Below, in pieces: positions 1 to 64,000 of a DNA stretch of 64,000 nt; the stretch's first letter is position 1, and the number at the start of each line of letters is the position of its first letter. The notes beneath the pieces are model-generated. The model did no database searches. It was given only the letters and a program-made list of their open reading frames with translations, and was not told where the DNA came from. A program made the position numbers and the translations under genes. Source of the DNA: Henriciella barbarensis (GTDB lineage: Bacteria > Pseudomonadota > Alphaproteobacteria > Caulobacterales > Hyphomonadaceae); the NCBI RefSeq assembly GCF_003576345.1, contig NZ_QWGB01000005.1, forward strand, positions 868,001 to 932,000. The letters are read 5' to 3'.

Positions 1-1
1 G

Positions 2-1198
2 GGCGCCCCGCCATATTCCGGCCCGGTGGGCCCGTTTGCGCCAACCGGCAATGCCGAGATGGATGCCTGGCGCCAGGACTTCGTCTCTCGCGCAACGGCA
101 CGCGGCACCAATCCCGCCCTACTCTATGCGCTGCTGAAAGATATCCGACCACTCGATATCTATCTTGGCCCTGACAATCAGTCGGAAGTTGCCAATCAGG
201 CAGAGTTTTCCAAGGCTATCTGGGAGTATCTGCGCACGGCGGTCACGGATAACCGTTTCCAAACTGGCCGCCAGAAACTCGCTGAGCTTGGGCCCGTTTT
301 CGACCGCATCGAAGCCACTTATGGCGTCAACCGCGAAGTGGTGAGCGCGATCTGGGCGATGGAAACCAATTTCGGCGGCTATATGGGCAATTTCAGCGCC
401 GCAAATACGCTCGCCAACATGGCGGTCGAAGGCCGCCGCCGCAGCTTCGCCGAGAGCGAAATCCTCGCTTTGGTCGAAATCGTCGAGAAAGGCTTTGCGC
501 GGCTGGATCAGCTTGGCTCCGGCTGGGCCGGCGCGATGGGGCACACCCAGTTCATGCCATCAACCTATCTTGCCTATGCGCAGGACTATGATGGCGATGG
601 GCTGGCGAATGTCTGGTCATCGTCACCAGACGCTCTAGCGTCTGCCGCCAACTATCTCTCAGTATCCGGCTACCGCTTTGACCAGCCATGGGGCGTCGAA
701 GTGCTCGCGCCGCAAGGTTTTGACTGGTCGATGGCCGATGGCAACGACCGGCGCCTGTCGTCCTGGAAGTCAGCCGGTCTTTCGCCGATCCGGGGTGGCG
801 GCTTTGGCGTCGATGACAGCGACTATGCCGAGCTGTGGCTGCCAGCGGGTGCGACAGGACCGAAATACCTCCTGTTCCGCAACTTCGACGTCTTCAAGAC
901 CTATAACCGCTCCAACAGCTATGCTTTCGCGGTCGGCCTCCTCGCCGATGGGCTCGCCGGCCAATATGGCCCGGTCGCAGCCTGGCCGACGAACATCCAG
1001 CGGCTGACCTTCGATGAGGTAAAGCAGCTTCAGTCGGCGCTAAACCAGCTTGGCTATAATGCGGGCGGCGTTGACGGCATTGTCGGCTCAGGCACGCGCG
1101 GCGCGCTGCGGCAGTTCCAGCAGGCGAACGGCCTGATCGCGGATGGCTATCCTTCGCGCCCGGCTCTCAATGAGGTGCTGGCGCGCTTGCGCAGCTAG
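2..1198 (+). CDS. Lytic murein transglycosylase, MltB type with peptidoglycan-binding tail (5' partial)
   Basis: Periplasmic enzyme that cleaves the MurNAc-GlcNAc bond of peptidoglycan to give 1,6-anhydro ends. The catalytic region carries the family motif around METNFGG (the Glu is the expected acid catalyst) and GAMGHTQFMPSTYLAYA followed by DYDGDG, typical of the MltB/SltB_3 fold. A C-terminal PG_binding_1 domain begins near LQSALNQLGYNAGGVDG and ends at the stop. The frame is open to the left edge (398 codons visible), so the signal peptide and true start lie outside the window; the GTG at 26 is only the first in-frame candidate. It faces the convergent MFS gene with a 3-bp gap. Family call is firm, paralogue identity is not. 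Confidence 0.88.
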   Translation, partial: GAPPYSGPVGPFAPTGNAEMDAWRQDFVSRATARGTNPALLYALLKDIRPLDIYLGPDNQSEVANQAEFSKAIWEYLRTAVTDNRFQTGRQKLAELGPVFDRIEATYGVNREVVSAIWAMETNFGGYMGNFSAANTLANMAVEGRRRSFAESEILALVEIVEKGFARLDQLGSGWAGAMGHTQFMPSTYLAYAQDYDGDGLANVWSSSPDALASAANYLSVSGYRFDQPWGVEVLAPQGFDWSMADGNDRRLSSWKSAGLSPIRGGGFGVDDSDYAELWLPAGATGPKYLLFRNFDVFKTYNRSNSYAFAVGLLADGLAGQYGPVAAWPTNIQRLTFDEVKQLQSALNQLGYNAGGVDGIVGSGTRGALRQFQQANGLIADGYPSRPALNEVLARLRS

Positions 1199-1201
1199 AA
1201 C

Positions 1202-2494
1202 CTAGTCGTAGATTTCCGGCTGATCGTCATCATCCTGATAGACCTGATTGGCCGGAAAGACGCGGCGGGCGAAAAACGCCATCAGGACGAGTACGACGCC
1301 CGCGCCGATGAAAGGCGCGCTCTGGTGAACGTTCTCATACATCCATGGGCCAAAGAACGGGCTGACGATGAATCCGGTGCCGTTGGCCGAGATGACAAGG
1401 CCTGCGACGTTGCCCTGAAGGCTGGAGCCGACAGAGAGCGATGCGCCGCTGGAGAAGCCCGGGCGCGCAAGACCCTGCCCGATCCCCACGAAAAACTGCG
1501 CCAGCACGAGAACCGCGAACTCATTCGTCGGCACGATAAGGAACGCGCCGACCGACAGGGTGAGCGCCCCAGTCACCATAAGCGTCCGGTTGGTCATCTT
1601 GAGGCGCGGAATGATGACAAGCTGCGAGATCAATGTGCCCGCCGCGCCGACCGTATAGGCCGGGCCGGTGAACTGCATCGCCTCAGCCCCGTCGACGCCG
1701 ATCTTGTCCATGATGGCGAAGGCGAATGTCTGGGTCAGTACGCCGGTGACGACGGAGAGCCCGACTGCGAAAATCAGATAGGGCAGCACGCGCGGATCGC
1801 GCCAGAGACCATCGCCCTCTTTCTTGCCTGTGGATTTGAGGCCCGCTTCCTTTCGCGGCGCAGTTTTCTCCGGCAGGCGCGTATAGATCAGGAAAGACAG
1901 GACAGCCGCCGCGGCGCTGATCATGAAAACTGGTGTCAGTAGGCCAAAAACCGCGCCCGCCGCAGCCGCGAAGGCTGGGCCTGCAACCGCGCCGAAGCTG
2001 AAGCCGGACGTCAGCGAGGCAATTTCTTCGGTGCGTTTGTCGCGGCTAGTACGGTCAGCGATATAGGCCTGCGCCGCCGGGTTGGTGCCAGAGCCCAGGA
2101 GGCCGAACAGCGTGCGCGACGCCAGGAGGCAGATGAAGATAACAAGCGAGCTTTGCAGATGACCGGCCATGGCGAGCGCGGCGCTGGTGCCGAAAAGCAG
2201 CATCGACACCGAAAAGCCAAGCATGCCGAGCGCAGCGACCGGGCGCCTGCCCCAGTCATTGCTCTTGCGGCCCCAGAAAGACGAGGTGATCGCCCAGAGC
2301 GCAGCCGATAACGAGAAGATTGCGCCCGCCATCCAGTCCGGCAGGCCAAGATCCCGCGAGAGGGGGGGCAGGATGGCGCTGACCAGCATCGTATTGCCGG
2401 CCCCAACCGCCAGAAGCGCGAAGAAAAGCAGCCGAAACGCGCCGCGGCGGTCCGGCCGGTCATGTCCAAGCTGTGGCGAGGGCGTGTCGGTCAT
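1202..2494 (-). CDS. MFS transporter
   Basis: Inner-membrane major facilitator superfamily carrier of 430 residues with about twelve hydrophobic segments in two halves, separated by a charged central loop (residues about 205-230, rich in Lys/Glu). Between TM2 and TM3 sits the MFS signature FWGRKSNDWGRRPV (motif A). The N-terminal 25 residues are hydrophilic. The overall look is closest to TetA/multidrug-efflux type drug:H+ antiporters, but the substrate cannot be read from sequence. A GTG lies directly before the chosen ATG; GAAGAGAAG upstream serves as ribosome site for either. It stands alone, divergent from motA. Confidence 0.82.
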   Translation of the reverse strand: MTDTPSPQLGHDRPDRRGAFRLLFFALLAVGAGNTMLVSAILPPLSRDLGLPDWMAGAIFSLSAALWAITSSFWGRKSNDWGRRPVAALGMLGFSVSMLLFGTSAALAMAGHLQSSLVIFICLLASRTLFGLLGSGTNPAAQAYIADRTSRDKRTEEIASLTSGFSFGAVAGPAFAAAAGAVFGLLTPVFMISAAAAVLSFLIYTRLPEKTAPRKEAGLKSTGKKEGDGLWRDPRVLPYLIFAVGLSVVTGVLTQTFAFAIMDKIGVDGAEAMQFTGPAYTVGAAGTLISQLVIIPRLKMTNRTLMVTGALTLSVGAFLIVPTNEFAVLVLAQFFVGIGQGLARPGFSSGASLSVGSSLQGNVAGLVISANGTGFIVSPFFGPWMYENVHQSAPFIGAGVVLVLMAFFARRVFPANQVYQDDDDQPEIYD

Positions 2495-2628
2495 CACTTC
2501 TCTTCGGCCTCACCGCTGGAAAATTCAAGCGCCCCGTCGCGTCATGGGCCCCAGCCAGCAGCCCGGAAACCTTATTTAAAGCCTGTTGCGTTAGAAGCGG
2601 CTTTGAACCCGTCTGCGGAGACCCGTGA

Positions 2629-3519
2629 ATGTTTCAACTTATCGGCCTTGTTCTGGTCACTGCCCTGATTGCAGGTGCGCTCCTTTTCACAGGAAGCCCG
2701 GCCCTGTTCAGCGCGCTGCCATTTGAACTGGCCCTGATTGGCGGGGCCGGCCTCGGCACGCTCGTAATTGGTAACTCACCAAGGGTCGCAGGCGCTGCGC
2801 TTGCCGGAATGGTCAAATCCATGCGGGGCGCGAAGTGGAAAAAAGCTGACTATGCGGACCTCTTGAGCGGTCTTGGCGACCTGATGCGCCGGGCACGCCG
2901 CGGCGGCATGATCGCCATCGAAGCCGATATCGAGACGCCTGAGCGCTCAGACCTGTTTGCCAGCCGTCCGCGCCTTCTGGCTGACCGCACAGCCACGTCG
3001 ATGATCACCGACAGTCTTCGCATCCACGCCTTGAACCCGGGGGGCAAGTCGCCTGTGGCTGCCCACCTTGAAGACGCGGTTGCCGCTGCAGCGCAGACCC
3101 GACACCGGGCCGTGGCCGCGCTGAACTCGCTTGCAGATGCCCTGCCCGCGCTTGGAATCGTGGCGGCGGTCCTTGGCATCATCAAGACGATGAGCCTAAT
3201 CGACCAGTCTCCCGACGTGCTAGGCCCCATGATTGCGACGGCTCTTCTGGGCACATTCCTTGGCGTCTTCCTTGCCTACGGTCTGGTCGGGCCGATCGCT
3301 GCCCGCTTCGGGCAGGTGGTGGACGAGGAAATGCAGTTTCTGGAAACGATCCGGACGGTGATCACGGCCTGGCATGAAGGCGTGGCCCCTGGCACCGCTA
3401 TTGAACTTGCGCGTGCCGGATTGCCAGTCCACCTACGACCGTCTGTCGAAGACGTGGACGCAGCAAACTCGAACGTCGAAGCTTTCCCCTCGCAGCGCCG
3501 AAGCAGTCGCGCCGCCTGA
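2629..3519 (+). CDS. motA: Flagellar motor stator protein MotA
   Basis: Inner-membrane stator subunit that, with MotB, conducts ions to drive flagellar rotation. The protein (296 aa) has four membrane segments: two near the N terminus, a long cytoplasmic loop (about 55-165) with the charged stretch RRARRGGMIAIEADIE that contacts FliG in characterised MotA, and two C-terminal segments containing ALPALGIVAAVLGIIKTM, the family signature lining the ion path. A GCGGAG ribosome site sits 8 nt before the ATG. MotB is not adjacent; motA and motB are also unlinked in Caulobacter, so this is not alarming. The C-terminal tail (about 30 residues, Ser/Arg/Ala) is divergent. The gene implies a motile stage. 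Confidence 0.93.
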   Translation: MFQLIGLVLVTALIAGALLFTGSPALFSALPFELALIGGAGLGTLVIGNSPRVAGAALAGMVKSMRGAKWKKADYADLLSGLGDLMRRARRGGMIAIEADIETPERSDLFASRPRLLADRTATSMITDSLRIHALNPGGKSPVAAHLEDAVAAAAQTRHRAVAALNSLADALPALGIVAAVLGIIKTMSLIDQSPDVLGPMIATALLGTFLGVFLAYGLVGPIAARFGQVVDEEMQFLETIRTVITAWHEGVAPGTAIELARAGLPVHLRPSVEDVDAANSNVEAFPSQRRSSRAA

Positions 3520-3611
3520 CCCCTCAGCGACTAAATTCATGCGCCGACTCGCAATAGTGGGCGCTCACCCCTAGTTTCCCGCCTGATGAGAAACCACGGG
3601 GAGGGTCTCAC

Positions 3612-4136
3612 GTGTCGCGTTTCGACGAATTGAAGGCTATCGCAAAGACCTATCAGGATCTTGCAGCCGAGAACTATGCGCGCGTGCGCCAGCTCGCTGA
3701 GGAAGTCCGCGCGGGCTTCTGCGACTATCTCGATTCCTCCGATGGTGTCTGTGTCCAGCTTGTGCCGCCTGTCGGCAATTTTGAGCCGAAACCCTATGGC
3801 GATCAGGCATTTTCCGTCCCGCCGCGCGGCTTCCGGCCGCTTGGACCGATCGCCTTTGGGCTTGCTGTACGGGTCACTGGCGGCACTGACTGGATTCGCA
3901 TCACCACCCAGTGCCAGAAGATCGGCGACCGGTTTGTGCTGGACATCCAGGGCGGAGAGTCATTTACCTTGGCACTGCCGCTTGCAGAAGAGGATTCAAC
4001 GCGTCTCTTTGGTTATCTCTTCAATCACCTGACCAACTGGTTTCAGGAAAAGATTGATCATTATGAGGCCGGCGAATACGGCACGCGCGAAATCGGCTTC
4101 GATTTCTCACGCGAAGATACTGTCGCCAACGTCTGA
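3612..4136 (+). CDS. Conserved-looking hypothetical protein
   Basis: I do not recognise this family. The 174-residue product has no signal peptide or membrane segment and should be cytoplasmic. It starts with an alpha-helical segment (about 1-40), then a probable beta-rich middle (80-135, including FGLAVRVTGG and DWIRITTQCQKIGD) and an acidic helical C terminus with HYEAGEYGTREIGF. The start is a GTG preceded by GGGGAGGG at a good distance, which supports it strongly. It lies between motA and a cation antiporter, 90 bp after motA, so it could be read from the motA promoter; no functional link is proven. Confidence 0.7.
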   Translation: MSRFDELKAIAKTYQDLAAENYARVRQLAEEVRAGFCDYLDSSDGVCVQLVPPVGNFEPKPYGDQAFSVPPRGFRPLGPIAFGLAVRVTGGTDWIRITTQCQKIGDRFVLDIQGGESFTLALPLAEEDSTRLFGYLFNHLTNWFQEKIDHYEAGEYGTREIGFDFSREDTVANV

Positions 4137-4162
4137 AACGTACGGACCCCAAGTAAAAACAC

Positions 4163-6091
4163 ATGCCGGATATGAACCTCATTCTCGCAGGCACAGGCTC
4201 TGACAGCCTTATTTTTGCCTGCGCCCTCATTGGCGCGCTCGGTCTGGGCGCACAGTGGCTTGCCTGGCGTCTACAGGCCCCTGCGATCGTTCTGATGGCT
4301 CTGGCCGGGCTCGCCGCCGGGCCGGTATGGTCACTCATTTTCGGCGATCCACTGCTCAATCCGTCCTCGACTTTCGGGGACCTTTTGCGGCCTATCGTGT
4401 CGCTATGCGTGGCAGTCATCCTGTTCGAAGGCGGGCTAATCCTGAAATTCGAGAATCTGCGCGATGCCGGCGCCGCCGTGCGCCGCGTGGTGTTCTTTGG
4501 AGGCCCGCTCGCCTGGCTGCTTGGCTCTCTGGCGGCGCGCTATGCGGCTGGTCTCGACTGGGCAAGCGCAATCGTCTTCGCAGGCGTCATGGTCGTCACG
4601 GGCCCGACCGTCATCATGCCACTGATGCGCCAATCCAAGCTGTCGGGACGCCCTGCCCAGTTCCTGAAATGGGAAGGCATCGTCAACGACCCGATCGGCG
4701 CGCTGTTTGCTGTTGCCGCCTATGAAGTGATCCGCGTGGCGAGCCATGGAGACTCCATCGTTGGCGCAGGCGTCTGGATCCTCGCCGCTGCAGGCATCGG
4801 TGTCGCTCTCGGTATCATCTTCGGCCTCGGCATTTCGCGCGCCTTTCGCGCTGGCTGGACGCCGGAATATCTCAAGGCGCCGCTTATCTTCGCGTCGATC
4901 ATTCTCTGTTATGCGCTGGCCGAACAGGTCGAGAAGGAAATCGGCCTCGTGGCTGTCACGGCTTATGGCATGACGCTCGCCAATTCGAAGCTCGCCGACC
5001 TTTCAGAACTCCGGAAGTTCAAGGAAGACATTGCGGTCCTTCTCGTCTCTGGCGTCTTTGTTATCCTGACCGCGGACCTGACGCCTTCGATCATTTCTTC
5101 GGCGCTGAATATCAACACGCTCCTTTTCCTGCTCGTGATGCTGTTTGTCGTGCGGCCGCTATCGGTGTGGATTGCAACGGCTGGCACACTGAACCGCAAG
5201 GAAGCGCTGCTTCTAGGCTGGATCGCGCCGCGCGGTATCGTGGCTGTGGCCGTCTCGGGCCTGTTCGGTTCGCTGTTGGTCGACCTGTCGCGTGAAGGCC
5301 GTTTCTACTTCTCCGGCGCAGACCAGATCGTGCCACTCGCCTTTGCAATGGTGTTCACAACCGTTGTCCTACACGGTTTCACAATTGGTCCGCTCGCGCG
5401 GAAGCTTGGTCTTGCCCGCTCTGAAAAGCCCGGTGTTCTGCTGGTGGGCGCAAACTCCTGGAGTGTGGAATTCGCCAAGGCGCTGAAATCGGTGAAGATC
5501 GACGTCATCGTTGCCGACAGCAACTATCGCCGCCTCCGCCCGGCGCGTGAGGCAGGTCTCGACACCTTCCTTGGCGAAGTCTTGTCTGAAGACGCGGAGA
5601 TCCGTCTGGACCATTCGCGCTTTGCAACCGTCGTCGCCCTGTCGACCAATGACAGCCACAATGCGCTCGTCTGTAGCCAGTTTGCGCCAGAAGTCGGCCG
5701 TCACCGCGTCTACCAGCTATCGCTTTCGGAAGGCGATGAGACCGATGACAAGTCAGTGGGCTCCTCGGCGCGTGGGCGCACGCTCATCAAGCGTGGCCGT
5801 ACCTATGATGGCCTGATCCGTGACCAGTATCGCGGCTGGAATTTCTCCCGCACAAGGCTGACCGAGAAATACACGCTGGAACAGTATCTCGCTGACAGGC
5901 CAAAAGGCGACCTAGTTGCCGAGATCCGTCCGGATGGCACGCTCGTCCTGCTCGGCCCAAGCCGGGAAGCGCGCGGCGGGGATGGCGCAACCATTATCAG
6001 CTTCGCACCTGACCAGCAGCCGCAGACATCCGCGCCGGCGGAGGAGCCATCCTCATCTGACCCCAAGGTGGGCGAGCCGCAGAAGGCCTAG
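4163..6091 (+). CDS. Cation:proton antiporter (CPA1/NhaP type) with C-terminal RCK/TrkA-N-like domain
   Basis: Inner-membrane monovalent cation/H+ exchanger for pH, Na+ or K+ balance. Residues 10-415 form a 12-13-segment exchanger domain with LFEGGL (about 88), TGPTVIMPLMR (146), the ion-binding GIVNDPIGA (172, Asn-Asp pair) and GWIAPRGIVAVAVSGLF (about 350). After it comes a soluble module beginning VLLVGANSWSVEFAKAL (about 427) with a Rossmann-like glycine region and DSNYRRLRPAREAGLDTFLGE, resembling RCK/TrkA-N nucleotide-binding domains, then a further C-terminal domain (about 560-620). Length (642 aa) is longer than bare NhaP. Ion selectivity (Na+ or K+) is not readable. Convergent, 4-bp overlap, with the YgjP-like protease. 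Confidence 0.88.
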   Translation: MPDMNLILAGTGSDSLIFACALIGALGLGAQWLAWRLQAPAIVLMALAGLAAGPVWSLIFGDPLLNPSSTFGDLLRPIVSLCVAVILFEGGLILKFENLRDAGAAVRRVVFFGGPLAWLLGSLAARYAAGLDWASAIVFAGVMVVTGPTVIMPLMRQSKLSGRPAQFLKWEGIVNDPIGALFAVAAYEVIRVASHGDSIVGAGVWILAAAGIGVALGIIFGLGISRAFRAGWTPEYLKAPLIFASIILCYALAEQVEKEIGLVAVTAYGMTLANSKLADLSELRKFKEDIAVLLVSGVFVILTADLTPSIISSALNINTLLFLLVMLFVVRPLSVWIATAGTLNRKEALLLGWIAPRGIVAVAVSGLFGSLLVDLSREGRFYFSGADQIVPLAFAMVFTTVVLHGFTIGPLARKLGLARSEKPGVLLVGANSWSVEFAKALKSVKIDVIVADSNYRRLRPAREAGLDTFLGEVLSEDAEIRLDHSRFATVVALSTNDSHNALVCSQFAPEVGRHRVYQLSLSEGDETDDKSVGSSARGRTLIKRGRTYDGLIRDQYRGWNFSRTRLTEKYTLEQYLADRPKGDLVAEIRPDGTLVLLGPSREARGGDGATIISFAPDQQPQTSAPAEEPSSSDPKVGEPQKA

Positions 6092-6819
6092 ACAGTCACG
6101 GCGTGAAGGGCGCGGCCATGGCGGCGTAGCCAGTCGCGTTCCTTCTTCCAGTCCGGACAACATCTCGCGACATGCGCCCAGAAGCGCGGGCTATGGTTCA
6201 TCTCAAGCAGGTGCGCGCATTCATGCGCGGCGACATAGTCGAGCACGCTGTGCGGAGCCATGATGAGGCGCCACGAAAAGGCCAGTCCGCCATCTGACGT
6301 GCAGGACCCCCAGCGCGAGCGCGTATCCTTGACGCTGACCTTGCGGGCCGCAACGCCCAGCGTCGCACAATGGCGCTCCACGGCATCGCTCAAGTCCTCA
6401 CCGGCCGCCTTCTTGAGGAAGCGGGCGGCGCGGCGACTAACGGTTTCAGGATCCCCCGGCAGGCAAAGTTGTTGCGGAGTTCCGGGTATGAGCGACGCGC
6501 GCCTGCCTGGGCCCTCCAGGGTGATCTCGCATGGCGCGCCGCGCAGGTTGAACTGGGCACCTTCGACCAATCCGGTCTGTTGTGGCAGCTGTGCCAGACG
6601 GGCTGCAATCCAGTCGCGCCGGTCAGTTGCAAACTGTGCTGCTGCCTTCAGATGTCGTTTCGACGGAGCGACGGCCACTGCTTCGCGATTCGCCTCATCA
6701 AGACGGAGAATCAGTCGCTTTGCGCGCGGGTTTATCTCCATGCGAACAGTTATGTTCTGACCGTCTGAAGCGGACAGGGTCAGAGGCTGGCATTTATCGA
6801 AAAACATGATAAGTCTCAA
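6088..6819 (-). CDS. YgjP-type metallopeptidase (DUF45, SprT/M48-like)
   Basis: Predicted zinc metalloprotease of 243 residues. The zinc-binding helix is HECAHLLEMNHSPRFW near the C terminus: HExxH supplies two His and the Glu, with a third ligand expected downstream. The preceding RSRWGSC and AFSWRLIMAP stretches are hallmarks of the DUF45 (YgjP) family. There is no signal peptide, so it is cytoplasmic. In bacteria the family includes partners of type I restriction systems and free-standing copies; no restriction genes are nearby, so this is a free-standing copy. Substrate unknown. Its promoter region faces that of the acidic lipoprotein gene. Confidence 0.85.
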   Translation of the reverse strand: MRLIMFFDKCQPLTLSASDGQNITVRMEINPRAKRLILRLDEANREAVAVAPSKRHLKAAAQFATDRRDWIAARLAQLPQQTGLVEGAQFNLRGAPCEITLEGPGRRASLIPGTPQQLCLPGDPETVSRRAARFLKKAAGEDLSDAVERHCATLGVAARKVSVKDTRSRWGSCTSDGGLAFSWRLIMAPHSVLDYVAAHECAHLLEMNHSPRFWAHVARCCPDWKKERDWLRRHGRALHAVTV

Positions 6820-6870
6820 ATCGAAGGCGCGATGAGCCTACACCCATCTTATGACATTAGGGGAACCATC

Positions 6871-8442
6871 ATGAAATATCTGCTCTGCGGCGTTGCGGCG
6901 ATCTCGATTTTGACCGCATGCGACCAGACAGGCGTCGAGACGCCAGAAGACATCAGCGAAATCACACTGCGGGACGGCGATGCCGCCGAAGCACCTGATG
7001 TGATCTCTGCGATGATGTTGACGAATTCCGGCGACGGCATGATCACATACGCCAGCAAGGACGTCGACGGCGCGTCGGCAACCTTCTCTGACATTAGCAT
7101 CCAGGGCATGGAAGGCTTCACGGCCGATTCGCTGGTTTTCGAAGGCCTCGACATGGTCGACGGTCAGGCTTCTTTCTCACGCATGAGCTTTTCGGGCCTG
7201 TCCGTGAGCGACCCGGAAGCTGCTGACACGACAAATATGGGCGTTGGCGAGATCGAACTGATCAACCCGTCCCCGGCACTTTCCGCATGGCTCGCGTCTG
7301 CACTTGGCACCGGTGAGCCTGCCGACTTCCCCGCTGTCGAGGATATCTCCTTCGACGCGTGGTCGATCTCTGACGTCTCGGGCGAATTCTCCGACACGGA
7401 CGGCGAAGGCACTTTTGCCGTCTCTTCGCTGCAGCTGCGTGACGTCGACAACCAGCGCGCGGCTCTCGCAGAGCTGACCGGTGTGACCTTCGACATCATC
7501 GGCGAAGATGAGATGAACTTCAAAGGCGGCATCGACTCCATGTCGATCGCTGGCAGCGACCTCAGCTTCCTGTCTGCCATCCAGCAGAATGCCGGCGACG
7601 AGGACGCAATGGCAGCTGCGGTCATGAGCAAGATGATGCAGAACCCGATGGAGCCGGGCTATGACCGCTTCACGCTCGACAATCTGACCTTCGAAGGCGA
7701 AGGCATGAGCTTCGCCTTGCCATCCATGGACGCCTATGTCGAACGCAATGATGACGACCAGCCTGTCAGCTATGTCGTCGAGCCTTTCAGCATGACGCTC
7801 GACGCAGATGCAGACGGTGGTGAGGTCGGCGCAGGCCTTGCGCAGGGTTTCAGCATGCTCGGCTATGATGGCATCGAAATCCGCGGCGCTGGCAACAGCC
7901 AGTACGACCCGGATGCAGACATTCTGACCTCCGAAGCTGCAGACAACTATTTCGAGCTCGTCGATGGCGCACGCTTCTCCTATGGCGGTGAGTTCATCGG
8001 TTATTCGGCTTTCAACCAGCAGCTGGCAGCTTCCATGGATATGGAAAACCTTGCCGAAGGTGGTGAGCCTGACCCGATGGTCATACAGCAGGCGCTGAGC
8101 GCGCTTGAGATCGGCAATTTCGAAATGCGCATCACGGATGATGGCCTTGTCGACCGCGTCTTCAACGTCGTCGCAACGCAGCAGGGTCAGGATCCGGCCC
8201 AGATGCGTGCGCAGGTCGCCCAGATGATGGGTATGGCGCCGCTCATGGCCCAGCAGGCCGGCGTGGATACGGCGATTGCCACCGAAATCGGCACAGCGCT
8301 GTCTTCCTTCATTCAGGAGCCGAAGACGCTGACCATCATGCTCGATCCGGAAGAGCCGCTTTCCATGGAGAGCGTGGCGGCGATGGAAGACCCAAGCATG
8401 CTGACCAAGGACTATCTCGGTCTTTCGGCTTCTAACGAATAA
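6871..8442 (+). CDS. Large acidic lipoprotein of unknown function
   Basis: A 523-residue envelope lipoprotein I cannot assign to a family. It begins MKYLLCGVAAISILTACDQT, a signal peptide with lipobox LTAC, so the mature protein would start at a lipidated Cys around residue 17. The rest is very rich in Asp, Glu, Ser and Met and reads as repeated beta-like segments of the type SGxSVSDPEAADTTNMGVGEI and DLTFEGEGMSF, suggesting stacked beta-sheets. Start: an in-frame ATG exists 39 nt upstream at 6832, but AGGGGAACC sits just before 6871 and only this start gives a proper signal peptide. A strong terminator follows at 8467. The gene stands alone between divergent and tandem neighbours. Confidence 0.82.
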   Translation: MKYLLCGVAAISILTACDQTGVETPEDISEITLRDGDAAEAPDVISAMMLTNSGDGMITYASKDVDGASATFSDISIQGMEGFTADSLVFEGLDMVDGQASFSRMSFSGLSVSDPEAADTTNMGVGEIELINPSPALSAWLASALGTGEPADFPAVEDISFDAWSISDVSGEFSDTDGEGTFAVSSLQLRDVDNQRAALAELTGVTFDIIGEDEMNFKGGIDSMSIAGSDLSFLSAIQQNAGDEDAMAAAVMSKMMQNPMEPGYDRFTLDNLTFEGEGMSFALPSMDAYVERNDDDQPVSYVVEPFSMTLDADADGGEVGAGLAQGFSMLGYDGIEIRGAGNSQYDPDADILTSEAADNYFELVDGARFSYGGEFIGYSAFNQQLAASMDMENLAEGGEPDPMVIQQALSALEIGNFEMRITDDGLVDRVFNVVATQQGQDPAQMRAQVAQMMGMAPLMAQQAGVDTAIATEIGTALSSFIQEPKTLTIMLDPEEPLSMESVAAMEDPSMLTKDYLGLSASNE

Positions 8443-8466
8443 GCCACAGATCTGATCTGACTTGTG

Positions 8467-8506
8467 AAGGCGCGCCCCGGGCAACTGAGGGCGCGCCTTT
8501 TCTTTT
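8467..8506 (+). terminator. Rho-independent terminator after the acidic lipoprotein gene
   Basis: An 11-bp perfect stem (AAGGCGCGCCC at 8467-8477 with GGGCGCGCCTT at 8489-8499) closes an 11-nt loop and runs into TTTTCTTTT. It lies 25 bp after the lipoprotein stop and before the YmdB start, so the two genes are separate transcripts. Confidence 0.88.
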
Positions 8507-8534
8507 GGGGGGCAAGGGCGCATAGCTGTCGCCC

Positions 8535-9359
8535 ATGAAACTCGCATATTTTGGAGATGTGGTCGGCAAGCCGGGCCGCGCAGCTGTGGTCGACTATCTG
8601 CCAGGCCTACGCCGTGACCTGAAGCTCGATTTCGTTGTCGTGAACGGAGAGAATGCGGCAGGCGGCTTCGGTCTGACCGAATCCATCGCCAATGATTTCT
8701 TCAATGCAGGTGCCGACTGCCTGACACTCGGCGACCACGCTTGGGACCAGCGCGAAGCCCTGACCTTCATCGAGCGTGAACCCCGCCTGCTGCGCCCGGC
8801 AAATTATCCTGTTGCCGCAGGCGCCCCCGGTAAGGGCGCACACGTTTTCGTTCTGGATGATGGTCGGCGCGTCGGCGTTGCCCAGCTACAGGGCAATGTC
8901 TTCATGAAGCAGCAGCTGGAAAACGCGTTCCAGCATGCAGACCGCATCCTCGACGACATGCCGCTTGGCCTCGCCGTGGATGCCATGATCGTCGACATGC
9001 ATTGCGAAGCGACCAGCGAGAAGATGGCGATGGGTCACCATTGCGATGGCCGCGCCAGCCTGGTCGTAGGCAGCCACACGCATGTGCCGACCGCTGACAT
9101 CATGATTCTGGAAGCCGGGACGGGTTACCAGACCGATGCTGGCATGTGCGGCGATTATGACAGCGTTATCGGCATGCGGAAGGAAAACTCCGTCCAGCGC
9201 TTTGCAACACAGCTACCCGGTGAGCGCTATGCCCCTGCTCTCGGCGACGGCACGCTTTGCGGCGTTTATGTTGAAACTGATGACCAGACTGGACTGGCAA
9301 AGCGGATAGAGCCGATCCGCATGGGTGGCCGGCTGGCAGAACACATTCCGGCACCCTGA
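8535..9359 (+). CDS. YmdB-family metallophosphoesterase (TIGR00282)
   Basis: Cytoplasmic calcineurin-like phosphoesterase of 274 aa, the usual family length. Metal ligands are visible in MKLAYFGDVVGKPGR (Asp at 8), VVNGENAAGGFG (Asn/Glu), GDHAWDQRE (His), DMHCEATSEK (His) and GSHTHVPTADI (His-x-His), with a G-rich C-terminal region. Characterised relatives (YmdB of Bacillus) hydrolyse 2',3'-cyclic nucleotides including cAMP and influence RNA and biofilm regulation; the role in alphaproteobacteria is not settled. Here it is monocistronic, following a terminator and ending 3 bp from the convergent EAL gene. Confidence 0.9.
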   Translation: MKLAYFGDVVGKPGRAAVVDYLPGLRRDLKLDFVVVNGENAAGGFGLTESIANDFFNAGADCLTLGDHAWDQREALTFIEREPRLLRPANYPVAAGAPGKGAHVFVLDDGRRVGVAQLQGNVFMKQQLENAFQHADRILDDMPLGLAVDAMIVDMHCEATSEKMAMGHHCDGRASLVVGSHTHVPTADIMILEAGTGYQTDAGMCGDYDSVIGMRKENSVQRFATQLPGERYAPALGDGTLCGVYVETDDQTGLAKRIEPIRMGGRLAEHIPAP

Positions 9360-9362
9360 AGG

Positions 9363-10196
9363 TCAGGCGAGGTGGCGCGCTCTGCGCTCTTCCTCGTCAG
9401 GCATTTCAACGCTTTTCCTGCTTGCAGCTTCGCCCATATTGGTCGCCTTGCCGAACAACCAGCCCTGAATGAGCGACCCTGCGCAATCGCGGGCCCAGTG
9501 CAACTCGCGCGGTGTCTCAACGCTTTCGAACAAAAGATGCGTGCCCAGACCGTGCAGTTTCTGGATAATTGAATGGGCAAATTGCTGGCTCGCCTCATTC
9601 TCCATCATCTTTCGGAACCAGCCTGCATCGATCTTTACGATGTCTGGCCGAAGCTCGATGACACGCAGCAGATCGGACTTGCCGCGCCCGAAATCGTCTA
9701 TGGCTATACCAAAGCCAAGCGCACGAAGCTTTTCGACCACCGCCAACAGGTCAGAGCGCGGACAGTCGGCCCCTTCCGTTATTTCGAAGACGACCTTGTC
9801 CCGGCGCAAGCCATACGCGGCGATCAGATCGCAATACTGCTCGATACCCGTCATCATCTGGTCGCGATAACTACACGAATGCGGGTTCAGATTAACGAAG
9901 AGGCGTGTTTCACCGAGCTGCCAGGCCGCCGCATTCGCAAGGTGAACGCACAAGCAGGCCCAGTCGGCGATGAAGCGGTCCCAGCCTTCTAGCCGGGCAA
10001 AGAATGCCAGTGGTTCGACCGATTTCGCACCCAGCATGGGACGCGCAAGCGCCTCAACGCCATAGAGCGCGCCTGAACTGCGACTGATTTCGTAAATAGG
10101 CTGGAAGGCCGAATGCAGCTGGAACGTGCCAAAGTCAAAGGTACGGTGTCCGCCATCCAGCTCGACAATTCTTGTCGTCAATTGATCAAGTCTCAT
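9363..10196 (-). CDS. EAL-domain protein, probable cyclic-di-GMP phosphodiesterase
   Basis: A 277-residue stand-alone EAL domain with no GGDEF, PAS or membrane part. All usual active-site signatures can be traced: GVEALARP (the EAL-x-R motif), LFVNLNPHS, VVFEITEG, IDDFGRGKSDLL, DIVKIDAGW, FESVET and IQGWLFGKA. The DDFG pair, the KID lysine and both metal glutamates are kept, so hydrolysis of c-di-GMP to pGpG is plausible; the canonical DDFGTGYSSL is altered to DDFGRGKSDLL. The C-terminal tail is charged (EERRARH). The gene is divergent from yebC with about 150 bp between them. In motile/adhesive alphaproteobacteria such enzymes favour swimming; that role is inference. Confidence 0.88.
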   Translation of the reverse strand: MRLDQLTTRIVELDGGHRTFDFGTFQLHSAFQPIYEISRSSGALYGVEALARPMLGAKSVEPLAFFARLEGWDRFIADWACLCVHLANAAAWQLGETRLFVNLNPHSCSYRDQMMTGIEQYCDLIAAYGLRRDKVVFEITEGADCPRSDLLAVVEKLRALGFGIAIDDFGRGKSDLLRVIELRPDIVKIDAGWFRKMMENEASQQFAHSIIQKLHGLGTHLLFESVETPRELHWARDCAGSLIQGWLFGKATNMGEAASRKSVEMPDEEERRARHLA

Positions 10197-10345
10197 GGGA
10201 CCTCCGCTTGGATAGTAGCGTACATGAACCGCGTTAATACTTGATTGTCGTTTGCCGGGTCTGCATCCTTGGCTTTCAAAACGCCCGCGCCTGATCTATC
10301 CCGGCGCGAGCTATCAACAGAACCAGACAGTTTTGCGAGGACGTC

Positions 10346-11098
10346 ATGGCCGGACATTCGAAATGGGCCAATATCCAGCACCGTAAGGGCGCGCAGGACA
10401 AGAAGCGCGCGGCCCTCTTTGCGCGCCTGTCCAAGGAAATCACCATCGCTTCCAAGCTTGGCGGTCCTGATCCTGACGCCAATCCGCGCCTGCGCCTTGC
10501 CATTAACAATGCGCGCGGCCAGTCCATGCCAAAGGACAATATCAAGCGCGCAGTCGACAAGGGCCAAGGCGGCGGCGGCGAAGAGTATTACGACATCCGC
10601 TATGAGGGCTTTGGACCGGGCGGCGTGGGCATTATCGTCGAGGCCTCGACCGACAACAAGAACCGCGCAGCCAGTGAGATCCGCGCGGCCTTCTCCAAGA
10701 ATGGCGGCAATCTCGGCGAAACCGGGTCCGTTTCTTTCGGCTTCGACCAGGTTGGAGAGATCGAGTACCCAGCAGAGGCTGGCGATGAGATGGCTGTGAT
10801 GGAAGCGGCCATTGAAGCCGGCGCGACCGACGTCGAAAGCGACGAGGAGGGTCACTGGATCTTTACCGAACGCGAAGACCTGATGGACGTCGCCTCCACG
10901 CTTGAGGGCAAGTTCGGCGAGGTTGAAGCCAAATCGACGAAGCTGATCTGGAAGCCGCAGAACAATGTTCCAGTCGAAGGCGACCAGGCCGATACGCTGA
11001 TGAAGCTTCTGGACGTCCTCGATGAGCTCGACGACGTCCAGAACGTCTATGACAATTCAGAGCTGTCAGAAGCAGAGATGGAGCGGCTGGCAGGCTAA
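10346..11098 (+). CDS. yebC: YebC/PmpR family regulatory protein
   Basis: Conserved 250-residue YebC/TACO1-family protein. The signature [14 protein letters not shown] at the very N terminus and [14 protein letters not shown] are diagnostic; further conserved segments are [15 protein letters not shown] and [14 protein letters not shown]. Members were described as DNA-binding regulators (PmpR in Pseudomonas) and, more recently, as factors that help ribosomes through difficult proline motifs; mitochondrial TACO1 aids translation. Length is standard and the fold has three domains. In many proteobacteria yebC sits beside ruvC; here ruvCAB is 18 kb away. Confidence 0.95.
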
Positions 11099-11231
11099 AC
11101 GCCGTCAGTCACTTCGCCAGCCAGACACGATCGGTCACCAATTCGTGAGCGCTGCTTGAGCTTGCTCGCATTTCCCGCCTGCCCATCCATATGGAGAGAA
11201 ACGCAGGACTTCCCCACGGGAAACAAGGCTC

Positions 11232-11903
11232 ATGAAGTTTTCGAATACTACCCTTATTGCCGCTGGTGCCGGCTTGTTTGCGGCTGGCGGTGCATTCGTC
11301 TGGTCCGCCATGGCGGAACAGTCCGACACGCCGCCACCACTCCAGGCCGCAAACACCGAAACCGCTATTTTTGCGGGCGGTTGCTTCTGGTGCACGGAAG
11401 CTGATTTCGACAAGGTTGATGGCGTCGTCGCAACCGTATCCGGCTATACCGGCGGTCGCGTCGATAATCCGAGCTATCGGCAGGTCACCGGCGGCGATAC
11501 CGGTCACTATGAGGCCGTGCAGGTAACCTATGAGCCCTCGAAGGTCAGCTATGAAGAGCTGGTCGATTACTATTTCCGCACCATCGACCCAACCGATGAT
11601 CGTGGCCAGTTCTGTGACAAGGGCTCAAGCTATCTTTCGGCCGTGTTCGTTGAAGACGGAGACCAGCGCGCCATCGTCGAAAGCGAAATCGAAGAGATCG
11701 AATCCTCAGGCGTTCTGCCAGGTCCGGTCGTCACGCGCGTGCTTGATGAGGCGACCTTCTGGGAAGCTGAAGACTACCACCAGAACTACTACAAGACGAC
11801 GCCGGTGAAATACCGGTTCTATCGTCAGGGTTGCGGGCGTGATGCGCGTCTGGAAGACCTCTGGAGTGATGACGCCATGCGGCTTCCGGGCAGCACAAGC
11901 TAG
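11232..11903 (+). CDS. msrA: Peptide-methionine (S)-S-oxide reductase, exported form
   Basis: Repairs methionine-S-sulfoxide in proteins. The MsrA core starts at TAIFAGGCFWCTEADF (about residue 44), where the first Cys of GCFWC is the catalytic nucleophile, followed by GYTGGRVDNPSYRQV and GDTGHYEAVQV. Ahead of it are about 28 residues with a hydrophobic run and AMA/EQ boundary that look like a Sec signal peptide or membrane anchor, pointing to a periplasmic enzyme. Later Cys residues (FCDKGSSY and the QGCGRD tail) are resolving-Cys candidates. No MsrB is adjacent. It ends before a bidirectional terminator shared with lolA. Family assignment is firm; export is an inference from the N terminus. 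Confidence 0.94.
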   Translation: MKFSNTTLIAAGAGLFAAGGAFVWSAMAEQSDTPPPLQAANTETAIFAGGCFWCTEADFDKVDGVVATVSGYTGGRVDNPSYRQVTGGDTGHYEAVQVTYEPSKVSYEELVDYYFRTIDPTDDRGQFCDKGSSYLSAVFVEDGDQRAIVESEIEEIESSGVLPGPVVTRVLDEATFWEAEDYHQNYYKTTPVKYRFYRQGCGRDARLEDLWSDDAMRLPGSTS

Positions 11904-11926
11904 GCTCTTCGAATTTCAACCAAACA

Positions 11927-11960
11927 AAAACCCCGCCAGCCTTGAGGCTCGCGGGGTTTT
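11927..11960. terminator. Bidirectional terminator between msrA and lolA
   Basis: Arms AAAACCCCGC (11927-11936) and GCGGGGTTTT (11951-11960) form a 10-bp perfect stem. T-runs follow the stem on both strands (TTTTC on plus, TTTTTG on minus), so it can end both convergent transcripts. Confidence 0.85.
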
Positions 11961-11982
11961 CTATTGCCGGTCGGCGAGACGA

Positions 11983-12819
11983 CTAGCGCTCGTCTTCCTC
12001 TTCATCGGCCGGATCGTCCAGACGGAAGAGGCGCGGGCTGAAACGCACATTGGTCTCGATATCTTCGAGTACCACGCGGGTAACCTGCTGGTTTGCGTCC
12101 AGTGTGCGCCAGCTGGTCAACTGGTAACTCGCTGGATCGAAGTAGAGCGTCAGAACGCCTTCTGCCTCACCGCGGCGATCTTCCATCGTGATGGCAATTT
12201 CGCTGGTGGTCTTCTGGACATCTGTCACCCGCGCTTCGGTCTCGAAGTCGAGCTCATCATCAAGGACGAGGCCGAGAGGCGTTGAGGAAAGCGGCACCCG
12301 GTCCACCGTCTCAAGGTCGCTGTCCTCCATGGCGACAGTCGTGCCATTCGCAACGATCAGGATTGGCGTCGGCTCATCATAGTCGAAGCGCATCCGGCCT
12401 GGGCGCTGCAGGGCAAAATCGCCCTCAGTGACGGAGCCATTCGGCGCCAGTTGGACAAATCGGCCGCGCGCTGTCTTCGCCGCAGCGAGAGAATCGCCAG
12501 CAGCTTTCAGAATTGCACGGCGCTCAGTCGCTGATACAGCGCCAAATTCGGTCCGTACTGGCGCAGCTTCTGCCCGCGGCGCCTCCGGTTCTGGCGCAAC
12601 GCCCGTGACGGGCGTGTCATCAGCGTCAGCCTGTGCAAGGACGATTTCGCCCCGTGCTGCCTGCGCAACTGGGGTTACAGCGACATTGCTGATGGCTGCA
12701 TCATTTGCGACGCGCCAGGCCAGTGGCTGCTGGCTGACTGCGCTGAATTCTGTTGTAAGCGCAAACGGGCCCGTCCCGATGGCGACAAAAGCCGCTAGCG
12801 CTGGAATTAGAGACGTCAT
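11983..12819 (-). CDS. lolA: LolA-family outer-membrane lipoprotein carrier protein
   Basis: Periplasmic chaperone expected to ferry lipoproteins from LolCDE to the outer membrane. The LolA-like domain covers about residues 90-270: ARGRFVQLAPNGSVTEGDF, QRPGRMRFDYDEP, ILIVANGTTVAMED, PLSSTPLGLVLDD and YFDPASYQLTSWRTLDANQ are the family pattern. An unusual Ala/Pro/Glu-rich region of roughly 65 residues separates the signal sequence from the domain, making 278 aa against about 200 for typical LolA, and the tail is very acidic (DPADEEEDER). The start at 12819 is preceded by AGGAGAGCG; an upstream ATG at 12849 lacks this. It lies just downstream of ftsK on the same strand, the usual alphaproteobacterial order. 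Confidence 0.86.
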   Translation of the reverse strand: MTSLIPALAAFVAIGTGPFALTTEFSAVSQQPLAWRVANDAAISNVAVTPVAQAARGEIVLAQADADDTPVTGVAPEPEAPRAEAAPVRTEFGAVSATERRAILKAAGDSLAAAKTARGRFVQLAPNGSVTEGDFALQRPGRMRFDYDEPTPILIVANGTTVAMEDSDLETVDRVPLSSTPLGLVLDDELDFETEARVTDVQKTTSEIAITMEDRRGEAEGVLTLYFDPASYQLTSWRTLDANQQVTRVVLEDIETNVRFSPRLFRLDDPADEEEDER

Positions 12820-12930
12820 TTTCGCTCTCCTGTCTTGGCCACGAAACATAGGCCTCGATCAGGCGGTAAAACAGGGCTGAATTAAGGTATTTCCGCCCCG
12901 TTTCGTTGTAACTCGTTCAGCTTGTAGCGA

Positions 12931-15345
12931 TCAGTCAGACGGGGTATCCCGCGCCAGAATCTCACGCTTGCCAGCATGATTGGGGGCGGAGATGACCCCT
13001 TCTTCTTCCAGTCGCTCAATCAGGGTCGCGGCCTTGTTATAGCCGATCTTCAGACGGCGCTGGATGTAGGAGGTCGATGCCCGCTTGTCGCGGATCACAA
13101 CGGCCATGGCCTGCGCATAAAGATCATCGTCGCCATCGCCAGAAGAGACGCCGAGCATAGCATCCATGATGGCGCTGCCTGTGCCGCCTTCTTCAGGCTC
13201 TTCCAGGATCGCCTCATTATAGTCAGGCTCGCCCTGCTCCTTCAGCCAGCCGACAACCGCCTCGACTTCATCATCGGACACGAAAGGCCCGTGCAGGCGC
13301 TTGGTTTTGACGCCCGCCGCCTGATAGAGCAGGTCGCCCATGCCGAGCAGCTGTTCAGCGCCCTGCTCACCAAGAATGGTGCGCGAGTCGATCTTGGTCG
13401 TGACCATGTAAGAAATACGGGTCGGGAAGTTCGCCTTGATCGTGCCTGTGATGACATCGACCGATGGACGTTGGGTCGCGGTGATGAGGTGGATGCCGGC
13501 CGCACGCGCCATCTGTGCGAGGCGCTGGATACAGCCTTCGATTTCCTTGCCTGCAACCATCATCAGGTCAGCCATCTCATCAATCACGACGACGATGTTC
13601 GGGATATGCTCCAGCGGCAGGATTTCGGTCTCATAGGCTGGCTTGCCGCGCTCATCATACCCGGTCTGCACCTTGCGGGTCAGCTGATCGCCCTTCTCAC
13701 GGTAGCGCGCCGCCTTTTCGTTGAAGCCTGCCAGATTACGCACGCCTGCCTTGGACATGAGTTCATAGCGGCCTTCCATCTCACGCACGGCCCATTGCAG
13801 CGCGTTCACTGCCTTCTTAGGGTCGGTCACGACCGGGGCGAGGAGGTGCGGAATACCTTCATAGATCGACAGCTCCAGCATTTTCGGGTCGATCATGATG
13901 AAGCGGCACTGCTCGGGCGTCAGGCGATAGAGCAGCGACAGGATCATCGCATTCACGCCAACCGATTTACCCGACCCGGTCGTACCCGCGATGAGAAGGT
14001 GCGGCATTTTCGATAGATCGACCACGGTGGGCGTTCCGCCAATATCTTCACCAAGCGCCATGGGAAGCGGCGAACGGTTGTCCGCATAAGCCTTCGCCGA
14101 GAGAAGCGAGCGCAGATAAACGGTCTCGCGCTCTTCATTCGGCAGTTCGATACCGATGGCATTCTTGCCCGGAATAACCGCCACACGCGCTGAGACGGCG
14201 CTCATGGAGCGGGCGATGTCGTCAGCGAGCGAGATGACGCGCGCCGATTTTACGCCTGCCGCTGGCTCAAGCTCGAACAGGGTAACGACCGGTCCGGGGC
14301 GCACTTCCTTGATGCGGCCGCGCACACCAAACTCGCGCAGCACTTCGGCGAGACGGTTCGCCTTGGCCAGCAGGCTGTCCTCGTCCACAGAGCCGCGTCG
14401 GGCAGGCGGAGAGCCAAGAAGATCCAGCGATGGCAGGGTGCGCGGGCGTTTGCGCTTTCCGCTCTTGGTAGTGGGATGGGCAACAGGTTGCGGCGCCTTC
14501 GGCGCGGACACTTTTGGACGGGTGGCGGCGCGGGGCATCTCCTCTTCGGGCGCCTCGTCGTCAACATCGTCATAAGCCTCGAAAGCGTCATCTTCGTCAT
14601 CAAACTGCGGCGCCGGTCCGAGGCTACGCGCAGCGCTTTCATAGTCATCACCCTCATCAGCGCTTGCGTGCCGTCGAGGTTTACCAACGAAACTGCTGAA
14701 GAGCCGGGCAACACCGCCCGCGGCGCTGCCAAGGCGCGAAAGCGCGCGCTGGCCTGATGTGCTTGCCGCAGACTGCAGGAGGCTTGCATCACCGCGCCGG
14801 AAGCCGAGCGCCGCGCTGCCAAGCAGGAATGCCGCAACCCCGAGGGTCAGTCCGGCCAGAAAACCGGGCGCAGGAAGGAGCAGCGCCTTGAAAGGCATGA
14901 CGACGAGGCCGAAGAGACCATCACCAACCATGCCGCCCATTCCTGTCCAGAAAGGCCAGGAGGCCGGCACAGGAAAAGCCGAAAGCGTAGCTGCCAGCAC
15001 TGGAACGAAAGCAACGCCATAAAGCCAGCGCCGGATGCGCGGCGCGCCGATGAGGACCGCCCGCATCGCGCCGCCAATCATCAGGCAGAGGCCAGCCATC
15101 CAGGCCGAGAAGCCAAAAGTCTGAAGCGCAATGTCAGCAACGATCGCGCCGCTATTGCCGAACAGGTTGGAGACTTCGATGCCGGTTGCTGCGTTGAGGC
15201 TCGGGTCGGTCGGCTCGTGCGTGCCGACACTGCCGCACAGAAAAACGCCGATCGCGAAAGCGGCCGTCCCGGTCAGGATACGCCAGGCCGGATCGGATAC
15301 TTCGCGGGAGAGGCCGGTGTGCGTTTCAGCGCTGGTTGTCGCCAT
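12931..15345 (-). CDS. ftsK: DNA translocase FtsK
   Basis: Divisome-anchored ATPase that pumps chromosomal DNA through the closing septum and activates XerCD at dif. The 804-aa protein has four N-terminal membrane segments (about 20-190), a moderately short acidic/proline linker (210-320), then the motor: alpha domain VRGRIKEVRPGPVVTLFELEP, Walker A LIAGTTGSGKSVGVNAM, Walker B IVVVIDEMADLMM and TATQRPSVDVITGTIKANFP. The C-terminal 65 residues (DLYAQAMAVVIRDKRAS onward) are the winged-helix gamma domain that reads KOPS. A longer frame to 15417 exists but MATTSAE at 15345 with GGAAG upstream is the better start. lolA follows about 110 bp downstream. Confidence 0.96.
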   Translation of the reverse strand: MATTSAETHTGLSREVSDPAWRILTGTAAFAIGVFLCGSVGTHEPTDPSLNAATGIEVSNLFGNSGAIVADIALQTFGFSAWMAGLCLMIGGAMRAVLIGAPRIRRWLYGVAFVPVLAATLSAFPVPASWPFWTGMGGMVGDGLFGLVVMPFKALLLPAPGFLAGLTLGVAAFLLGSAALGFRRGDASLLQSAASTSGQRALSRLGSAAGGVARLFSSFVGKPRRHASADEGDDYESAARSLGPAPQFDDEDDAFEAYDDVDDEAPEEEMPRAATRPKVSAPKAPQPVAHPTTKSGKRKRPRTLPSLDLLGSPPARRGSVDEDSLLAKANRLAEVLREFGVRGRIKEVRPGPVVTLFELEPAAGVKSARVISLADDIARSMSAVSARVAVIPGKNAIGIELPNEERETVYLRSLLSAKAYADNRSPLPMALGEDIGGTPTVVDLSKMPHLLIAGTTGSGKSVGVNAMILSLLYRLTPEQCRFIMIDPKMLELSIYEGIPHLLAPVVTDPKKAVNALQWAVREMEGRYELMSKAGVRNLAGFNEKAARYREKGDQLTRKVQTGYDERGKPAYETEILPLEHIPNIVVVIDEMADLMMVAGKEIEGCIQRLAQMARAAGIHLITATQRPSVDVITGTIKANFPTRISYMVTTKIDSRTILGEQGAEQLLGMGDLLYQAAGVKTKRLHGPFVSDDEVEAVVGWLKEQGEPDYNEAILEEPEEGGTGSAIMDAMLGVSSGDGDDDLYAQAMAVVIRDKRASTSYIQRRLKIGYNKAATLIERLEEEGVISAPNHAGKREILARDTPSD

Positions 15346-15461
15346 GGCAGGTTGCTTCCATCGGTTCAGAAGGACTGTCTGGCTGCAACCTCGCAGCTTG
15401 GCCTTAACACACAGCAAACAAGTGAGCAGGCGACGGCAACGACTTGCTCACCTTCCACAAT

Positions 15462-15493
15462 AAAAAATCCCCGGCCAGAAGACTGGCCGGGGA
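15462..15493 (-). terminator. Terminator of the ammonium transporter gene
   Basis: Arms TCCCCGGCCAG (15468-15478) and CTGGCCGGGGA (15483-15493) make an 11-bp perfect stem with a 4-nt loop. On the minus strand it is followed by TTTTTTA, ending the transcript of the gene that stops at 15536. Confidence 0.9.
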
Positions 15494-15535
15494 AGTCTGG
15501 GAGGAAACGCTTCGAATGAAGCGAGGTATTCAGCC

Positions 15536-16861
15536 TTAGCTGAATTCTGGGTAAGCCTCGAGACCGATTTCGCTCTTGTCGAGACCCATGATTTCTTCTT
15601 CCTCGGTCGGACGCACGCCGGTCGTCATCTTCAGCGCGAGCCACACGACAGCGGACACGACAGAGACGAAGATCGCGCAAGCTGCAACGCCGACGAACTG
15701 GCCGAAATAGCTTGGGTTACCTGCTTCGTTGAGGCCGATATCGTTCGCATAGGAGAATGGAACGATCATCGTGCCCCAGATGCCGCAGACAAGGTGAGCC
15801 GGGATCGCGCCGACCACATCGTCGATGCGGAGCTTGTCGAGCAGAGGCACCGTGACGACCACGAGCATACCGCCAATAGCGCCAATCAGGATGGCAGCCC
15901 CCATCGAAGGCTCCAGCGGTTCTGCGGTGATGGAGACGAGACCGCCAATGGCGCCGTTGAAGGCCATGGTTGCGTCGATCTTGCCCTTGTAGAGGATACC
16001 GGTCAGGAACATCGCACCGAGAACACCACCGCAAGCGGCCATGTTGGTATTGGCGAAGATGTTGGCGACCGAGTTGATGTCGTCGAACGTACCAGCAGCA
16101 AGCTGCGATGCGCCGTTGAAGCCGAACCAGCCGAACCAGAGGATGAACGTACCCAGCGCGGCGAGCGGGATGTTCGAACCTGGCATGGGATGAACCGCGC
16201 CGTTGACGAACTTGCCTGCACGCGGGCCGATGATGATGGCGCCGACAAGCGCTGCCCAGCCACCGGTGGAGTGCACAAGGGTAGAGCCCGCAAAGTCAGA
16301 GAACGCAAACTGGGAGTCCAGAGCGCCGCCGCCCCATTCCCACGATGCAACGACCGGATAGATGAATGCGGTCAGCACAGCGGTGAACATCAGGAACGGC
16401 CAGAGCTTCACACGCTCGGCAACCGTACCGGACACGATGGACGCTGCCGTTGCGACGAAGACCATCTGGAAGAACCAGTCCGACGAAGCGGCATAGCCAG
16501 TCGCGAGGTCTTCTTCGGGTGACCAGACAAAATCCGGGATGCCGATCCAGCCGCCGATCGTGTCGCCGGGATAGGCCATGTTATAGCCAAGCAGCCAGAA
16601 CATGATGCCGGCGACAGAGAAGAGCGCGACGTTCTTCACCGACTGCATGGCGGCGTTCTTCTTCCGCACCAGACCAGCTTCCAGCATACAGAAGCCGGCA
16701 GCCATGAACATCACGATCAGGCCGCCGATCAGAAAGAGATAGCTGTTATCGACATAGGCGCTGACTTCAGACGCCTCCTGCGCAGAGGCGCCCAGCGCCA
16801 GGGCGGCAGCGGCCGGCATAGCGGCGAACCCCCGAATTGCCCTCTTAAACATACTGTTCAT
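15536..16861 (-). CDS. amtB: Ammonium transporter, Amt family
   Basis: Inner-membrane ammonium channel of 441 aa, eleven membrane segments after a cleavable signal peptide ending near ALGASAQ. Family signatures include AAGFCMLEAGLVRKKN, STLVHSTGGWAALVGA (first pore His of the twin-His pair) and GAIPAHLVCGIWGT (second pore His). The C-terminal cytoplasmic tail, rich in Glu (TEEEEIMGL), is where a PII protein docks in characterised homologues. No glnK/PII gene is adjacent; the neighbouring gene upstream is a divergent hydroxylase. The start could also be the ATG nine nt inside. Nitrogen control by NtrC is likely from family knowledge but no site was identified. Confidence 0.94.
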   Translation of the reverse strand: MNSMFKRAIRGFAAMPAAAALALGASAQEASEVSAYVDNSYLFLIGGLIVMFMAAGFCMLEAGLVRKKNAAMQSVKNVALFSVAGIMFWLLGYNMAYPGDTIGGWIGIPDFVWSPEEDLATGYAASSDWFFQMVFVATAASIVSGTVAERVKLWPFLMFTAVLTAFIYPVVASWEWGGGALDSQFAFSDFAGSTLVHSTGGWAALVGAIIIGPRAGKFVNGAVHPMPGSNIPLAALGTFILWFGWFGFNGASQLAAGTFDDINSVANIFANTNMAACGGVLGAMFLTGILYKGKIDATMAFNGAIGGLVSITAEPLEPSMGAAILIGAIGGMLVVVTVPLLDKLRIDDVVGAIPAHLVCGIWGTMIVPFSYANDIGLNEAGNPSYFGQFVGVAACAIFVSVVSAVVWLALKMTTGVRPTEEEEIMGLDKSEIGLEAYPEFS

Positions 16862-17027
16862 GCCCTTCTCCCATTGATTGGTATGACGGGCCGACTAAAG
16901 GCACTTGCCTCTTTCCGCACCAGCACGGCGGGCGCGCACATAATGGGCGCTTCATCGTTTGACTAAAAATCGAGCACGCTGCGGCGCAAAAGCCCGCTTC
17001 TGCGTCACCTCTGGACCGGGAGCAGCC

Positions 17028-18287
17028 GTGATCCTAAGTCTTTCATCAATGGCTCACCTCGACACAGAAATCGCAATCGTCGGCGCTGGACCGGCTGGCG
17101 CGTCTCTCGCCCTGGCCCTCGCAGGCGCAGGCTTTGACATCACCCTGATCGACGCACGCGACCCGGCAGCGAAGGCGCGGCCCGATACCCGCAACTTTGC
17201 GGTGGTGACGGGCAGCTGGCGGCTGCTGACGGCGATTGGCATTGCAGATCGCATAGAGGGCCAGACCCAGCCGCTGCACGGACTGGAAGCGGTCGATGGC
17301 GGCACGCACTGGTTCGGCGCGCCATCGGTGCTTTTCGGGGATGAGGACCTTATCCACCGCGAGGAAGGCGAGACGCTCGGTCATATGATCGAGGCGACCA
17401 TCCTGCAGGCGGCGCTTGATGACGCCGTTGAGGCTGAAGCGCGCATCAAGAAACTTGCGCCCGCCCGCTTCAGCGATGCGAAAGCCGAACCCGGCCACAT
17501 CACGGTGCATCTCGAAGACGGCAGCGCCATTACGGCCCGTCTTCTCGTCGGCGCTGACGGTATGAATTCTCCAGTGCGCAATGCGGCGGGCATCACTGTC
17601 GAAGGCCGCGACTACGGAAAATCCGTCTTCGCCGCGAATGTGACCCTGTCCCAGCCGCATGACGGCATCGCCCGCCAGCTCTTCACTCCTGAAGGCCCCT
17701 TCGCCACCCTGCCTCTGCGCGGAGATCGAGCAAACCTCGCCTGGTATATGAAGCGCGGCGCGCCTGAAGCCCTCGCCAAGCTATCCCCCGGAGAGGTCGA
17801 AGCGGAGCTGAACCACCGCTTTGCCGAATTTGCGGGTGAGATGAAAATTGACGGGCCGATGGGCTCCTACCCCCTCATTCTACAGATCGCAGAGCACATG
17901 GTCGCCGACCGGGTCGCCCTCGTCGGCGACGCTGCCCGCCGGATCAATCCGTTGGCGGGACAGGGGCTTAATCAGGGTTTCCGCGATGTGGCAGCCCTGC
18001 ATGAGGTTCTGGTCAAAAGTGACCGCGCAGGTCTTGATTTCGGGGCGGCCCAGTCGCTTTCCCTTTATGAATCGGCGCGCCGGTTCGATGCGAACACAGC
18101 GTCTCTGGCTCTCGATGCCATCGACCGTCTCTTCTCCAATGACAGGATGATGACCAAGCCCGTGCGCACGCTCGGCCTGCTTGCGGCAAGCGCCCTCTCA
18201 CCGATGCGGCACAGGCTCGCTGCGCTGGCCAGCGCGTCATCGCCTGGCCTGCCACCGCTCATGCAATCGAGAACTGCGGAAACCTAG
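17028..18287 (+). CDS. FAD-dependent UbiH/UbiF-family hydroxylase
   Basis: Class A flavin monooxygenase, most probably a ring hydroxylase of ubiquinone synthesis acting at the inner membrane. The N-terminal dinucleotide fold reads AIVGAGPAGASLALALAGAG and the C-terminal FAD motif is LVGDAARRINPLAGQGLN, both typical of UbiH/UbiF/UbiL/COQ6. The middle GADGMNSPVRNAAGI is the conserved DG region. Which ring position it acts on cannot be told; alphaproteobacteria use UbiL, UbiM, UbiH and UbiF variants. Start: GTG at 17028 has GGGAG five nt upstream; the ATG at 17049, closer to homologues, lacks a visible site. It overlaps the convergent DUF971 gene by 4 bp. Confidence 0.87.
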   Translation: MILSLSSMAHLDTEIAIVGAGPAGASLALALAGAGFDITLIDARDPAAKARPDTRNFAVVTGSWRLLTAIGIADRIEGQTQPLHGLEAVDGGTHWFGAPSVLFGDEDLIHREEGETLGHMIEATILQAALDDAVEAEARIKKLAPARFSDAKAEPGHITVHLEDGSAITARLLVGADGMNSPVRNAAGITVEGRDYGKSVFAANVTLSQPHDGIARQLFTPEGPFATLPLRGDRANLAWYMKRGAPEALAKLSPGEVEAELNHRFAEFAGEMKIDGPMGSYPLILQIAEHMVADRVALVGDAARRINPLAGQGLNQGFRDVAALHEVLVKSDRAGLDFGAAQSLSLYESARRFDANTASLALDAIDRLFSNDRMMTKPVRTLGLLAASALSPMRHRLAALASASSPGLPPLMQSRTAET

Positions 18288-18586
18288 GCGGCCGCGAGGT
18301 CGCGCAGGTGCTGCCAGGTATAAAGCCCGCTTGAATGTCCATCGCTGAAATGGATGCGGACGGCATAGCGCCCGACAGGGTCCGCCTTTGTTACGGAGAT
18401 ATCGTCAGGTACGGGCGGCTGAGGCGGACGCGGGCCTGAGCCATGGCCGCGCACTTCTGCTGACGGGCTTTCTTCGCGCAGGCGCTTATAGGGAATGGCG
18501 GCTTCCAGCCCGTCTTCAAACACGACGGAAAGCTCTCCAGCCCCCTTGCGGAACCGCAACTCCTGTGGCCAAGGCATTACACTCAT
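18284..18586 (-). CDS. DUF971 / GBBH-like N-terminal domain protein
   Basis: Small cytoplasmic protein (100 aa) with the DUF971 pattern: [39 protein letters not shown] and a C-terminal [18 protein letters not shown]. The same fold forms the N terminus of gamma-butyrobetaine hydroxylase, and free-standing versions are often tied to iron-sulfur proteins or Mrp; metal-binding Cys are absent here. It is last in the minus-strand operon cnoX-lonN-Trm112-DUF971, with an ATGA overlap to the Trm112 gene, so it is translationally coupled. Precise function unknown. Confidence 0.85.
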
Positions 18587-18801
18587 TTACCCGGCACCTC
18601 ATCAATGACCCGCGCTTCGCTCTCCAGCATGATGGGCAGGCCATCGCGGATTGGATAGGCCAGCCCCGCACGCTTGGAGACAAGCTCCTGACGTTCCCGG
18701 TCATAGGTCAGCGGTGTACGCGTGACCGGGCAGATCAGCTGTTCCAGCAAGCGCGGATCGGTCTTTGTCTCGGTCACTTGTGCCTCGATTTCGCTCGTCA
18801 T
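18583..18801 (-). CDS. Trm112-like small protein (UPF0434)
   Basis: A 72-residue Trm112/YcaR-type protein. Conserved segments are [33 protein letters not shown] and DGLPIML, with one Cys rather than the two-pair zinc knuckle seen in eukaryotic Trm112. Eukaryotic and archaeal Trm112 activates several methyltransferases; the bacterial small form is thought to play a comparable partner role but its enzymes are poorly known. ATGA overlaps on both sides with the LON-domain gene and the DUF971 gene show a tightly coupled operon. Confidence 0.88.
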
Positions 18802-19448
18802 TGCAGGGTCGAGGAATCGTCGCCGGGCGCATCCATGTCAAGCAGGGCGATCAGGGCGCGGCACCGCGCCGCGACCGTGTCAGCTTCCAGCAATGCCTGC
18901 TTTTCCATCGGCGCGAAGGGGCACCCGGCCGATAGTGCATGAACAAGCGTCTCTATCGGTGCGCTTTCGACAGCGTCCCAGTCTACGTCCATCGCATGGC
19001 TCGCCACATACTTCTTCAGTGCGCTGGCCAGCTTTTGCCGATCCGGCAGATTATCAAGATCAGGTTCATTAAGGTCGTCCGCATAGGGGGACCAGTCGGG
19101 AGCCACCTGCCGATAAGGCGACGTGACATCGAGTTCGCTGCCAAGCCTGAAGCGGCAGATACCGGTCAGGCTGATCAGATAGCGCCCATCATCGGTTTCA
19201 GAATAGCTCGTCAGCCGCCCGGCACAGCCAACGCCGGCGAGTTTCGGGTGAACCTTGTCACCTCCAACCGTCTGTATCATGCCAATTAGTCGCGAGCCTG
19301 ATAGCGCATCATCGATCATGTTCAGGTAACGCGGCTCAAAGATGTTAAGCGGCAGGGACCAGCGCGGAAACAATAACGCGCCCGTTAGCGGAAAAACGGC
19401 GAGCGTTTCCGGCAGGTCTTCTGCCTTCCTGTAGCCATGCCTTGTCAT
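18798..19448 (-). CDS. LON peptidase N-terminal (substrate-binding) domain protein
   Basis: A 216-residue stand-alone LonN (PUA-like) domain without the AAA or protease parts of Lon. Signature: [21 protein letters not shown] then [16 protein letters not shown] and [20 protein letters not shown]. The C terminus ends in a helical region ending at the Trm112 start. Such proteins are widespread in proteobacteria; they may recognise unfolded peptides, but no activity is established. It sits in one operon with CnoX (62 bp upstream) and Trm112 (ATGA overlap), a context linking it to proteostasis. Confidence 0.9.
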
Positions 19449-19509
19449 ATGTCAGGCCCTTTCCCGTCCAGACTGAGGACATGGCGCGCCGACCGATGAA
19501 GTCGAGGCC

Positions 19510-20418
19510 TCAGGCAAACATCAGCGAGGACAGGCGCCTGCGACCTTCAATAGTGGCCGGGTCTTTAGGGCCTGCCGCTTCGAACAGTTCGAGCAGTTTT
19601 GCCTTCGCCCTGCCTTCTCCCCATTCAAGATCGTCAGAGAGGATCTTCAATAGGTGATCGGCCGCTTCCTTGTTGCGCCCACGCGCCATCAGCGCTTCAG
19701 CAAGCTCGAGCCGAAGCTCGTGATTTGCCCGCTCATCGGTGACCCTGTCGATGAGCGAATCGAGCTCATCATCCTTTGGGGCATCGGCCATGAGCTCGAT
19801 TGCCGTGCGCACGCTCTTGATTGCCGGGTCCATCTGACGGTCCGGGCCGGCCATGTCGAGGATCTGCGAGGCGCGCTCCGGGTCGTCATTGGCCAGATAG
19901 CAACGCGCCAGGCCAACAATCGCCGGAATGTTCTTCGGGTCGCGTTCGATGATCGCGCCATAGATCTGCGCGGCCTGAGCGGCGTCACCGGCCTGCAGCA
20001 AGCCATCAGCATGCTCAATCGCTTCCTGGATCTGCTGGCCTTCATCCGTGCCGCCGAGCAGCTTCTCGATGAACTGCTTCAGCTGGCTTTCTGGCAGCGC
20101 CCCCTGAAACGCGTCTACAGGACGTCCGTCATTGAAGGCGAAAACCGCCGGAATGGAGCGAACGCCAAGCTGGCCAGCAATGCCCGGGTTCTCATCAATG
20201 TTTACCTTGACGAGTTTGACCTTGCCTTGCTGCTCGTTGACCACTTTCTCCAGGACAGGGGTCAGTGATTTACACGGGCCACACCATGGCGCCCAGAAAT
20301 CGACCAGTACTGGCGCCTGCTTGGACGCCTCGACCACATCGGCCATGAAGTCCTGGTCGGTGGAGTCCTTGATATTACCGCCAGCGCCGCCAGCTGGCCC
20401 AATCGTGATATCTTCCAT
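19510..20418 (-). CDS. cnoX: CnoX/YbbN-type thioredoxin-TPR co-chaperone
   Basis: Chaperedoxin that protects proteins under oxidative stress and passes clients to GroEL in characterised homologues. Residues about 20-125 form a thioredoxin domain with an intact active site WAPWCGPCKSLTP (E. coli CnoX has lost the first Cys, the Caulobacter protein keeps CxxC). Residues about 130-300 are TPR-like helices, e.g. GDAAQAAQIYGAIIERDPKN and NDDPERASQILDMAG. Start 20418 (MEDITIG) is preferred over the ATG at 20466 because a purine-rich AAAGGCGAAAG precedes it and homologues start near here. First gene of the operon cnoX-lonN-Trm112-DUF971. Confidence 0.92.
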   Translation of the reverse strand: MEDITIGPAGGAGGNIKDSTDQDFMADVVEASKQAPVLVDFWAPWCGPCKSLTPVLEKVVNEQQGKVKLVKVNIDENPGIAGQLGVRSIPAVFAFNDGRPVDAFQGALPESQLKQFIEKLLGGTDEGQQIQEAIEHADGLLQAGDAAQAAQIYGAIIERDPKNIPAIVGLARCYLANDDPERASQILDMAGPDRQMDPAIKSVRTAIELMADAPKDDELDSLIDRVTDERANHELRLELAEALMARGRNKEAADHLLKILSDDLEWGEGRAKAKLLELFEAAGPKDPATIEGRRRLSSLMFA

Positions 20419-20496
20419 TTCGCTTTCGCCTTTCGGAATTTTCTGAGGCGGAACTTGGGTCTTCAACGCGAAAAAAACAACATCCCCCGTGCGGGC

Positions 20497-21006
20497 TTAG
20501 TCGTCTGGCAGAAGGGCCGCAAAGTCCACCACAGTGAGATCATGACCGGTCGCCTCGACGAACCGCCTGAAATCATCGCGGGAGATGGCCGTCGTGCCAG
20601 TATTAACCAAGGGGTGAAAATTCAGCGTCTCGAACGCCATCAGGGCCGCATCGACGATGAAGCGGACCCTCTGCTCCTTGTCATTCATCAGCGCGAAACC
20701 GGTGACAGAGCCGGGCGTCACGCCCAGCAGCTCTTCCATTAACTCGCCGCTCGCAAAGGACAGCCTGCGCGTTCCGATCAGCTTGTGCAGCTGGTTCAGC
20801 TTCAGTTTGCTCTCTGCATGCGCCGAAATCAGGACGATGACCCCATCCTTGTCCTTCATGAACAAATTCTTCGTATGCCCACCGGGCATCGTCTCTTTCA
20901 GCTCGCGGCCCTCTTCCACCGTGAACGTCGCCTCGTGCCAGCGCGTCTCATGGCCGAGGCCGAGCTGGTCGAGATAGGCAAAGAGGTCGTCAGGGCTTGC
21001 GGGCAT
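20497..21006 (-). CDS. ProX-like aminoacyl-tRNA deacylase (YbaK/ProRS-associated domain)
   Basis: Cytoplasmic 169-residue trans-editing enzyme of the INS superfamily, expected to hydrolyse mischarged Ala-tRNA(Pro). Diagnostic segments are WHEATFTVEEGRELKETMPG, GGHTKNLFMKDKDG (with the conserved catalytic-type Lys), VLISAHAESKLKLNQLHKLIG, and GVTPGSVTGFALMND. Length matches free-standing ProX/PrdX proteins rather than the insertion domain of ProRS. It precedes the cnoX operon on the same strand but has its own 79-bp gap. Divergent from the DUF6065 gene. Confidence 0.88.
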   Translation of the reverse strand: MPASPDDLFAYLDQLGLGHETRWHEATFTVEEGRELKETMPGGHTKNLFMKDKDGVIVLISAHAESKLKLNQLHKLIGTRRLSFASGELMEELLGVTPGSVTGFALMNDKEQRVRFIVDAALMAFETLNFHPLVNTGTTAISRDDFRRFVEATGHDLTVVDFAALLPDD

Positions 21007-21088
21007 AGCGGTCTTTCAGGCAATCAGGGCGCAGGCGTCAAGTACGCGGCGCGCGTAACAGCCCGGCCACAAGACAAGGAGGCTCCAC

Positions 21089-21823
21089 ATGGAGCTTGAA
21101 TGCTACAAGATCTACGATGTCGCCCCTGAGATCAGGCCCGGCGTCTCACAACGCGACTGGATGGACGCCTTCCCGGACCGCCACCCATACCGCTGCCTGC
21201 CGCTCACCATGGCAAACTCCACCGGCTGGGAAATCCTCTGCCCGATGGACATCAAGATCATCTGGGATGGCGGCGAGCATGACTATTCGCTGAAGCTTTT
21301 CACCACGGGCGATCCGGCGGCAATCCCATCTTTTGCCGACAGCCATTTCCGGCGCGGCATCGTGACCTTCCATACCGGCCACCTCTTCCGCACGCCGCCC
21401 GGCTGGGGCGTCTGGACCTCTGGCCCGCCAAACTATTTCAAGGACGGCATTCAGCCACTGACAGGTCTGGTAGAGACCGACTGGCTGCCCTTCCCCTTCA
21501 CCATGAACTGGCAGATGACGCGCCCCGGCGAGGTCGTCTTCAAAAAGGGGGAGCCGTTCTGTTTTGTGATGCCGTTCGAACACGGCAAGACCGAACAGAT
21601 TCAGCCAGAGCGCAAGCTGCTCGCATCGAACCCAGAGCTGCGGGACGACTATCTCGCCTGGAACAAGAGCCGCAGCGGCTTTCTGGAAAAGCTGAACGCG
21701 CGCGATCAGGATACGGTGAAGGCGGGCTGGCAGCGCCACTATATGCGCGGCGAAAAAGTTACCGGCGACAAGGCCGACGCCCACCAGACCAAGCGCCGCC
21801 TGAAACCGCCGAAGGATGTATAA
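21089..21823 (+). CDS. DUF6065-like protein
   Basis: A 244-residue soluble protein with many Trp, Pro and His residues that matches my memory of the DUF6065 family; function is unknown. Notable blocks are MANSTGWEILCP, SHFRRGIVTFHTGHLFRTPP, GWGVWTSGPPNYFKDG, PLTGLVETDWLPFPFTMNWQ and KKGEPFCFVMPFEH. No signal peptide is present. The His/Trp-rich core and two Cys could suit a metal or cofactor site, but this is only a suggestion. AAGGAGG lies 8 nt before the ATG, the best ribosome site in this part of the window. Monocistronic, followed by a 398-bp gene-free palindrome-rich stretch. The C-terminal tail is Lys/Arg rich. Confidence 0.72.
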   Translation: MELECYKIYDVAPEIRPGVSQRDWMDAFPDRHPYRCLPLTMANSTGWEILCPMDIKIIWDGGEHDYSLKLFTTGDPAAIPSFADSHFRRGIVTFHTGHLFRTPPGWGVWTSGPPNYFKDGIQPLTGLVETDWLPFPFTMNWQMTRPGEVVFKKGEPFCFVMPFEHGKTEQIQPERKLLASNPELRDDYLAWNKSRSGFLEKLNARDQDTVKAGWQRHYMRGEKVTGDKADAHQTKRRLKPPKDV

Positions 21824-21840
21824 AGCGTTCTGATCGTCAT

Positions 21841-21869
21841 CCCGGAAGCGCGGCCACGCGCTATCCGGG
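21841..21869. repeat. Intergenic palindrome (29 bp)
   Basis: CCCGGAAGCGCG and CGCGCTATCCGGG pair with one bulged base across a 4-nt loop. The flanks GTCAT and GAGCC resemble dispersed intergenic repeats seen in many proteobacterial genomes. It is the first of several hairpins in this gene-free stretch and may also act as a terminator-like element for the DUF6065 transcript, though no T-run follows. Confidence 0.65.
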
Positions 21870-21887
21870 AGCCAGCCAACAACACAC

Positions 21888-22008
21888 GCGTCACCCCCGA
21901 TGAGCGACAGCTCATCTGGGAGCCTATCTCCACGCCTTTGAGCGGCTCGCCTACTTGATACGGCAAGCGTTGGACCCTCAGACCGCGTCCCGCGGTCGAG
22001 GGTGACGC
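21888..22008. repeat. Compound inverted repeat with nested hairpins
   Basis: The outer arms GCGTCACCCCCGA (21888-21900) and TCGAGGGTGACGC (21996-22008) are complementary at 12 of 13 positions over a distance of 95 bp. Inside lie two smaller hairpins: GATGAGC-gaca-GCTCATC at 21899-21916 and ACCGC-gtccc-GCGGT at 21982-21996. The layout suggests a mosaic intergenic repeat able to fold as RNA. No coding frame of interest crosses it. Confidence 0.55.
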
Positions 22009-22022
22009 CAAAAGGGCCCGAA

Positions 22023-22058
22023 CGCCCTCATCCTGAGCGAAGTCGAAGGACGAGGGCG
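22023..22058. repeat. Intergenic palindrome of the TCATCCTGAGCGAAGTCGAAGG type
   Basis: Arms CGCCCTCATCCT (22023-22034) and AGGACGAGGGCG (22047-22058) pair at 11 of 12 positions around a 12-nt loop GAGCGAAGTCGA. The core CCTGAGCGAAGTCGAAGG is a sequence commonly met as a dispersed intergenic repeat in proteobacterial genomes, from general knowledge. Other copies in this genome cannot be checked here. Confidence 0.65.
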
Positions 22059-22221
22059 GCTTCGCTCACATCAATCTAGCGCGACTTGCTTCGGCTTTAC
22101 CGGGCCCCAAGAACACCGATTACACCTCCCGCCTGAAAATCCCCCTTGCACCGGGATCCTATTTGCGCTTAAAGCCCGTCTCTCGCTGATCGGCGCAAGT
22201 CGGCCAGTTACCCTATCGGAT

Positions 22222-22296
22222 GCGGGCGTAGCTCAGGGGTAGAGCACAACCTTGCCAAGGTTGGGGTCGTGAGTTCGAATCTCATCGCCCGCTCCA
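22222..22296 (+). tRNA. tRNA-Gly (anticodon GCC)
   Basis: Complete cloverleaf: acceptor GCGGGCG (22222-22228) pairs with CGCCCGC (22286-22292), the D arm contains GCTCAGGGGTAGAGC, the anticodon stem CAACC/GGTTG holds the loop TTGCCAA with anticodon GCC, and the T arm has GAGTTCGAATCTC. Discriminator T is followed by a genomically encoded CCA at 22294-22296. Confidence 0.97.
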
Positions 22297-22488
22297 ATTT
22301 TTCTCAACATCGACGACGTGATTTCATGCCCGTTTCGGGCATCGGTCTCGTGCGCAGTCCGCAGCCCTTAGCAGTGCTAATCGCCGCGTTCAGTTGACCC
22401 TCAGAGTGCCCGCGCTAAGCCCCTCGCCTTGAGCGGGCGGCGCAAGATCGCCCCTCTTTGGTACAGTTTCTCCCAGAGGGTTCTTTAC

Positions 22489-24768
22489 ATGCGTATACTG
22501 ACGTTCCGGCGCGCCTGCCTCGCGTCCGCTAGCCTTGCTTTCTGCGCTGTTCCCGCCGTCGCCCAGACAGGCACTGATAGCGAAGACACCGTCCGCAAGC
22601 TGGAGACGGTCGCCGTCACCGCAACGCGCCGCGAAGAGTCGACGCTCGACATTCCGGCCAGCGTCACGGTGCTGGCAGGAGAGATTGCCGAAGAGGCCTC
22701 CACGCTCGACGGCGCGGAAGGCGTCACGCAATACCTCACCGGCGTCGAAGCGGCCGTTGCCAATGGCTCACAGGTCGCCTTTCAGATCCGCGGCATTGGC
22801 GCGGTGGACCATCAGGCGCTGACGCCGACAGCCGCCGCGATCTATTCTGACGGCGTCTTCCTGTCGTCCAACGTCCAGACCAGCCTGTTCCTCTATGATC
22901 TTGCGCGCGCCGAAGTGCTGAAAGGGCCGCAAGGCACACTCTATGGCCGCAACGCCTCGTCCGGCGCGATCAACTTCATCAGCACGCGGCCGAGCCAGGA
23001 TCAGGACGGCTATCTCCGCGCCTCCTATGGTAATTTCAACCGGATCGATCTGTCCGGGGCTGGTGGCGCCGCGCTGAACGATCGCCTCTCTTACCGCATC
23101 GCGGGTCGCTACCTGTCGCAGGACCCGGCCCTCGACAATGTACAGTCCGATGCCATCCCGCGCGGCCCGGATGCGGCTGGCGGCAAGCGCGATGAATTCG
23201 GTCTTCGAGGCCAGCTACTCTATGAGGCGCCCGGTGGCTCTACGCTTCTCCTGCGCGGCCACTATGAAGAAGATAATGGCATCAACACGACCCCGCGCAA
23301 TGACAGCTTGAACGTAGGCGATCATGAGATTTCATCCGAAGGCCTTGGCTTGAAGGACACCGACAATGAATTCTACGGCCTCGCACTCGAAGGCGAGACC
23401 GAGATCGGGGCATGGTCGCTTTATTCGCTCTCGGCCCTTGAAGGCTATGGGCAGGACTATGGCTTTGATTTCGACGGCACGCCCGCGCCTTTCGGCAATC
23501 CGAACCTCAATGCCAATCTCAGCTATGACCGCTCTTTCCTGCAGCTCAGCCAGGAAGTGCGCGCCGCGCGTGAGTTTGACCGCGCCCGCATCCTGATTGG
23601 CGCCCACCTCGCCTATGAAGACTTTTCGCAGGATTATCTCATCTGGTGCGGACAGCTCGACCCGCAGACACTTGCGGGGACCTGCCCATATGTCGGCACG
23701 GCTGGCCGCGTCGGGCCTGACCCCGTCTCGCCGCTGACAGCGGTCTCCCTCCTCACCCATATCGGGCAGGAGCGGACCACGGCCGCCCTCTTCACCTATA
23801 ATGACTTCGACTTGTCAGACCGCCTCACCCTGACGCTCGGCGCGCGCTATACGTTTGAGGACATTGAAGGAAGCGGCTACGGCCAGCACGTCTTCACTGA
23901 CGGCACGCGCGGCCTCAATAATCGCGATGGTGTCGGCGCTGCGCTAGGCGAGAACAACATCGAGGAAAGCAAGTTCACCGGCAATGCCGCGCTTCGCTAT
24001 GCCCTCTCTCCCGACACATCGATCTACGCCTCCATCGCCAATGGCTACAAGAGCGGCGGCTTCAATGGCGAGGTCCAGAACAATGCGACCAGCTGGCAGG
24101 ATGAAGGCCTGTTCGGCGCCGAAACCGTGACCTCCTATGAGGCAGGCTTCAAGACAGCGCGTGGCAATTTCGCCTTCGACGCCGCCGCCTTTTATCAGGA
24201 CTATGACGCTCCGCAGGCGCGGATCTTCGTATCCTTCGATCTGCCTGACGGCAGTCAGATCACGTCGAACTCGCTGTCGAACCTCGATGAAGCATTGTCC
24301 TATGGGGTCGAAGCCGACACGCGCTGGTCCCCGCTAGAGGGCCTCGACCTCACGGCGAGTGTCACCTGGCTCGAAACCGAGATCGAGCAGACCAGCAACA
24401 CCGCTGGCAACGCTGCCCTTTTCGATGGCAACCCGCTTCCCTTCGCGCCGGAGCTTTCAGCGACGCTCGGCCTTCGGCAGGAATGGCAGCTCGCAGACAA
24501 TCGCCGCGCCGCCATACAGGCTAATGCGAAAGCAAAAAGCGAATACTATCTCGACGCCGAAGGTCTCGACGCGCGCAGTCAGGACGGTTACGCCACGGTG
24601 GACGCCAGCGCGACGCTCTATCTCGATACCCGCGGGCTCGAGCTTAGCCTCTGGGGCCGCAACCTCACCGACGAGGATGTCGCCGTCTCCGGCTATGGCT
24701 TCATCGGCTACAACACCTTCCGGTCAGATCCGCGCCAGTATGGCGTTGCGGCGAAGCTGACCTTCTAG
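22489..24768 (+). CDS. TonB-dependent outer-membrane receptor
   Basis: Outer-membrane beta-barrel for energised uptake; 759 aa. A signal peptide ends around AVPAVAQ (residue 25). A TonB-box-like ETVAVTATRREES (about 40) precedes the plug domain (about 45-165, with AEVLKGPQGTLYGRNASSGAIN), then the barrel runs to the end. The protein finishes with YGVAAKLTF, a C-terminal Phe as expected for BAM-assembled barrels. Late GYATVDASATLYL and LSLWGRNLTDEDVAVSGYGF are typical of the Caulobacter/Sphingomonas FecA-like expansion. The substrate is unknown; no regulator or transporter is adjacent. Start at 22489, with AGAGGG upstream, gives the signal peptide; the longer frame from 22429 does not. Confidence 0.9.
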   Translation: MRILTFRRACLASASLAFCAVPAVAQTGTDSEDTVRKLETVAVTATRREESTLDIPASVTVLAGEIAEEASTLDGAEGVTQYLTGVEAAVANGSQVAFQIRGIGAVDHQALTPTAAAIYSDGVFLSSNVQTSLFLYDLARAEVLKGPQGTLYGRNASSGAINFISTRPSQDQDGYLRASYGNFNRIDLSGAGGAALNDRLSYRIAGRYLSQDPALDNVQSDAIPRGPDAAGGKRDEFGLRGQLLYEAPGGSTLLLRGHYEEDNGINTTPRNDSLNVGDHEISSEGLGLKDTDNEFYGLALEGETEIGAWSLYSLSALEGYGQDYGFDFDGTPAPFGNPNLNANLSYDRSFLQLSQEVRAAREFDRARILIGAHLAYEDFSQDYLIWCGQLDPQTLAGTCPYVGTAGRVGPDPVSPLTAVSLLTHIGQERTTAALFTYNDFDLSDRLTLTLGARYTFEDIEGSGYGQHVFTDGTRGLNNRDGVGAALGENNIEESKFTGNAALRYALSPDTSIYASIANGYKSGGFNGEVQNNATSWQDEGLFGAETVTSYEAGFKTARGNFAFDAAAFYQDYDAPQARIFVSFDLPDGSQITSNSLSNLDEALSYGVEADTRWSPLEGLDLTASVTWLETEIEQTSNTAGNAALFDGNPLPFAPELSATLGLRQEWQLADNRRAAIQANAKAKSEYYLDAEGLDARSQDGYATVDASATLYLDTRGLELSLWGRNLTDEDVAVSGYGFIGYNTFRSDPRQYGVAAKLTF

Positions 24769-24858
24769 GCCTCTCCCCGGCGGCAGGGGTGGCCGAGCGC
24801 GCACCTCTCCGCCATGTTTCTTCCAGCCGCCCACACAAGAGAGGCCACAGGAGGAAGC

Positions 24859-25947
24859 ATGGCAGAGCGCAAGAAAGTCCTGGTCGCGGGCGCAACCGGC
24901 GTTGTCGGTCTGGCCGCGATGAAGCATTTCGCTAGCGAAGGCGTCGACACCATCGCAATCAGCCGACGCACGCCGCGCCAGACCTATGGTGCGTCCCATG
25001 TCAGCCTCGACCTGTTGGACTCTGACGCCTGCGCCGCCTTCGCCGCTGAGCACGGCGATATCACCCATCTCGTCTATGCCGCCCTCTTCGAGAAGCCCGG
25101 CCTTATCGCTGGCTGGCGTGAAGCCGACCAGATCGACACGAATGACGCGATGCTACGCAATCTGATGCAGCCGCTTCTGCAGAGCGCCAGAAGCCTCAAA
25201 CACGTGTCAATCCTTCAAGGCACCAAGGCCTATGGCGCGCATATCCGCCCCATTGAGACACCCGCACGTGAGGACCGCTCCGAAGTCGAACATGAGAATT
25301 TCTACTGGAAGCAGGAGGCTTACCTGCGGGAGGTCGCCAACGGCGCGCACTGGTCATGGAGCATCTTTCGCCCGCAGATCATCTTCGGCGAGGCGACCGG
25401 GGCGGCCATGAATCTCATCCCGGCCATCGGGGCCTATGGCGCGCTCCTGAAGGAGAAAGGCGAGCCGCTTCACTTCCCCGGCGGCGCACACGCGGTGCTC
25501 GAAGCGGTTGATGCCGACCTTGTCGCACGTGCTATTGCATGGGCAGGTGACGCAGAAGCGGCGCGCGACCAGATCTTCAACGTGACCAATGGCGATGTCT
25601 TTACCTGGCGCGGCGTCTGGCCCTCCATCGCCGCCGCGCTTGGTATGGATGTCGGCAAAGAACGCCCGATGCAGGCAGGCGCATGGCTCGAGAGCAAGTC
25701 AGACGCGTGGGCTGCGCTCGCCAAGAAACACGGTCTCACCGAACCGGACCTGAAAGCCCTGCTCGGCGAGTCCCACCACTATATCGATTTCACCATGGGG
25801 TCCGGGCTTGAGGGCCAGCTGCCGCCAGCTATCGTCTCGACCATCAAGCTGCGGCAGTCCGGCTTCACCGAGGTGATCGACACCGAAGCCATGTTCGCCA
25901 AATGGTTCGCCTGGTTTCAGGCAGCGGGCTATCTGCCGAAACCGTGA
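24859..25947 (+). CDS. NAD(P)-dependent SDR oxidoreductase, PRISE-like (progesterone 5-beta-reductase/iridoid synthase type)
   Basis: Rossmann-fold enzyme of 362 aa. The nucleotide motif is VLVAGATGVVGLAAMKHF at the N terminus. Instead of the YxxxK of ordinary SDRs it has KHVSILQGTKAYGAH (a Lys in a GTK motif) and NFYWKQEAYLRE (Tyr), as in the PRISE group of enone reductases; WSIFRPQIIFGEATGAAMN is another group feature. Bacterial members reduce activated C=C bonds of unknown natural substrates. AGGAGG lies just before the ATG at 24859; an upstream ATG at 24814 is less likely. It follows the TonB receptor by 90 bp. Confidence 0.82.
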   Translation: MAERKKVLVAGATGVVGLAAMKHFASEGVDTIAISRRTPRQTYGASHVSLDLLDSDACAAFAAEHGDITHLVYAALFEKPGLIAGWREADQIDTNDAMLRNLMQPLLQSARSLKHVSILQGTKAYGAHIRPIETPAREDRSEVEHENFYWKQEAYLREVANGAHWSWSIFRPQIIFGEATGAAMNLIPAIGAYGALLKEKGEPLHFPGGAHAVLEAVDADLVARAIAWAGDAEAARDQIFNVTNGDVFTWRGVWPSIAAALGMDVGKERPMQAGAWLESKSDAWAALAKKHGLTEPDLKALLGESHHYIDFTMGSGLEGQLPPAIVSTIKLRQSGFTEVIDTEAMFAKWFAWFQAAGYLPKP

Positions 25948-25954
25948 TCTGCGC

Positions 25955-26368
25955 CTAGCGAATGCGGGTCCAGGTCGATGTGCGGCAGAGCGGGCGGATG
26001 ACACAACCCTGCAGCTCCAGCGTATTAGCAGATATCAGCGTCATCGTTCCTGAATAGGTCTTGCCGTCGGCAGGGTTGTAGAGCTTTCCGCCACTCCAGC
26101 GCTCCGGCCCGCCCGAGAACCCGGTGAGCATGGTGACGCCTTTCAGCGGACGGTCCCGCAGGCTGCGGTCCTTATTCTCGACATCCTTCGCTTCAGGCGA
26201 CTCCTTGATCGCGTTCGACGTCAGCAGCGTGCCGCACATCTCGGCCCCGCAAGGCGCGATCTCTACCTCGGCCCCATTCGTTCCCGTATTCCAGACGCCG
26301 ACAATGCCCTGCGCAGACGCGGTGGCCCCTGCGGCAGCAAAAGCAATGCAAACAAGTGCGGTCTTCAT
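25955..26368 (-). CDS. DUF2147 family secreted protein
   Basis: A 137-aa protein with a signal peptide (MKTALVCIAFAAAGATASAQ) and the DUF2147 fold: GIVGVWNTGTNGAEVEI, PCGAEMCGTLLTSN, LYNPADGKTYSGTMTLI and a C-terminal LELQGCVIRPLCRTSTWTRI. Cys pairs in PCGAEMC and GCVIRPLC probably form disulfides in the periplasm. Family proteins are common in proteobacteria; no biochemical activity is known. Convergent with the SDR gene (8 bp gap), divergent from pabB. Confidence 0.88.
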   Translation of the reverse strand: MKTALVCIAFAAAGATASAQGIVGVWNTGTNGAEVEIAPCGAEMCGTLLTSNAIKESPEAKDVENKDRSLRDRPLKGVTMLTGFSGGPERWSGGKLYNPADGKTYSGTMTLISANTLELQGCVIRPLCRTSTWTRIR

Positions 26369-26437
26369 ATATGGTCCCCCGTGATCGGGCGTGCAGTGCC
26401 CCCAAGGACCTCATCGCTAGGGCGAATTTGCTAGAAA

Positions 26438-27805
26438 ATGACTAATTCCAGCCAGCTTGATCGCCTGCTCACCCGCACGCAGCTTGGCTGGCGCGAACCC
26501 CTCGAGGCGTTTGAGGTACTCAAGGACACGCCATTTGCACTGCTGCTGAATGGTGGGGGCGGGCGGTGGAGCTATATCTGCGCGAATCCGATGCGCACGC
26601 TCGAGGTGAAAGCCGCTGACGGGCCGGGCGACCTTGTCGAAGCAAGAGCCGCCATGGCTGATCTGCCGTTTGAACGTCCGGGCGATGCACCGCCTTTTTG
26701 CGGCGGTTGGGCCGGGCTTCTGTCCTACGAATACGGACGCGCCCTGCTACCGAAGCTTGGCACGAAGCCGGCGCGAGGCCGATGGCCTGATATCGCGCTT
26801 GGTCTTTATAACGAACTCATTGCGTTCGACCATGAATCCCGACGCGCAGAACACTTCTACTGGGGCTGGCAAGATGCGAAGACGGAGCAACTTCTCAGTC
26901 TTTATTCCGCACCCCGGAAAAACCTCTCCGTAAAAGGTCCTCTGACATCAATAACAACCGCGCGGATGCTACGTAAAGACTATGAGGCGCGCCTCGGCCG
27001 AACGGTAGACTATGTTCATGCGGGTGATTGTTTCCAATCGAACATATCCCAGCGTTTTGATTTCGAACTCAACGCTGACAGGCATCCCTTCAATCTTACG
27101 CGCCGCCTGGCAGCCTCCAGCCGCGCCCCCTTCTCAGCCTATTTTCGCCTTCCTGGGCTCGCGCTAGCCTCCAATTCACCTGAACGCTTTTTGCAGATCG
27201 TTGTCGAGCCAGGCGGCGGGCTCAAAGCCGTGACCCAGCCCATCAAGGGCACCCGACCACGCGGAAAAACCGACGAAGAAGACCGCGCTCTCGCGAACGA
27301 ACTTCTCTCATCGGAGAAGGATCTCGCCGAAAACCTCATGATCGTGGACCTGATGCGGAACGATCTCTCGCGTATCTCGACGCCCGGCAGCGTCCGCGTG
27401 CCGAAACTTCAGGCGCTCGAGACCTATGCCAATGTCCACCATCTGGTCTCCACGATCGAGGCCACGCTCGCGCCGGGGCGGGATGCGTTCGATGTGATCA
27501 AGGCCGCATTTCCAGGCGGGTCGGTTACAGGGGCGCCCAAGATCCGGGCAATGCAGATCATCGAAGAGCTCGAGGAAGAGGCGCGCGGCCCTTATTGCGG
27601 GTCACTCGCCTGGATCAGTCCGGACGGCGCCATGGATTCCTCTATCCTGATACGCACAGTCGCCTTCGAAGAAGAGGAAGATGGCGGCTGGCGGGGGCAT
27701 TTTCGATCAGGCGGCGGAATCGTCGCGGACTCCGTCCCCGCGGAAGAGTATACTGAAACACTCGACAAGGCCCGCGCCATCCGGGCTGCGCTTGAGGGGG
27801 AGTAG
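26438..27805 (+). CDS. pabB: Aminodeoxychorismate synthase component I
   Basis: Makes 4-amino-4-deoxychorismate from chorismate and ammonia for folate. The 455-residue chorismate-binding enzyme shows the PIKGTRPRG motif, whose Lys marks PabB rather than anthranilate synthase, and KDLAENLMIVDLMRNDLSRI, ETYANVHHLVSTIEA and FPGGSVTGAPKIRAMQII. The N-terminal segment (1-140) carries the TrpE_N-like part. No glutaminase PabA is adjacent, so it must come from elsewhere. pabC follows with a 3-bp gap, so they form an operon. Confidence 0.94.
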   Translation: MTNSSQLDRLLTRTQLGWREPLEAFEVLKDTPFALLLNGGGGRWSYICANPMRTLEVKAADGPGDLVEARAAMADLPFERPGDAPPFCGGWAGLLSYEYGRALLPKLGTKPARGRWPDIALGLYNELIAFDHESRRAEHFYWGWQDAKTEQLLSLYSAPRKNLSVKGPLTSITTARMLRKDYEARLGRTVDYVHAGDCFQSNISQRFDFELNADRHPFNLTRRLAASSRAPFSAYFRLPGLALASNSPERFLQIVVEPGGGLKAVTQPIKGTRPRGKTDEEDRALANELLSSEKDLAENLMIVDLMRNDLSRISTPGSVRVPKLQALETYANVHHLVSTIEATLAPGRDAFDVIKAAFPGGSVTGAPKIRAMQIIEELEEEARGPYCGSLAWISPDGAMDSSILIRTVAFEEEEDGGWRGHFRSGGGIVADSVPAEEYTETLDKARAIRAALEGE

Positions 27806-27808
27806 CGT

Positions 27809-28612
27809 ATGGATATCGCATTTCTTGGAGCTGAGCGTCAGGCCAAGCCTGCCGTATCGGTCCGCGACCGCAGTTTCCTGCTCGGCGACGGCTGCTTTGA
27901 AACGCTGTGCGTTACAGAGGGAGAGATCGAAGGCGCCGACGAGCATATCGCCTTGCTTCGCCGGTCCGCCGAAGCGCTCTCAATATCTGGTTATCCGGAC
28001 GATGAAACCCTTCTCGCCGCACTCGGTGAAGTGGCGAGCGTCGCAGGGACCCGCGCATCCCTTCGTATCACGCTGAGCCGCGGGGCCGGCGGTCGGGGCG
28101 CCGATGCAGGAGAGGCCCAGCCGCTCACCGTTATCAGCCTTTTCCCAATTATGCAGTCACGGCCCTATGCGCCGCTTTCAGCGGTCATCTCTTCGATCCG
28201 GCGCAATGAAACCTCCCCTGTCAGCCAGATCAAGCCGACCAATTACGCCGACAGTCTGGCTGCACGCCGCGAAGCCGAAGCCGCTGGCGCGGATGAAGCC
28301 CTGCTTCTGAACATGCAGGGGCGTCCTGCCTGCTTTGCGATGGCCAATCTTTTCATCACCCAGCCAGATGGCAGCTGGGTCACGCCGCCGCCCTCTGAAG
28401 GGGTCCGCCCTGGCTATATGCGCGGCCGGGTGATGGCGAAGCTTGAGGAGCGCGGCACGCCCTGTCTGGAGCGCCCCATCGACGCCGAAGAACTCACCCT
28501 CCCGAATGGCCGGATTTTTGCAACGAACAGCCTGTGGGGGCTTCGACTTGTCGCAAGTCTGGATACCCGCACCTGTAGAATGTCCTCAACTTATTCAGAG
28601 GCAGGACGTTGA
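27809..28612 (+). CDS. pabC: Aminodeoxychorismate lyase, class IV PLP enzyme
   Basis: Releases pyruvate from aminodeoxychorismate to yield p-aminobenzoate. The fold-type IV protein of 267 aa shows VSVRDRSFLLGDGCFETLCV, the PLP Lys in QIKPTNYADSLAARREAE and GADEALLLNMQGRPACFAMAN. Similar proteins include branched-chain and D-amino acid transaminases, but the position 3 bp after pabB makes ADC lyase the best call. The stop codon overlaps the TTG start of the next gene (TTGA). Confidence 0.9.
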   Translation: MDIAFLGAERQAKPAVSVRDRSFLLGDGCFETLCVTEGEIEGADEHIALLRRSAEALSISGYPDDETLLAALGEVASVAGTRASLRITLSRGAGGRGADAGEAQPLTVISLFPIMQSRPYAPLSAVISSIRRNETSPVSQIKPTNYADSLAARREAEAAGADEALLLNMQGRPACFAMANLFITQPDGSWVTPPPSEGVRPGYMRGRVMAKLEERGTPCLERPIDAEELTLPNGRIFATNSLWGLRLVASLDTRTCRMSSTYSEAGR

Positions 28613-29361
28613 TAGCAGACGCGCAGACACTGGAACCGGCGAGGTACCCATTGGCCGATCAGGCTGTCATCTATGCAATAGGCGACGTTCATGGCGAGCT
28701 GGCCCGGCTTGAAGCGCTGCATGAAAAGATCGTGGCGCATCATCTGGAATGGCACGCCGACAACTGGCTCAAACTCATCCATCTCGGTGACTATGTTGAT
28801 CGCGGCCCGGACAGCGCAGGCGTCATCGAATTACTGCGAGACCTCGAAACGCGAACCAACATCATGGTCGTAAATTTGCGTGGCAATCATGAGCAGATGA
28901 TGCTGGATGCCGCGGACGAAAGACATGGCGATTCGCGTCTTCACTGGCTTAGCAATGGCGGTGACGCGACCCTGCATAGCTATATTCGCCGCGGCACCGA
29001 CATGCCGCCAGAAGACGACATTGAATGGGTCCGTAATTTGCCGACGCTTCATCTGGAAGAAGATCGTCATCTAGTTTTCGTGCATGGCGGCGTCGACCCA
29101 TCAAGCTTTCCCCATTGCGGCGCGCAAACCCATATGTGGACGCGCTCGCAGCGCTTTTTCGAGCCGGACCAATGGGAAGACAGCGCGCTCGAAGGCTGGA
29201 CAGTTATCCATGGGCACACGCCAACCGACGATGCGTCACCTGAACTCGCAGGTGATCCGCCCTGTCGTTTCAACCTCGATACAGGCGCGGTCTATGGCGG
29301 CCGATTGACCGCAGGCGTCTTTGCGCCCGGCGTAACAACGCCAGAATTTATCTTCGCCTGA
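28609..29361 (+). CDS. PPP-type Ser/Thr protein phosphatase / calcineurin-like phosphoesterase
   Basis: Cytoplasmic metallophosphatase of 250 aa with the full PPP signature set: GDVHGE, HLGDYVDRGPDSAGV, LRGNHEQMM, VHGGVDP and HGHTPTD, which supply the two-metal site. It resembles lambda-phosphatase and PrpA/PrpB or ApaH-like enzymes; targets in the cell are unknown. The start is a TTG overlapping the pabC stop (TTGA), with GGCAGGA upstream, implying translational coupling; a TTG further in (near LADQAVIYAIG) is an alternative start. The linkage to folate genes may be only positional. Confidence 0.88.
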   Translation: MIADAQTLEPARYPLADQAVIYAIGDVHGELARLEALHEKIVAHHLEWHADNWLKLIHLGDYVDRGPDSAGVIELLRDLETRTNIMVVNLRGNHEQMMLDAADERHGDSRLHWLSNGGDATLHSYIRRGTDMPPEDDIEWVRNLPTLHLEEDRHLVFVHGGVDPSSFPHCGAQTHMWTRSQRFFEPDQWEDSALEGWTVIHGHTPTDDASPELAGDPPCRFNLDTGAVYGGRLTAGVFAPGVTTPEFIFA

Positions 29362-29396
29362 TAGCAGACGAACACAAACTCTCCCTTGCCGGGGCG

Positions 29397-29411
29397 GAAC
29401 AAATCAGGAAA
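29397..29411. promoter_or_regulatory. Possible LexA box upstream of ruvC
   Basis: GAAC-AAATCAG-GAAA matches the alphaproteobacterial SOS operator GAAC-N7-GAAC at all but the last base. It lies about 45 bp before the ruvC start, a place where operators of ruvCAB would be expected. One mismatch and no data make this tentative. Confidence 0.4.
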
Positions 29412-29454
29412 ACAGGAAGAGCCTGTTAACCCGAATAGTGGTTTTTCGCCTCCT

Positions 29455-29967
29455 ATGTCAGAGACCCTCCGCATTCTCGGTATCGATCCCGGCCTTCGCC
29501 ATACCGGCTGGGGCGTGATAGAACAGACAGGCTCCCGGCTCAGCCACATTGCCCATGGCGTCATCCGTATCGACACGGGCTTGAGCCTTGCGGCCCGCCT
29601 TGGCGGCATCTTCGAAGCGATAGGTCTGCTGACAGCGGAATACCAGCCGCAAATCGGCGGCGTAGAGGAAACACTGGTCAACGCGAACCCGCGCTCGGCG
29701 CTCAAGCTCGGTCAGGCAAGGGGCGTTGCTATGGCCGCACTTCATGGTGCCGGTCTCGATGTTTTTGAGTTTTCGCCGCGCACGATCAAGCTTGCTGTGG
29801 TCGGCACCGGTGCCGCAGACAAGACACAGGTCGGCTTCATGGTCGCGCGGCTGCTGCCGAAAGCTGGCAAGCTGCCATCCGACGCGGCGGATGCACTCGC
29901 TTGCGCGATCTGCACAGCCCATCACGCCCGGATGCCGGCCCAGCTGCGCGCAAGGGGGGCGGCATGA
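29455..29967 (+). CDS. ruvC: Holliday junction resolvase RuvC
   Basis: Endonuclease that cuts Holliday junctions symmetrically. The 170-aa protein has acidic catalytic residues in ILGIDPGLRHTGWGV (Asp), IGGVEETLVN (Glu) and SDAADALACAICTAHH (two Asp). Start at 29455 (MSETLRILG) matches homologues; an upstream in-frame ATG would add 23 unlikely residues. The stop overlaps the ruvA start (ATGA), so ruvC-ruvA-ruvB form one coupled operon. Confidence 0.97.
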   Translation: MSETLRILGIDPGLRHTGWGVIEQTGSRLSHIAHGVIRIDTGLSLAARLGGIFEAIGLLTAEYQPQIGGVEETLVNANPRSALKLGQARGVAMAALHGAGLDVFEFSPRTIKLAVVGTGAADKTQVGFMVARLLPKAGKLPSDAADALACAICTAHHARMPAQLRARGAA

Positions 29968-30590
29968 TTATCGGTCGGCTCAGAGGTGAGATCGCGACGG
30001 TCGGGACCGACAGCGTCATGATCGACATTGGGGGTGTTGGCTATGTCGCGCTCGCAGGTGCCCGGCTCCTCTCTCGCCTGTCGCCTGGCGACAAGGCTGA
30101 GTTGCATATTGAGACCCGGGTTACCGAAAGCTCGATTACGCTTTTCGCTTTTGAAAGTGATGAGGCGCGCGCCTGGTTCGTGCGCCTGCAGGACGTGCCC
30201 GGCGTTGCTGGCAAATCAGCCATGGCAATCATGGACGCCGTTTCGCCAACCGAGCTGATGGACGCCTTGGCCATGGGTGATGCAGCCACTATTTCCCGCG
30301 CCAAAGGCGTGGGCAAGAAGCTGGCTGAACGCATCATTGGAGAGCTGTCCGGCAAGCCGCCACCTATGGGCCGCTTTGGCGCGTTTGCCCCACATACATC
30401 CACAAAAGAAACTGAGGCAGAAGTGCCCGCTGCTACAGGCAGCCGGAGCGAAGCCGTCTCCGCGCTTGTAAACCTTGGCTACGCGCAAGCCGACGCGTCC
30501 AGGGCCGTGCTCGCTGCATCCAGAAATAATCCTGAGGCTGACACCTCCGCCCTCATTCGCGCCGGCCTGAAAGAGCTAGCGCCCTCATGA
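29964..30590 (+). CDS. ruvA: Holliday junction branch migration protein RuvA
   Basis: DNA-binding tetramer that loads RuvB rings onto Holliday junctions. The 208-aa protein begins [18 protein letters not shown] (OB-fold), continues with the helix-hairpin-helix pair [14 protein letters not shown] and [16 protein letters not shown], and ends with the flexible linker and domain III that contacts RuvB ([20 protein letters not shown]). Start and stop both overlap neighbours by ATGA. Confidence 0.97.
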
Positions 30591-31618
30591 GCCGGGACGG
30601 AAGTCTCACCGATCCTGAGCGCCAGTCCGGCGAAGCGCTGGACCGTGCCTTACGCCCGCAGTCTTTCGAAGACTATGTCGGCCAGGATGCGATCAAGTCG
30701 AACCTGAAAGTCTATGTCGACGCGGCCAAAGCCCGCGGCGAGGCGCTTGATCATGTCCTACTCTTCGGCCCGCCCGGCCTGGGCAAGACGACGCTGGCCC
30801 AAATCGTCTCGAAAGAGCTGGGTGTGGGTTTCAGATCCACGTCAGGCCCTGTCATCGCCAAGGCTGGCGATCTCGCGGCCATTCTAACCAATCTCGAAGC
30901 CAATGATGTACTCTTCATTGATGAGATCCACCGTCTGCCGCCAGCCGTGGAGGAGATCCTCTATCCGGCCATGGAGGATTACGCCCTCGATATCGTGATC
31001 GGCGAAGGCCCATCGGCGCGCTCTGTCAGGCTCGATCTTGCGCCGTTTACCCTAGTCGGCGCGACTACGCGGGCCGGTCTTCTCGCCAATCCGCTCCGGG
31101 ACCGGTTCGGCATTCCGATGCGTCTCGACTTCTACAGTCCGGAGCATCTGTCCCGCATCATCATGGCGGCCGCCCGCAAACTGTCCGCGAACATTACCGA
31201 AGAAGGGGCGCTCGAGATTGCAACCCGCGCCCGCGGCACACCGCGTATCGCGATCCGGCTCTTGCGCCGTGTGCGCGATTTTGCCGAAGCCGAAGGCGCT
31301 TCCATCGACAAGGCCGCCGCGTCCCGCGCGCTCTCGCGTCTTGAGATTGATCAGGACGGGCTCGACGCGCTGGACAGGCGGTATCTCGAAGCCTTGGTTC
31401 GCACCTATGCCGGCGGACCCGTGGGCGCCGATACGCTGGCTGCCGCGCTGTCAGAGGCCCGGGATGCTGTAGAGGACATGATTGAGCCATTCCTCATGCA
31501 GAAGGGCTATATCGCGCGCACGCCGCGCGGCCGGATTGCAGCCCCGCTCGCCTATGAGCGGCTCGGCCTGTCGCCTCCCGATAGCGGCCAGCAGACCGGC
31601 CTCTTCAACGGGGACTGA
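30587..31618 (+). CDS. ruvB: Holliday junction branch migration helicase RuvB
   Basis: AAA+ motor of 343 aa that drives branch migration. Walker [17 protein letters not shown], Walker [17 protein letters not shown], sensor region [21 protein letters not shown] and the C-terminal winged helix ([19 protein letters not shown]) are all present. The final gene of ruvCAB; the following small membrane protein is 6 bp downstream and probably in the same transcript. The tolQ-pal cluster often found after ruvB in other groups is not here. Confidence 0.98.
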
Positions 31619-31624
31619 TCCGCC

Positions 31625-32053
31625 ATGCTGCTGCGCCTGCCAATTGAATATCATGAGCTCACGCGCGCAATCGTAATCTATATGTATGGCCTCAGCGCCG
31701 GCGGCGCCTGGATCGCGGCCATCGCCTCTCCCAATACCTCCTACGACAAGCTCGACCCGGCGCGCGCCGATACGCATATCAGGGCCCTGCTGCGCACGGC
31801 ATCTGCGCAGATCGCAGTGGTTCTGCTGCTGGCAGCCGGTCTAGCCGCGCTTATCGCCTATTACATGTCAGCCTTGTTTGCCGTTATTGCTGCGATCGGC
31901 TTTGTCGCAAACCACCTCATCCTGACGCGCAGGTCGGTCGAGGGCCGCGTTCGGGACCGCAGACAAACCCGCCGCGTCATCGCCGTCGGCCTGACGCTTG
32001 TTTTCATGCTGGCAATTCTGATCGCGATGATTTTCACGGTGCAGCGGCTCTAG
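31625..32053 (+). CDS. Small integral membrane protein
   Basis: A 142-residue protein of unknown function with three to four hydrophobic segments (about 15-35, 58-78, 80-95 and 118-138), broken by a basic cytoplasmic loop RRSVEGRVRDRRQTRR. It has no lipobox or enzymatic motif. Position 6 bp after ruvB suggests transcription with ruvCAB. It meets the convergent minus-strand membrane protein in a 4-bp tail overlap. Confidence 0.72.
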   Translation: MLLRLPIEYHELTRAIVIYMYGLSAGGAWIAAIASPNTSYDKLDPARADTHIRALLRTASAQIAVVLLLAAGLAALIAYYMSALFAVIAAIGFVANHLILTRRSVEGRVRDRRQTRRVIAVGLTLVFMLAILIAMIFTVQRL

Positions 32054-32433
32054 GCAGAGATCAGCCACATCAGCTGCATCGAATGCAACCGAAGTAACGC
32101 CTCGTAGGACTGCTTCGCCGCTTTGCGCGCGACATGTGCCGCAAGCCAGCGAGCGACAGCCCCTAGCGCAAGGCTGAGCGCCATTCCGGGCAGGAACATC
32201 CACCAGCCGATCATGAAACTTCCCATCACGGCCAGCATCACAAAAACGACAGACAAAGCGTCAGCGAGCTTGATCCATGTTGGCGCATTACGCCCAAAAG
32301 GCGCAAGAAGTTCGGGATTGCGGTGCAGCGCTTCGGCATCGATCGCCCAGACAGGGCCGCCGCGCTTGGCAAGCTTGGCGATGCGCGTCGGCGCTCCGTT
32401 CTTGTGAGGGTTTGGCGCAACTGCAAGGAACAT
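32050..32433 (-). CDS. Small membrane protein
   Basis: A 127-residue protein I do not recognise. The first 45 residues are soluble and basic with IAKLAKRGGPVWAIDAEAL; two hydrophobic segments follow (about 60-78 and 80-98), then an amphipathic helix with HVARKAAKQSYEALLRLH. It looks like a small inner-membrane protein with both ends cytoplasmic. No neighbour on its strand, so it is monocistronic. Confidence 0.65.
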   Translation of the reverse strand: MFLAVAPNPHKNGAPTRIAKLAKRGGPVWAIDAEALHRNPELLAPFGRNAPTWIKLADALSVVFVMLAVMGSFMIGWWMFLPGMALSLALGAVARWLAAHVARKAAKQSYEALLRLHSMQLMWLISA

Positions 32434-32511
32434 CGTCTTCAGACCAATTTCTGTGCCGGTCCTGAACGATCTGCAATTTTAATACCGGGAAGACGCAGAC
32501 GCCGCCCGGCT

Positions 32512-32787
32512 TCAGCCCGCCCGCGCCGTTATGGAAAGAGCGTGCAGCCCGGTATCGAACTCATCTTTCAGCGCAGAATTCACCGCCCGCTGCATTTCTA
32601 CCCGGCTCTTTCCCTCGAAGGCTGGTGACACAATTTCGACCTTATAATGGGTCTCACCTTCGGGGCGCGCACCCGCATGACCGGCATGCATGGCGCTGTC
32701 ATCCCTGACAATCAGCTCGCTAGGTGTAAAAAGCTGCGTCAATCTCGCACGAATCCGCTCTGATCTGTTTGTCAATTCTGGCCTCAT
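32512..32787 (-). CDS. BolA family protein
   Basis: Cytoplasmic 91-residue BolA-like protein, in characterised relatives a partner of monothiol glutaredoxins in Fe-S or iron handling. The central DSAMHAGHAGARPEGETHYKVEIVSPAF stretch (given here in part: SAMHAGHAG and ETHYKVEIVS) holds the conserved His, and KSRVEMQRAVNSAL is the recognition helix. A Cys ligand is not present, as in BolA1-type. Start 32787 has GAAGAG upstream; the longer frame to 32835 would run into the divergent J-domain gene. The bolA/J-domain pair is a known alphaproteobacterial arrangement. Confidence 0.9.
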   Translation of the reverse strand: MRPELTNRSERIRARLTQLFTPSELIVRDDSAMHAGHAGARPEGETHYKVEIVSPAFEGKSRVEMQRAVNSALKDEFDTGLHALSITARAG

Positions 32788-32816
32788 TAAACTCTTCACT
32801 CTATGTTCCCTGACCC

Positions 32817-33437
32817 ATGGCAGATGCATTTTCATACCGCGTCAAGTTCACCGATATACGGGTGAAGCCTCCGAAGGAGGAGCAAGAGCGCCAGAAAGCC
32901 GTCGAGACACGAGAGTGTCATCGCGACGACTGCGACCTGGCAGGTGATCACCCCGCACCGAAGCCGAGAGGCCTCGAAGGTGTCTACTGGTTCTGCCAGA
33001 AGCATGCGGGGGAGTATAACCGCAACTATGACTTCTTTGCAGGCATGTCGGATGCCGAGCTGGAGGCCTTCAACGAAATGGCCCGGCACGGCTTCCAGAA
33101 GACCTGGAAATTCGGCACCGGTCCGATGGGCAAGGACAAGGCCGCTGCCGCGCATGATCCTCGTCGCTGGCGTGGCAAGGAATTCTTCGAACAGAATGCC
33201 GAGGCCCGCCAGGCCCGCCGCAAGGAACAGCAGTCTGAAGGCGTTACCGCGCAGGCGCTAGCTGAACTTGATCTCGAGGCTGGCGCAACCGCCAATGAGA
33301 TCCGCGTGCGCTACAGCGAGTACATCCGCAAATTCCACCCGGATTCCAATGGCGGCGACCGCTCGACCGAGCACATGCTTGCCCGCGTCCTTCGCGCCGG
33401 CAAGACGCTGAAGGCGGCCGGAATGATGAAGGCCTGA
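32817..33437 (+). CDS. J-domain (DnaJ-like) co-chaperone
   Basis: A 206-residue protein with its J domain at the C terminus (about 140-206): ALAELDLEAGATANEIRVRY, then YIRKFHPDSNGGD containing the essential HPD tripeptide that stimulates DnaK. The N-terminal part is specific to the alphaproteobacterial family, with RECHRDDCDLAGDHPAPK and FCQKHAGEYNRNYDFF; two or three Cys/His there could bind metal. In many relatives the order is bolA, this gene and cobS; here cobS is missing and trmD follows. Divergent from bolA with about 30 bp between starts. Confidence 0.9.
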   Translation: MADAFSYRVKFTDIRVKPPKEEQERQKAVETRECHRDDCDLAGDHPAPKPRGLEGVYWFCQKHAGEYNRNYDFFAGMSDAELEAFNEMARHGFQKTWKFGTGPMGKDKAAAAHDPRRWRGKEFFEQNAEARQARRKEQQSEGVTAQALAELDLEAGATANEIRVRYSEYIRKFHPDSNGGDRSTEHMLARVLRAGKTLKAAGMMKA

Positions 33438-33486
33438 GCACCGCGCTTAAGCCTTCACATTTCCGGACGGCATGAAAAGCAGATCC

Positions 33487-34215
33487 ATGGCGTTTGACGT
33501 TTCAATCATCACGCTCTTTCCGGACGCGTTTCCGGGCATGCTTGATGTCTCTATACTCGGGCGCGCGCGCGAGCAGGGCATCTGGTCACTGGAAACGACA
33601 GACCTTCGCAGCTTCGGCCTCGGCAAACATCGCCAGGTCGACGACAAGCCTGCAGGCGGTGGCGCGGGTCTTGTCATCCGCCCTGACGTCGCTGCCGCCG
33701 CTATCGACAGTATCGACCGAAATGGCCGCGAGCTCATCTATCTCAGCCCGCGCGGTGAGACATTCACCCAGAAGCTTGCGCATGAGTTTGCGAGCGGTCC
33801 AGGCCTCATCTGCTTCTGCGGTCGGTTCGAAGGACTGGATGAGCGCGTCATATCCCAGCGTGGCATGAGAGAGGTCTCGCTAGGCGATTTTGTCCTCGCC
33901 GGCGGCGAAGTCGCAGCGCAGGCCATTATAGAGGCAACGCTCCGGCTGCTGCCGGGCGTAGCCGGGAATGAAACCTCCATCGAAGATGAGAGTTTCTCGG
34001 CGGGGCTGCTTGAATACCCGCAATATACCCTGCCCCGGATATGGGAAGGTCAGCACACGCCGGATGTCCTTTTGTCAGGCGATCACAGCAAGGTCGACCA
34101 ATGGCGGCTCAACCGCAGTAAACTGTTGACAGAAGGGCGTCGTCCCGATTTATGGGCCGCTTACCTCAACGGGCAAAGAATACGAGCGTCGGAGACGGAC
34201 GATGAACATGATTGA
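33487..34215 (+). CDS. trmD: tRNA (guanosine(37)-N1)-methyltransferase
   Basis: SPOUT-class methyltransferase that makes m1G37 to prevent frameshifting; 242 aa, normal length. Knot and active-site parts are visible: [68 protein letters not shown] and [18 protein letters not shown]. An ATG five codons upstream is possible but homologues begin near MAFDVSI. rplS starts 14 nt before the trmD stop, so the two are coupled. The usual upstream partners rpsP and rimM are not here. Confidence 0.95.
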
Positions 34216-34759
34216 ACAGCTCGAAGCTGAAGAAGTGGCACGCGTCACTTCAGGCAAGGAAATCCCGGATTTTTCTCCTGGCGATACCCTGTCTGTGAAT
34301 GTGCGCATTCGCGAAGGCGACCGTGAACGCGTCCAGCGTTTCGAAGGCGTCTGCATCGCCCGCGCCGGCAAAGGCGTGAATGAGAACTTCACGGTCCGCA
34401 AGATTTCCTTCGGTGAAGGTGTCGAGCGCGTTTTCCCGGTCGTCTCGCCGATGATCGAGAGCATCGAAGTGAAGCGCAAGGGCCGCGTTCGCCGTGCGAA
34501 ACTCTATTATCTGCGCAATCTGCGCGGTAAGTCGGCCCGTATCGCAGAGCGCACCACTGGCCACGGCGTGGAGACCACCGAGGTCACCGTGTCCAAGACC
34601 GAGCGCAAGCGTCAGCGCGTCGAGCAGAAAGCTGCCCGCCGTGAGCAGGCTGCCAAGGATCGCGCAGAGGCGGAAGAAGCCAAGCGCAAAGCCGCCGAGG
34701 CAGAAGCTGCAGCCGCAGAAAACGATGCGGCAGAGGGTGAAAACACCTCCGACCAGTAG
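34202..34759 (+). CDS. rplS: Large ribosomal subunit protein bL19
   Basis: Ribosomal protein at the 30S/50S interface. The L19 domain covers residues 1-120 ([74 protein letters not shown]). A C-terminal extension of roughly 60 residues, all charged ([20 protein letters not shown]), makes 185 aa; such acidic/Lys-rich tails are common in alphaproteobacterial L19 but not in E. coli (115 aa). It overlaps trmD by 14 nt. A strong terminator follows. Confidence 0.96.
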
Positions 34760-34785
34760 AATTTCCTAATATTTGGTAATTTTTT

Positions 34786-34814
34786 AACCCCGCAACGGAA
34801 GTTGCGGGGTTTTT
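34786..34814 (+). terminator. Terminator after rplS
   Basis: AACCCCGCAAC (34786-34796) and GTTGCGGGGTT (34801-34811) form an 11-bp perfect stem with GGAA loop, followed by TTT. It lies 27 bp after the rplS stop. Confidence 0.92.
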
Positions 34815-35099
34815 GTGTTCTGGCGGCAACACTTTTGGCTTATACCCCCATAACACTACGGCATATGGCTTGCAGAGTAGGTGACAAGCGGGCCGCGAAA
34901 GCCAAGTTTTCCCCATCTGGGACAGTGTTTTTCAAGGTCTTGCTCGCGTGCGAAGGGAATCTAGTTGGTTTCAAGATTACCGTTTCGTATACGAAATGAG
35001 CGACGTCAGTATTTATGGCGTATCAACAACGGTCCCGAGGGCTTCGGGCAACTTAATATCCTTTAGTTGGCCGGTGGGGTCAGAATTGGGGAAGGTCGA
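34815..35099 (+). other. Gene-free leader upstream of the repeat protein
   Basis: About 285 bp, more AT-rich than its surroundings, with no convincing reading frame. It carries the perfect palindrome at 34983-34996 and ends in GGGGAAGG before the repeat-protein start. It is presumably the promoter and 5' leader of that gene; no sigma70 boxes could be assigned with confidence. Confidence 0.5.
34983..34996. promoter_or_regulatory. 14-bp perfect palindrome, possible operator
   Basis: TTTCGTATACGAAA reads the same on both strands. It lies 104 bp upstream of the repeat-protein start in non-coding DNA. Perfect palindromes of this length are often dimeric regulator sites; the regulator is unknown. 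Confidence 0.4.
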
Positions 35100-36500
35100 A
35101 TGAAACTTAGCAAGAAACTTATGGTGGGTGTCGTTGCCTTGGCTGCACTCCCCCTCGCGGCCCACGCCGATGGCGAAGCGGGCACCTGGGAACATGAAGC
35201 AGTTGGAGAGCGTTTTTCTTCAGCTGGTTCCGCAACCGACGAACGCGTCCTTACAGATGCTCAAGTTCGTGAAATCATCCAGCAAAGCGGCACGTCCGGC
35301 GGCGCTGATGTTCGCTACCTTGGTGGTGAACAGCAGGCGATCGACAGCGTCCTGTGCTGTGAGAACGTCGAAGAGCGCGTAACCGAGAACACTGAGTTCG
35401 AGGAAACCACGACTTATTTTGACGCTGTAACCCGCCGCGAAATCGTCCAGCCGGTTGAGCGCACGCTCATCCAGCCGATCGAACGCCGCATCGTTCGTCC
35501 TCGCGTCGAAGAAGTGACTGAAGACACCGTATACGAGGAAGAGTATCTTCCAGTCCGTGTCGAGCAGGACGAAGTCCCTGCCGTTCAGGAGAACGTCACC
35601 ACGGATGTGACGGAAGAATATGTCGAGGAAGCGACCGAGACTTATTACGACGTCGTGACCCGCCGTGAGATCACCCAGCCGATCGAACGTACCACGATCG
35701 TTCCGGTCCAGCGCCGCATCACGCGTCCACGCACCGAGACAATCACCGCTGACACCCGTTACGAAACGGTCCGCGCACCGGTTCGTGTCGAGCAGGACGA
35801 AGTCCCGCAAGTCATCGAGAACGTGGTCCAGGATCTGACCGAGAACACCCGCGAAGAGTACACCGACACCTATGTCGATGCCGTCACCCGCCGCGATGTG
35901 TATCAGCCAGTCGTCCGCACGATGATCCAGCCGGTTGAGCGCCGTATCCTTCGCGGTACGACCGAAACCGTCACCGCTGCGACCCGCTACGAAGAAGAAC
36001 GTCTTCCGGTTCGTGTTGAAACCGAGCAGGCGCCTCAGATCACCGAGCAGATCATTCCGCAGGTTACCGAGCGTACCGTCCTCGAAGTTGAAGACGTCTA
36101 TGTCGATCAGGTTACCCGCAATGTGGTCCAGCCGGTTGTCGTAACGACGATCCAGCCAATCGAGCGCCGCGTGCTTCGTCCGCAGACCGAGACCATCGTC
36201 CGCGACACGATCTATCAGGAAGAGTACCTGCCAGGCCGCGTCGAAGCTGAGCCGATCCCGGAAACCCAGGTGAACTACATCCCGCAGGTCACCGAGGAAT
36301 ATCGCGAAGAGTACACCGAGTCCTACTTCGAAGCGGTCACCCAGCGTAACGTGATCCAGCCGGTCGAGCGTCGTATCGTCCAGCCGATCGAATACCGCCG
36401 CGTCCGCGGCCAGGTTGAGACCGTCGTCGCACCGACCCGTTATGAGACGCAGCGCGCTTCTCTGGTGGTCCTGAACGTCGGCCCAGGTTGCCCTTGCTAG
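35100..36500 (+). CDS. Secreted Val/Pro/Glu/Arg repeat protein with alveolin-like repeats
   Basis: A 466-residue protein with a clear signal peptide (cleavage near LAAHA/DG), so periplasmic or surface-located. From residue 105 to the end it is built of five tandem units of 76, 76, 76, 75 and about 58 residues, each starting with a Y-x-D-x-V-T-R-R-type motif (codons 105, 181, 257, 333, 408). Within each unit octads such as QPVERTLI-QPIERRIV-RPRVEEV recur, alternating Pro, Val/Ile and charged Glu/Arg. This composition resembles alveolin/articulin repeats of eukaryotic membrane skeletons. Its only Cys residues are C86-C87 before the repeats and C464, C466 at the very end. GGGGAAGG precedes the ATG at 35100. 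Function unknown; a structural envelope filament is my inference. Confidence 0.85.
   Translation: MKLSKKLMVGVVALAALPLAAHADGEAGTWEHEAVGERFSSAGSATDERVLTDAQVREIIQQSGTSGGADVRYLGGEQQAIDSVLCCENVEERVTENTEFEETTTYFDAVTRREIVQPVERTLIQPIERRIVRPRVEEVTEDTVYEEEYLPVRVEQDEVPAVQENVTTDVTEEYVEEATETYYDVVTRREITQPIERTTIVPVQRRITRPRTETITADTRYETVRAPVRVEQDEVPQVIENVVQDLTENTREEYTDTYVDAVTRRDVYQPVVRTMIQPVERRILRGTTETVTAATRYEEERLPVRVETEQAPQITEQIIPQVTERTVLEVEDVYVDQVTRNVVQPVVVTTIQPIERRVLRPQTETIVRDTIYQEEYLPGRVEAEPIPETQVNYIPQVTEEYREEYTESYFEAVTQRNVIQPVERRIVQPIEYRRVRGQVETVVAPTRYETQRASLVVLNVGPGCPC
35412..36497 (+). repeat. Coding tandem repeat, five units of about 228 bp
   Basis: Units begin at 35412, 35640, 35868, 36096 and 36321 (spacing 228, 228, 228, 225 bp); the fifth is cut short by the stop. 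Protein similarity between units is strong but DNA identity is only moderate, so the duplication is old and not a recent slippage product. Confidence 0.85.
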
Positions 36501-36526
36501 GACAAGCCTGAACCAGAATGACCCGG

Positions 36527-36560
36527 AAAGGGCCAGCTCGATGAGCTGGCCCTTTTCTTT
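36527..36560 (+). terminator. Terminator after the repeat-protein gene
   Basis: A 13-bp perfect stem (AAAGGGCCAGCTC at 36527-36539, GAGCTGGCCCTTT at 36543-36555) with a 3-nt loop, followed by TCTTTT. It lies 27 bp after the stop and isolates the gene from leuC. Confidence 0.92.
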
Positions 36561-36652
36561 TGCCTGACATTGCCATCACCGGACGTGGCGGACGGTCTTG
36601 TCATCCCCTGTCCCACATGGTCTTTTGCACCGCAGCAGGAGGCCGCTCTGAC

Positions 36653-38050
36653 ATGCCGGGCAAGACACTTTACGACAAGATCTGGGACGCCCACCTCGTG
36701 GACACGGACGCCGCAAGTGGCGACGCCCTCATCTATATCGACCTTCACCTCATTCATGAGGTGACTACGCCGCAGGCTTTCTCTGGCCTCAAGGCGAATG
36801 GGCGCAAGGTACGCCGGCCTGAACTCACCCTCGCAGTCGCCGATCACAATACGCCGACCGAGAACCAGGCCGCCGGGCTTGAAGGCGTTCGCGATGAAGC
36901 AGCCCGCAATCAGCTCTCGGCGCTCTCGCGCAACGTGGCCGAATACGGCATCGAATTCTTCCCGATGGGCGATGTCCGCAATGGCATTGTTCATGTGGTT
37001 GGCCCCGAACAGGGCCGGACCCAACCCGGCATGACCATTGTCTGCGGTGACAGCCACACCTCCACGCATGGTGCTTTCGGCGCGCTGGCGCACGGCATCG
37101 GGACGTCTGAAGTCGAGCATGTTCTCGCGACCCAGACGCTGCGCACCCAGAAGTCTCGCAACATGGCGATCGAAGTCAGCGGGACGTTACGCGATGGTGT
37201 GACCGCCAAGGACCTCGCCCTCCATCTCATATCCGTTATCGGGACTGCAGGCGGAACCGGCCACGTCATGGAATATCGCGGCGAAGCTATCCGCGCGCTT
37301 TCCATGGAAGGGCGCATGACGCTCTGCAATCTCGCAATTGAAGGCGGCGCCCGTGCCGGTCTTGTCGCGCCGGATGAGACGACATTCGAATATATGAAAG
37401 GCCGACCGGCAGCCCCAAAGGCAGGCGCCTGGGATGTAGCTAAGTCCTATTGGGAGATGCTGTATTCGGATGACGACGCGCATTGGGATCGCATTGTCGA
37501 GATCCGCGGCGAAGACGTTGAACCGACTGTAACCTGGGGCACCAGCCCGGAGCAGGCCATACCCCTGTCAGGAAGCATGCCGGACCCCGAAACCATTGCA
37601 GATCCCGTCCGCAAAGCCGCGATCGAACGCGCACTCCATTATATGGACCTTGCCCCGGGCGCGCCGATCGCAGGCACGCCGATACAGCGCGTCTTTATCG
37701 GCTCTTGCACCAATTCGCGTATCGAAGATCTGCGGGAAGCCGCGCGTATTGCGTCCGGGTCAAAGGTCGCCGACGGCGTGCGCGCCATGGTCGTTCCAGG
37801 CTCTGGTCTGGTGCGCGCCCAGGCGGAAGCAGAAGGTCTCGACCGCGTCTTCCTCGACGCTGGCTTTGAATGGCGTGAGCCCGGCTGTTCCATGTGTCTT
37901 GGCATGAACCCGGACATCCTCGCCCCGGGAGAGCGCTGCGCCTCAACCTCGAACCGGAATTTCGAAGGCCGCCAAGGCCGCGGCGGTCGCACTCATCTCA
38001 TGAGCCCGGCCCTCGCCGCCCGCGCTGCGATTACCGGCGTGATCGGTTAG
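36653..38050 (+). CDS. leuC: 3-isopropylmalate dehydratase large subunit
   Basis: Aconitase-family Fe-S enzyme that with LeuD isomerises 2- to 3-isopropylmalate in leucine synthesis. The 465-aa protein starts [17 protein letters not shown] and has the cluster Cys ligands in [15 protein letters not shown] and [33 protein letters not shown] is also characteristic. AGGAGG 10 nt before 36653 fixes the start; a longer frame from 36560 is upstream sequence. leuD and leuB follow after two unrelated genes. Confidence 0.97.
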
Positions 38051-38151
38051 AAACATTCGGCGTCGAAACGCTTTTTCTTGCGCTTGCCGCAGCGTCCACC
38101 TAATCCTCTTGGTTAATAGAGTACTAATAAGCTTAACACTTGGAGGAACTA

Positions 38152-38472
38152 ATGAAACGTACTGCACTCGCCCTTGCGGCCATCTCGATCTGCGCCGCGC
38201 CTGCCTTCGCCGCTTCAATCACGGTCAAATTCGACAGCGACAGCGGGAATGATCAGGAAGCCGTTTTCCATGATGACGGCACGCTTACCTCCGCTTCTGG
38301 CGATGGGACCTATACCTATGACGAAGACGCCTCGAAGATGTGTATCGAAAGCGACGCCTATAATGGTTGCATGACCTTCGCGGAGCCAGGCGATGAAGTC
38401 GGCCATTCGACGGCCTATACCGGCGACAATGGCGCAAGCGGCACCGCAACCATCATTGCGGCCGAAGAATAG
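38152..38472 (+). CDS. Small secreted protein of unknown function
   Basis: A 106-residue exported protein, signal peptide MKRTALALAAISICAAPAFA then a mature part of about 86 residues. The mature part is acidic, rich in Asp/Gly/Thr/Ser, and reads as a small beta-sandwich (TVKFDSDSGNDQEAVFHDDG, GDGTYTYDED). Two Cys (SKMCIESDAYNGCMTF) could form a disulfide. TGGAGGAA sits 3 nt before the ATG at 38152, stronger than the alternative at 38140. It interrupts the leucine cluster and resembles nothing I can name. Confidence 0.75.
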   Translation: MKRTALALAAISICAAPAFAASITVKFDSDSGNDQEAVFHDDGTLTSASGDGTYTYDEDASKMCIESDAYNGCMTFAEPGDEVGHSTAYTGDNGASGTATIIAAEE

Positions 38473-38482
38473 GCAAACCGAA

Positions 38483-39337
38483 GTGACTGGTGCCGGCCCG
38501 CTGACCGCAATCGACCATCTGGTCCTGCTTTGCGGTGATATCGAGGCCGGTACCGACGCCTATTCCAAGCTTCTGGGCCGTGCGCCCAACTGGCGCGCAG
38601 CCTCAGGGGGCGCTGCCACGTCCCTCTTTCGCGTGGAAAACACCGCGATTGAGCTTATGGCACCCGACGGCGACACCGACGCGGCGCCAAGAATTCGCGA
38701 GCTTGTCGATCGCGGCGCAGCGCTTACAAGCCTGGCCTTTCGAACCAAGGATATCGCACAGACCCACCGGCTGTTCAGCCGCCGGGGCCTCCATCCGGAC
38801 GCTATTCAGCCCGGGAAAAGCACACATCTGGAAACCGGCGAGCCTCGCAGCTGGAAGCGCTTTCGGTGCAGCGATGACGCCATGGCGGGCATCAAGACCT
38901 TTATTATCGAACCGGATGCTAAAGATGCGGTCTCAGACGTAGACCAAGCATGTGTCCACGCGCTCGACCATGTCGTCATCAATACACCCAATCCCGACCG
39001 CGCTGCCGCCACTTATGGCGCGCGCCTCGGTCTGGATCTGCGCCTCGACCGCACAGCAGAACAATGGAAGACGCGCTTTCTCTTTTTCAAGACAGGCGGG
39101 CTCACACTGGAGATCATCAACCGGCTTGATCAGGAAGCCGATCCTGTCGCCGATGACCAGATCTGGGGGCTGACCTGGGCGGTCCGCGACATCCAGGCCG
39201 CGCATGACCGTCTCGCCAAAGCGGGCATCGAAACCTCGAACATCCGCAACGGCCGCAAACCCGGAACGCAAGTCTTCACGGTAAAGGGCAAGACTCTGGG
39301 CGTCCCCACCTTGTTCATTGCCCACTCCCGGGATTAG
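38483..39337 (+). CDS. VOC-superfamily protein (glyoxalase-like)
   Basis: A 284-residue protein of two vicinal-oxygen-chelate halves: AIDHLVLLCGDIEAGTDAY at about 10 and HALDHVVINTPNPDRAAATY at about 150, with later metal-ligand-type residues TLEIINRLDQEAD and WGLTWAVRDI. This pattern fits Glyoxalase_3-type and dioxygenase-like VOC proteins; the substrate is unknown. The likely start is a GTG at 38483, just after the stop of the small secreted protein; a frame from 38393 exists but overlaps that gene. leuD starts 10 bp after its stop. Confidence 0.78.
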   Translation: MTGAGPLTAIDHLVLLCGDIEAGTDAYSKLLGRAPNWRAASGGAATSLFRVENTAIELMAPDGDTDAAPRIRELVDRGAALTSLAFRTKDIAQTHRLFSRRGLHPDAIQPGKSTHLETGEPRSWKRFRCSDDAMAGIKTFIIEPDAKDAVSDVDQACVHALDHVVINTPNPDRAAATYGARLGLDLRLDRTAEQWKTRFLFFKTGGLTLEIINRLDQEADPVADDQIWGLTWAVRDIQAAHDRLAKAGIETSNIRNGRKPGTQVFTVKGKTLGVPTLFIAHSRD

Positions 39338-39346
39338 AACAGGGCC

Positions 39347-39979
39347 ATGCAAGCTTTCACCACGCTCCTCTCGACCGCCGCTGCCCTGACTGACAAGGGC
39401 CGGCTGATGGCCAATGTCGACACCGACATGATCATCCCCAAACAGTTCCTGAAAACGACGGAACGCGAGGGTCTATCGACAGGTCTGTTTTACGAACTCA
39501 AGACCAAGGCGGATGGCAGCCCAGATCCTGACTTTGTGCTGAACCAGCCAGCCCACGCAAATGCCGGTATCCTGATCGCAGGCGACAATTTCGGATGCGG
39601 TTCCTCGCGCGAGCATGCGCCGTGGGCGCTTCTGGATCAGGGCATCACCTGCGTGATCGCCCCCTCCTTTGCGGACATCTTCCATAATAACTGCTTCAAG
39701 AATGGCATTCTGCCCATCGCCCTGCCAATTGAGGTCTGCGAAGCCATGGCGGAGCAGACCGGCGGGCCTAATCATCGCTTTACGGTCGATCTTGCGCAGC
39801 AGATCATTACCACGCCAGAAGGTGCGGAAATCCGCTTCAATATTGACCCCGGTCGCAAGCAGAGTCTGCTGGAAGGACTTGATGATATCGGCCAGACGCT
39901 ACAGGCCGCTCCTTCCATTGATGCTTTTGAGGCCCGACGGTCGCATGAGACGCCTTGGCTTCCCCGTTCAAACGCATAA
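39347..39979 (+). CDS. leuD: 3-isopropylmalate dehydratase small subunit
   Basis: Partner of LeuC; 210 aa. [17 protein letters not shown] and [17 protein letters not shown] are the small-subunit signatures, the latter carrying substrate-binding residues. The C-terminal helix [17 protein letters not shown] closes the swivelling domain. Start at MQAFTTL is normal for the family. Follows the VOC gene closely and precedes leuB by 55 bp. Confidence 0.96.
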
Positions 39980-40033
39980 GCTTTCCCTGAAATCTACTAG
40001 TTCGGCTGCTTGTTTGGCCTGCGGAGACGATCC

Positions 40034-41089
40034 ATGAAACAGACCCTGCTCCTGCTGCCTGGCGACGGTATTGGTCCTGAAGTGACGGCCGAAGCGCAGC
40101 GAATCTGCCAGCTCGTCGCGCCCGACGTTGCGATTGAAGAAAACCTGGTCGGCGGCATTTCGATCAATACACACGGCGTACCGCTTACGGATGCCGCCCT
40201 TGACCGTGCCAGGTCGGTCGACGCCATCCTCCTGGGTGCTGTCGGCGGACCCAAATGGGCAGATGTCGCACGAGACAAGCGTCCGGAAGCGGGGCTCCTC
40301 GGCCTGCGCAAAGGCCTCGACGTCTTTGCAAACCTGCGGCCCGCCTACTGTTTCGGCGCGCTTGTCGATGCCTCGAGTCTTAAACGTGACCGGGTCGAAG
40401 GTCTCGATATCATGATCGTGCGTGAACTGACGTCCGGCGTCTATTTCGGTGAGCCGCGCGGCGTCGAGACGGATGCGAACGGCGTGCGCCGCGGCTTTGA
40501 TATGTCAGTTTATACCGCGCCCGAAGTCGAACGCGTCACCCGTGTCGCGCTGGAGATTGCGCGCGGGCGGGAAGGCCGCGTCTGTTCGGTCGACAAGGCG
40601 AATGTGATGGAAAGCGGCCAGTTCTGGCGCGAGGAAGTCACCACAGTCCACAAAACGCATGGAGACGGCGTAGAGCTCTCCCATATGCTGGCAGATGCCT
40701 GCGCCATGGAGCTGGTTCGCGAACCAAAACAGTTCGACGTCATCCTGGCTGACAACCTTTTTGGCGATCTTCTGTCCGATGCGGCGGCCATGCTGACAGG
40801 CTCAATCGGCATGCTGCCATCGGCCAGCCTCGGTACGGAAGGCACACCAGGCCTGTTTGAGCCTGTCCATGGCTCAGCTCCGGATATTGCGGGGCAAGGG
40901 ATCGCCAATCCGTGCGCGGCGATCCTTTCGCTTGAGATGGCGCTCCGCTGGTCACTCGCCCGTCCGGATGCCGCCGACCGCATCATGGCAGCTGTCGGAC
41001 GCGCACTTGAGGCCGGTGCCCGCACCCGCGACCTTGGCGGCGATCTCTCCACGACCGGCATGACCGACGCGATTATCGATTGTCTTTAG
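40034..41089 (+). CDS. leuB: 3-isopropylmalate dehydrogenase
   Basis: NAD-dependent oxidative decarboxylase of leucine synthesis, 351 aa. Visible motifs: [30 protein letters not shown] (substrate Arg/Tyr region), [13 protein letters not shown] (catalytic Lys/Asn), [19 protein letters not shown] (metal Asp residues) and [14 protein letters not shown] (NAD selectivity). Start at [10 protein letters not shown] has GGAG upstream; a frame from 40010 is a weaker choice. Last gene of the leucine cluster. Confidence 0.97.
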
Positions 41090-41384
41090 GATAGGTCCGG
41101 TTCTTCAGTCAGCCGCAGATCCACCGCGGCCTTGCTCTCACACACCATCTCGGCGGCGGCCGGCCCGCCGATCAGGTCTTCGGTCGCGGTGTTTCACTTC
41201 TCATCGCAGAGTGATTGCAGCTGCCACCCTGAATCCGGCCCAGTCGTGCATTACATGCTTTCCAAATCAAGGCTGGCGGGACGCTCTTTCCATCGAAATG
41301 CTGTGATCCGTCCAGCGGCTAATCATCTGATTGGACGAAAGTCCGCTTGGCTTTAAATGGGCGGGCATCGCGAAAGGAAAAATT
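41090..41384 (+). other. Non-coding leader before asd
   Basis: About 295 bp between leuB and asd. It contains a GC-rich hairpin at 41150-41171 (TCGGCGG/CCGCCGA around CGGCCGGC) and no convincing gene. No lysine-riboswitch core was recognised. Probably the promoter and 5' leader of asd. Confidence 0.45.
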
Positions 41385-42404
41385 ATGGCTATCAAAGTCG
41401 CAATCGTTGGCGCCACCGGTAATGTGGGCCGCGAACTTCTCAACATTATGGAAGAGCGCGATTTCCCCGCTGCTGAAGTTCATGCGCTTGCCTCGCGCCG
41501 CTCAAAGGGCCGCGAAGTCAGCTATGGCGACAAGACCCTCAAATGCGAAGTGCTGGACGATTTCGATTTCTCAAAGGTCGACGTGGTCCTCATGTCGGCT
41601 GGCGGCACGCTGTCTAAAGAGTGGGCCGAGAAGATCGGCAAGCAGGGCGCGATCGTCATCGACAACTCGTCCGCCTGGCGTATGGACCCGGATGTCCCGC
41701 TCGTCGTCCCCGAAGTGAACGGCGAAGACGTGCTTGGCTATGACAAGAAGATGATCATCGCCAATCCGAACTGCTCCACGGCGCAGCTCGTCATGGCACT
41801 GAAACCGCTGCACGATGCGGCAAAGATCAAGCGCGTTGTCGTCTCGACCTACCAGTCAGTGTCCGGCTCGGGCAAGTCCGGCATGGATGAACTCTGGAAC
41901 CAGACCAAGGGTATCTTCGTGAACGATGCGCCGGAGCCTGAAGAGTATCCGCGCCAGATCGCCTTTAACGTAATCCCGATGATCGGGTCTTTCCGCGAAG
42001 ACGGCTTCACCGACGAAGAAGCCAAGATGTGGAACGAGACCCACAAGATGATCGATCCGGACATCAAGGTCACAGTGACCTGTGTGCGCGTGCCGGTATT
42101 TGTCGGTCACTCCGAAAGCGTGAACATTGAGTTCGAGGAAGCGATTACGCCTGAACAGGCGCGTGAGGCGCTCCGCAATTTCGATGGCGTGCAGGTCATC
42201 GATAACCCGGAAGAAGACCAGTATATCACACCGGTTGAGAGCAAGGGCGAGTGGGACACGTTCGTCTCGCGTATCCGCGTCGACAATACGGTGGAACACG
42301 GCCTGTCGCTCTGGGTGGTGGCCGATAACCTCCGCAAGGGCGCAGCGCTCAACACCGTCCAGATCGCTGAAGAGCTGATCAAGCGCGGCGTCCTGAGCGC
42401 CTAG
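41385..42404 (+). CDS. asd: Aspartate-semialdehyde dehydrogenase
   Basis: Reduces aspartyl phosphate to the semialdehyde, the branch point to lysine/DAP, threonine and methionine; 339 aa. The NADP fold is AIVGATGNVGRELLNIM, the catalytic Cys is in IIANPNCSTAQLV, and YQSVSGSGKSGMDEL plus VGHSESVNIEFEEA (active-site His) are standard. AAAGGAAA lies just before the ATG at 41385. dapF and lysA of the same pathway are in this window but not adjacent. Confidence 0.97.
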   Translation: MAIKVAIVGATGNVGRELLNIMEERDFPAAEVHALASRRSKGREVSYGDKTLKCEVLDDFDFSKVDVVLMSAGGTLSKEWAEKIGKQGAIVIDNSSAWRMDPDVPLVVPEVNGEDVLGYDKKMIIANPNCSTAQLVMALKPLHDAAKIKRVVVSTYQSVSGSGKSGMDELWNQTKGIFVNDAPEPEEYPRQIAFNVIPMIGSFREDGFTDEEAKMWNETHKMIDPDIKVTVTCVRVPVFVGHSESVNIEFEEAITPEQAREALRNFDGVQVIDNPEEDQYITPVESKGEWDTFVSRIRVDNTVEHGLSLWVVADNLRKGAALNTVQIAEELIKRGVLSA

Positions 42405-42451
42405 AACGCGGGCGAGCGGCTGCGGCATTTACCGCAAGTAGCTTGCCTTGG

Positions 42452-42501
42452 CCCCGGCTTTGTCCGATCTTTCAGCGATCTGACAAAGCTGGGGTTTTTT
42501 A
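42452..42501 (+). terminator. Hairpin with T-run directly before the M28 peptidase start
   Basis: CCCCGGCTTTGTC (42452-42464) pairs with GACAAAGCTGGGG (42482-42494) at 13 positions, one being a G-T wobble, over a 17-nt loop. TTTTTT follows at 42495-42500 and the M28 start codon comes 2 nt later. It reads as the asd terminator, but its place means it also covers the ribosome-binding zone of the next gene. Confidence 0.82.
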
Positions 42502-44136
42502 ATGAAATTCGTTGCCGCCACCGGCCTTCTGGCCGCGCTCGCGCTCACCGCCTGCAATCCAAGCATTCCTGAAGAAGCACACGCCTCGACCACACCGGAG
42601 ACCGCTTCTGCCGGGAAAGTCGAAGCTCATGTCCGCTTCCTGGCCGACGACCTGCTCGAAGGCCGTGAGGCCGGTACGCGCGGCTATGACATTGCTGCGC
42701 TCTATGTGGCCGAACAGTTCCGTGCCTATGGGCTTCAGCCCGGCGGCGATGATGACAGCTATATGCAGCAGGTCCCACTTTTCCGGTATCAGCTTGACCA
42801 GTCAGCCACACAGAGCCTGACCGTGACCGATGGGGCGGACCTCACCCTGGAACAGGGCAGCGACTATCTCATCTCTGCGTCATCGCAAGTAGAACAGGGC
42901 CTCGTCGAAGCGCCAGCCGTCTTCGTCGGCTATGGCTTCATCGCGCCGGATGGCAGCCGGAATGACTTCGAAGGCATCGACCTCGAAGGCAAGATCGCCG
43001 TCATCTTCCGCGACGCGCCGAGCGACCTCAACACCGAAGAGCGCGCGCACTATTCGTCTACCAGCTATCAGCGTCTGTCTGAAGCTGGCGCGGTGGGCGT
43101 CGTGACCCTCTACCACCCAGTCGCGCAGGAGCGTTATTCCTTTGAGCGACGCGCCGCCATGGCACGCATGGGCCGCGCCTCGATGACCTGGGTCGATGCG
43201 GACGGAAACGCGTTCTCGAGCGCGCCAAACCTGAAGGCCGCAGCCACGATGAGCATTGAGGGCGCCAAGAAGCTGATCGAAGCCGCCGGCCGCGACTATG
43301 ACGCGCTTGTCGAGGAAACTGTCACTGGCACCGCGCCGTTTGAACTTGGTCTCACCCTGCGCATTGAAGCCAACAGCACGCATGAAGAGATTACCAGCCC
43401 GAACGTCGCCGCCATCCTCCCCGGTACGGATGAAGCGCTTTCAGCCGAATACGTCGTACTCTCGGCCCACCTCGATCATGAAGGCAAGAAGCCGAGCTTC
43501 AACCAGAATGAGGACACGCTCTTCAATGGCGCAATGGACAATGCGTCGGGCACATCGGCCCTGCTAGAGGTTGCCCGGCTCCTCTCGCTCAATCCGCCAA
43601 GTCGCAGCGTGGTCTTCGTCGCTGTGACCGCAGAAGAAAAAGGCCTCGTCGGCTCCGACTATTATGCCCGCTTCCCGACCGTCCCAGCCGATGGCGTGGT
43701 TGCCAACGTGAATCTCGACATGCCAATCATGACCTATGAATTTGAGGATGTTGTCGCCTTCGGCACGGAACGCTCGAACCTGTATGAACCGGTGAAAGCC
43801 GCCGTTGAAGGCGCTGGCCTGACCCTCAGCCCGGACCCGAACCCGGATCTTGGCCTGTTCACCCGCTCAGACCATTATAGCTGGGTGAAACAGGGCGTGC
43901 CGGCGACCTATCTTGTGCCAGGCCATGCCAATGGCGGGGGCGACGCGCAGGCGAAATTCCTCGCGGAAGACTATCACCGCCCGTCTGATGAGGCCGACCA
44001 GCTGAACTTCAACGCATTGGCCCGCTTTGCCGCTGTCAAAGCCGACATCGCCCGCAGCGTGGCCAACATGGAAGAGCGTCCAAGCTGGAATGAAGGCGAC
44101 TTCTTCGGAGATATGTTCGCAGGTGAAGGCGAGTAG
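42502..44136 (+). CDS. M28-family metallopeptidase lipoprotein with PA domain
   Basis: Envelope-anchored zinc aminopeptidase of 544 aa. MKFVAATGLLAALALTACNP is a lipoprotein signal with lipobox LTAC. A protease-associated domain (about 130-260, with EAPAVFVGYGFIAPD and GVVTLYHPV) is inserted before the catalytic M28 core, whose metal ligands are found in VLSAHLDHEG, NGAMDNASGTSALLE, VTAEEKGLVGS, NLDMPI and RSDHYSWVKQG. It probably trims peptides outside the cytoplasm. No classic Shine-Dalgarno precedes the ATG; the terminator-like hairpin ends 2 nt upstream. Confidence 0.93.
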   Translation: MKFVAATGLLAALALTACNPSIPEEAHASTTPETASAGKVEAHVRFLADDLLEGREAGTRGYDIAALYVAEQFRAYGLQPGGDDDSYMQQVPLFRYQLDQSATQSLTVTDGADLTLEQGSDYLISASSQVEQGLVEAPAVFVGYGFIAPDGSRNDFEGIDLEGKIAVIFRDAPSDLNTEERAHYSSTSYQRLSEAGAVGVVTLYHPVAQERYSFERRAAMARMGRASMTWVDADGNAFSSAPNLKAAATMSIEGAKKLIEAAGRDYDALVEETVTGTAPFELGLTLRIEANSTHEEITSPNVAAILPGTDEALSAEYVVLSAHLDHEGKKPSFNQNEDTLFNGAMDNASGTSALLEVARLLSLNPPSRSVVFVAVTAEEKGLVGSDYYARFPTVPADGVVANVNLDMPIMTYEFEDVVAFGTERSNLYEPVKAAVEGAGLTLSPDPNPDLGLFTRSDHYSWVKQGVPATYLVPGHANGGGDAQAKFLAEDYHRPSDEADQLNFNALARFAAVKADIARSVANMEERPSWNEGDFFGDMFAGEGE

Positions 44137-44169
44137 GGGTTAAACCGATACCCGCCCGGCTGGGATGTC

Positions 44170-45477
44170 TCAGCTGGGCGGTCTGCGGTGCCGTCCGGCT
44201 TTTATAAGCAGGCCCGCCCCGATAATGCCGGCGAAGATGACCAGCGCTGACCCCGTCAGATTGTCGACCCGGTCAAGCACAGCCTCGCTGCCAATGGACA
44301 ACTCCAGGCCGGTATAGCTGAGCGCTGATGGCAGGCCGGCAAAGAGGAGCGCCCCGACTGCGATAAGCATGGCACGGCGGTAAGAGCAGATACGCATGCC
44401 GAAAATGCCATCCACGATCGTCTTCAGTGACGCCACGCAAGACGTGAATGCGGCCAGGAAGAAAGCGATGAAAAGAGAGACACCTACCACATAACCGAAC
44501 GGAATTTCGCTGATGGCATTTGGCAGCACGGCGAAGATCAGTTCAGGACCCTGCGCCGGATCGGCACCGGACGCGAACACGAAAGGGAAAAGCACGAAAC
44601 CGGCTGAGATACCCGCGCCCGCATTTACAAAGGCGATCACCCCTGCAGCACGCGGCAGGTTCGTACCCGCGGCCACGTGGCGGCCATAGGTAAGCAGATA
44701 GCCCTGCCCGATCATAAGGCTGTAGAACGACTGCCCCAGCGCCTTGTACCAGACGGACGCGTCCATGAGATCTGCGCCCTCGAAACCGGTCAGGAATTCA
44801 ACGGACTGGCCCCAGCCGTCACTTTCCAGATAGGCATAGACCCCGATACCAGCGAGCACGACCAGCAGCGTCGGTGCGGTCACGAACGCAACTTTTTCAA
44901 TCGCGCCAACGCCCAGAAACAAGGGGATGCAGGCGAAGACCAGCACAAGCAGAAACGCGACCAGCGAGCCCCATCCCTGCTGATAGGCGTCGAATGGCTG
45001 AAAATCACCATCGAAGGAATCCAGGGCATAGCTGAATGTCCACCCGGTCAGCACCAGGTAATAGCTTGTGATGAGGAAGATCAGAAACAGGACGATATAG
45101 CCGAAATAGCGGCTGCGGGGCCCCGCGACACGAAAAGCCCCCAGCACACCGCTTCTCGTACGGCGCCCGGCGGCCAGCTCTATGACGGCAATGGGCAGCG
45201 CAACGACCAGCAGGCAGACAAGATACGCAATCAGGAAGGCGCCGCCGCCCTGCTCGCCGAGCAGGTAGGGAAAGCGCCAGAGATTGCCGAGGCCGATCGC
45301 GGCTGCCGCTGTCGAGACAATGAAGGCCGTGTCGCTCTTCCACACACGGTGATAGCTCCCGACATTCGCATTCTCATGCCGGGCTTCTTCAGATGTGCGG
45401 AAACTCTGCTCTGCCTGATTTTCGGCGTTTGTTTCAGTCACCTCGCCAAGACGTCCAAAGGGCCTGAACTGTTCCAT
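44170..45477 (-). CDS. Neurotransmitter:sodium symporter family transporter
   Basis: Inner-membrane Na+-coupled amino acid symporter (LeuT fold), 435 aa and about 11-12 membrane segments. The TM1 signature AAAIGLGNLWRFPYLLGEQG includes the unwound substrate and sodium site. Other matches are LTYGRHVAAGTNLPRAA (TM6-7 region) and SCVASLKTIVDGIFG (TM8 sodium region). The N-terminal 45 residues are long and hydrophilic, so the true start may be the GTG at 45441. Substrate not readable. Divergent from the RarD-like gene. Confidence 0.92.
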   Translation of the reverse strand: MEQFRPFGRLGEVTETNAENQAEQSFRTSEEARHENANVGSYHRVWKSDTAFIVSTAAAAIGLGNLWRFPYLLGEQGGGAFLIAYLVCLLVVALPIAVIELAAGRRTRSGVLGAFRVAGPRSRYFGYIVLFLIFLITSYYLVLTGWTFSYALDSFDGDFQPFDAYQQGWGSLVAFLLVLVFACIPLFLGVGAIEKVAFVTAPTLLVVLAGIGVYAYLESDGWGQSVEFLTGFEGADLMDASVWYKALGQSFYSLMIGQGYLLTYGRHVAAGTNLPRAAGVIAFVNAGAGISAGFVLFPFVFASGADPAQGPELIFAVLPNAISEIPFGYVVGVSLFIAFFLAAFTSCVASLKTIVDGIFGMRICSYRRAMLIAVGALLFAGLPSALSYTGLELSIGSEAVLDRVDNLTGSALVIFAGIIGAGLLIKAGRHRRPPS

Positions 45478-45535
45478 GTCAGGCGCGCTTCGGAATTTGT
45501 TGGCTATTGCCTCCGGGCCGCATTAGGTGCCGCGC

Positions 45536-46447
45536 ATGACGAGCGAACTGCGCCTTGGCCTGACTTGCGGATTCGGCGCCTACCTTATCTGGGGTGGGTT
45601 GCCGCTCTACTTTCGCTTGCTCGATCATGTCGGCCCGATTGAGATGCTGGCCCATCGTATCCTCTGGGGCCTGCCAACCGCGCTGATCTTCATCGCCATT
45701 GCCCGGCGGTGGCGGGACCTTCGCGGCGCCCTCACGCCCCGGCGGATGCTCTATCTTTCCATTTCTGCCGGGCTGATTGCGACGAACTGGCTTCTCTATA
45801 TCTGGGCGGTGTCTGCCGAGCGGGTCACAGAAGCGAGCCTTGGCTATTTCATCAATCCGCTGGTGAGCGTGCTGTTGGGCATGATCTTCTTCTCGGAAAC
45901 GCTGCGGCGCGCCCAATGGATTGCCATTGCGATTGCAAGCTGCGGCGTCGCCGTCCTGACCTGGGAGCTTGGCCGCCTGCCTTGGGTCTCACTTGTTCTG
46001 TGTTTCAGCTTTGCCGCCTATGGCGCCGTTCGCAAAACCGTCAGCGTGGATAGCCGGATTGGGTTCGCAATAGAGACTGCGCTTCTGTTCCCCGTGGCAT
46101 TTATCTGGCTCACCTGGTTTCAGCAGACCCCGGAGGGTGGCTGGCTGGGCGATGGAATCGCCCTTGATTGGCTAATTCCACTTGCTGGACCCATCACGGC
46201 CGTGCCGCTTATCCTGTTCGCACTTGCTGCCAAACGCCTGAAGCTCGCCACGATCGGCATGATGCAATACTTGACGCCGACGCTGCAATTCCTGATCGCG
46301 GTCGCTATCTTCCGCGAACCTTTCGGCCCCGTCGATGCCGTCGCCTTCGGGCTGATCTGGACGGCGCTCTTGGTCTTCACGCTCGACAGCGTTTTACGTG
46401 AGCGTAAATCGCGTCGCCTCGCGCGCGCTGCGCGGCTGGCTGAGTAG
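45536..46447 (+). CDS. rarD: RarD-like EamA/DMT-superfamily transporter
   Basis: Ten-segment inner-membrane protein of 303 aa with two EamA repeats. CGFGAYLIWGGLPLYFRLLDHVGPIEMLAHR, broken down as GAYLIWGGLPLYF and GPIEMLAHRILW, is diagnostic for the RarD (chloramphenicol-sensitive) group, as are AERVTEASLGYFINPLV and GMMQYLTPTLQFLIAV. Substrate unknown. Start at the ATG 45536; a GTG 9 nt earlier is possible. Divergent from the NSS symporter. Confidence 0.9.
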   Translation: MTSELRLGLTCGFGAYLIWGGLPLYFRLLDHVGPIEMLAHRILWGLPTALIFIAIARRWRDLRGALTPRRMLYLSISAGLIATNWLLYIWAVSAERVTEASLGYFINPLVSVLLGMIFFSETLRRAQWIAIAIASCGVAVLTWELGRLPWVSLVLCFSFAAYGAVRKTVSVDSRIGFAIETALLFPVAFIWLTWFQQTPEGGWLGDGIALDWLIPLAGPITAVPLILFALAAKRLKLATIGMMQYLTPTLQFLIAVAIFREPFGPVDAVAFGLIWTALLVFTLDSVLRERKSRRLARAARLAE

Positions 46448-46448
46448 C

Positions 46449-46483
46449 AAAAAAAGACCGGCGTTATTCAACTAACGCCGGTC
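46449..46483 (-). terminator. Terminator for the LysE-like gene
   Basis: GACCGGCGTTA (46456-46466) and TAACGCCGGTC (46473-46483) form an 11-bp perfect stem. On the minus strand it is followed by TTTTTTTGC. It lies 87 bp beyond the LysE-like stop and may partly serve the convergent RarD-like gene. Confidence 0.85.
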
Positions 46484-46569
46484 ACAGGTCTTGTATATGA
46501 ATTAGGATGGAGATCCGGTTCACCTCACAGATCAGCAAGCTGCATACCATGCTGGCGGCCGGGCGAGCT

Positions 46570-47187
46570 CTAGCGCTGCGATGTCACTGCCATCCATATC
46601 GCAATGCCAACAAGCGCGAGCGCAAAGACAGCCCTGACCTTTGCTGATTTACGATAGCTGGCGATCTGATCGCCCAGCCTTGCACCCATCACGACGAGAC
46701 CGACATGAACCAGGGTGGCGACAAGGATATGCAGGCTGCCCAATATCAGGATCTGCCCGGTCGACGGCTCCTTGCCGCCCTCACCCGCAAACTGCGTCAC
46801 AACGGCAATATAGAACACAAGCGCCTTGGGATTGAGCAGATTGGCGATGAAGCCGCGCCTGAAGCCCTCTAGCGTCTTTGCCTGTCCCGGAGACGGCTCG
46901 CCAGTCTCCCGCCAGGCCTCAAGCGCGAGATAGAGCATGAAGCCAATGCCCGCCCAGCGTAGCACTTCGTAGACGAGCGCATTTCCAGCGATGAAGGTCG
47001 AGAATCCTGTTGCCGCCAGAACCAGCTGAACCGTCAGACCAAGCGTGATCCCAACCACAGCCATGAATCCGACCCGGCGGCCTTGCTGCGCGGCGAGCGC
47101 GGTCAGCCAGCCCATATTCGGTCCGGGCGTCAGCTCGACGAGCGCCATCGCACCCAGAAAGGCGAGCCAGTTCACGTCGCTCAACAT
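46570..47187 (-). CDS. LysE/RhtB-family amino acid exporter
   Basis: Inner-membrane translocator of 205 aa with about six membrane segments. MALVELTPGPNMGWLTA is the family N-terminal signature (the TPGP motif), followed by GITLGLTVQLVLAATG and FIANLLNPKALVFYIAV. LysE/RhtB proteins export amino acids or derivatives such as homoserine; the substrate here is unknown. It is followed by a terminator and is monocistronic. Confidence 0.92.
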   Translation of the reverse strand: MLSDVNWLAFLGAMALVELTPGPNMGWLTALAAQQGRRVGFMAVVGITLGLTVQLVLAATGFSTFIAGNALVYEVLRWAGIGFMLYLALEAWRETGEPSPGQAKTLEGFRRGFIANLLNPKALVFYIAVVTQFAGEGGKEPSTGQILILGSLHILVATLVHVGLVVMGARLGDQIASYRKSAKVRAVFALALVGIAIWMAVTSQR

Positions 47188-47291
47188 GTCTTGTCCCCGG
47201 CTATTTTCGCAGCGCCTTCATAAACACCACAGAAACACCGCCCGTGCACCATGGCTGCACCGTGCACTTTCAGGGAAAACGGCCAACTTTC

Positions 47292-48410
47292 CTACAGACA
47301 GCCATACAGCGCATCTACCAGACGACGCGCGCGCGGATCCCCCTGTAGATGGCTCGATTGTTTGTTCATGACATAGGCGGCCGAGAGGCGGCGATCCGGA
47401 TCGCCAAGTGCGAGGGACCCGCCCCAGCCTGAGTGAGCAAGCGTTTCAGGGTTCGGACCATAGATGCCGAGATTGTTGCGCATCACACCGGCTGCGAACT
47501 CCGTCACGAAGGGAAGGACGAGGTCATCGCCGATAACCCGGCGGCGCGTCAGCTCCCGGAAAGACTCCTCTGAAATCAACCGCCTGTCGCCAAGTTTCCC
47601 GCCATTCGCATAGATGCCATATAGCCGCGCGACCGCCTTCGCCGTACCATGCCCGTTGGCCGCAGGCTGCTCCATGCGCCGCCATTCACTGCCGGTGCGG
47701 CTGGGCGAGGCCCATTTGGTTAGGAAGGCGACTTTCCTGAACTCATTGATTTCGCCCAGTTTTGGCATCTCGCGCGGGCGCTGGATCTCGGCAACACGGT
47801 CATCGTCTTCAGGCGGAAGGCCAATCTGGAAGTCGACCCCCGCGGGCGCGCAGAAATCCTCTTTCAATATGGTACCAAGCGTTCGCCCGGTGATCCGCTT
47901 GACGATTTCTCCCGCCAGATACCCCCATGTGGACGGGTGATAGCCATGCGCCGTCCCCGGTTTCCAGAGGGGCTCAACCTCCGCCAGCGCAGTTGCGAGT
48001 CCGTCCGGATCAAGCCAGAGATCCGGGTCTATCGGCTGCGCGAACCCGACGAGACCGGACTGATGGGACAGCAGCTCACCGATCGTGACATCGCCTTTCC
48101 CGGCGGCCGCAAACTCGGGCCAGACCTCGGCAACAGGGGTCTCGTAGCCTTCATTCAAACTGCCGATAACAGACGCGATCACGAGCGCAGAGACACCCTT
48201 GGTCGTTGAATAGACAGGCACAATGGTCGTCTCGTCCCAGTCCTCGTCGCCGGCGCGGGAGGTCTTCCCGCCCTGAATGTCGACAACGACCTCACCATCC
48301 AGAATGGCGCTAAAACCAGCGCCCAGCTCTTCACCGGCCTTAAAAGTTTCGGCGAAAACTTCTCGGACAGGCTCAAAACCGCTTGCCACATGGCCCCGGA
48401 TATCACTCAT
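47292..48410 (-). CDS. Serine hydrolase of the class C beta-lactamase / EstB family
   Basis: Cytoplasmic (no signal peptide) 372-aa serine hydrolase of the penicillin-recognising fold. The nucleophile motif is SxxK in VPVYSTTKGVSALV, the second motif is the Tyr in YHPSTWGYLAGEI, and HSGWGGSLALG replaces the KTG box, as is usual in EstB-type carboxylesterases. These features favour an esterase rather than a resistance enzyme. CAGGAGCAGGCG precedes the ATG. Confidence 0.88.
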   Translation of the reverse strand: MSDIRGHVASGFEPVREVFAETFKAGEELGAGFSAILDGEVVVDIQGGKTSRAGDEDWDETTIVPVYSTTKGVSALVIASVIGSLNEGYETPVAEVWPEFAAAGKGDVTIGELLSHQSGLVGFAQPIDPDLWLDPDGLATALAEVEPLWKPGTAHGYHPSTWGYLAGEIVKRITGRTLGTILKEDFCAPAGVDFQIGLPPEDDDRVAEIQRPREMPKLGEINEFRKVAFLTKWASPSRTGSEWRRMEQPAANGHGTAKAVARLYGIYANGGKLGDRRLISEESFRELTRRRVIGDDLVLPFVTEFAAGVMRNNLGIYGPNPETLAHSGWGGSLALGDPDRRLSAAYVMNKQSSHLQGDPRARRLVDALYGCL

Positions 48411-48497
48411 CGCCTGCTCCTGTTTGCCCGACCAAGGCTGAACGTAAGCACTCGGCTACGCGTTGCGAAGGTTCAAGATGGAAAACAGGGACCCCAG

Positions 48498-49001
48498 ATG
48501 AAACAAGCACTTCTCGCTGCCGCCGCAGTCGCCGCCGTCTCACTCAGCGCCTGCCAGACCTGCATAACGCAGAGCCAGCCGGTGATTTCTCCTGAACTAA
48601 CCGATCAACCCGCCGCCCAGGCCCTGATTGCCGAAGACAGCGCAAACGACTTTGCCGTAACGGTTTCAAAGCTCCGCGCCGCTCTTGAGAAACGCCCACT
48701 GACCATCTTCGCCATGGTTGACCATTCGAAGGGCGCCGCGGATGCGGGGCTGGAGCTTGCACCATCGACACTCTTCATATTCGGCAATCCCAAAGCTGGA
48801 ACGCCGCTGATGCAGGCCAACCCGGCGCTCGGAGTGGAACTTCCGATGAAGATGCTTGTGATCGAAACGAGCAGCGGCGTGCAGGTCCTGCGTCAGAACA
48901 TCGACGCACTCCTGGACCAGTACGGCGTGGCGCCAGACAGCGTGAATGCGGGCAAGATCGAAGACACTCTGTCCGGCATAGTCGCTGAAGCCACGGGCTA
49001 G
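48498..49001 (+). CDS. DUF302 domain lipoprotein
   Basis: Envelope lipoprotein of 167 aa. MKQALLAAAAVAAVSLSACQ is a signal with lipobox LSAC; a second Cys follows at CQTC. The mature part is a DUF302 fold: DFAVTVSKLRAALEKRPLTIFAMVDH, shown by FAVTVSKLRAALE and IFAMVDHSKGAADAG, then TLFIFGNPKAGTPLMQ and LPMKMLVIE. DUF302 proteins are widespread with no agreed function; some bind heme or copper-linked factors. Start 48498 is needed for the signal peptide. Convergent, 4-bp overlap, with the next gene. Confidence 0.88.
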   Translation: MKQALLAAAAVAAVSLSACQTCITQSQPVISPELTDQPAAQALIAEDSANDFAVTVSKLRAALEKRPLTIFAMVDHSKGAADAGLELAPSTLFIFGNPKAGTPLMQANPALGVELPMKMLVIETSSGVQVLRQNIDALLDQYGVAPDSVNAGKIEDTLSGIVAEATG

Positions 49002-49507
49002 TTGGTAAGCAAATTGCGCGCGACTGCGGAACGGCGGGCCTGATTGATGAATTCATCGAACTCGGTGACGGTTTCGCGCCACTCGAATGTCTCGCTCATA
49101 TCGAAGACACTGTCGCCGCCAAGGTCATAGCGCGACTGCACGCAGAGCGAAGCACTACCGCTGGACGCCCGGCTGACCAGCGCGTAGCCGCGCGGCTCAA
49201 TCTGCAGATTGTAGGTGTTGGCCAGCTGCAGGGCCTCGGCTGCGCCGATCGACATCATGTCGACACAGCTGCGCGCGATTACAACGCGGCAGGCATAGTC
49301 TGGCACATCGCACTGAAACATGGAGGCGGTGAAAGCCTGCTCCTCGATGGTGCCCTTTATGACCGGCACACCGTGCAGAAGCACGCCTTCGACCTGCCCG
49401 GCGCCCCGGTTGCGAAATTCCTGCATCGCCTCACGCAACGTGATGGGTTCAGCCATCGCGGTCATCGCCGCCGAAGCTGCGATGATGAGGGCAGCAATCG
49501 TTCTCAT
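48998..49507 (-). CDS. Secreted protein, possibly YbjN-like
   Basis: A 169-residue exported protein with signal peptide ending AMTAMA. The fold looks like YbjN/type III chaperone-like proteins: a helix-rich first part (LREAMQEFRNRGAGQVEGV), a Cys-containing strand region (FQCDVPDYACRVVIARSC), and ALQLANTYNLQIEPRGYA with a final strand and helix FEWRETVTEFDEFINQ. Four Cys may make disulfides in the periplasm. I am not certain of the family. Convergent with the DUF302 gene. Confidence 0.6.
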   Translation of the reverse strand: MRTIAALIIAASAAMTAMAEPITLREAMQEFRNRGAGQVEGVLLHGVPVIKGTIEEQAFTASMFQCDVPDYACRVVIARSCVDMMSIGAAEALQLANTYNLQIEPRGYALVSRASSGSASLCVQSRYDLGGDSVFDMSETFEWRETVTEFDEFINQARRSAVARNLLTN

Positions 49508-49626
49508 AAGACACCTTTGAAAAAGCCTGTTGTCCTGCTTCTACGTGGCAGGCCCGCAACTGGTTGTCATGTCGATGTTACAGCCTGTACAAGCGGCATC
49601 GACTGAAACCAATTCGGAGCCATCCA

Positions 49627-50511
49627 ATGTCCAGCGCCAATCGTCCCCGCCGCTCCTGCCTCTATATGCCGGGCGCCAATGCTCGCGCACTTGAGAAAGC
49701 AAAGTCGCTCGCTGCAGATGCGGTTATCCTCGATCTAGAGGACGCAGTGGCCCCGGACGCGAAGCTGGAAGCACGCAAAACCGTCTGCGATGCGGTCAAG
49801 GCTGGCGGATATGGCCAGCGCGAGGTTGTGATCCGCATCAATGGGCTTGATACCGAATGGGGCCTTGAGGACCTGAAAGCAGCTGTCGATGCAGGCCCCG
49901 ATGCCATTCTGGCGCCGAAAGTCATAGATGGCGGCGATATCGACCGTCTGGACGACGCGCTTTCTCGCGCCGGTGCGCCTGAGGATCTTGGTCTCTGGGT
50001 CATGATTGAGATGCCGAAGGCCATCCTCAACATCAAGGATATCGCCGAAGCGGCAGGCCGCACGCGTCTGACTGCTTTCGTCATGGGCACCAATGATATC
50101 GCCAAGGAGCTGCGGGCGGTGAACGACCCTGCGCGAACAGCATTCCAGACCTTCTTTGGTCTGACGCTCGCCGCGGCGCGTGCCTATGACATTTTCGCAA
50201 TCGATGGCGTCTATAATGACATTTCGAACGCCGAAGGCCTCGAAGCCGAAGTGCGTCAGGGCCGTCTTCTGGGGTTTGACGGCAAGACGCTGATCCACCC
50301 AAGCCAGATCGAGACCACGAACGAAATCTTCGCGCCCGCCGAAGCGGATGTGGCGCAGGCAAAGGACGTGATTGACGCCTTTGCCGACCCGGCCAATAGG
50401 GGCAAGGGCGTCCTCAAGGTTAATGGCAAGATGACGGAGCTTCTGCATCTTGAAGAGGCGAAGCGTATCGTCGCAGTTAATGAGGCTATCAAGGCAATGG
50501 AGGCGAACTGA
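49627..50511 (+). CDS. CoA-ester lyase of the HpcH/HpaI-CitE superfamily (malyl-CoA/methylmalyl-CoA type)
   Basis: TIM-barrel enzyme of 294 aa with PRRSCLYMPGANARALEKA, AVILDLEDAVAPDAK (metal Asp/Glu), VVIRINGLDTEW (Arg/Asn), IEMPKAILNI (Glu metal ligand) and GFDGKTLIHPSQIE. This matches Mcl-like enzymes that cleave malyl-CoA or beta-methylmalyl-CoA, or hydrolyse malyl-CoA (Mcl2). Proximity to mesaconyl-CoA hydratase (715 bp downstream) favours a role in the ethylmalonyl-CoA pathway. Which of lyase or thioesterase cannot be decided; sequence looks nearer to the roughly 290-residue Mcl2 group. Start at 49627 follows GGAG. Possibly one transcript with the ArsC-like gene. Confidence 0.85.
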   Translation: MSSANRPRRSCLYMPGANARALEKAKSLAADAVILDLEDAVAPDAKLEARKTVCDAVKAGGYGQREVVIRINGLDTEWGLEDLKAAVDAGPDAILAPKVIDGGDIDRLDDALSRAGAPEDLGLWVMIEMPKAILNIKDIAEAAGRTRLTAFVMGTNDIAKELRAVNDPARTAFQTFFGLTLAAARAYDIFAIDGVYNDISNAEGLEAEVRQGRLLGFDGKTLIHPSQIETTNEIFAPAEADVAQAKDVIDAFADPANRGKGVLKVNGKMTELLHLEEAKRIVAVNEAIKAMEAN

Positions 50512-50514
50512 GCG

Positions 50515-50862
50515 ATGACTTATACACTTCTCCACCACACGGGCTGCTCCACCTCCCGCAAAGGCCTTGCCCTGCTGCAGGAAAACGGAATTGAGCCGGA
50601 CATCCGCAAATACATGAATGCAGGCGAAGCGCTGAGCGTAGCAGATCTGAAAGACATCGCGCAGAAGATGGGCGGCGTCTCCCCCCGTGAATTCCTGCGC
50701 GACAAGGACGCCCAGAAATTCGACATTCCGACGACAATGAGCGACGAGGATCTCTTCGAGGCGATGGTTGAAAATCCAAAGCTGATCCAGCGCCCTATCG
50801 GCATCAAGGGCAACAAGGCCGTACTCGGCCGACCGATCGAAAAGCTGCTCGAGATTACCTGA
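50515..50862 (+). CDS. ArsC/Spx-family protein (arsenate reductase-like)
   Basis: A 115-residue thioredoxin-fold protein. The motif HHTGCSTSRKGLALLQ has the ArsC nucleophilic Cys followed by Arg, and QRPIGIKGNKAVLGRP is the ArsC C-terminal loop (conserved Arg). Glutaredoxin-dependent arsenate reductases have this pattern, but many family members act on other substrates; no ars genes are nearby, so the arsenic role is uncertain. It starts 3 nt after the CoA-ester lyase stop and is probably co-transcribed. Confidence 0.85.
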   Translation: MTYTLLHHTGCSTSRKGLALLQENGIEPDIRKYMNAGEALSVADLKDIAQKMGGVSPREFLRDKDAQKFDIPTTMSDEDLFEAMVENPKLIQRPIGIKGNKAVLGRPIEKLLEIT

Positions 50863-50865
50863 TTA

Positions 50866-50879
50866 GATCAAATTTGATC
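50866..50879. promoter_or_regulatory. 14-bp perfect palindrome after the ArsC-like gene
   Basis: GATCAAATTTGATC, beginning 3 bp after the stop of the ArsC-like gene and 48 bp before the next start. It could be an operator for the small membrane protein gene. No regulator is known. Confidence 0.35.
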
Positions 50880-50926
50880 GAAACCGGGAGCGGGATGTTC
50901 AAATAGGCGCGCTACCAATCGCGGCT

Positions 50927-51136
50927 ATGAGCTTCTTCGTTCTGATCGCCTTTGCGTTTCTCGCCCTCGCTGCCGCCCTCTTCTTCGGGCCGCACTTCAT
51001 AACCTATGGACCGGACGGCTTTCGCGACCTTATCCGCCGCGGTGATGCCCGGATGATCAGCTTGTTCCTGGTTGGCGCGATTATTCTTGCCATCCTTCTT
51101 CCGGGACAAGATCCGGCCTTGATCTCAAGCGTCTAG
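50927..51136 (+). CDS. Small two-span membrane protein
   Basis: A 69-residue protein of two hydrophobic helices (about 1-22 and 45-62) joined by a short charged loop TYGPDGFRDLIRRGDARM. No family known. The ATG at 50927 has no strong ribosome site visible. Too small to interpret. Confidence 0.55.
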   Translation: MSFFVLIAFAFLALAAALFFGPHFITYGPDGFRDLIRRGDARMISLFLVGAIILAILLPGQDPALISSV

Positions 51137-51226
51137 ACAGTGCAACTGGTCCCCGCATGAATTGACGGGGCCAGGACAGGCGCAAATCGCGCGCCACCGC
51201 GCCCTCAGCAAAGCTTAGAGGGCGAC

Positions 51227-52261
51227 ATGACCAAATCGAATCCGGGCCACTATTTCGAAGACTTCAAGCCGGGCATGGAGCTTGTCCATGCGACGCCGCT
51301 GACCGTCTCTACTGGCGATCTCTCGCTCTACCGCGCCCTGACGGGCAGCCGCCATGCGCTCTATTCGGCTGAAACGTTTGCGACAACCAACGGCTTTGAC
51401 GCCTTGCCGATCGATCCGCTGCTTGCCTTCCATGTCGTCTTTGGCAAGACGGTGCCCGACATCTCTCTCAATGCAGTTGCCAATCTCGGCTATGCTGACG
51501 GCAAATTTCTGAAGACGGTCTATCCCGGCGATACGCTGACGGCGATCTCCGACGTCATCGGCGTCAAGGAAAACTCCAACGGCAAGACGGGCGTGGTCTG
51601 GGTGCGCACGCGCGGTGAAAACCAGCACGGCGAAACGGTCCTATCCTATGTGCGCTGGGTCATGGTCCACAAGAAGGACCCATCTAGCCCTGCACCAGAT
51701 GTTTCAGCGCCAGACCTTCCCGAAGCGGTCGCTGCGTCAGACCTGGTTGCGCCAAGTTACAGAGACTGGAACAGTGCGCTTGCCGGATCCAGCTGGCGTT
51801 ACGACGATTATCAGGTCGGCGAGAAAATCGACCATGTCGACGGGATGACCGTGGAAGAGGCCGAGCACCAGACCGCCACCCGCCTTTACCAGAACACGGC
51901 CAAAGTCCACTTCGACGCGCACGCGCAGGCCGGCAGCCGCTTCGGCAAGCGGCTCATCTATGGCGGTGTCGTGATCTCCATCGCGCGCGCGCTCTCTTTC
52001 AATGGCCTCGAAAGCGCCGCCCAGATGCTGGCCATTAATGCCGGCACGCATGCGGGCCCGCTATTTGCCGGCGACACGGTCTATGCCTGGTCGGAAGTCC
52101 TGGACAAGGCCGAGCTCTCTGACGGTACCGGCGCGCTTCGACTGCGCCTCGTGGCGACGAAGAACCACCCATGCAGCGACTTTCCGCTGAAGGGCGAGGA
52201 CGGCAAGTACCACCCCGATGTCCTTCTGGACTTTGATTACTGGGCCGCGATCCCCAGATAG
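51227..52261 (+). CDS. mch: Mesaconyl-CoA hydratase (beta-methylmalyl-CoA dehydratase)
   Basis: Double MaoC/hotdog enzyme of 344 aa, the length of the Rhodobacter Mch that I recall as highly similar. Diagnostic stretches are GHYFEDFKPGMELVHATP, FGKTVPDISLNAVANLGYA, GVKENSNGKTGVVWVRTRG, VDGMTVEEAEHQTATRLYQN and GKRLIYGGVVISIARALSF. It interconverts mesaconyl-CoA and beta-methylmalyl-CoA in the ethylmalonyl-CoA pathway for acetate growth. The matching lyase is probably encoded upstream at 49627. Other pathway genes (ccr, ecm, mcd) are not in the window. Confidence 0.9.
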   Translation: MTKSNPGHYFEDFKPGMELVHATPLTVSTGDLSLYRALTGSRHALYSAETFATTNGFDALPIDPLLAFHVVFGKTVPDISLNAVANLGYADGKFLKTVYPGDTLTAISDVIGVKENSNGKTGVVWVRTRGENQHGETVLSYVRWVMVHKKDPSSPAPDVSAPDLPEAVAASDLVAPSYRDWNSALAGSSWRYDDYQVGEKIDHVDGMTVEEAEHQTATRLYQNTAKVHFDAHAQAGSRFGKRLIYGGVVISIARALSFNGLESAAQMLAINAGTHAGPLFAGDTVYAWSEVLDKAELSDGTGALRLRLVATKNHPCSDFPLKGEDGKYHPDVLLDFDYWAAIPR

Positions 52262-52319
52262 GCAGCCATGACCGGATCACCCCTCCGCACACCACAAAAC
52301 ACTGAGCGAGGGGCCTGAT

Positions 52320-52742
52320 ATGGGCGGCGTTCCCGGCTTTGATGGCGTCGCCTATGTTGCGACCGCCATTGCTATCCTGCTGTCCGCGCTTGCCAGCCTG
52401 CTGAGCACGATGACCCGCAAACAGCAGGTCGAGGGCGGGGCTGTCGATGCAGCCATACTGTGCGAACTGACCGGCATACAGGATCCACGCGTATTGCAGG
52501 ACGTGTTCGGTCCACCAACCATGAACCGTATGTGGCAGGGCATCACGCTAAAGCAGATCCAGCGGGAGCGCCGTTTTCCCGGCTACCTTATCAGCGATGA
52601 CCGCGTCGACTGGGCGTGTATGGGGGTCGTGCTCCTCTCCTTCTTCTGGCAGCACGCCCTCATGGACGGACTGGTGATTACAGCCGCACTGACCCAGATT
52701 TTAGGCTGGGTCCTCGCATACCAGTTGCCGCGGCAGGCCTAG
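52320..52742 (+). CDS. Hypothetical membrane protein
   Basis: A 140-residue protein of unknown family with hydrophobic segments at about 8-28, 98-115 and 118-135. The hydrophilic middle (30-95, with GGAVDAAILCELTGIQD and DPRVLQDVFG) looks helical and lies in the cytoplasm or periplasm. It follows mch by 58 bp and may be in the same transcript; dapF comes next after 51 bp. No enzymatic motif found. Confidence 0.6.
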   Translation: MGGVPGFDGVAYVATAIAILLSALASLLSTMTRKQQVEGGAVDAAILCELTGIQDPRVLQDVFGPPTMNRMWQGITLKQIQRERRFPGYLISDDRVDWACMGVVLLSFFWQHALMDGLVITAALTQILGWVLAYQLPRQA

Positions 52743-52793
52743 CGCGCAAACGAGCGCTTTCGCTTCTTCGCTTTCACGCCTACATAGCGGGCC

Positions 52794-53603
52794 ATGAAAG
52801 TCTGGAAGATGAATGGGGCAGGCAATGCGTTCGCGGTCTTTGACGCGCGGCGGCAGGCCTTCGCGCCCGACACAGACAAGATTCGAAGCATCGCCGCAGA
52901 GATGAAGGCCGATCAGGTCATGTCGATAGAGAAGGATCCGTCCAGCGACGCCTTCCTTCGTATCTGGAATTCGTCAGGCGAAGAAGTCGGCGCCTGCGGG
53001 AACGGGACGCGCGCTGTCGCGCACCTTCTGCTGGAGGAGGCCGGGTCAGACAGCGTCTCGATCCGCACGTCTGCCGACTTGCTTAAAGGTTTGCGCGCCG
53101 GGAACGGCCTTGTCACAGTCGATATGGGCAAGCCGCGCATGGACTGGGAAGACATTCCGCTCGCCGAGAAGATGGATGTTCGCGGCGTCGATGTGCGTAT
53201 TGGCCCGATGGATAACCCATATCTTTCCAAACCTGCCGTCGTCTCCATGGGTAATCCCCACGCGGTCTTCTTCGTTGAAGATGTGGACGCCTATAACATT
53301 CCGCAGATCGGCCCGCTGGTTGAGTGGCATCCACTGTTTCCCGAAGGCACCAATGTCGGCTTTGCACAGATCATTGACCGCGAGACGATCCGGCTTCGAG
53401 TCTGGGAGCGGGGCGCTGGTCTGACCAAGGCATGCGGCACGGGCGCATGTGCCGCCCTTGTCTGCGCTGCGCGGGCCGGAAAGACGGAACGCAAGGCGCG
53501 CCTCATCCTCGATGGCGGTGAACTCATCATTGAGTGGCGTGCCAGCGATAATCGCGTGATGATGACGGGGCCTGTGGAAGTCGAGATGAGTTTCGACCTG
53601 TAG
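52794..53603 (+). CDS. dapF: Diaminopimelate epimerase
   Basis: PLP-independent racemase converting LL- to meso-diaminopimelate for lysine and peptidoglycan; 269 aa, normal length. The two catalytic cysteines are in EEVGACGNGTRAVAH and LTKACGTGACAALVCA, and MKVWKMNGAGNAFAVFD is the N-terminal signature. The start is MKVWKMNG. Precedes mtaB by 93 bp. Confidence 0.96.
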   Translation: MKVWKMNGAGNAFAVFDARRQAFAPDTDKIRSIAAEMKADQVMSIEKDPSSDAFLRIWNSSGEEVGACGNGTRAVAHLLLEEAGSDSVSIRTSADLLKGLRAGNGLVTVDMGKPRMDWEDIPLAEKMDVRGVDVRIGPMDNPYLSKPAVVSMGNPHAVFFVEDVDAYNIPQIGPLVEWHPLFPEGTNVGFAQIIDRETIRLRVWERGAGLTKACGTGACAALVCAARAGKTERKARLILDGGELIIEWRASDNRVMMTGPVEVEMSFDL

Positions 53604-53696
53604 CGCAGGGCCGCCAAAGGTCTGTGCCTGCCCGCGAAACCTTGATTTACCGGGCATTCGGCGCGATGTGGCGGGGTCTGGACAGGCATTCTGGAA

Positions 53697-54992
53697 ATGA
53701 CGGCAACGAAAGATCCCAAACCGACGGCTTCGGCCTCGCGCGCCCGCGTGATTACGCTCGGCTGCCGCCTCAACTCCTATGAGAGTGAGGTGATGCGCGG
53801 GCATGCTGATGCGGCAGGTCTGGAGGACGCCATCATCGTCAATACGTGCGCGGTGACATCCGAGGCCGTGCGAAGCGCCCGCCAGACGATCCGCCGTGCC
53901 AGAAAAGACAATCCAGATGCCCGCATTCTGGTGACGGGCTGCGCCGCGCAGATCAATCCGGATGAATTCGCGGCCATGCCGGAAGTCGACCGCGTGATCG
54001 GCAATCACGAGAAAATGCAGGCCGAAACCTGGGTCTCGCCTGCCCTGAATGAGGGCCGCGAGAAGATCCTCGTCAACGACATCATGTCGGTGAAGGAAAC
54101 CGCCGCCCACCTTATTGACGGGATGGAAGGCCGGGCACGCGCCTATGTGCAGGTCCAGAATGGCTGCGACCATCGCTGCACCTTCTGCATCATCCCCTAT
54201 GGCCGGGGAAATTCCAGATCAGTCCCGGCAGGCGATGTCGTCCAGATGGTGCGCCGCCTCGTTGAAACCGGCCATTATGAAGTTGTCCTGACAGGTGTAG
54301 ACCTCACAAGCTGGGGCGCGGACCTTCCCGGCCAGCCGCAGCTTGGCAACCTTGTCCAGCGTATCCTGAAACTGGTGCCGGAACTTCAGCAGCTGCGCAT
54401 CTCTTCCATCGATGCCATCGAGATGGATGACGCGCTGTTCGACGCCATTGGCGACCCGCGCCTTGCGCCTTTCATGCACCTCTCGCTCCAGCATGGCGAC
54501 AATCTGATGCTGAAGCGGATGAAGCGGCGGCATTCGCGCGAGGACGCAATTGAGCTGGCAGACAAGCTTAGGGGCATCCGGCCTGATATGGCGCTGGGCG
54601 CTGACATCATTGCAGGTTTCCCGACAGAGACAGAGAGCGCATTCGAGAATTCAGTGCGCCTCGTCGAGGACTGCAACCTCGCCTTCCTGCACGTCTTTCC
54701 CTACAGCCCGCGACCTGGCACCCCGGCGGCGCGCATGCCGCAATTGCAGAAAGCGGTGATCAAGGACCGTGCCGCACGCCTGCGCGAGGTGGGTAATCGC
54801 GCCCTGTCGCGCCACCTCGACACGCATGTCGGCGCCGTGCGTGATGTTCTGGTGGAGCAGGAAAATGACGGGCGACTTGCTGATTTCTCACGCGTTGCGC
54901 TGACGGGTTTTGCCACGCTTGAGGCTGGACGCCCCGTTCCCGCGCGGATAGTCGCTCAGGATGGACAGAAACTGATCGCGGAGCCTGCATGA
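53697..54992 (+). CDS. mtaB: tRNA methylthiotransferase MtaB
   Basis: Radical-SAM enzyme that adds a methylthio group to t6A37 of tRNA; 431 aa. The N-terminal UPF0004 domain has cluster Cys in ITLGCRLNSYE, IVNTCAVTSEA and VTGCAAQIN; the radical SAM Cys are in GCDHRCTFCIIPYGRG; the C-terminal 70 residues (VRDVLVEQENDGRLADF onward) are TRAM-like. CxLN at the N terminus is the MtaB group mark, distinct from MiaB. The stop overlaps the ftsY ATG, a coupled pair. Confidence 0.93.
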   Translation: MTATKDPKPTASASRARVITLGCRLNSYESEVMRGHADAAGLEDAIIVNTCAVTSEAVRSARQTIRRARKDNPDARILVTGCAAQINPDEFAAMPEVDRVIGNHEKMQAETWVSPALNEGREKILVNDIMSVKETAAHLIDGMEGRARAYVQVQNGCDHRCTFCIIPYGRGNSRSVPAGDVVQMVRRLVETGHYEVVLTGVDLTSWGADLPGQPQLGNLVQRILKLVPELQQLRISSIDAIEMDDALFDAIGDPRLAPFMHLSLQHGDNLMLKRMKRRHSREDAIELADKLRGIRPDMALGADIIAGFPTETESAFENSVRLVEDCNLAFLHVFPYSPRPGTPAARMPQLQKAVIKDRAARLREVGNRALSRHLDTHVGAVRDVLVEQENDGRLADFSRVALTGFATLEAGRPVPARIVAQDGQKLIAEPA

Positions 54993-56332
54993 TCCTCTGG
55001 TTCGGAAAGAAAAAGAAAAAAGACGAGCTGGAAGACGCCGGCGCGCAGATGCGCGAGCCGGAGCTGTCGGCCGAAGAGCTGGCCGCCAAGGAAGCTGTCG
55101 AGAAAGCAGAAGCTGAACGCCAGGCGGCAGAAGAAGCCGCTGAGGCAGAACGCAAGGCTGCCGAACAGGCTAAGATTGACGCCGCGATTGCCGAGGCAAA
55201 CCGGGCCTGGGAAGAACGCCAGAAGCGCGAAGCTGCCGAGGCTGAAGACGAAGCGGCCCGCCAGAAAGCCGAGAACGAACTCAAGATCCTTGAGGAGCGC
55301 CGCCGCGCCGAAGCCGCGCGCGAAGAAGCACGCCGAAAGGAAGAGGAACGCCAGGCTGCCATCGCCCGCGGTGAACCAGACCCTTATGCCGAAGTCCGCG
55401 ATCCGGGCTTTTTCGACAAGCTGTCCGGCGGCCTCTCCAAGTCATCTTCAAAGCTCGGCACCGGCCTTACAGGCATGTTCGGCGGTCGCAGGCTGGACGA
55501 TGACGCGCTGGAAGACCTCGAAGACCTGCTGATCATGTCCGACATGGGCGCGAAGGTATCGTCGAAGATTACAGCAAACCTCGCAAAGACCCGGTTCGAC
55601 AAGGATATCAGCGACGACGAAATCCGTATTGCGCTGGCCTCGGAGATCGAAGCCATCATGAAGCCGCGCGAACAGATCGTTGATTTTGCTGACGGGCCGC
55701 GTCCACGCGTTGTCCTGTTTGTCGGCGTGAACGGGTCTGGCAAGACGACGACGATCGGCAAGATTGCCTCGAAGCTGAAAGATCAGGGCGCCAAGGCACT
55801 TCTCGTGGCAGGCGACACCTTCCGCGCCGCTGCAATTGAGCAACTCACTGTCTGGGGCGAGCGGGCCGGTATTCCGGTTCTCTCCAAACCGACGGGTGCC
55901 GATGCTGCTGGTCTCGTCTATGAGGCCATTGAAAAGGCGCAGCGTGAGGATCTCGACCTTGTTCTGGTCGATACGGCAGGCCGTCTGCAGAACAAGGCCG
56001 AGCTCATGTCGGAACTCGCCAAGATTGTCCGCGTGACCCGAAAGCTCGACCCTGACGCACCGCATGATGTCATCCTCGTCCTCGACGCCACGGTGGGACA
56101 GAACGCGTTGAGCCAGGTCGAAGCCTTCCGGCATACCGCAGGTGTATCAGGTATCGTGATGACCAAGCTTGATGGCACGGCCAAGGGCGGTGTTCTCGTT
56201 GCTGTTGCCGAAGCCCACGCCCTGCCGATCCACTTTGTCGGCGTCGGCGAAAAGGCAGAAGACCTCCAGCCATTCAGCGCCGCAGCCTATGCCCGAGCGC
56301 TCGTCGGCCTTGGCCAGGAAGAAACGGTTTGA
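54989..56332 (+). CDS. ftsY: Signal recognition particle receptor FtsY
   Basis: GTPase that docks SRP-ribosome complexes at the membrane; 447 aa. An N-terminal amphipathic stretch ILWFGKKKKKDE is followed by an Ala/Glu/Arg-rich coiled-coil A domain (about 25-130), then N and G domains: FVGVNGSGKTTTIGKIA (G1), AGDTFRAAAIEQL (I-box), DTAGRLQNKAEL (G3) and TKLDGTAKGGVL (G4/closing). ATGA couples it to mtaB, and its stop overlaps the TTG of the next gene. Confidence 0.97.
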   Translation: MILWFGKKKKKDELEDAGAQMREPELSAEELAAKEAVEKAEAERQAAEEAAEAERKAAEQAKIDAAIAEANRAWEERQKREAAEAEDEAARQKAENELKILEERRRAEAAREEARRKEEERQAAIARGEPDPYAEVRDPGFFDKLSGGLSKSSSKLGTGLTGMFGGRRLDDDALEDLEDLLIMSDMGAKVSSKITANLAKTRFDKDISDDEIRIALASEIEAIMKPREQIVDFADGPRPRVVLFVGVNGSGKTTTIGKIASKLKDQGAKALLVAGDTFRAAAIEQLTVWGERAGIPVLSKPTGADAAGLVYEAIEKAQREDLDLVLVDTAGRLQNKAELMSELAKIVRVTRKLDPDAPHDVILVLDATVGQNALSQVEAFRHTAGVSGIVMTKLDGTAKGGVLVAVAEAHALPIHFVGVGEKAEDLQPFSAAAYARALVGLGQEETV

Positions 56333-56955
56333 GCGTCGAAGACGAAAAAGCTGCTCTCAGGCGTGAGCTGATAACCTTGCGCGAAGAAGCCCATGCGCGC
56401 GATCCGGACGCGGGTGAAACACTCGCGTCCAAATTTCCGCTGAAACTGTTTGAGCGTTACGGCCCCCACGTTGCGGGATATCTTCCCATCGGCAGCGAGA
56501 TCGACCCACTGCCCCTGATGGAACGCCTCGTGGGTGAAGGCGCAAACCTTGCGCTGCCGCGTCTGGAAACCGATGGCTCAATGACATTCAGGGCCTGGTC
56601 ATCGAATGACGACCTTGAGAAGGCTTCCATGGGCCTTCGCCAGCCGCTCGAGAGTGCGGAGCTGGTTCACCCAACGCTGGTCCTCATGCCGCTACTGGCT
56701 TTCGACGGGCACGGCACCCGTCTTGGCTATGGCAAGGGCTTCTATGACCGCACGGTCTCAGGACTGCGCGCCAATGGACGTGTCTTCGCCTGCGGGATCG
56801 GCTTTCATGCGCAGATGCTTGACGACCTGCCGGCTGAACCGCACGACCAGCCGCTGGACTGGGCGGTGACCGAACGCGGCTCCGTACCCATCTTCATGAT
56901 GCGGACCTTCAAGGGTGATAGCGGACCAGATCAAAACGACCCGGGCGCGGCCTGA
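56329..56955 (+). CDS. 5-formyltetrahydrofolate cyclo-ligase
   Basis: ATP-dependent enzyme that returns 5-formyl-THF to the folate pool (FthC/YgfA); 208 aa. Motifs: VAGYLPIGSEIDPLPL (the glycine-rich and Glu region), LALPRLETDGSM, and the ATP-binding FDGHGTRLGYGKGFYDRT. The start codon is TTG overlapping the ftsY stop (TTGA), so mtaB-ftsY-5FCL appear to be one operon. The C-terminal 20 residues are a variable tail. Confidence 0.92.
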   Translation: MSVEDEKAALRRELITLREEAHARDPDAGETLASKFPLKLFERYGPHVAGYLPIGSEIDPLPLMERLVGEGANLALPRLETDGSMTFRAWSSNDDLEKASMGLRQPLESAELVHPTLVLMPLLAFDGHGTRLGYGKGFYDRTVSGLRANGRVFACGIGFHAQMLDDLPAEPHDQPLDWAVTERGSVPIFMMRTFKGDSGPDQNDPGAA

Positions 56956-59601
56956 TCAGAAGCGGTCCAGAAGGCGCTCAAGGTAGTTGCGCTCTTCTTC
57001 ATCGGCCGGGTCACCATAACGACGGCGCAGCTCATCCAGAATATCCTTGGCCCGCTGGCGTTCCGCCTGATCGGGAATATTAACGTCCCGGCTGTCGGAC
57101 GTGCCGCCCATTGGCCGTCCGAACGGATCGACCCGGTCGCCGCCATTTCCATACTCCTCACCGAGGCGGTCTCGTTTGAGGTCGTCGAGTTCGCGGGCGA
57201 GGCCTTCGGCGAGATCCCGGATCTGGTCGGTCGCGTCATCCTGATTTCGGATCGCGCGAAAATTATTACCGTCCTCAAGTGCTTCAGCGGCGCGGCGCTG
57301 CGCGCGTTCGATGGCTTCGAGGGTTTCCTCGTCCACCGTTCCGCCTGCGCCAGTGCCATCCTCACTGCTCCCTCCTTCGCGGCCACGTCGACGGGCAAGC
57401 TCCTCCACGAGATCACCGAGCTGACCCTGGCGCTCGGTCAGCGTGCCTTCGCGGCTTGAGTTGCCATCTTCGCCCTCTTCCAAGCCAGGCTGGGCGCCTG
57501 ACTCACCCTGCTCGCCCTGTTGCTGGTTTCCGGACTGCTGGCCGGGCTGGCTGCGCCGTTCGCCGCGCTGTTCAGCCAGCGTGTCATCATTCAGATCGCG
57601 CTGTTCGCGTAGAAGGTCGGACAGTTCCTGCAGGGTCTCTGAAAGCTCTCGCTCTTCCTCAGGCATGTCATCGTCATTATCGCCCTGCTCTCCCGGCATA
57701 CCAGGGAAGCCTTCCCCGCTACCATTGCCGCGTTGAAACTGGAGGTTCTCAAGCATGTTGGTGATGTCGGCGAGAAGCTGTCGAGCCTGATCGCTCGCGC
57801 CGGTCTCCGTTAAATCAGACAGCGCGTCCAGCATGTCAGCGAAATCGCTGCCTCCCATGCCAGAACCGCCACCCTGCGCGCTGTCTGTGTCACTTGGCGG
57901 GGCATCAAGTCCGTTCGCCAGAGCCTCCGCCATCCGGGCAGCGAGATAGTTCTGAGCCGCCTGTTTGAAGGCTTCCATGCGGCGCTGGATCTCGGCTTCA
58001 GACGCGCCATCCCTCAAGGCTTCCTCAAGCGCCTGGCGGGCCGCCTGCAAGGCGCGCAGGGCATCAGCGGCGCTACCATATTCAGCGCGTAGCGCCAGAG
58101 ACCAGAGAAGCGGCTCAGTCTCGTCGGCCTCGTCGGTAGAGCTCGCCGCATGGAGGATGGATCCGGCATGGCTGAGCCCGAAATAGACGCTGACATCCTC
58201 AAAGAAGCGTTCGGGCTTGTAGGTGACGGCCTCAATCATCAGGGAAGCGCGCTGGATACCGGCGGGGGCGCGCGAAATGCGCTGCGTTGCTTCGGTGAAA
58301 ACCTCATTCTGGACAAGGCTTTCACGATTGGCCGCCTCGACCGATGCGTACTCATTATCTTCACGTAGTATCGTGACACGAATATCCTGGATGGCCCGCG
58401 CCAGCGGCTGAAGAAGAAGCTTTTCAGGAAGGATGAAGACCGCCTCTGCGCTGAAACCGGTTTGACCAGCGCCATCCGTCACCCGAAGTCTTGCACTGAC
58501 CTCAAGGCCCGCCCAGCGGTGGCGCGTGAGATCGATCGACGCCACCTCTTGCGACTCGCGCGGTGCAATACCAGGCATCTGCAGATCGACGATCTCTGCT
58601 GGGCTGTCTGCCCCCTGATCGGTACGCCGTAGCACGAGCTGCAGGGCTTCGACGCCATAGTCGTCGGTGAGTTTCCACTCGAACTCCGTCCGGTCGAGCG
58701 GGGTCATTTCAGGTGTCGTTACCCACTCCACTTCGGGCGGATTGTCCGGTGAGGCCTGAACGCGCCAGCTTGCCCGCTCGCCCCACCAGCTGACACGTAG
58801 CTCACTGTCCATCATGATCGTGGCCCGGGCCTCATAAGCACCCTCAGGCGTTCTGGTGAAGCGAACCCGCTCAGGCGACTTTGCGCCCTCAATAATAAGG
58901 TTCGGGGCGGAGGGCGCCTGCGCCCGCACTGTCAGTTCAGAGCCAGCCGGGACGCGAACCGGCGCGCCGTTAGCAGCGAGGAAGACAGGTGGTTTGCCGG
59001 TATGAACTGGCGGCGTGATCCATGCCTCAATTCGGATATTTTCCGCGCCGAACAGGCTGCCAATGTCGGGACTGAAAGCGCGCGACAGTCTCTCACCCGC
59101 AACAGAGAATGACATGAAAGCCACGACAGCCACCACCGCAGGCAGGATGAAGCGGAGATAGAGCGGGTCCGAGGCACGCCATTCAGCGGCGAAATCAGGT
59201 ACGTTCAGTCGGCGCGCTGCATCTGTCAGATCTGTTTCGTGGGCCCGCCAAAGCGCAACACCGCTTGCATCCGGCCGTGCGGGACGATCTTGAAGTGCAG
59301 AAAGCGGACGCAGCTCTGACTGTCGGTCGAGCAGGTGAATAGCTTCTTTTCGCTCCGGTGCGCGATAGCGTTTGGTCCCGAACCAGACAAGTGGCAGCAG
59401 CCCTGCCAGGAAGATGAAAAGAGCGATTGAGGCAAGCTTTTCACTCGCCGTATCAAGCAGACCCGTCAGCGCCATGACGAAAAAAATCGTCACAAAAACA
59501 GCGAGCGGCCAAAATGCGCGGACCGCACTCAGCCGCCAGAGCGCCGCTTTTGTCCGGGCGATCTTCGGCTCGAGTCCGGGGATCCTTTTCAGCTCAGCCA
59601 A
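56956..59601 (-). CDS. TIGR02302/DUF4175 large membrane protein
   Basis: An 881-residue alphaproteobacterial protein of unknown function. Three N-terminal hydrophobic segments (about 30-50, 55-72 and 150-175) are followed by a large non-cytoplasmic beta-rich part (170-460, with ENIRIEAWITPPVHTGKPPV and EVEWVTTPEMTPLDRTEFEW), then helical domains and a C-terminal Gly/Gln/Glu low-complexity region (about 600-760, e.g. SGNQQQGEQGESGAQPGLEE). The start is a TTG overlapping the lysA stop by 13 nt, so it is coupled to lysA. The family occurs mainly in Caulobacterales and Rhizobiales. Confidence 0.85.
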   Translation of the reverse strand: MAELKRIPGLEPKIARTKAALWRLSAVRAFWPLAVFVTIFFVMALTGLLDTASEKLASIALFIFLAGLLPLVWFGTKRYRAPERKEAIHLLDRQSELRPLSALQDRPARPDASGVALWRAHETDLTDAARRLNVPDFAAEWRASDPLYLRFILPAVVAVVAFMSFSVAGERLSRAFSPDIGSLFGAENIRIEAWITPPVHTGKPPVFLAANGAPVRVPAGSELTVRAQAPSAPNLIIEGAKSPERVRFTRTPEGAYEARATIMMDSELRVSWWGERASWRVQASPDNPPEVEWVTTPEMTPLDRTEFEWKLTDDYGVEALQLVLRRTDQGADSPAEIVDLQMPGIAPRESQEVASIDLTRHRWAGLEVSARLRVTDGAGQTGFSAEAVFILPEKLLLQPLARAIQDIRVTILREDNEYASVEAANRESLVQNEVFTEATQRISRAPAGIQRASLMIEAVTYKPERFFEDVSVYFGLSHAGSILHAASSTDEADETEPLLWSLALRAEYGSAADALRALQAARQALEEALRDGASEAEIQRRMEAFKQAAQNYLAARMAEALANGLDAPPSDTDSAQGGGSGMGGSDFADMLDALSDLTETGASDQARQLLADITNMLENLQFQRGNGSGEGFPGMPGEQGDNDDDMPEEERELSETLQELSDLLREQRDLNDDTLAEQRGERRSQPGQQSGNQQQGEQGESGAQPGLEEGEDGNSSREGTLTERQGQLGDLVEELARRRGREGGSSEDGTGAGGTVDEETLEAIERAQRRAAEALEDGNNFRAIRNQDDATDQIRDLAEGLARELDDLKRDRLGEEYGNGGDRVDPFGRPMGGTSDSRDVNIPDQAERQRAKDILDELRRRYGDPADEEERNYLERLLDRF

Positions 59602-60854
59602 TCGGGCGTGCTCTCCAATGCGATCATCTCGTCGAAGTCAGGTCGCCTGCGGATGACGGCGTAGCGGTCTCCATCGACGAGGACTTCCGGAACGAGAGGC
59701 CTCGCATTGTATTGCGACGAAAGCACGGCACCGTAGGCACCCGCTGACATTACAGCCAGACGGTCGCCCCCTTCAATGCGCGGCATGTCACGCTCTGCAG
59801 CAAACTTGTCCGTGGACTCGCAGATGGGCCCGACAATGTCATATCGCACCTGCTCATCATCTGCGCCGCGCTCGCGAAGGGGCAGAATATCGTGATGTGC
59901 CTGATAGAGGGCAGGGCGCATCAGATCATTCATGCCGGCATCGACCATCAGGAAGTTGCGTTGCGGCGCCGGTTTGACGAAGAGAGCCTCGGTCACAAGC
60001 ACGCCGGCATTGCCCGCAATGACACGGCCAGGCTCAAGTATGACTTCCAGACCCATCCCCTCTGTGACTTCGCGGATCATCTGTGCATAGGCAGAAGGTG
60101 GCGGAGGATTGTCGCCGGACCTGTAGGGGATGCCGAGACCGCCGCCTAAATCCACACGCCGGATATCATGCCCTTCAGCACGCAGGTCCGTGACCAGCGT
60201 CATGACTTTCTCAAAGGCGGCGCGCATCGGCGCAATATCGTCGATCTGTGAACCAATGTGCACATCGACACCGACCGCTTCGACACCATCAGTCTCGGCA
60301 ATCTGGGCATAGGCCTGCCGGGCTTCGTTCCAGGGCACGCCGAACTTGTCGCCTGCCTTGCCGGTCGAGATGTTTGGGTGCCCGCCAGCCGCGACATCCG
60401 GATTGACCCTGACAGCGACTTTCGCCGTCCGGCCGACAGACTTCGCCACCGCTGCGAGCACACCGAGCTCGGCAGAACTCTCGATGTTGAACTGGTGGAT
60501 GCCTTCTTCGAGCGCGAGGCGCATCTCGGCCCGCGTCTTGCCGACACCCGAAAATACGATCTTGCTGGCCGGAATGCCCGCCTTGCGGGCGCGCATCAGC
60601 TCCCCGCCGCTGACGACGTCAGCGCCGCAGCCCTCGGCCGCCAGTGTCTTCAACACGCCGAGATTGCCGTTCGCCTTCACCGAGTAGGCAATGAGACAGC
60701 TCATACCGTCAAACGCATCTGCAATTACGCGCGCATGACGGCGCAGTGTTGCGGATGAGTAGACATAGACCGGCGTACCGACATCGTCAGCAATCGTGTC
60801 CAGCGCCACATCCTCGCAATGAAGGCGGCCATTCTTGTAACTGAAATGATGCAA
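59589..60854 (-). CDS. lysA: Diaminopimelate decarboxylase
   Basis: PLP enzyme converting meso-DAP to lysine; 421 aa. Fold III signatures: LIAYSVKANGNLGVLKTL (PLP Lys), EGCGADVVSGGELMRARKAG, VDLGGGLGIPYRSGD, EPGRVIAGNAGVLV and GPICESTDKFA (active-site Cys from the partner subunit). Start MHHFSYKNG is typical for alphaproteobacteria. Order argH-lptM-lysA-DUF4175 on the minus strand, with the DUF4175 start inside its end. Confidence 0.97.
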   Translation of the reverse strand: MHHFSYKNGRLHCEDVALDTIADDVGTPVYVYSSATLRRHARVIADAFDGMSCLIAYSVKANGNLGVLKTLAAEGCGADVVSGGELMRARKAGIPASKIVFSGVGKTRAEMRLALEEGIHQFNIESSAELGVLAAVAKSVGRTAKVAVRVNPDVAAGGHPNISTGKAGDKFGVPWNEARQAYAQIAETDGVEAVGVDVHIGSQIDDIAPMRAAFEKVMTLVTDLRAEGHDIRRVDLGGGLGIPYRSGDNPPPPSAYAQMIREVTEGMGLEVILEPGRVIAGNAGVLVTEALFVKPAPQRNFLMVDAGMNDLMRPALYQAHHDILPLRERGADDEQVRYDIVGPICESTDKFAAERDMPRIEGGDRLAVMSAGAYGAVLSSQYNARPLVPEVLVDGDRYAVIRRRPDFDEMIALESTPDWLS

Positions 60855-60866
60855 AAGGCTCGGTCC

Positions 60867-61145
60867 TTAGTCCGGCGAGACTTCATCTAGACCCGTTTCG
60901 CCGATTTCGGCTTCTGGGTCCGCTTTCGGGATTTCGCCGCCGAGGCCATTATAATAGGCCTCGTCTTCAGCGCGTTCAGGTGCGGCATCGACTTCCACTG
61001 CTGATGCAACAGGCTGGCGCGCTTCCTCGTTCGGGGGCGAAGAGAAGATAGGCGGCGGCCGGTCCAGGTCGCCGCGCACGCCGCAGCCGCTCAACACGCC
61101 AGCGGCAACCGCAAAAAGGCCAATCGTTGTCAGTCGTTTCATCAT
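60867..61145 (-). CDS. lptM: Small lipoprotein, LptM (YifL)-like
   Basis: A 92-residue lipoprotein: [21 protein letters not shown] gives a lipobox LSGC, then [18 protein letters not shown], the LptM/LPAM_2-type C-G-x-R/K-G-x-L-x-x-P pattern. LptM in E. coli assists folding of the LPS translocon LptD. The tail is acidic. ATGA overlap with argH and location just before lysA is a classic proteobacterial synteny (the E. coli gene sits next to dapF). Shown name is by similarity. Confidence 0.82.
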
Positions 61146-62554
61146 GATGTGGCCTCCAGGCCGAGACGTTTGTTCCATAGCTCAATCTGCTCCTTCACGC
61201 GGACAGGCGCAGTGCCACCATAGCTTTCGCGGCTGGCGGCAGACGCTTCGACGCTTAGCACGGAAAAGACGGCGTCTGTAAGGCGCGGTTCGACTTCCTG
61301 CATGGAATTTAAGGAAAGCGCCTCAAGGCCAATACCGTCCGCCTCCGCCATGGCCACGATGCGCCCCGTCACATGGTGCGCATCGCGGAAAGGCAGCTTC
61401 AGTTCGCGCACCAGCCAGTCGGCAAGATCCGTTGCCGTCGAATAGCCTTTCGCAGCTGCGGCGCGCATATTCGCCTTGTCGAAGGTGATCGTGTCGATCA
61501 TTCCGGCCATCGCACGGGCACAGAGGTCGAACGTATCGAAGGCCTCGAAGGTCAGGCGCTTATCGTCCTGAAGGTCCTTTGCATAAGCGAGCGGCAATGC
61601 TTTCACCGCACCCTGCAGGCTGGCGAACTGTCCGGCAATCAGCGCGGCCTTGGCACGGATAAGCTCTGCAGCGTCAGGATTGCGCTTCTGCGGCATGATG
61701 GATGAGCCTGTCGACCACTCATCGGAAAGCCGCGCAAAGCCGAACTGCGCGCTCGTCCACAGCACGATTTCCTCTGCCAGACGCGATAGATGGGTCGAAG
61801 CGATCGAGAGCGCCGCCAGCGCTTCGAGTGCAAAGTCGCGCGCCGACACAGCATCGAGGGAGTTTGCCATCGGCCTGTCAAACCCCAGCGCCTCTGCGGT
61901 CACGTCGCGGTCGATCGGGAAACCCGTCCCGGCAAGGGCGGCGGCACCCAGCGGCGATTCATTCGCACGTGAGGCAGCGCCGAGAAGCCGCGACTTGTCG
62001 CGCTCGATCATCTCCACATAGGCGAGCAGATGATGGCCGAGCGTGACGGGCTGCGCGGTCTGAAGGTGCGTGAAGCCCGGCATGATGGTATCCGCATGCT
62101 CAGCCGCGCGGGCGAGAAGAATGCGTTGCAGCGCGCTGAGCGCCCGCACCGCTTCTCCGATTGCACCGCGTGTCCAGAGGCGGAAACCGGTTACAACCTG
62201 ATCATTGCGGGAACGGGCCGTGTGCAGGCGTCCGGCAGGTTCGCCAATCAGCTCCTTCAGGCGCGCCTCGATATTCATGTGAATATCTTCAAGCTCCACC
62301 CGGTAAGGGAAGGTTCCGGCTCTTACCTCTTCGAGGATCTGATCGAGCCCGTCCTGAATGGCGACATTGTCCTCTTCAGCGATGATGCCGGTCTCTGCCA
62401 GCATGTCGGCATGGGCGCGGCTGCCGGCGATGTCCTGCAGCACCATGCGACGGTCGACATCGATTGAGGCGTTGATCGACTGCATGATGTCGGACGGTTG
62501 CGCGGCAAAGCGTCCTCCCCACATCTGCTGGCCTTTCGAGGGATTATCTACCAT
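61142..62554 (-). CDS. argH: Argininosuccinate lyase
   Basis: Last step of arginine synthesis, releasing fumarate; 470 aa. Fumarase-superfamily signatures: [19 protein letters not shown] near the N terminus, [35 protein letters not shown] and the loop [16 protein letters not shown] (catalytic Ser). The chosen ATG at 62554 has AGGA 8 nt upstream; one at 62563 does not. First gene of the argH-lptM-lysA-DUF4175 run; divergent from tlpA. Confidence 0.97.
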
Positions 62555-62588
62555 GTCCTGCATCCTGGATACTTAAGAGGGGTTCGGT

Positions 62589-63179
62589 ATGTCCCGCCTT
62601 GTGAGATTCGCTATTCCCGCCCTGGTCCTTGTCGGGCTCGCGGGGGTGTCTTTGACATTGCTTCAGGCAACTTCCAAGGGCGGAAGTAAGGACGAGATCG
62701 CTAATCTTGCCACTGGGTCGATTGCCGCACTGGACGTATCAAATCGTGGGGAACCCGTCTCAACCGCCGCGTTCGACGGTCCGGACGGGGAAACAGTGAC
62801 CCTGTCCGACTTTGAAGGCCGCAACATTCTGGTCAATTTCTGGGCCACCTGGTGCGGGCCGTGCGAACGTGAGATGCCGTCTCTGGCCGCGCTGCAGACG
62901 GCGAGAGGCGATGAGGACTTCCAAGTCGTCGCCATCAGCATCGATGCGGAGGAAGACCGCGATTATGCTCGCAAGCGCCTGCAGGAACTCACCGGCGGCG
63001 TGATAGATTTTTACTTCGTCCCGCCAGAGCGCTGGGACGTTGTCTATGAAAGCGGGGCGCGCGGTTTTCCGACGACAGTCATCTATGACGAAACCGGCGC
63101 GGAAATCGCCCGCCTCGCTGGAGAAGCGGCATGGGATTCCTATGAAGCGATCGCCCTGATCGACGCGATCAAGGATTAG
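62589..63179 (+). CDS. tlpA: TlpA-like thiol:disulfide reductase
   Basis: Membrane-anchored periplasmic thioredoxin of 196 aa. One N-terminal hydrophobic helix (about 6-26) is followed by a TlpA/ResA domain with NFWATWCGPCEREMPSLAAL (CxxC active site), VVAISIDAEEDRDYARKRL and the cis-Pro region GARGFPTTVIYDE. It probably keeps cytochrome or other apoproteins reduced. Divergent from argH, a known alphaproteobacterial arrangement. Convergent 4-bp overlap with the last gene. Confidence 0.9.
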   Translation: MSRLVRFAIPALVLVGLAGVSLTLLQATSKGGSKDEIANLATGSIAALDVSNRGEPVSTAAFDGPDGETVTLSDFEGRNILVNFWATWCGPCEREMPSLAALQTARGDEDFQVVAISIDAEEDRDYARKRLQELTGGVIDFYFVPPERWDVVYESGARGFPTTVIYDETGAEIARLAGEAAWDSYEAIALIDAIKD

Positions 63180-64000
63180 GCCGGACCTGTCGTCTCGAAG
63201 ATGTAGAGCAGTGTGCGCTGGTTATCGCTGAAATTATCGTCCGACAGGATGAAGATGCGGCGGCGCCCATCCTCCAGCGGCTGAACGGCAATCGCCTCGA
63301 AGTTATCGAGGGTGAGCGGCGCACTCATGAAGGCAAGCGTTCTCGTGTCTCCGCTTTCCTCTTTGACTCGAATGCCAATGGCGTTCTGACGCGTCAGCGG
63401 ATTGTAGGCGCGGTGGAGGCTGTAAAGCTCATCGCCAATCGCGTCGAGGCCAACCAGCGGCGTCCCGTCCGCCTTTACCCACGGCGCAGCCGCGAAAGAT
63501 ACATCGCCGTCCTCGGTCACCACGCCTAGAGGCCCGTCACCCCCTGCCAGCGTTTCGAGCCCCAACAGAAGCTTCCCGTCCTGTAGAGCAAGGCCTTCTG
63601 GGCCCGAATTCTGGCTTATGGACCGGCCAAGCCCGGTCGGACGAGACCCCATGCCCGCCACCTGTACTGCGCGCGCATTGCCGCCGCAGCGCGCAAACGC
63701 AAATGCCTCGACCCTGTGCTCGCGTTCGAAGCTGACAAAAGCGATGCCGTCTTCGACGTGCAGCCCTTCGGCGTCGGCTTCGGACTTACCGGTCAGGATT
63801 TCTCCATCCGCACCGCGCAGATAGGTGAGGGTCGCTTGCCCCTGCAGCGTAAGCGCGGATTGATCGAACGGGATGCGCACAAACGCGCCCGCATCAGACA
63901 CTGCGAGCAGGTCACCGCCCGGCAAGACGTCCAAGCCCGACAACCCGCCAAAAGAGGCGAGCGGCGCCTCTAGCGCCCAGCCCGACACGAATTCGACGCC
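63176..64000 (-). CDS. Esterase-like activity of phytase family protein (5' partial)
   Basis: A beta-propeller-like protein of the phytase-esterase group, 274 codons visible. SFGGLSGLDVLPGGDLLAVSD, GIAFVSFEREHRVEAFAFARCG, NSGPEGLALQDGKLLLGLETL and LDNFEAIAVQPLEDGRRRIFI are family features. The frame is still open at the right edge, so the start and probable signal peptide lie outside. A GTG at 63988 is only the first in-frame candidate. Confidence 0.82.
   Translation of the reverse strand, partial: GVEFVSGWALEAPLASFGGLSGLDVLPGGDLLAVSDAGAFVRIPFDQSALTLQGQATLTYLRGADGEILTGKSEADAEGLHVEDGIAFVSFEREHRVEAFAFARCGGNARAVQVAGMGSRPTGLGRSISQNSGPEGLALQDGKLLLGLETLAGGDGPLGVVTEDGDVSFAAAPWVKADGTPLVGLDAIGDELYSLHRAYNPLTRQNAIGIRVKEESGDTRTLAFMSAPLTLDNFEAIAVQPLEDGRRRIFILSDDNFSDNQRTLLYIFETTGPA

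Follow-up and report, generated by a model that had tools for sequence, protein, structure and literature searches.

The repeat-protein locus

Between rplS and leuC (both assigned by Pfam), the window, by which we mean the whole 64,000-nucleotide stretch of Henriciella barbarensis DNA that was analysed, carries a gene coding for a 466-residue secreted repeat protein, P0001, whose features are collected in Table 1.

Table 1. Features of the repeat-protein gene and its product; positions are those of the window, residues those of P0001.
Feature	Positions	Strand	Basis or remark
Terminator-like hairpin 3' of rplS, parting rplS from the repeat-protein gene	34786..34811	+	Consensus match
Shine-Dalgarno-like GGGGAAGG	35088..35095	+	4 bases upstream of ATG; read from the sequence
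Whole gene, 466-residue secreted repeat protein (P0001)	35100..36500	+	Open reading frame from ATG
Sec signal peptide, residues 1-23 (AHA/DGE), without lipobox	35100..35168	+	Read from the sequence
Leader, residues 24-85, with VLT motif, short predicted helix (53-63) and beginning of first long strand (70-85)	35169..35354	+	
Invariant CC (C86, C87)	35355..35360	+	133 of the 133 family proteins listed
Putative turn 1, residues 86-212	35355..35735	+	Co-variation at 127
Repeat unit 1, residues 106-181 (76)	35415..35642	+	
Repeat unit 2, residues 182-257 (76)	35643..35870	+	
Putative turn 2, residues 213-338	35736..36113	+	Co-variation at 127
Repeat unit 3, residues 258-333 (76)	35871..36098	+	
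Repeat unit 4, residues 334-408 (75, one residue shorter)	36099..36323	+	
Putative turn 3, residues 339-466	36114..36497	+	Co-variation at 127 and 252
Shortened repeat unit 5, residues 409-457 (58 if run to 466)	36324..36470	+	
Invariant C-terminal CxC (C464, C466)	36489..36497	+	133 of the 133 family proteins listed
Terminator-like hairpin of 15 pairs, 3' of the repeat-protein gene	36525..36557	+	Consensus match

Flanked by two terminator-like hairpins, the gene stands alone and looks monocistronic from its sequence (intrinsic hairpins of this kind in the region number three on both strands, against 1.7 expected). No sigma-70-like promoter was found for it, and the only RNA family recognised in the window, tRNA, lies away from it. 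Within the genus, leuC adjoins the gene in all 17 genomes in which both were located, and rplS lies on its other side in the window and in the regions L043 and L046; in five same-genus genomes that lack the gene, rplS is near leuC in three and other genes stand between them in two. In four regions from three other genera, the seven further window genes that were tried were all missing from the vicinity of the repeat-protein gene; the two of these regions that come from a single genus are similar to one another. Gene context therefore gives no function, and no conserved partner gene was found in the regions compared. Between leuC and leuD (38140-38472, forward strand), the window also codes for a small secreted-looking protein (MKRTALALAAISICAAPAFA...) that has no Pfam match at E 0.001.

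P0001 begins with a credible signal peptide, in which MKLSKK is followed by a hydrophobic run and then AHA. A simple signal-peptide pattern occurs in 130 of the 133 family proteins listed and a lipobox pattern in none of these 133, in agreement with the secretion proposed in an earlier note on this DNA. The tandem repeats that follow are real and far beyond chance. When residues 84-466 were compared with themselves, the top lag was exactly 76, with a mean BLOSUM62 score of 1.72 against a maximum of 0.15 over 300 shuffles at lags 5 to 199, and further peaks stood at lags 151 and 152. The division into five units of 75-76 residues, the last one shortened, is thus confirmed as 76, 76, 76, 75 and 58 residues. 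The motif Y-x-D-x-V-T-R-R, claimed to open every unit, holds only in part: Y-x-D-x-V is present in four of the five, unit 5 reading YFEAV, and T-R-R is restricted to units 1-3. Likewise, Pro, Val/Ile, Glu and Arg are marked as had been described, but threonine (14%) is equally so; lysine is absent from the repeats. The earlier note was silent on two further traits, a finer 8-residue period (8.4 for proline, 4.2 for hydrophobic residues) and the invariant CC and CxC pair.

The protein family and its predicted fold

Taking the best 120 of each of 142, 144 and 136 matches, protein searches yielded 133 distinct family proteins, P0001 included, and the named sources among the matches listed are Henriciella, Hyphomonas, Ponticaulis or unclassified Pseudomonadota. 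The gene is single copy in its genome, where a profile of the unit detected no paralogue at E 10, and genes 92-100% identical to it are present on four Henriciella contigs. Of 105 genomes of its family, 28 have the gene, spread over four of the ten genera; 299 genomes sampled from the order yielded 19 carriers, every one a member of that same family; over 385 genomes sampled across the class, the unit profile matched only in P0001's own genome. In 77 aligned proteins, the mean identity of equivalent units is 58-68% between proteins, against 36-46% for units inside one protein, which indicates that the unit duplications predate the spread of the family. No published work on this family was found at title and abstract level.

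The distance between C87 and C464 is nearly fixed, being 377 residues in 125 of the 133 proteins listed, 378 in five, 301 in two and 366 in one, and no other cysteine lies between the CC and CxC pairs in any of them. A spacing of 301 corresponds to one unit fewer; judged by this spacing, 131 of the 133 listed have five units (one of them 11 residues short) and two have four. A loose motif for the VLT-helix stretch of the leader is present in 93 of the 133. The four-unit relatives (L043 (G018), P0088 and P0104) are rearranged and not simple deletions, with pieces that resemble units 1, 4, 2 and 5 in that order and breakpoints that fall inside units. P0120, a divergent member of 504 residues, has a longer C-terminal tail with extra cysteines (CDCNC) beyond CxC.

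Nothing in Pfam or NCBIfam, adhesin and S-layer families included, scored over cut-off for P0001, and a sequence search of the PDB with this protein gave no match. Residues 391-445 of P0103 score 29.9 bits against Pfam AceK_regulatory (PF20423; cut-off 25 bits), which 21 of 42 family members match at E 1; this annotation of the repeat-protein family is very likely false. The names DUF2382 and DUF2147, carried in databases by P0005 and P0003, find no support, as neither matches those proteins at E 1.

An AlphaFold model of P0001, built on 79 sequences, contains four strands of 53-55 residues and a broken fifth one (239-251, 264-292), with pLDDT of 83-91 over much of the long strands and a pTM of 0.37; its pLDDT minima, at 131-140, 251-270 and 381-400, are about 125-130 residues apart. 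P0001 is thus predicted to be an all-beta protein with very long strands and not the globular enzyme that would have spoken against the earlier reading. The model of a four-unit relative is poor (pLDDT 57, pTM 0.26). Fold searches gave no match at E 0.001 or better (best PDB value 0.21, best viral value 0.011), and no solved beta-solenoid was matched by P0001. Membership of a known unrelated family with a solved structure, also named in the earlier note as evidence against it, finds no candidate, as no curated family or structure fits. Sequence and prediction lend good support to secretion and to beta structure. For a secreted protein predicted to consist of very long beta strands and unlike a globular enzyme, an extracytoplasmic scaffold is still favoured: of the secreted scaffold originally suggested, the secretion stands, and the scaffold role itself is plausible and, from sequence and model, the most likely one. 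P0001 would then probably serve the envelope mechanically or as a scaffold, outside the inner membrane.

Co-variation and the course of the chain

Co-variation was analysed in the 131 family proteins of five-unit length among the matches listed (Neff 45-51). Mutual information (MI) with background correction (Neff 45), controlled by 40 column shuffles, placed 42 of its top 200 pairs at a separation of 127 ± 3 residues, against 5.0 expected from the possible pairs and a mean of 7.1 and maximum of 14 in the shuffles. Another 12 pairs lay at 252 ± 3, for which the 40 shuffles gave a mean of 1.7 and a maximum of 4. Among eleven other multiples of a third of a unit, from 25 to 329, the highest were 76 (10 pairs, 6.1 expected) and 177 (7 pairs, 4.0 expected), so that co-variation at the sequence repeat itself is slight. 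The pairs at 127 start from residues 93 to 311, including 208, 213 and 214, and seem to run on without interruption across the turn boundary near 212. The corresponding z values are 16.5 at 127 and 6.0 at 252; as some separation reached 6.6 in the 40 shuffles, a level that the 127 peak clears, the 252 peak stands out only at its own position and is convincing only as the double of that at 127.

Mean-field direct coupling analysis (DCA) gave the same two main peaks, with 18 of the top 200 pairs at 252 (2.5 expected) and 23 at 127 (5.0 expected), and these were the top two in six of six random halves of the data. They also persist in three subclusters (129, 112 and 104 proteins), which lie one inside the other and do not count as independent tests. 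Lesser excesses appeared at 302 (9 against 3.0 expected, top 400) and, in one random half, at 78; in one of three DCA shuffles, a z of 5.8 was reached at 151. Relative to the possible pairs, enrichment at 252 is at least equal to that at 127 by DCA and about half of it by MI. Tried as an independent test of the winding, a simple matching of hydrophobicity peaks at neither 127 nor 252, and complementarity of charge is slight at both (-0.13 and -0.12) and stronger at other separations.

Gene conversion would produce multiples of 76 and shared ancestry would favour no particular separation; physical contact is therefore the likeliest cause of the co-variation at 127 and 252, which by its nature does not tell whether the touching residues sit in one molecule or in two. 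As the signal piles up at these two separations, the chain seems to make three turns of about 126 residues each, a winding moderately supported by the co-variation from which it is drawn. We accordingly propose, tentatively and giving it a little less than an even chance, that P0001 is a Sec-secreted all-beta structural protein of about three parallel, in-register turns of some 126.5 residues, that is, a giant-rung beta-solenoid or hoop. Once exported, the mature protein would wind into three stacked or intertwined turns, each of which might take the shape of a ring, a flattened loop or a serpentine layer. Each of them would correspond to one and two-thirds 76-residue units, or five thirds of 25.3 residues; because units do not fill a turn evenly, every turn position would stack three different unit thirds. 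The enrichment at 252 suggests that turns 1 and 3 may touch; this would speak for stacking or for a rope of three strands, and less for a flat ribbon on its own. With 0.33 nm per residue in an extended strand, a turn would hold about 42 nm of strand and, if circular, measure up to about 13 nm across.

The cysteines may belong to the same geometry. From centre to centre, CC and CxC are 378.5 residues apart, or 3 x 126.2, as against about 379 for three turns, so that the two ends would meet at one seam; so constant a spacing is in line with a register that insertions or deletions would disrupt. Disulfides between the two pairs could clasp a single hoop within one molecule. Alternatively, they could link successive molecules, end to start, into a stacked tube or fibre; the disulfides would form in the oxidising periplasm or extracellularly. 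Direct signal for the seam is weak, since the leader strand (68-86) pairs best, though weakly, at +378 by DCA, over the C-terminal strand, and at +386 by MI. If the four-unit relatives make three turns as well, each would measure 302.5/3 = 100.8 residues, or 4 x 25.2, again a whole number of thirds; ring size would thus be set by unit number, five or four units giving five or four thirds per turn. The rule of three different thirds at each position holds for five and four units and would fail for three or six. This more specific version, with a single chain in exactly three turns of about 126 residues, clasped by cysteines or joined into a tube, and a ring size dictated by the number of units, is possible but distinctly more doubtful. 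If the three-turn winding is true, a single chain would here form a fibrous or ring-shaped envelope protein in a new manner, with turn and sequence repeat out of step and both ends at one seam, all in a single-gene system.

No fold like a three-turn giant rung was met in the PDB comparisons run, and the three-turn geometry has no match among the folds compared. The period of about 8.4 residues in P0001 is close to the octad period of phage T4 gp5. In the triple-stranded beta-helix of that protein, three strands are described as wrapped in parallel around one axis (PMC4576200); they belong to three chains, whereas in P0001 one chain would pass three times (or the chains would be staggered). Its octads are marked by proline, and the fold searches gave no significant match. 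The beta-hoop sheath protein of Methanospirillum forms stacking beta rings with putative disulfides between rings (PMC10593813), but with about 450 monomers in a ring of 400 nm where P0001 would use one chain in three turns.

A different arrangement, which we consider unlikely, would account equally for co-variation at 127 and 252 and would bring the cysteines together at the same place, namely a fibre of extended chains lying side by side, each shifted by about 126 residues (one third of the length) and joined head to tail through CC and CxC, with a collagen-like stagger. The DCA enrichment at 252, at least as high as at 127, is what would be expected if all three thirds touched. However, enrichment at 252 is the lower of the two by MI, a single chain in AlphaFold already has its long strands scored as paired (DSSP strand) with pLDDT of 83-91 over much of their length, and a fully extended secreted monomer would presumably be left unprotected before assembly.

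Less probable than such a fibre is a functional amyloid of the FapC type, in which each molecule would contribute three cross-beta layers, with layer 3 resting on layer 1 of the next molecule, as the couplings at 252 would allow. The FapC monomer of Pseudomonas is described as three imperfect repeats, each of which forms a cross-beta layer; residues of the core co-vary, and unlike layers stack heterogeneously on one another (PMC12392863). The two best PDB fold matches of P0001 are both FapC, though with E values of 0.21 and 0.33 and probabilities of 0.03 and 0.01 neither is significant. The turns proposed for P0001 are of about 126 residues, in contrast to the short imperfect repeats of FapC, and P0001 has no linkers and is poor in asparagine.

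A slightly more improbable reading takes P0001 as an ordinary elongated surface protein, an adhesin or ligand-binding rod, and leaves the co-variation to another, unrecognised cause. It is in line with a secreted, repeated and lineage-specific protein for which the regions compared hold no conserved partner gene. Adhesins usually vary in repeat number. By contrast, the cysteine pairs of this family are 377-378 residues apart in 130 of the 133 proteins listed; no adhesin or S-layer family matched over cut-off, and the co-variation at 127 greatly exceeds that in its controls.

Relation to alveolins and articulins

The earlier note had likened the repeats to those of alveolins and articulins. The IMCp profile (PF12314) did not match P0001 in a protein-level scan, whose filters drop most matches above E 0.1, nor did it match anywhere in the genome of P0001 at E 10. 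The control search worked, with matches in four of 14 genomes (Caulobacter vibrioides and three archaea), one of them over cut-off. Two of 200 genomes of the order also matched, both of the genus g18, which is not that of P0001; their two proteins scored 23.6 and 18.8 bits in a Pfam scan (curated cut-off 21.1). For A1, a set of 42 family proteins, IMCp was absent among the best 25 of 40 matching families.

Alveolins and articulins are described as having a repeat period of 12 residues (PMC4303705). P0001 does not have it, its autocorrelation being -0.35 at 12 and +0.38 at 8; in five further members, autocorrelation was higher at 8 than at 12 in all five and above zero in four. Compared with the composition given for epiplastins (V+I 33 ± 7%, T 3 ± 2%, A 1 ± 1%, G 0.4 ± 0.7%, charged 35 ± 6%; PMC6212826), P0001 lies outside the ranges for V+I (22.8), T (14.1) and A (3.5) and inside those for G (0.8) and charged residues (32.8); the mean over 124 family proteins is 23.3 for V+I and 15.0 for T. 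In keeping with the epiplastin trait of beta-strand and coil without helix, AlphaFold predicts strands and coil only over residues 70-466. Acid-base dyads number 4.1 per 100 residues in P0001 against 15.2 in an IMCp-positive g18 protein, and in a comparison of profiles only the signal peptides of the repeat protein and the g18 protein aligned (probability 2.9%).

Repeats that are rich in Val, Glu and Pro, strongly charged, poor in Gly and predicted as beta, together with the articulin-like proteins reported from Caulobacter (PMC6212826), speak for P0001 as an alveolin or articulin homologue, a bacterial member of IMCp, but this reading is very improbable given an IMCp profile that stays silent while its controls match, periods of 8 and 76 instead of 12, 14% Thr with no Lys and few dyads, a likeness to the g18 protein confined to the signal peptide, and a near-fixed cysteine spacing; the suggested kinship was therefore rejected. 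That a secreted bacterial protein resembles alveolins in composition does not by itself imply that the two are related.

The g18 proteins (L032:988-2088, reverse strand, and L033:1144-2202, forward strand) share with P0001 a signal-like start (LSAAPVLADG and LSAAPALADG, respectively) and C-terminal parts rich in Cys, and in their case also in Gly. The first of them, that of 23.6 bits, contains four VPV and six VYV modules, the modules described for Caulobacter articulins (PMC6212826). Plateins, for their part, are described as having ER signals (PMC4303705). With their signal-like start, the articulin-like proteins of g18 look secreted too, which is hard to square with the plaque beneath the membrane that has been suggested for the articulins of Caulobacter (PMC6212826).
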